A stretch of 6,978 bases of DNA from Nitrospinota bacterium (GTDB lineage Bacteria; Nitrospinota; Nitrospinia; JACRGO01), in NCBI GenBank assembly GCA_016212295.1, contig JACRGO010000007.1, forward strand, positions 1 through 6,978. The letters are read 5' to 3'. The notes below the pieces were generated by a model. The model ran no database searches and was not told the DNA's origin. It worked only from the letters and a program-made list of their open reading frames with translations. Each line of letters starts with the position of its first letter. Positions within the stretch are counted from its first letter, which is position 1. Positions 1 through 6,978 of this stretch are shown here, piece by piece. Both the position numbers and the translations under genes were made by a program.

Positions 1-171
1 GAAAAGTTTTCTTGGAAGGCTGAAAACCAGCAAAAAAGCCACCTAAATGAATTATTCCAACACCAAATCACCATCTCGTGGTCTTCATCGTCGTGTTTCT
101 GTCTGGGAACTAAATAATTAGGAGCTAACTGGATAGGCATTATAATTTTTTCCTACCTGCTGGGCTCCATT
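1..171. other. Intergenic left edge, no supported gene
   Basis: I see no convincing gene here. Three reading frames run in from the left edge without a visible start: a plus-strand frame from base 1 to a TAA at 115-117, a second plus-strand frame ending at a TAA near 44-46, and an open minus-strand frame across about 1-118. Each is under 40 codons and none has a recognisable domain, so any could be the end of a gene outside the window or chance. This stretch lies downstream of the leftward gene that ends at 265. Confidence 0.4.
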
Positions 172-204
172 TGGCTCCATAGCCCTGGCGGGACTATGGA
201 GCCA
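172..204. repeat. Strong inverted repeat (hairpin), possible weak terminator
   Basis: An 11-bp perfect inverted repeat: TGGCTCCATAG (172-182) pairs with CTATGGAGCCA (194-204) around an 11-nt loop. Inside the loop CCC (183-185) can also pair with GGG (190-192). A further partial copy of the left arm, GGGCTCCAT, lies at 162-170. On the minus strand, 61 nt after the stop of the small coiled-coil gene, no T tract follows, so it is not a classical intrinsic terminator for that gene. On the plus strand a T6 run (211-216) follows after a six-base gap, which is a poor fit. It may protect the 3' end of the leftward mRNA or be a dispersed repeat. Confidence 0.65.
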
Positions 205-217
205 GCAAGATTTTTTC

Positions 218-252
218 GTGTCCTGACTTCTGGCTCCTGGATTCTGACTCCT
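218..252 (-). repeat. Heptanucleotide tandem array, AGGAGTC-like
   Basis: Read on the minus strand this is five consecutive 7-nt units: AGGAGTC, AGAATCC, AGGAGCC, AGAAGTC, AGGACAC, with consensus AG(G/A)ANYC. The same phase and three of the same units recur at 791-811. The array sits just beyond the stop codon of the small coiled-coil gene. It overlaps the 36-bp direct repeat at 229-264. Degenerate heptamer arrays of this type are known as short tandemly repeated repetitive sequences in some bacteria, notably cyanobacteria. Confidence 0.75.
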
Positions 253-264
253 TTTCTAAGGAAC
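229..264. repeat. 36-bp perfect direct repeat, copy 1
   Basis: All 36 bases are identical to 788-823, and the flanking base differs on both sides. In minus-strand orientation the repeat opens with GTTCCTTAG, directly after the TAA stop (267-265) of the small gene and in the same frame, so it gives a second in-frame stop two codons later. It contains three units of the heptamer array. Together with copy 2 it brackets the small gene. Confidence 0.9.
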
Positions 265-786
265 TTATAATACCCCCTTGGGAGGCAAGAGCTTTTCTAT
301 CAGGTTTTTTAAAAATAAAAGCTCGTCTTTATGGGTTTCCAGGGTCGTCTCCATCCGGGTCTGTCTCCCATGCATTTGCCATTGCATGCGGAGCACAAAA
401 CCTAATATAACAAGGGCAATGGTGATAAAAAGTCCAAGCATCCAGCGGAGATCGTCAAAACGGCTATTCAGGTCATCAAACCTTCTGTCCATGGCATCAA
501 ATCTTTTATCAGTCGAATCCTTGAGATCGTTGATCTGTTTCTGAGTCGATTCCTTCAGGTCGTTGATCTGTTTCTGAGTCGATTCCTTGAGACCGTTAAT
601 CTGTTGCTGAGTCGATTCCTTGAGATCGTTGACCTGCTGCCGGAGGGCTTTTTGCCCTTCCTTCAATTCGGCAAGGCTTTCAATAATCTCCCTGTCGGAT
701 ATCCTTGGGGCCGTTTCCACCGCGAGCACGGGGGCATGGCTCAGAGAGATAAAGAAAAGGAATAAAAGAGGGAGAAATTTTTTCAT
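265..786 (-). CDS. Secreted or membrane-anchored coiled-coil protein with 11-residue repeats
   Basis: No known function is recognised. The 173-residue product starts at the ATG at 786-784, preceded by GGAG six bases upstream. The frame stays open upstream to 867, but that stretch translates the repeat and lacks a signal sequence, so I chose the inner start. Residues 1-22 form a signal peptide (MKK, then a Leu/Phe-rich core, likely cleavage after PVLA). Residues about 32-113 are a predicted coiled coil: four 11-residue units of QINDLKESTQK type (51-94), then RFD repeats. Residues about 115-134 form one membrane segment, followed by a charged amphipathic tail ending at 173. The architecture (hendecad coil, then RFDDLRW, then one membrane span) resembles Borrelia Bdr-like and other short bacterial repeat proteins. 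If the signal peptide is cleaved, the coil would be periplasmic and the tail cytoplasmic. It starts 28 nt after the cohesin gene and is probably cotranscribed. It is bracketed by 36-bp repeats. Confidence 0.8.
   Translation of the reverse strand: MKKFLPLLFLFFISLSHAPVLAVETAPRISDREIIESLAELKEGQKALRQQVNDLKESTQQQINGLKESTQKQINDLKESTQKQINDLKDSTDKRFDAMDRRFDDLNSRFDDLRWMLGLFITIALVILGFVLRMQWQMHGRQTRMETTLETHKDELLFLKNLIEKLLPPKGVL
505..636 (-). repeat. Four 33-bp tandem repeats within the coiled-coil gene
   Basis: Four adjacent 33-bp units (505-537, 538-570, 571-603, 604-636) differ at only a few positions and encode 11-residue units of the form Q(I/V)N(D/G)LK(E/D)ST(Q/D)(Q/K). The unit is a multiple of three, so gain or loss of copies would keep the frame. 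An 11-residue period fits a right-handed or straight coiled coil. The high DNA identity suggests recent expansion, and copy number is likely to vary between strains. Confidence 0.88.
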
Positions 787-811
787 GTCTGGCTCCTGGA
801 TTCTGACTCCT
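784..811 (-). repeat. Second AGGAGTC-like heptamer array, supplying the ribosome binding site
   Basis: On the minus strand three units AGGAGTC, AGAATCC, AGGAGCC (811-791) are followed by a fourth, diverged unit (790-784) that runs into the ATG start of the small gene. The last full unit contributes the GGAG that serves as Shine-Dalgarno sequence, six bases before the ATG. The units match those at 232-252 exactly. Confidence 0.75.
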
Positions 812-823
812 TTTCTAAGGAAC
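788..823. repeat. 36-bp perfect direct repeat, copy 2
   Basis: Identical to 229-264. In minus-strand orientation its first nine bases, GTTCCTTAG, encode the last two residues (Val-Pro) and the TAG stop of the cohesin protein gene. Its last bases carry the ribosome binding site of the next gene. It thus forms nearly the whole junction between the two leftward genes. The copies are 559 bp apart, and loss of one copy plus the DNA between them would delete the small gene and leave the larger one unchanged. Confidence 0.9.
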
Positions 824-2962
824 AATTGTATAAACCTCGGTTTTGACGTCCTCGAAGTTTCCTTCATTGTCGTCGCTGTAATATTTTAAGGTTGTATCAA
901 AGTCAATGAAAATGTTCGGGTCCTGGGAATAAATGAAGACCGATGGAGACGTCTGCGGATCAGATCCGTCAAGCGTATAATATGTATCATTGCAACCGGA
1001 CCCAGTGCCGTCGTCGCATGCCAGGGTTATGGTTTGAGGTCCGTGGAGGATACCTCCTGGCGGTGATGCAGTGGTGGCTGGAGGGGTCGTATCCGGCAAT
1101 ACAACGGCGAAATCCCCTGATATGGTTATTATGTCCCCCACCTTCCCCTTCGTGGGAGAGAGGGTGATGAGACTATCCATCAGTCCATGGGACATTGATT
1201 TCTTTCCGCCCCCGCCAGCGGCTATATTGAAGGTGACGTCCTTTTTTTCTATGTTCATCTGAAGGCTTGAACGGGCAAAATCCCTGCCGAAACGGTCGTA
1301 GAGATTGACCCTTGAAAACGTGATCTTGCCTGAGGCCGCCTTATCCGCCAGTACCTCGAATTTCAGAACGCCGATCTGGGTCCGCTTCTGTCCTATAAGG
1401 GCGCGGCCCTTTTTATTGTACAGCACAGAAACGACCGCCAGTCCTTTTTTCTTGAATTCCGTTTTCGAGTCAAAGTTTTTCTTCATCTTAGCGTCAAGGG
1501 TGAATGCCGACGCCTTCAATATGTCCGGGGGGTACGCTATATCGAATTGGCCGGAGTTCACGTCATCCAGGGCGCTTAAATATATAGGGACCTCAAGATA
1601 GCGTTTCTTGGCCGCTTTCGCCGGCCGCGAGGCGGTTTCCAATTGTAAATTGTAAATTGTCAATTGAGAATTGTCAATTAATTTTGCAGTCAGCGTCTTT
1701 GTCCCCAGGTCCACGGTCCGGTCTTTTTGAAAAACCTTGATGTCCTTTAAGGAAGGCCAGTCGCTGTTCACAACATAGTACAGGATAAGACCCGCGTCGT
1801 TGGTCATGATCACGCTGTCGCCGTCTATATCGCCTCCGGCAAGGGGGTCTTGGGCCGGCTCCAGGATGCCGGCGGAGTACACAAAGGCCGCTGAGGAGTC
1901 GCTGGCCTGGATTTTGGCGTCGCCGTTCACGTCCCCTTTCCTGTACCTGCGTTGGATCTTCAGGGCGCCGTTGGCCAGATGCAATGGGATAGACTTCCCG
2001 TTCGGGTTTTTGATGGAAGAGGGGGGAGAAAGAGAATCGTCATGAAAGGTGAAATCAACCGTCTGCCCCTCCTTCGCCGAGTCCTGTATCTCGAAAACGA
2101 CATTGAAAAGGGTCCCCACGCCTATCAACTGTTTATTGACCGCCTTTTTTATGGATATCTTCACCGTGCCGTCCACGAATGTGTCCAGGACCCACTCGTA
2201 ATCAACTGAGAGAATGGTTTTTTCCACGGAATCCGGTTTTAAAAGGGAGGAGTCGTAGTCTATGTAAATTTCCACTTCCCCCATGGCCAATTTGTCCGCG
2301 TTCTCCACGTTAACCGGGACCTTGAGAAGGGTTTTACTGGAGGACACGGCCTTGCCTGCGTTTTTTTCCTGGGCGCCGTTGACGTTTGGTATCCAGATGG
2401 AGAGCGTCCCGAATAATGCCGAGGCGGGCAGGGATTTGTCGCTCTCTTTTCCGTCCGCGTAAACCGCGGATGTCTTGTAGTAGTAAGCCTTGCCTATGGC
2501 CAGTCCCTTGGACTCATCGATGAAAAACGCATCCGCTATGTCGGGTTCGACCACTGTGTAGGCACCATTTTCGCTTTCCGCCCTGTAAAGATTGTATCCA
2601 ATCACGTCCTCGCTTACGGGAGGGTCCCATGTTATTTCGATGCTGCCAACTGACGCCTTGGCCGAGAGACCGCTCGGAGCCGGATGCGGCGTGTCCACCT
2701 CGAAGTCAATGTCGCTGAACTGAAGGTTCCCATCCTCGGTTTCCACCGAGACGGGGCCGGTGGAGGCCCCGGAAGGGACTTTGGCCTTGATCCCGGTATC
2801 GGAATGGGAAACAACCTCCGCGTCTACTCCGTTGAACTTTACTATAGGGTAGCCGCCCATCGCCGCCTCGGCCAACTCCACTTTGCCGCGGCAGTGGAAA
2901 AAAAGACACAGAAAAATCACGCTGAATAAAATAAAAAACCCCGCTCGTTTTTTTGAATTCAT
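815..2962 (-). CDS. Secreted modular protein with cohesin, dockerin, cohesin core
   Basis: A 715-residue exported protein of unknown partner. It starts at the ATG at 2962, with AGAGAGGG about six bases upstream. Residues 1-34 are a signal peptide (charged NSKKR, hydrophobic core, likely cleavage near AEAA). Cys24 has no canonical lipobox. Domains in order: the second half of a TIG/IPT fold (about 40-89, VKFNGVDAEVV motif); Fn3 (95-183, with ITWDPP and YNLYR); cohesin-like beta-sandwich (186-336); type I dockerin with two calcium loops, DVNGDAKIQASD (344-355) and DIDGDSVIMTND (378-389), each with Asp/Asn at positions 1, 3, 5 and 12; linker; second, shorter cohesin-like region (453-580); Gly-rich hinge; first half of a TIG fold (597-620); and a chitobiase/beta-hexosaminidase-type C-terminal domain (625-714, YYTLDGSDP motif, Cys649 and Cys657 possibly paired). 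No catalytic domain is seen. Cohesin-dockerin pairs mediate calcium-dependent protein assembly and also occur outside cellulosomes. A role as an extracellular scaffold or adhesin is inference. Confidence 0.85.
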   Translation of the reverse strand: MNSKKRAGFFILFSVIFLCLFFHCRGKVELAEAAMGGYPIVKFNGVDAEVVSHSDTGIKAKVPSGASTGPVSVETEDGNLQFSDIDFEVDTPHPAPSGLSAKASVGSIEITWDPPVSEDVIGYNLYRAESENGAYTVVEPDIADAFFIDESKGLAIGKAYYYKTSAVYADGKESDKSLPASALFGTLSIWIPNVNGAQEKNAGKAVSSSKTLLKVPVNVENADKLAMGEVEIYIDYDSSLLKPDSVEKTILSVDYEWVLDTFVDGTVKISIKKAVNKQLIGVGTLFNVVFEIQDSAKEGQTVDFTFHDDSLSPPSSIKNPNGKSIPLHLANGALKIQRRYRKGDVNGDAKIQASDSSAAFVYSAGILEPAQDPLAGGDIDGDSVIMTNDAGLILYYVVNSDWPSLKDIKVFQKDRTVDLGTKTLTAKLIDNSQLTIYNLQLETASRPAKAAKKRYLEVPIYLSALDDVNSGQFDIAYPPDILKASAFTLDAKMKKNFDSKTEFKKKGLAVVSVLYNKKGRALIGQKRTQIGVLKFEVLADKAASGKITFSRVNLYDRFGRDFARSSLQMNIEKKDVTFNIAAGGGGKKSMSHGLMDSLITLSPTKGKVGDIITISGDFAVVLPDTTPPATTASPPGGILHGPQTITLACDDGTGSGCNDTYYTLDGSDPQTSPSVFIYSQDPNIFIDFDTTLKYYSDDNEGNFEDVKTEVYTIVP
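1641..1682 (-). repeat. AATTGNN heptamer array translated inside the cohesin gene
   Basis: On the plus strand: AATTGTA, AATTGTA, AATTGTC, AATTGAG, AATTGTC and a degenerate AATTAAT, six 7-nt units in perfect register. On the minus strand they are read in frame as residues about 427-441 (LIDNSQLTIYNLQL), which form the linker between the dockerin and the second cohesin. The AT-rich composition is unlike the surrounding coding DNA. This looks like an inserted intergenic-type repeat tolerated because it fell in a linker and kept the frame. Confidence 0.85.
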
Positions 2963-3004
2963 TGGAAACCCTCTCTTTCCGGATTTTTTTGATCGTACAT
3001 TTGT

Positions 3005-3032
3005 AGTATAGTGTTTTTTTCCATTAATTCAA
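3005..3032 (-). promoter_or_regulatory. Sigma70-like promoter for the cohesin gene pair
   Basis: On the minus strand TTGAAT (3032-3027) and TATACT (3010-3005) are separated by 16 nt. The -10 matches the consensus at five of six bases and the -35 at four. Transcription would begin near 2998 and give a leader of about 36 nt before the ATG at 2962. No operator is evident. Confidence 0.6.
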
Positions 3033-3178
3033 GTTATTTTTTTTCGGATTTTGAAATCATGAGTAAACAAGGATAATGAAGCGCATGAAATAGTGTGTCA
3101 AAACAGTGTAGGGCCTTTTATTTCCGTGCGGTCTCCGCTCCGGTGCGTTTGCTGTGGATTTTGTATTTTCTAAAAATC
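3033..3178. other. Divergent spacer without a gene
   Basis: This stretch separates the leftward and rightward promoters. It is AT-rich at the left end, with a GC-richer patch around 3120-3150. I find only plus-strand frames of a few codons (for example from the ATG at 3059) and no conserved RNA or operator. Confidence 0.4.
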
Positions 3179-3208
3179 TTGACTATATACTAATTTTTTG
3201 GCTAATAT
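3179..3208 (+). promoter_or_regulatory. Promoter of the tRNA-Gly/tRNA-Cys unit
   Basis: TTGACT (3179-3184) and TAATAT (3203-3208) are 18 nt apart, so transcription would start near 3215, about 50 nt before the first tRNA. The -35 matches the consensus at five of six bases. The -10 is weaker. Confidence 0.6.
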
Positions 3209-3265
3209 AAAGACCTTTCCATTTCTCTTCGCGCAAAAGCTTTTTCCTTGAATTGCCTTTTTCGA

Positions 3266-3340
<75 letters not shown>

Positions 3341-3356
3341 TTATTTTTCTTTCAAA

Positions 3357-3430
3357 GGCGCCGTAGCCAAGTGGTAAGGCCGAGGTCTGCAAAACCTCTA
3401 CCCCCGGTTCGAATCCGGGCGGCGCCTCCA
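3357..3430 (+). tRNA. tRNA-Cys (anticodon GCA)
   Basis: A complete cloverleaf of 74 nt with encoded CCA. The acceptor GGCGCCG (3357-3363) pairs with CGGCGCC (3420-3426). The discriminator is T (3427), the cysteine identity base. The anticodon stem GAGGT/ACCTC closes CTGCAAA, with GCA at 3389-3391. The T arm CCGG-TTCGAAT-CCGG is canonical. It decodes UGC and UGU. No other tRNA follows before rpsL. Confidence 0.97.
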
Positions 3431-3440
3431 AGTCGCATTT

Positions 3441-3466
3441 TAGAAACCTTTTATGTTCTATTTTTT
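3441..3466 (+). terminator. Possible weak intrinsic terminator after tRNA-Cys
   Basis: TAGAA (3441-3445) can pair with TTCTA (3456-3460) around a 10-nt loop, followed directly by T6 (3461-3466). The position, 10 nt after the tRNA 3' end, and the T run fit a terminator. The stem is only five AT-rich pairs, so efficiency would be low and read-through toward rpsL is possible. Confidence 0.35.
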
Positions 3467-3486
3467 CAACGAAATTTGAAGTTAAT

Positions 3487-3515
3487 TTGACAATGTTTTT
3501 AATTTTGGATATCAT
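3487..3515 (+). promoter_or_regulatory. Near-consensus sigma70 promoter upstream of the possible small RNA and rpsL
   Basis: TTGACA (3487-3492), a 17-nt spacer, and TATCAT (3510-3515, five of six bases) give the best promoter in the window. Transcription would start near 3522. That is 255 nt before the rpsL start codon, so it drives either a separate small RNA or a long rpsL leader. Confidence 0.7.
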
Positions 3516-3521
3516 AAGAAA

Positions 3522-3667
3522 GTTTTGATTGGGAAGGCTATAGTTCTGGAATTTAATGCGTAGCTTTGCGAAGACGACGAATCAGTAGCTGCATCAGTTT
3601 GGGCAACGAATTTCCGTTGTTTCCTTCCTCTTGCTCGGGCGTTCCGGCCTTTAATCCCTTAGTTTTT
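3522..3667 (+). ncRNA. Candidate small structured RNA or rpsL leader
   Basis: I recognise no known RNA family. The stretch begins at the predicted start of the near-consensus promoter. Its ends can pair in three blocks: GATT (3527-3530) with AATC (3653-3656), AAGGC (3534-3538) with GCCTT (3647-3651), and TGGAA (3547-3551) with TTCCG (3642-3646). The total is 14 pairs, broken only by a GGG/T internal loop and an 8-nt bulge. An inner hairpin CAACG/CGTTG (3604-3608, 3615-3619) lies in the enclosed region. GGAAGG (3532-3537) could instead pair with CCTTCC (3623-3628), giving a competing fold. A T5 run (3663-3667) follows the closing stem, and a new promoter lies just downstream. A long closing stem around an open centre recalls 6S RNA, but there is no sequence evidence for that. 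It could equally be a regulatory leader of the ribosomal operon, or chance. Confidence 0.3.
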
Positions 3668-3698
3668 CAAATGTCGAATAAAATTTTTCTGTTAACAC

Positions 3699-3727
3699 TT
3701 GACATTTGGAAATAAAACCAATAAACT
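3699..3727 (+). promoter_or_regulatory. Proximal promoter of the rpsL operon
   Basis: TTGACA (3699-3704), 17 nt, TAAACT (3722-3727, four of six bases). Transcription would start near 3734 and leave a leader of about 43 nt before rpsL. With the distal promoter at 3487 this gives the operon two starts. Confidence 0.55.
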
Positions 3728-3764
3728 GTCCAGCTTTATTGAGCCACAAATTTGACCGATTTTT

Positions 3765-3779
3765 AGGAGTTGACAATTG
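3765..3779 (+). promoter_or_regulatory. Ribosome binding site fixing a TTG start for rpsL
   Basis: AGGAG (3765-3769) lies seven bases before TTG (3777-3779). Translation from the TTG gives MPTLSQLVR, which matches the conserved beginning of S12. No ATG or GTG is available at the right place, so TTG is the real start. Confidence 0.85.
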
Positions 3780-4151
3780 CCGACTTTAAGCCAGTTGGTT
3801 CGATTAGGAAGACAAAAGGTTGAAAGAAAGACCAGCAGCCCGGCGTTAAGGGAGTGTCCGCAAAAGCGGGGGGTTTGCCTCAGGGTTTACACTTCAACTC
3901 CCAAAAAGCCGAATTCCGCACTGCGGAAGGTGGCCAGGGTAAGGCTGACCAACGGAATGGAAGTGACCACCTATATCCCGGGCGTTGGACACAACCTGCA
4001 GGAGCATTCAATAGTTCTGATCCGCGGGGGCAGGGTGAAAGACCTTCCGGGCGTCCGATACCATGTTGTCCGGGGTTCATTGGACACTTTAGGCGTGGCG
4101 AACAGGTGCCAGAGCAGGTCAAAGTACGGCGCCAAGCGGCCCAAGAAATAA
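3777..4151 (+). CDS. rpsL: 30S ribosomal protein S12
   Basis: A component of the 30S decoding centre that helps control translational accuracy. The 124-residue product is of normal length and collinear with S12. It contains CPQKRGVC (27-34), [12 protein letters not shown] (41-52), the [26 protein letters not shown] block (71-96) and a basic tail ending KYGAKRPKK. Lysines at 43 and 88, the usual sites of streptomycin-resistance changes, are the common wild-type residues. Asp89, the residue beta-methylthiolated in some bacteria, is present. It starts with TTG after a good AGGAG. It heads the operon with rpsG 93 nt downstream. No rpoC gene precedes it; tRNA genes do. In Escherichia coli the S12-S7 spacer is a translational control site for S7; here that spacer shows only a weak AT-rich pairing, so similar control is unproven. 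Confidence 0.98.
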
Positions 4152-4244
4152 ATAAAAAGTAAAGCAATGCGGCCCGATTTTTCGTCAATTTTCCTTAATA
4201 AGCTATTAGGGAAACTTATTTAACATAATTTTGAGGATTTAAGT

Positions 4245-4715
4245 ATGCCTAGGAGACGGGTGGTAGCGAAGAGAAAATCGCTCCCTGATTCCAAGTTCAG
4301 CGATCCGTTGATGGGGAAATTTATCAATATCCTCATGACGCGCGGAAAGAAATCGATTGCGGAAGGATTGCTGTATGGGGCCATGGATATAATCAGCGAG
4401 AAAACAAGCGAGAACGCCCTCCAAAAAGTCAAGAGCGCTGTTGAAAATGTCAAGCCGTTGCTTGAGGTGAAGTCCCGCAGAGTCGGGGGGTCCACCTATC
4501 AGATCCCGGTGGAAGTCAGGGCGGACAGAAGGCAGTCGCTTAGCATTAAGTGGCTTATTGAAAGCGCGAAAAAGAGGCCGGAGTTGGGTTTGAGAAAAAA
4601 ACTGGCCGGTGAAATAATGGACGCCGCGAATAAAACCGGCGCTGCGATGAAAAAAAGGGAAGAGACCCACAAAATGGCGGAAGCCAATAAGGCCTTCGCC
4701 CATTACAGATGGTAA
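4245..4715 (+). CDS. rpsG: 30S ribosomal protein S7
   Basis: A primary 16S rRNA-binding protein that nucleates assembly of the 30S head and lies at the E site. The 156 residues equal the common bacterial length. Visible features are the basic start MPRRRVVAKR, the S7 signature around LMTRGKKSIAE (30-40), the beta-hairpin region VKSRRVGGSTYQIPVEV (75-91) and the C-terminal helix ending KAFAHYRW. The ATG at 4245 is preceded by GAGG (4233-4236) at eight bases. fusA begins 11 nt after its stop. As in other bacteria, S7 is a likely autoregulator of this operon, which is knowledge of the family and not something shown here. Confidence 0.98.
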   Translation: MPRRRVVAKRKSLPDSKFSDPLMGKFINILMTRGKKSIAEGLLYGAMDIISEKTSENALQKVKSAVENVKPLLEVKSRRVGGSTYQIPVEVRADRRQSLSIKWLIESAKKRPELGLRKKLAGEIMDAANKTGAAMKKREETHKMAEANKAFAHYRW

Positions 4716-4726
4716 GCTGATTCGTT

Positions 4727-6835
4727 ATGCCTAGAAAATTACCTTTGGAAAAAACCAGGAACATCGGGATAATAGCCCATATAGACGCTGGTAAAACAAC
4801 CACCACGGAGCGTGTGCTTTATTATACCGGCGTGGTCCATAAAATCGGCGAGGTGCATGACGGCACCGCCACCACGGATTGGATGGAGCAGGAGCAGGAG
4901 CGCGGGATTACAATAACGGCTGCCGCAATCACGGCCATGTGGGACGGGCATAGAATCAATATTATAGACACGCCTGGACATGTGGATTTCACGGTGGAGG
5001 TGGAGCGTTCATTGAGGGTGCTTGACGGCGCTGTCGGCGTGTTTTGCGCTGTTGGAGGGGTCCAACCCCAGTCGGAAACGGTTTGGCGCCAGGCGGAAAA
5101 ATATAAAGTGCCGCGGATAGCCTTCGTTAATAAGATGGACAGGGTAGGCGCTAATTTCAAGAATTGCCTGGAACAGATGAGGGAGCGTCTGCGGGCAAAT
5201 CCAGTCGCGATACAACTGCCAATCGGCGCGGAAGACACCTTTATCGGGGCAGTAGATTTAGTCCGAATGAAGGCAATCATATACGACAAGGATGAGTCGC
5301 TGGGGTCTAAATACAAAATCGAGGAAATCCCGGCTGATATGCTTGAGTTGGCGAAGAGCTACCGGGAAAAGCTGATGGATGCCTGCTCCGACGAGGACAT
5401 GGCGTTGATGGAAAAATACCTTGGCGGCGGAGAGGTCACTGAAAGAGAAGTTGAGGCCGCTCTCAGGTCCGCCACCATTAAAGGAAAGGTCACGCCGGTC
5501 CTTTGCGGGTCGGCTTTTAAAAACAAGGGAGTGCAGCCGCTTTTGGACGCGGTTGTGACATATTTGCCTTCCCCTGTTGATATTCCCCCGGTATCCGGGA
5601 TAAATCCTAAAACCGATAAAACAGACCAAAGGAAGGCCTGTGATGAAGAAAAATTCTCGGCCCTCGCCTTTAAAATCATGAGCGACCCTTTTGTCGGACA
5701 ATTGACCTTTTTCAGGGTCTATTCCGGGGTGTTGAAATCAGGCTCCTATGTGTACAATCCTGGAAAGGATTCGAGGGAGCGCATCGGGCGCGTTCTTCAA
5801 ATGCACGCCAACAAAAGGGAAGATATATCGGAGGTTTATGCCGGTGACATCGCGGCGGCTGTAGGTCTGAAGAAGACCGTGACGGGCGATACCTTGTGTG
5901 ATGAAAATCATCCTTTGGTTCTGGAATCCATGGTTTTCCCCCAACCCGTTATAGAGGTTGCGGTGGAGCCAAAGACCAAGGCTGACCAGGACCGCTTAGG
6001 GGACTGCCTGGCGAAACTCGCGCATGAAGACCCCACCTTCAAGGTTAAGGTTGACAAGGAAACGGGCCAGACGGTCATCGCCGGAATGGGAGAGCTACAC
6101 CTGGAAATACTGGTTGACCGCATGAAGAGGGAATTCAAGATTGACGCTAATGTGTCCAAACCTCAGGTCGCTTACAAGGAAACCATTAAAAAAGCCGTGG
6201 ATGCTGAAGCCCGTTTTGTGCGCCAATCAGGAGGCAGGGGACAATATGGACACGTGAAAATAAAGATCGAGCCGAATGAATCAGGGGCGGGTTTTGAATT
6301 TATAAATAAGGTTGTCGGCGGCTCGATCCCAAAGGAATATATTCCAGCCGTCCAAAAAGGCATCGTGGAAGCGATGCTTGGCGGCGTAATCGCGGGATAC
6401 CCGGTGGTGGACTTGAAAGTCATGCTTTATGATGGATCGTTTCATGAAGTGGACTCCTCTGAAATGGCCTTTAAGGTGGCGGGCTCCATGGCGTTTAAAG
6501 ACGGGTGCAAGAGAGCCAGCCCTATTTTGCTGGAACCGGTTATGAGCGTTGAGGTCGTTGTTCCAGAACAGTTCATGGGAGACGTTATCGGGAATTTAAA
6601 CTCCAGGCGCGGCAGGATCAACAGCATGACGGACATGGCCGGGGCAAAGGTCATAAAGGCGCATGTTCCTCTGTCCGAGATGTTCGGATATTCAACGGAT
6701 CTCAGGTCCATGAGCCAGGGCCGCGCCAACTACACCATGGAGTTTTCCAACTATAATGAAGTTCCGAACGCCTTGGCGGCAGAACTGATTTCAAAAATGG
6801 AAGGGGCCCAACAGTACAGTGAAAAAGTTGCCTAA
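4727..6835 (+). CDS. fusA: Translation elongation factor G
   Basis: A GTPase that catalyses translocation of tRNA and mRNA after peptide bond formation and, with RRF, splits ribosomes. The 702 residues match bacterial EF-G. G1 is AHIDAGKTT (17-25), switch I RGITIT (59-64), G3 DTPGH (81-85, with catalytic His85), G4 NKMD (135-138) and G5 GSAFK (261-265). Domain II starts near 310. Domain III contains [11 protein letters not shown] (451-461). Domain IV has [12 protein letters not shown] (499-510) and the tip loop with His573 (SFHEVDSSE), needed for translocation. Domain V ends near 690. No active-site residue is missing. The ATG lies 11 nt after rpsG and shows no clear Shine-Dalgarno sequence, so translational coupling to rpsG is likely. 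Its first eight bases (ATGCCTAG) match those of rpsG. tuf follows after 23 nt. Confidence 0.99.
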
Positions 6836-6858
6836 TATTTTTTGTAGGAGAGCAATAA

Positions 6859-6978
6859 ATGGCTAAGGAGAAATTTGAGAGGACGAAACCCCATTTGAAC
6901 GTGGGGACCATAGGGCACGTTGACCATGGCAAGACGACGCTGACCGCGTCGATAACCGAGGTGTTGTCCAAGAAGGGA
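6859..6978 (+). CDS. tuf: Translation elongation factor Tu, N-terminal part (runs off the window)
   Basis: Only 40 codons are present, ending exactly at the right edge. The product begins [20 protein letters not shown] and contains the P-loop GHVDHGKTT (residues 19-27), followed by LTASITEVL. It delivers aminoacyl-tRNA to the ribosomal A site as a GTP complex. The start is ATG at 6859-6861 with AGGAG (6846-6850) eight bases upstream. Gene order rpsL, rpsG, fusA, tuf is the classical str operon. Whether a second tuf copy exists cannot be seen. Confidence 0.97.

Follow-up and report, generated by a model that had tools for sequence, protein, structure and literature searches.

The paired repeats that bracket a small coiled-coil gene in the Nitrospinota DNA analysed here (the window, a stretch of 6,978 nucleotides) are, in our judgement and by a modest balance of the evidence, the scar left by insertion of that gene into a dispersed heptad/hairpin element situated just downstream of a cohesin gene. 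The two 36-bp direct repeats, R1 and R2 (Table 1), are identical at 36 of 36 nt and have starts 559 bp apart, as an earlier, sequence-only reading of the locus had described; the longest exact repeat of the window is thus 36 nt, vs a maximum of 17 nt in 200 window shuffles. That reading had also held that the copy at the cohesin side provides the final two codons and the stop of the cohesin gene, together with the small gene's ribosome-binding site, while the other follows the small gene's stop in the same frame. Both descriptions stand: R1 contains GTT CCT TAG and then the Shine-Dalgarno sequence AGGAG (797-793), which lies 6 nt ahead of the small-gene ATG, and R2 starts immediately past the small-gene TAA (267-265), with the frame kept.

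Table 1. Coordinates of the features discussed, in window numbering
Feature	Position	Strand	Description
R1	788..823	-	Cohesin ORF end GTT CCT TAG, then a heptad array with the small gene's Shine-Dalgarno AGGAG (797-793)
R2	229..264	-	Abuts the small-gene TAA; left part of a dispersed element copy
Dispersed element copy	172..264	-	R2, one extra heptad, CACGAAAAAATCTTGC and the hairpin TGGCTCCATAGTCCCGCCAGGGCTATGGAGCCA (172-204)
Small gene, 173 aa	265..786	-	Signal-like N-terminus, long coiled-coil helix, TM segment, C-terminus LIEKLLPPKGVL
33-bp (11-aa) tandem repeats	511..636	-	Within the small gene's coiled-coil region
Inferred insert (the exact ORF and 1 extra nt)	265..787	-	Paralog DNA homology ends at both edges
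ATGAAAAAATT, candidate 5'-junction microhomology	776..786	-	Present both at the gene start and in the element consensus (AATATGAAAAAATTCC)
Upstream gene, 715 aa	815..2962	-	Surface protein with cohesin, dockerin-like and chitobiase C-terminal domains; its transcript would carry the small gene

About 22 bp of the 36-mer belong to a dispersed heptad-plus-hairpin element, of which the genome holds at least dozens of copies in searches with positions 150-270 and with a consensus, numbers that are lower bounds, as 40 of 170 candidates were scored. The element is laid out as heptads of the GGAGTCA, GAATCCA or GGAGCCA kind that lead to AATATGAAAAAATTC and then to the hairpin CTTGCTGGCTCCATAGTCCCGTCAGGGCTATGGAGCC; the centre differs in some copies, and in some, mirrored heptads follow on the far side. 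The hairpin of the local copy has a folding energy of about -28 kcal/mol (z -5.4), and in the congener G001 this hairpin occurs with different heptads. R2 runs on into the element hairpin (264-172), as happens in many other element copies, and R1 enters the small gene at the same element point, the ATGAAAAAATT stretch. The sequence-only reading, which took the 36 bp as the repeat, had overlooked this membership, as well as the small gene's loss of the promoter carried by its relatives (see below): the whole 36-mer is indeed unique to the locus, but it is not free-standing, its heptad part coming from the dispersed element. The idea that the element serves as a general start-codon module was rejected, since the ORFs that other copies open are all short (14-44 aa). 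Two Y1_Tnp genes are present in the genome, one located ~0.7 kb from an element half and the other with no significant match nearby; given the many element copies, the former is suggestive, and only suggestive, of a RAYT link. A further dispersed repeat, of 35 bp and beginning with GAACTTAACGCCCTTCGGGCGGAC, was observed at bases 106-141 of three contigs (C124, C182 and C194), and its equal distance from several contig ends suggests that the assembly is broken by a longer repeat.

The 36-mer opens with 14 nt (GTTCCTTAGAAAAG) that are absent from the common element and take in the end of the cohesin gene, which argues that R1 and R2 are a local duplication and not two independent element insertions. 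That the duplication is local also follows from the confinement of the whole 36-mer to these two window sites in the 3.74-Mb genome, with up to three mismatches allowed; the same search found it around no other gene. Each copy retains one native outer flank, cohesin coding sequence in the case of R1 and the element hairpin in that of R2. An insert that is bounded by identical direct repeats, with one native flank for each, would also fit transposition by a mobile element that generated a 36-bp target-site duplication, but this explanation is highly improbable: the insert contains neither a transposase nor terminal inverted repeats, its ends are a start and a stop codon, other family members show no such duplications, and 36 bp is very long for the target duplication of a transposon.

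The edges of the insert coincide with those of the reading frame. DNA homology to paralogs extends from 265 to 787-790, that is, from the stop codon on one side to a point 1-4 nt from the ATG on the other, and the nearest paralogs are 79-81% identical over the final 150 nt of the ORF vs about 20-30% in the next 30 nt. At the 5' junction, the window gene matches the element-consensus ATGAAAAAATT at 11 of 11 positions, while paralogs C57 and C9 have ATGAAGAAGTT; at the 3' junction (the stop codon), no clear microhomology was found.

These limits lend themselves to a mechanism in which the ancestral locus would have run from the cohesin TAG through the heptads to the hairpin, and a copy of the small gene, reaching from approximately its transcription start (which in the family would be the ATG) to its stop codon, would have been spliced in without a promoter. 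Replication or repair at the palindromic element would have switched template to a family gene at ATGAAAAAATT and copied the ORF, after which synthesis would have resumed 36 bp upstream of the departure point, re-copying the cohesin end and the heptads to yield the order R1-ORF-R2. Template switching at ATGAAAAAATT is probably responsible for the 36-bp re-copy, and complex templated rearrangements are known to arise through template switching driven by microhomology, for example in the MMBIR model (PMC2621351). A bolder proposal is that the whole family spreads through the genome by templated insertion into dispersed heptad/palindrome repeats. The window copy would then have entered as an mRNA-like unit (from ATG transcription start to stop), possibly by way of RNA or cDNA, and the host repeat would have become its ribosome-binding site; we consider this quite unlikely.

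The absence of differences between R1 and R2 over 36 bp places a 95% upper bound of about 8% on their divergence, vs a difference of ~20% from the nearest paralogs even where these match best, so that the insertion would be younger than the split from every sampled paralog, and the donor would consequently be lost, unassembled or foreign. No donor gene was found in the assembly (90.5% complete), where the nearest paralog is ~80% identical. The identity of the repeats could instead have been maintained by gene conversion, following an old tandem duplication of element and gene and the loss of the second gene copy; tandem family copies do occur in related genomes (for example, G015 C377 and G019 C54), but R2 passes directly into the hairpin that belongs to the element, and no remnant of a gene lies between, so that a history of this kind is decidedly improbable. 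A trivial origin has to be weighed as well, in which two contigs were chimerically joined at a shared 36-bp k-mer: the draft genome is fragmented into 237 contigs, the contig in question is short (6978 bp), and repeats of 36 bp could, in principle, cause a mis-join in a short-read MAG assembly. Such an artefact is very unlikely, however: a single contig holds both repeats, neither ORF is broken, the genes read in a coherent layout, and the 36-mer is found at no third site.

The promoter layout of the family also speaks for the insertion reading. Among 27 family members with a readable start, drawn from several genomes, 23 carry TTGACA (in one case TTGTAA), followed after 16-18 nt by TAnnnT that ends 6-9 nt before the ATG, and none of these 23 promoter-bearing members has a Shine-Dalgarno sequence. 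Since this spacing would put the transcription start at or near the ATG, the family looks leaderless, as far as promoter geometry can indicate. The window copy lacks both promoter boxes and is the sole member among the 27 with a Shine-Dalgarno sequence (AGGAG); relative to its family, it has lost the one and gained the other, and the gained sequence sits in R1. The small gene may thus be carried on the cohesin transcript and translated from the R1 Shine-Dalgarno sequence, and not as a leaderless mRNA.

The small protein is predicted to form a single long helix (residues 31-166) behind an N-terminal hydrophobic segment, with a mean pLDDT of 79, and would be a membrane-anchored coiled-coil protein of the envelope. 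No Pfam or NCBIfam family was matched above cut-off, and sub-threshold matches were dismissed as coiled-coil noise. The gene belongs to a set of ~20 paralogs in the genome, and its product displays the hallmarks of the family, an APRISDREI motif and a LIEKLLPPxGVL end. Relatives are present in 6 of 40 sampled related genomes, and further ones were identified in the Nitrospinota MAG UBA9963 and in two MAGs labelled Desulfobacteraceae and Deltaproteobacteria. A phage origin was rejected, viral contigs containing no relative, as was a plasmid origin, for which one plasmid gave only a weak, partial coiled-coil match. Dispersed repeats are more often neighbours of family genes than of other genes: upstream heptad periodicity has a median of 0.61 vs 0.43 for other genes (p=0.003), and a TTTGCAAT-type palindrome is found within 220 bp downstream of 6 of 15 family genes vs 2 of 209 others, figures which overstate the enrichment, as the TTTGCAAT motif was picked after viewing the same flanks and paralogs share ancestry. 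This setting is a lead towards repeat-assisted spread, and not a proof of it.

Joining the flanks in silico leaves the cohesin TAG, one repeat and the element; the earlier suggestion that recombination between the repeats would remove the small gene and preserve the cohesin end is therefore borne out as geometry, and clean deletion through R1 and R2 could come about merely because the scar exists. Bacteria are well known to delete DNA between short, closely spaced repeats independently of RecA, so that occasional loss of the small gene is plausible. The further suggestion that the gene is a gained cassette survives in part. Gain by insertion is likely, given that the insert is a discrete unit, that native outer flanks are kept, and that deletion would restore the cohesin gene and one element; a cassette system defined by the repeat finds no support, the 36-mer occurring nowhere else in the genome. 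A true excisable and integrable cassette, whose 559-bp unit (repeat plus gene) would circularise and reintegrate at the 36-mer by homologous or site-specific recombination, could draw on a geometry that allows scarless deletion, on the perfection of the repeats and on the above enrichment of dispersed repeats beside family genes. It is nonetheless unlikely, because the 36-mer is present at one locus only, the window encodes no recombinase, and the enrichment is inflated by non-independent paralogs. The search of the same genome for other genes flanked by the 36-bp repeat, a check proposed along with the cassette idea, returned none (up to three mismatches; ~30 family members checked), and a comparable close direct-repeat pair was seen in none of ~30 other family members checked. 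One member, C143, lies between two copies of an unrelated 32-bp palindromic repeat, the upstream one ~390 bp away; in this region (L050, around 1056-1506) the repeat reads TTCCGCTCGTTACAGATTTGCAATCTGTAACG, and similar palindromes were observed behind several other family members. No empty site was found in relatives, the sole congener having neither a cohesin ortholog nor the locus, and a different region upstream of rpsL. With no other family gene bearing the 36-bp repeat and the locus in no relative, a dedicated excisable cassette system is not supported.

Cohesin paralogs have different C-terminal ends, so that homology lends no support to a native origin of the GTTCCT codons. Within the cohesin gene, an in-frame array of AATTGTA/AATTGTC heptads (1640-1679) encodes NSQLTIYNLQL; at the same spot, cohesin paralogs either have no linker or have other ones, several of which seem to derive from heptads, and the linker looks hypervariable. 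Proteins with cohesin and chitobiase C-terminal repeats are expanded in the genome, and a Y1_Tnp gene lies between two of them (C211 11414-19402, L139). Between the cohesin gene and rpsL-rpsG-fusA-tuf are tRNA-Gly(gcc) and tRNA-Cys(gca) (3266-3430), beyond which nothing in the window reaches the Rfam gathering score; in the congener, ARAGORN detected no tRNA on the contig with rpsL-rpsG-fusA.

Small dispersed mobile repeats of cyanobacteria are reportedly associated with tandem heptamers, in work attributed to Elhai et al. in 2008, and the element described here resembles them in this trait, by description and not by sequence; we know of no case of gene capture by these repeats. In Beggiatoaceae, TAACTGA heptamers occur as direct repeats near start codons (PMC4679880), and the likeness lies in short heptads that are found genome-wide and in places fill the ribosome-binding region. 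The TAACTGA sequence is nevertheless different and has little Shine-Dalgarno character (PMC4679880), whereas the heptad here contains AGGAG; moreover, the heptads here make up the arms of a hairpin element and lie on both sides of a captured gene. REP sequences and REPINs are dispersed, mostly extragenic palindromes with a hairpin centre and many copies per genome, and REP sequences are known insertion targets (PMC3116915). The element shares with REPINs its dispersed palindromic hairpin and its many copies, but differs from them in its heptad arms and variable centres; a link to a RAYT transposase is suggestive only.

If the insertion reading is right, a dispersed repeat would have served both as a landing site and as a ready-made ribosome-binding site for a captured promoterless gene, and a gene from a leaderless family would have been turned into a Shine-Dalgarno-led one behind another gene. 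The small-protein family itself is lineage-expanded, with members that tend to sit among dispersed repeats, and its spread could be tested by the comparison of strains.
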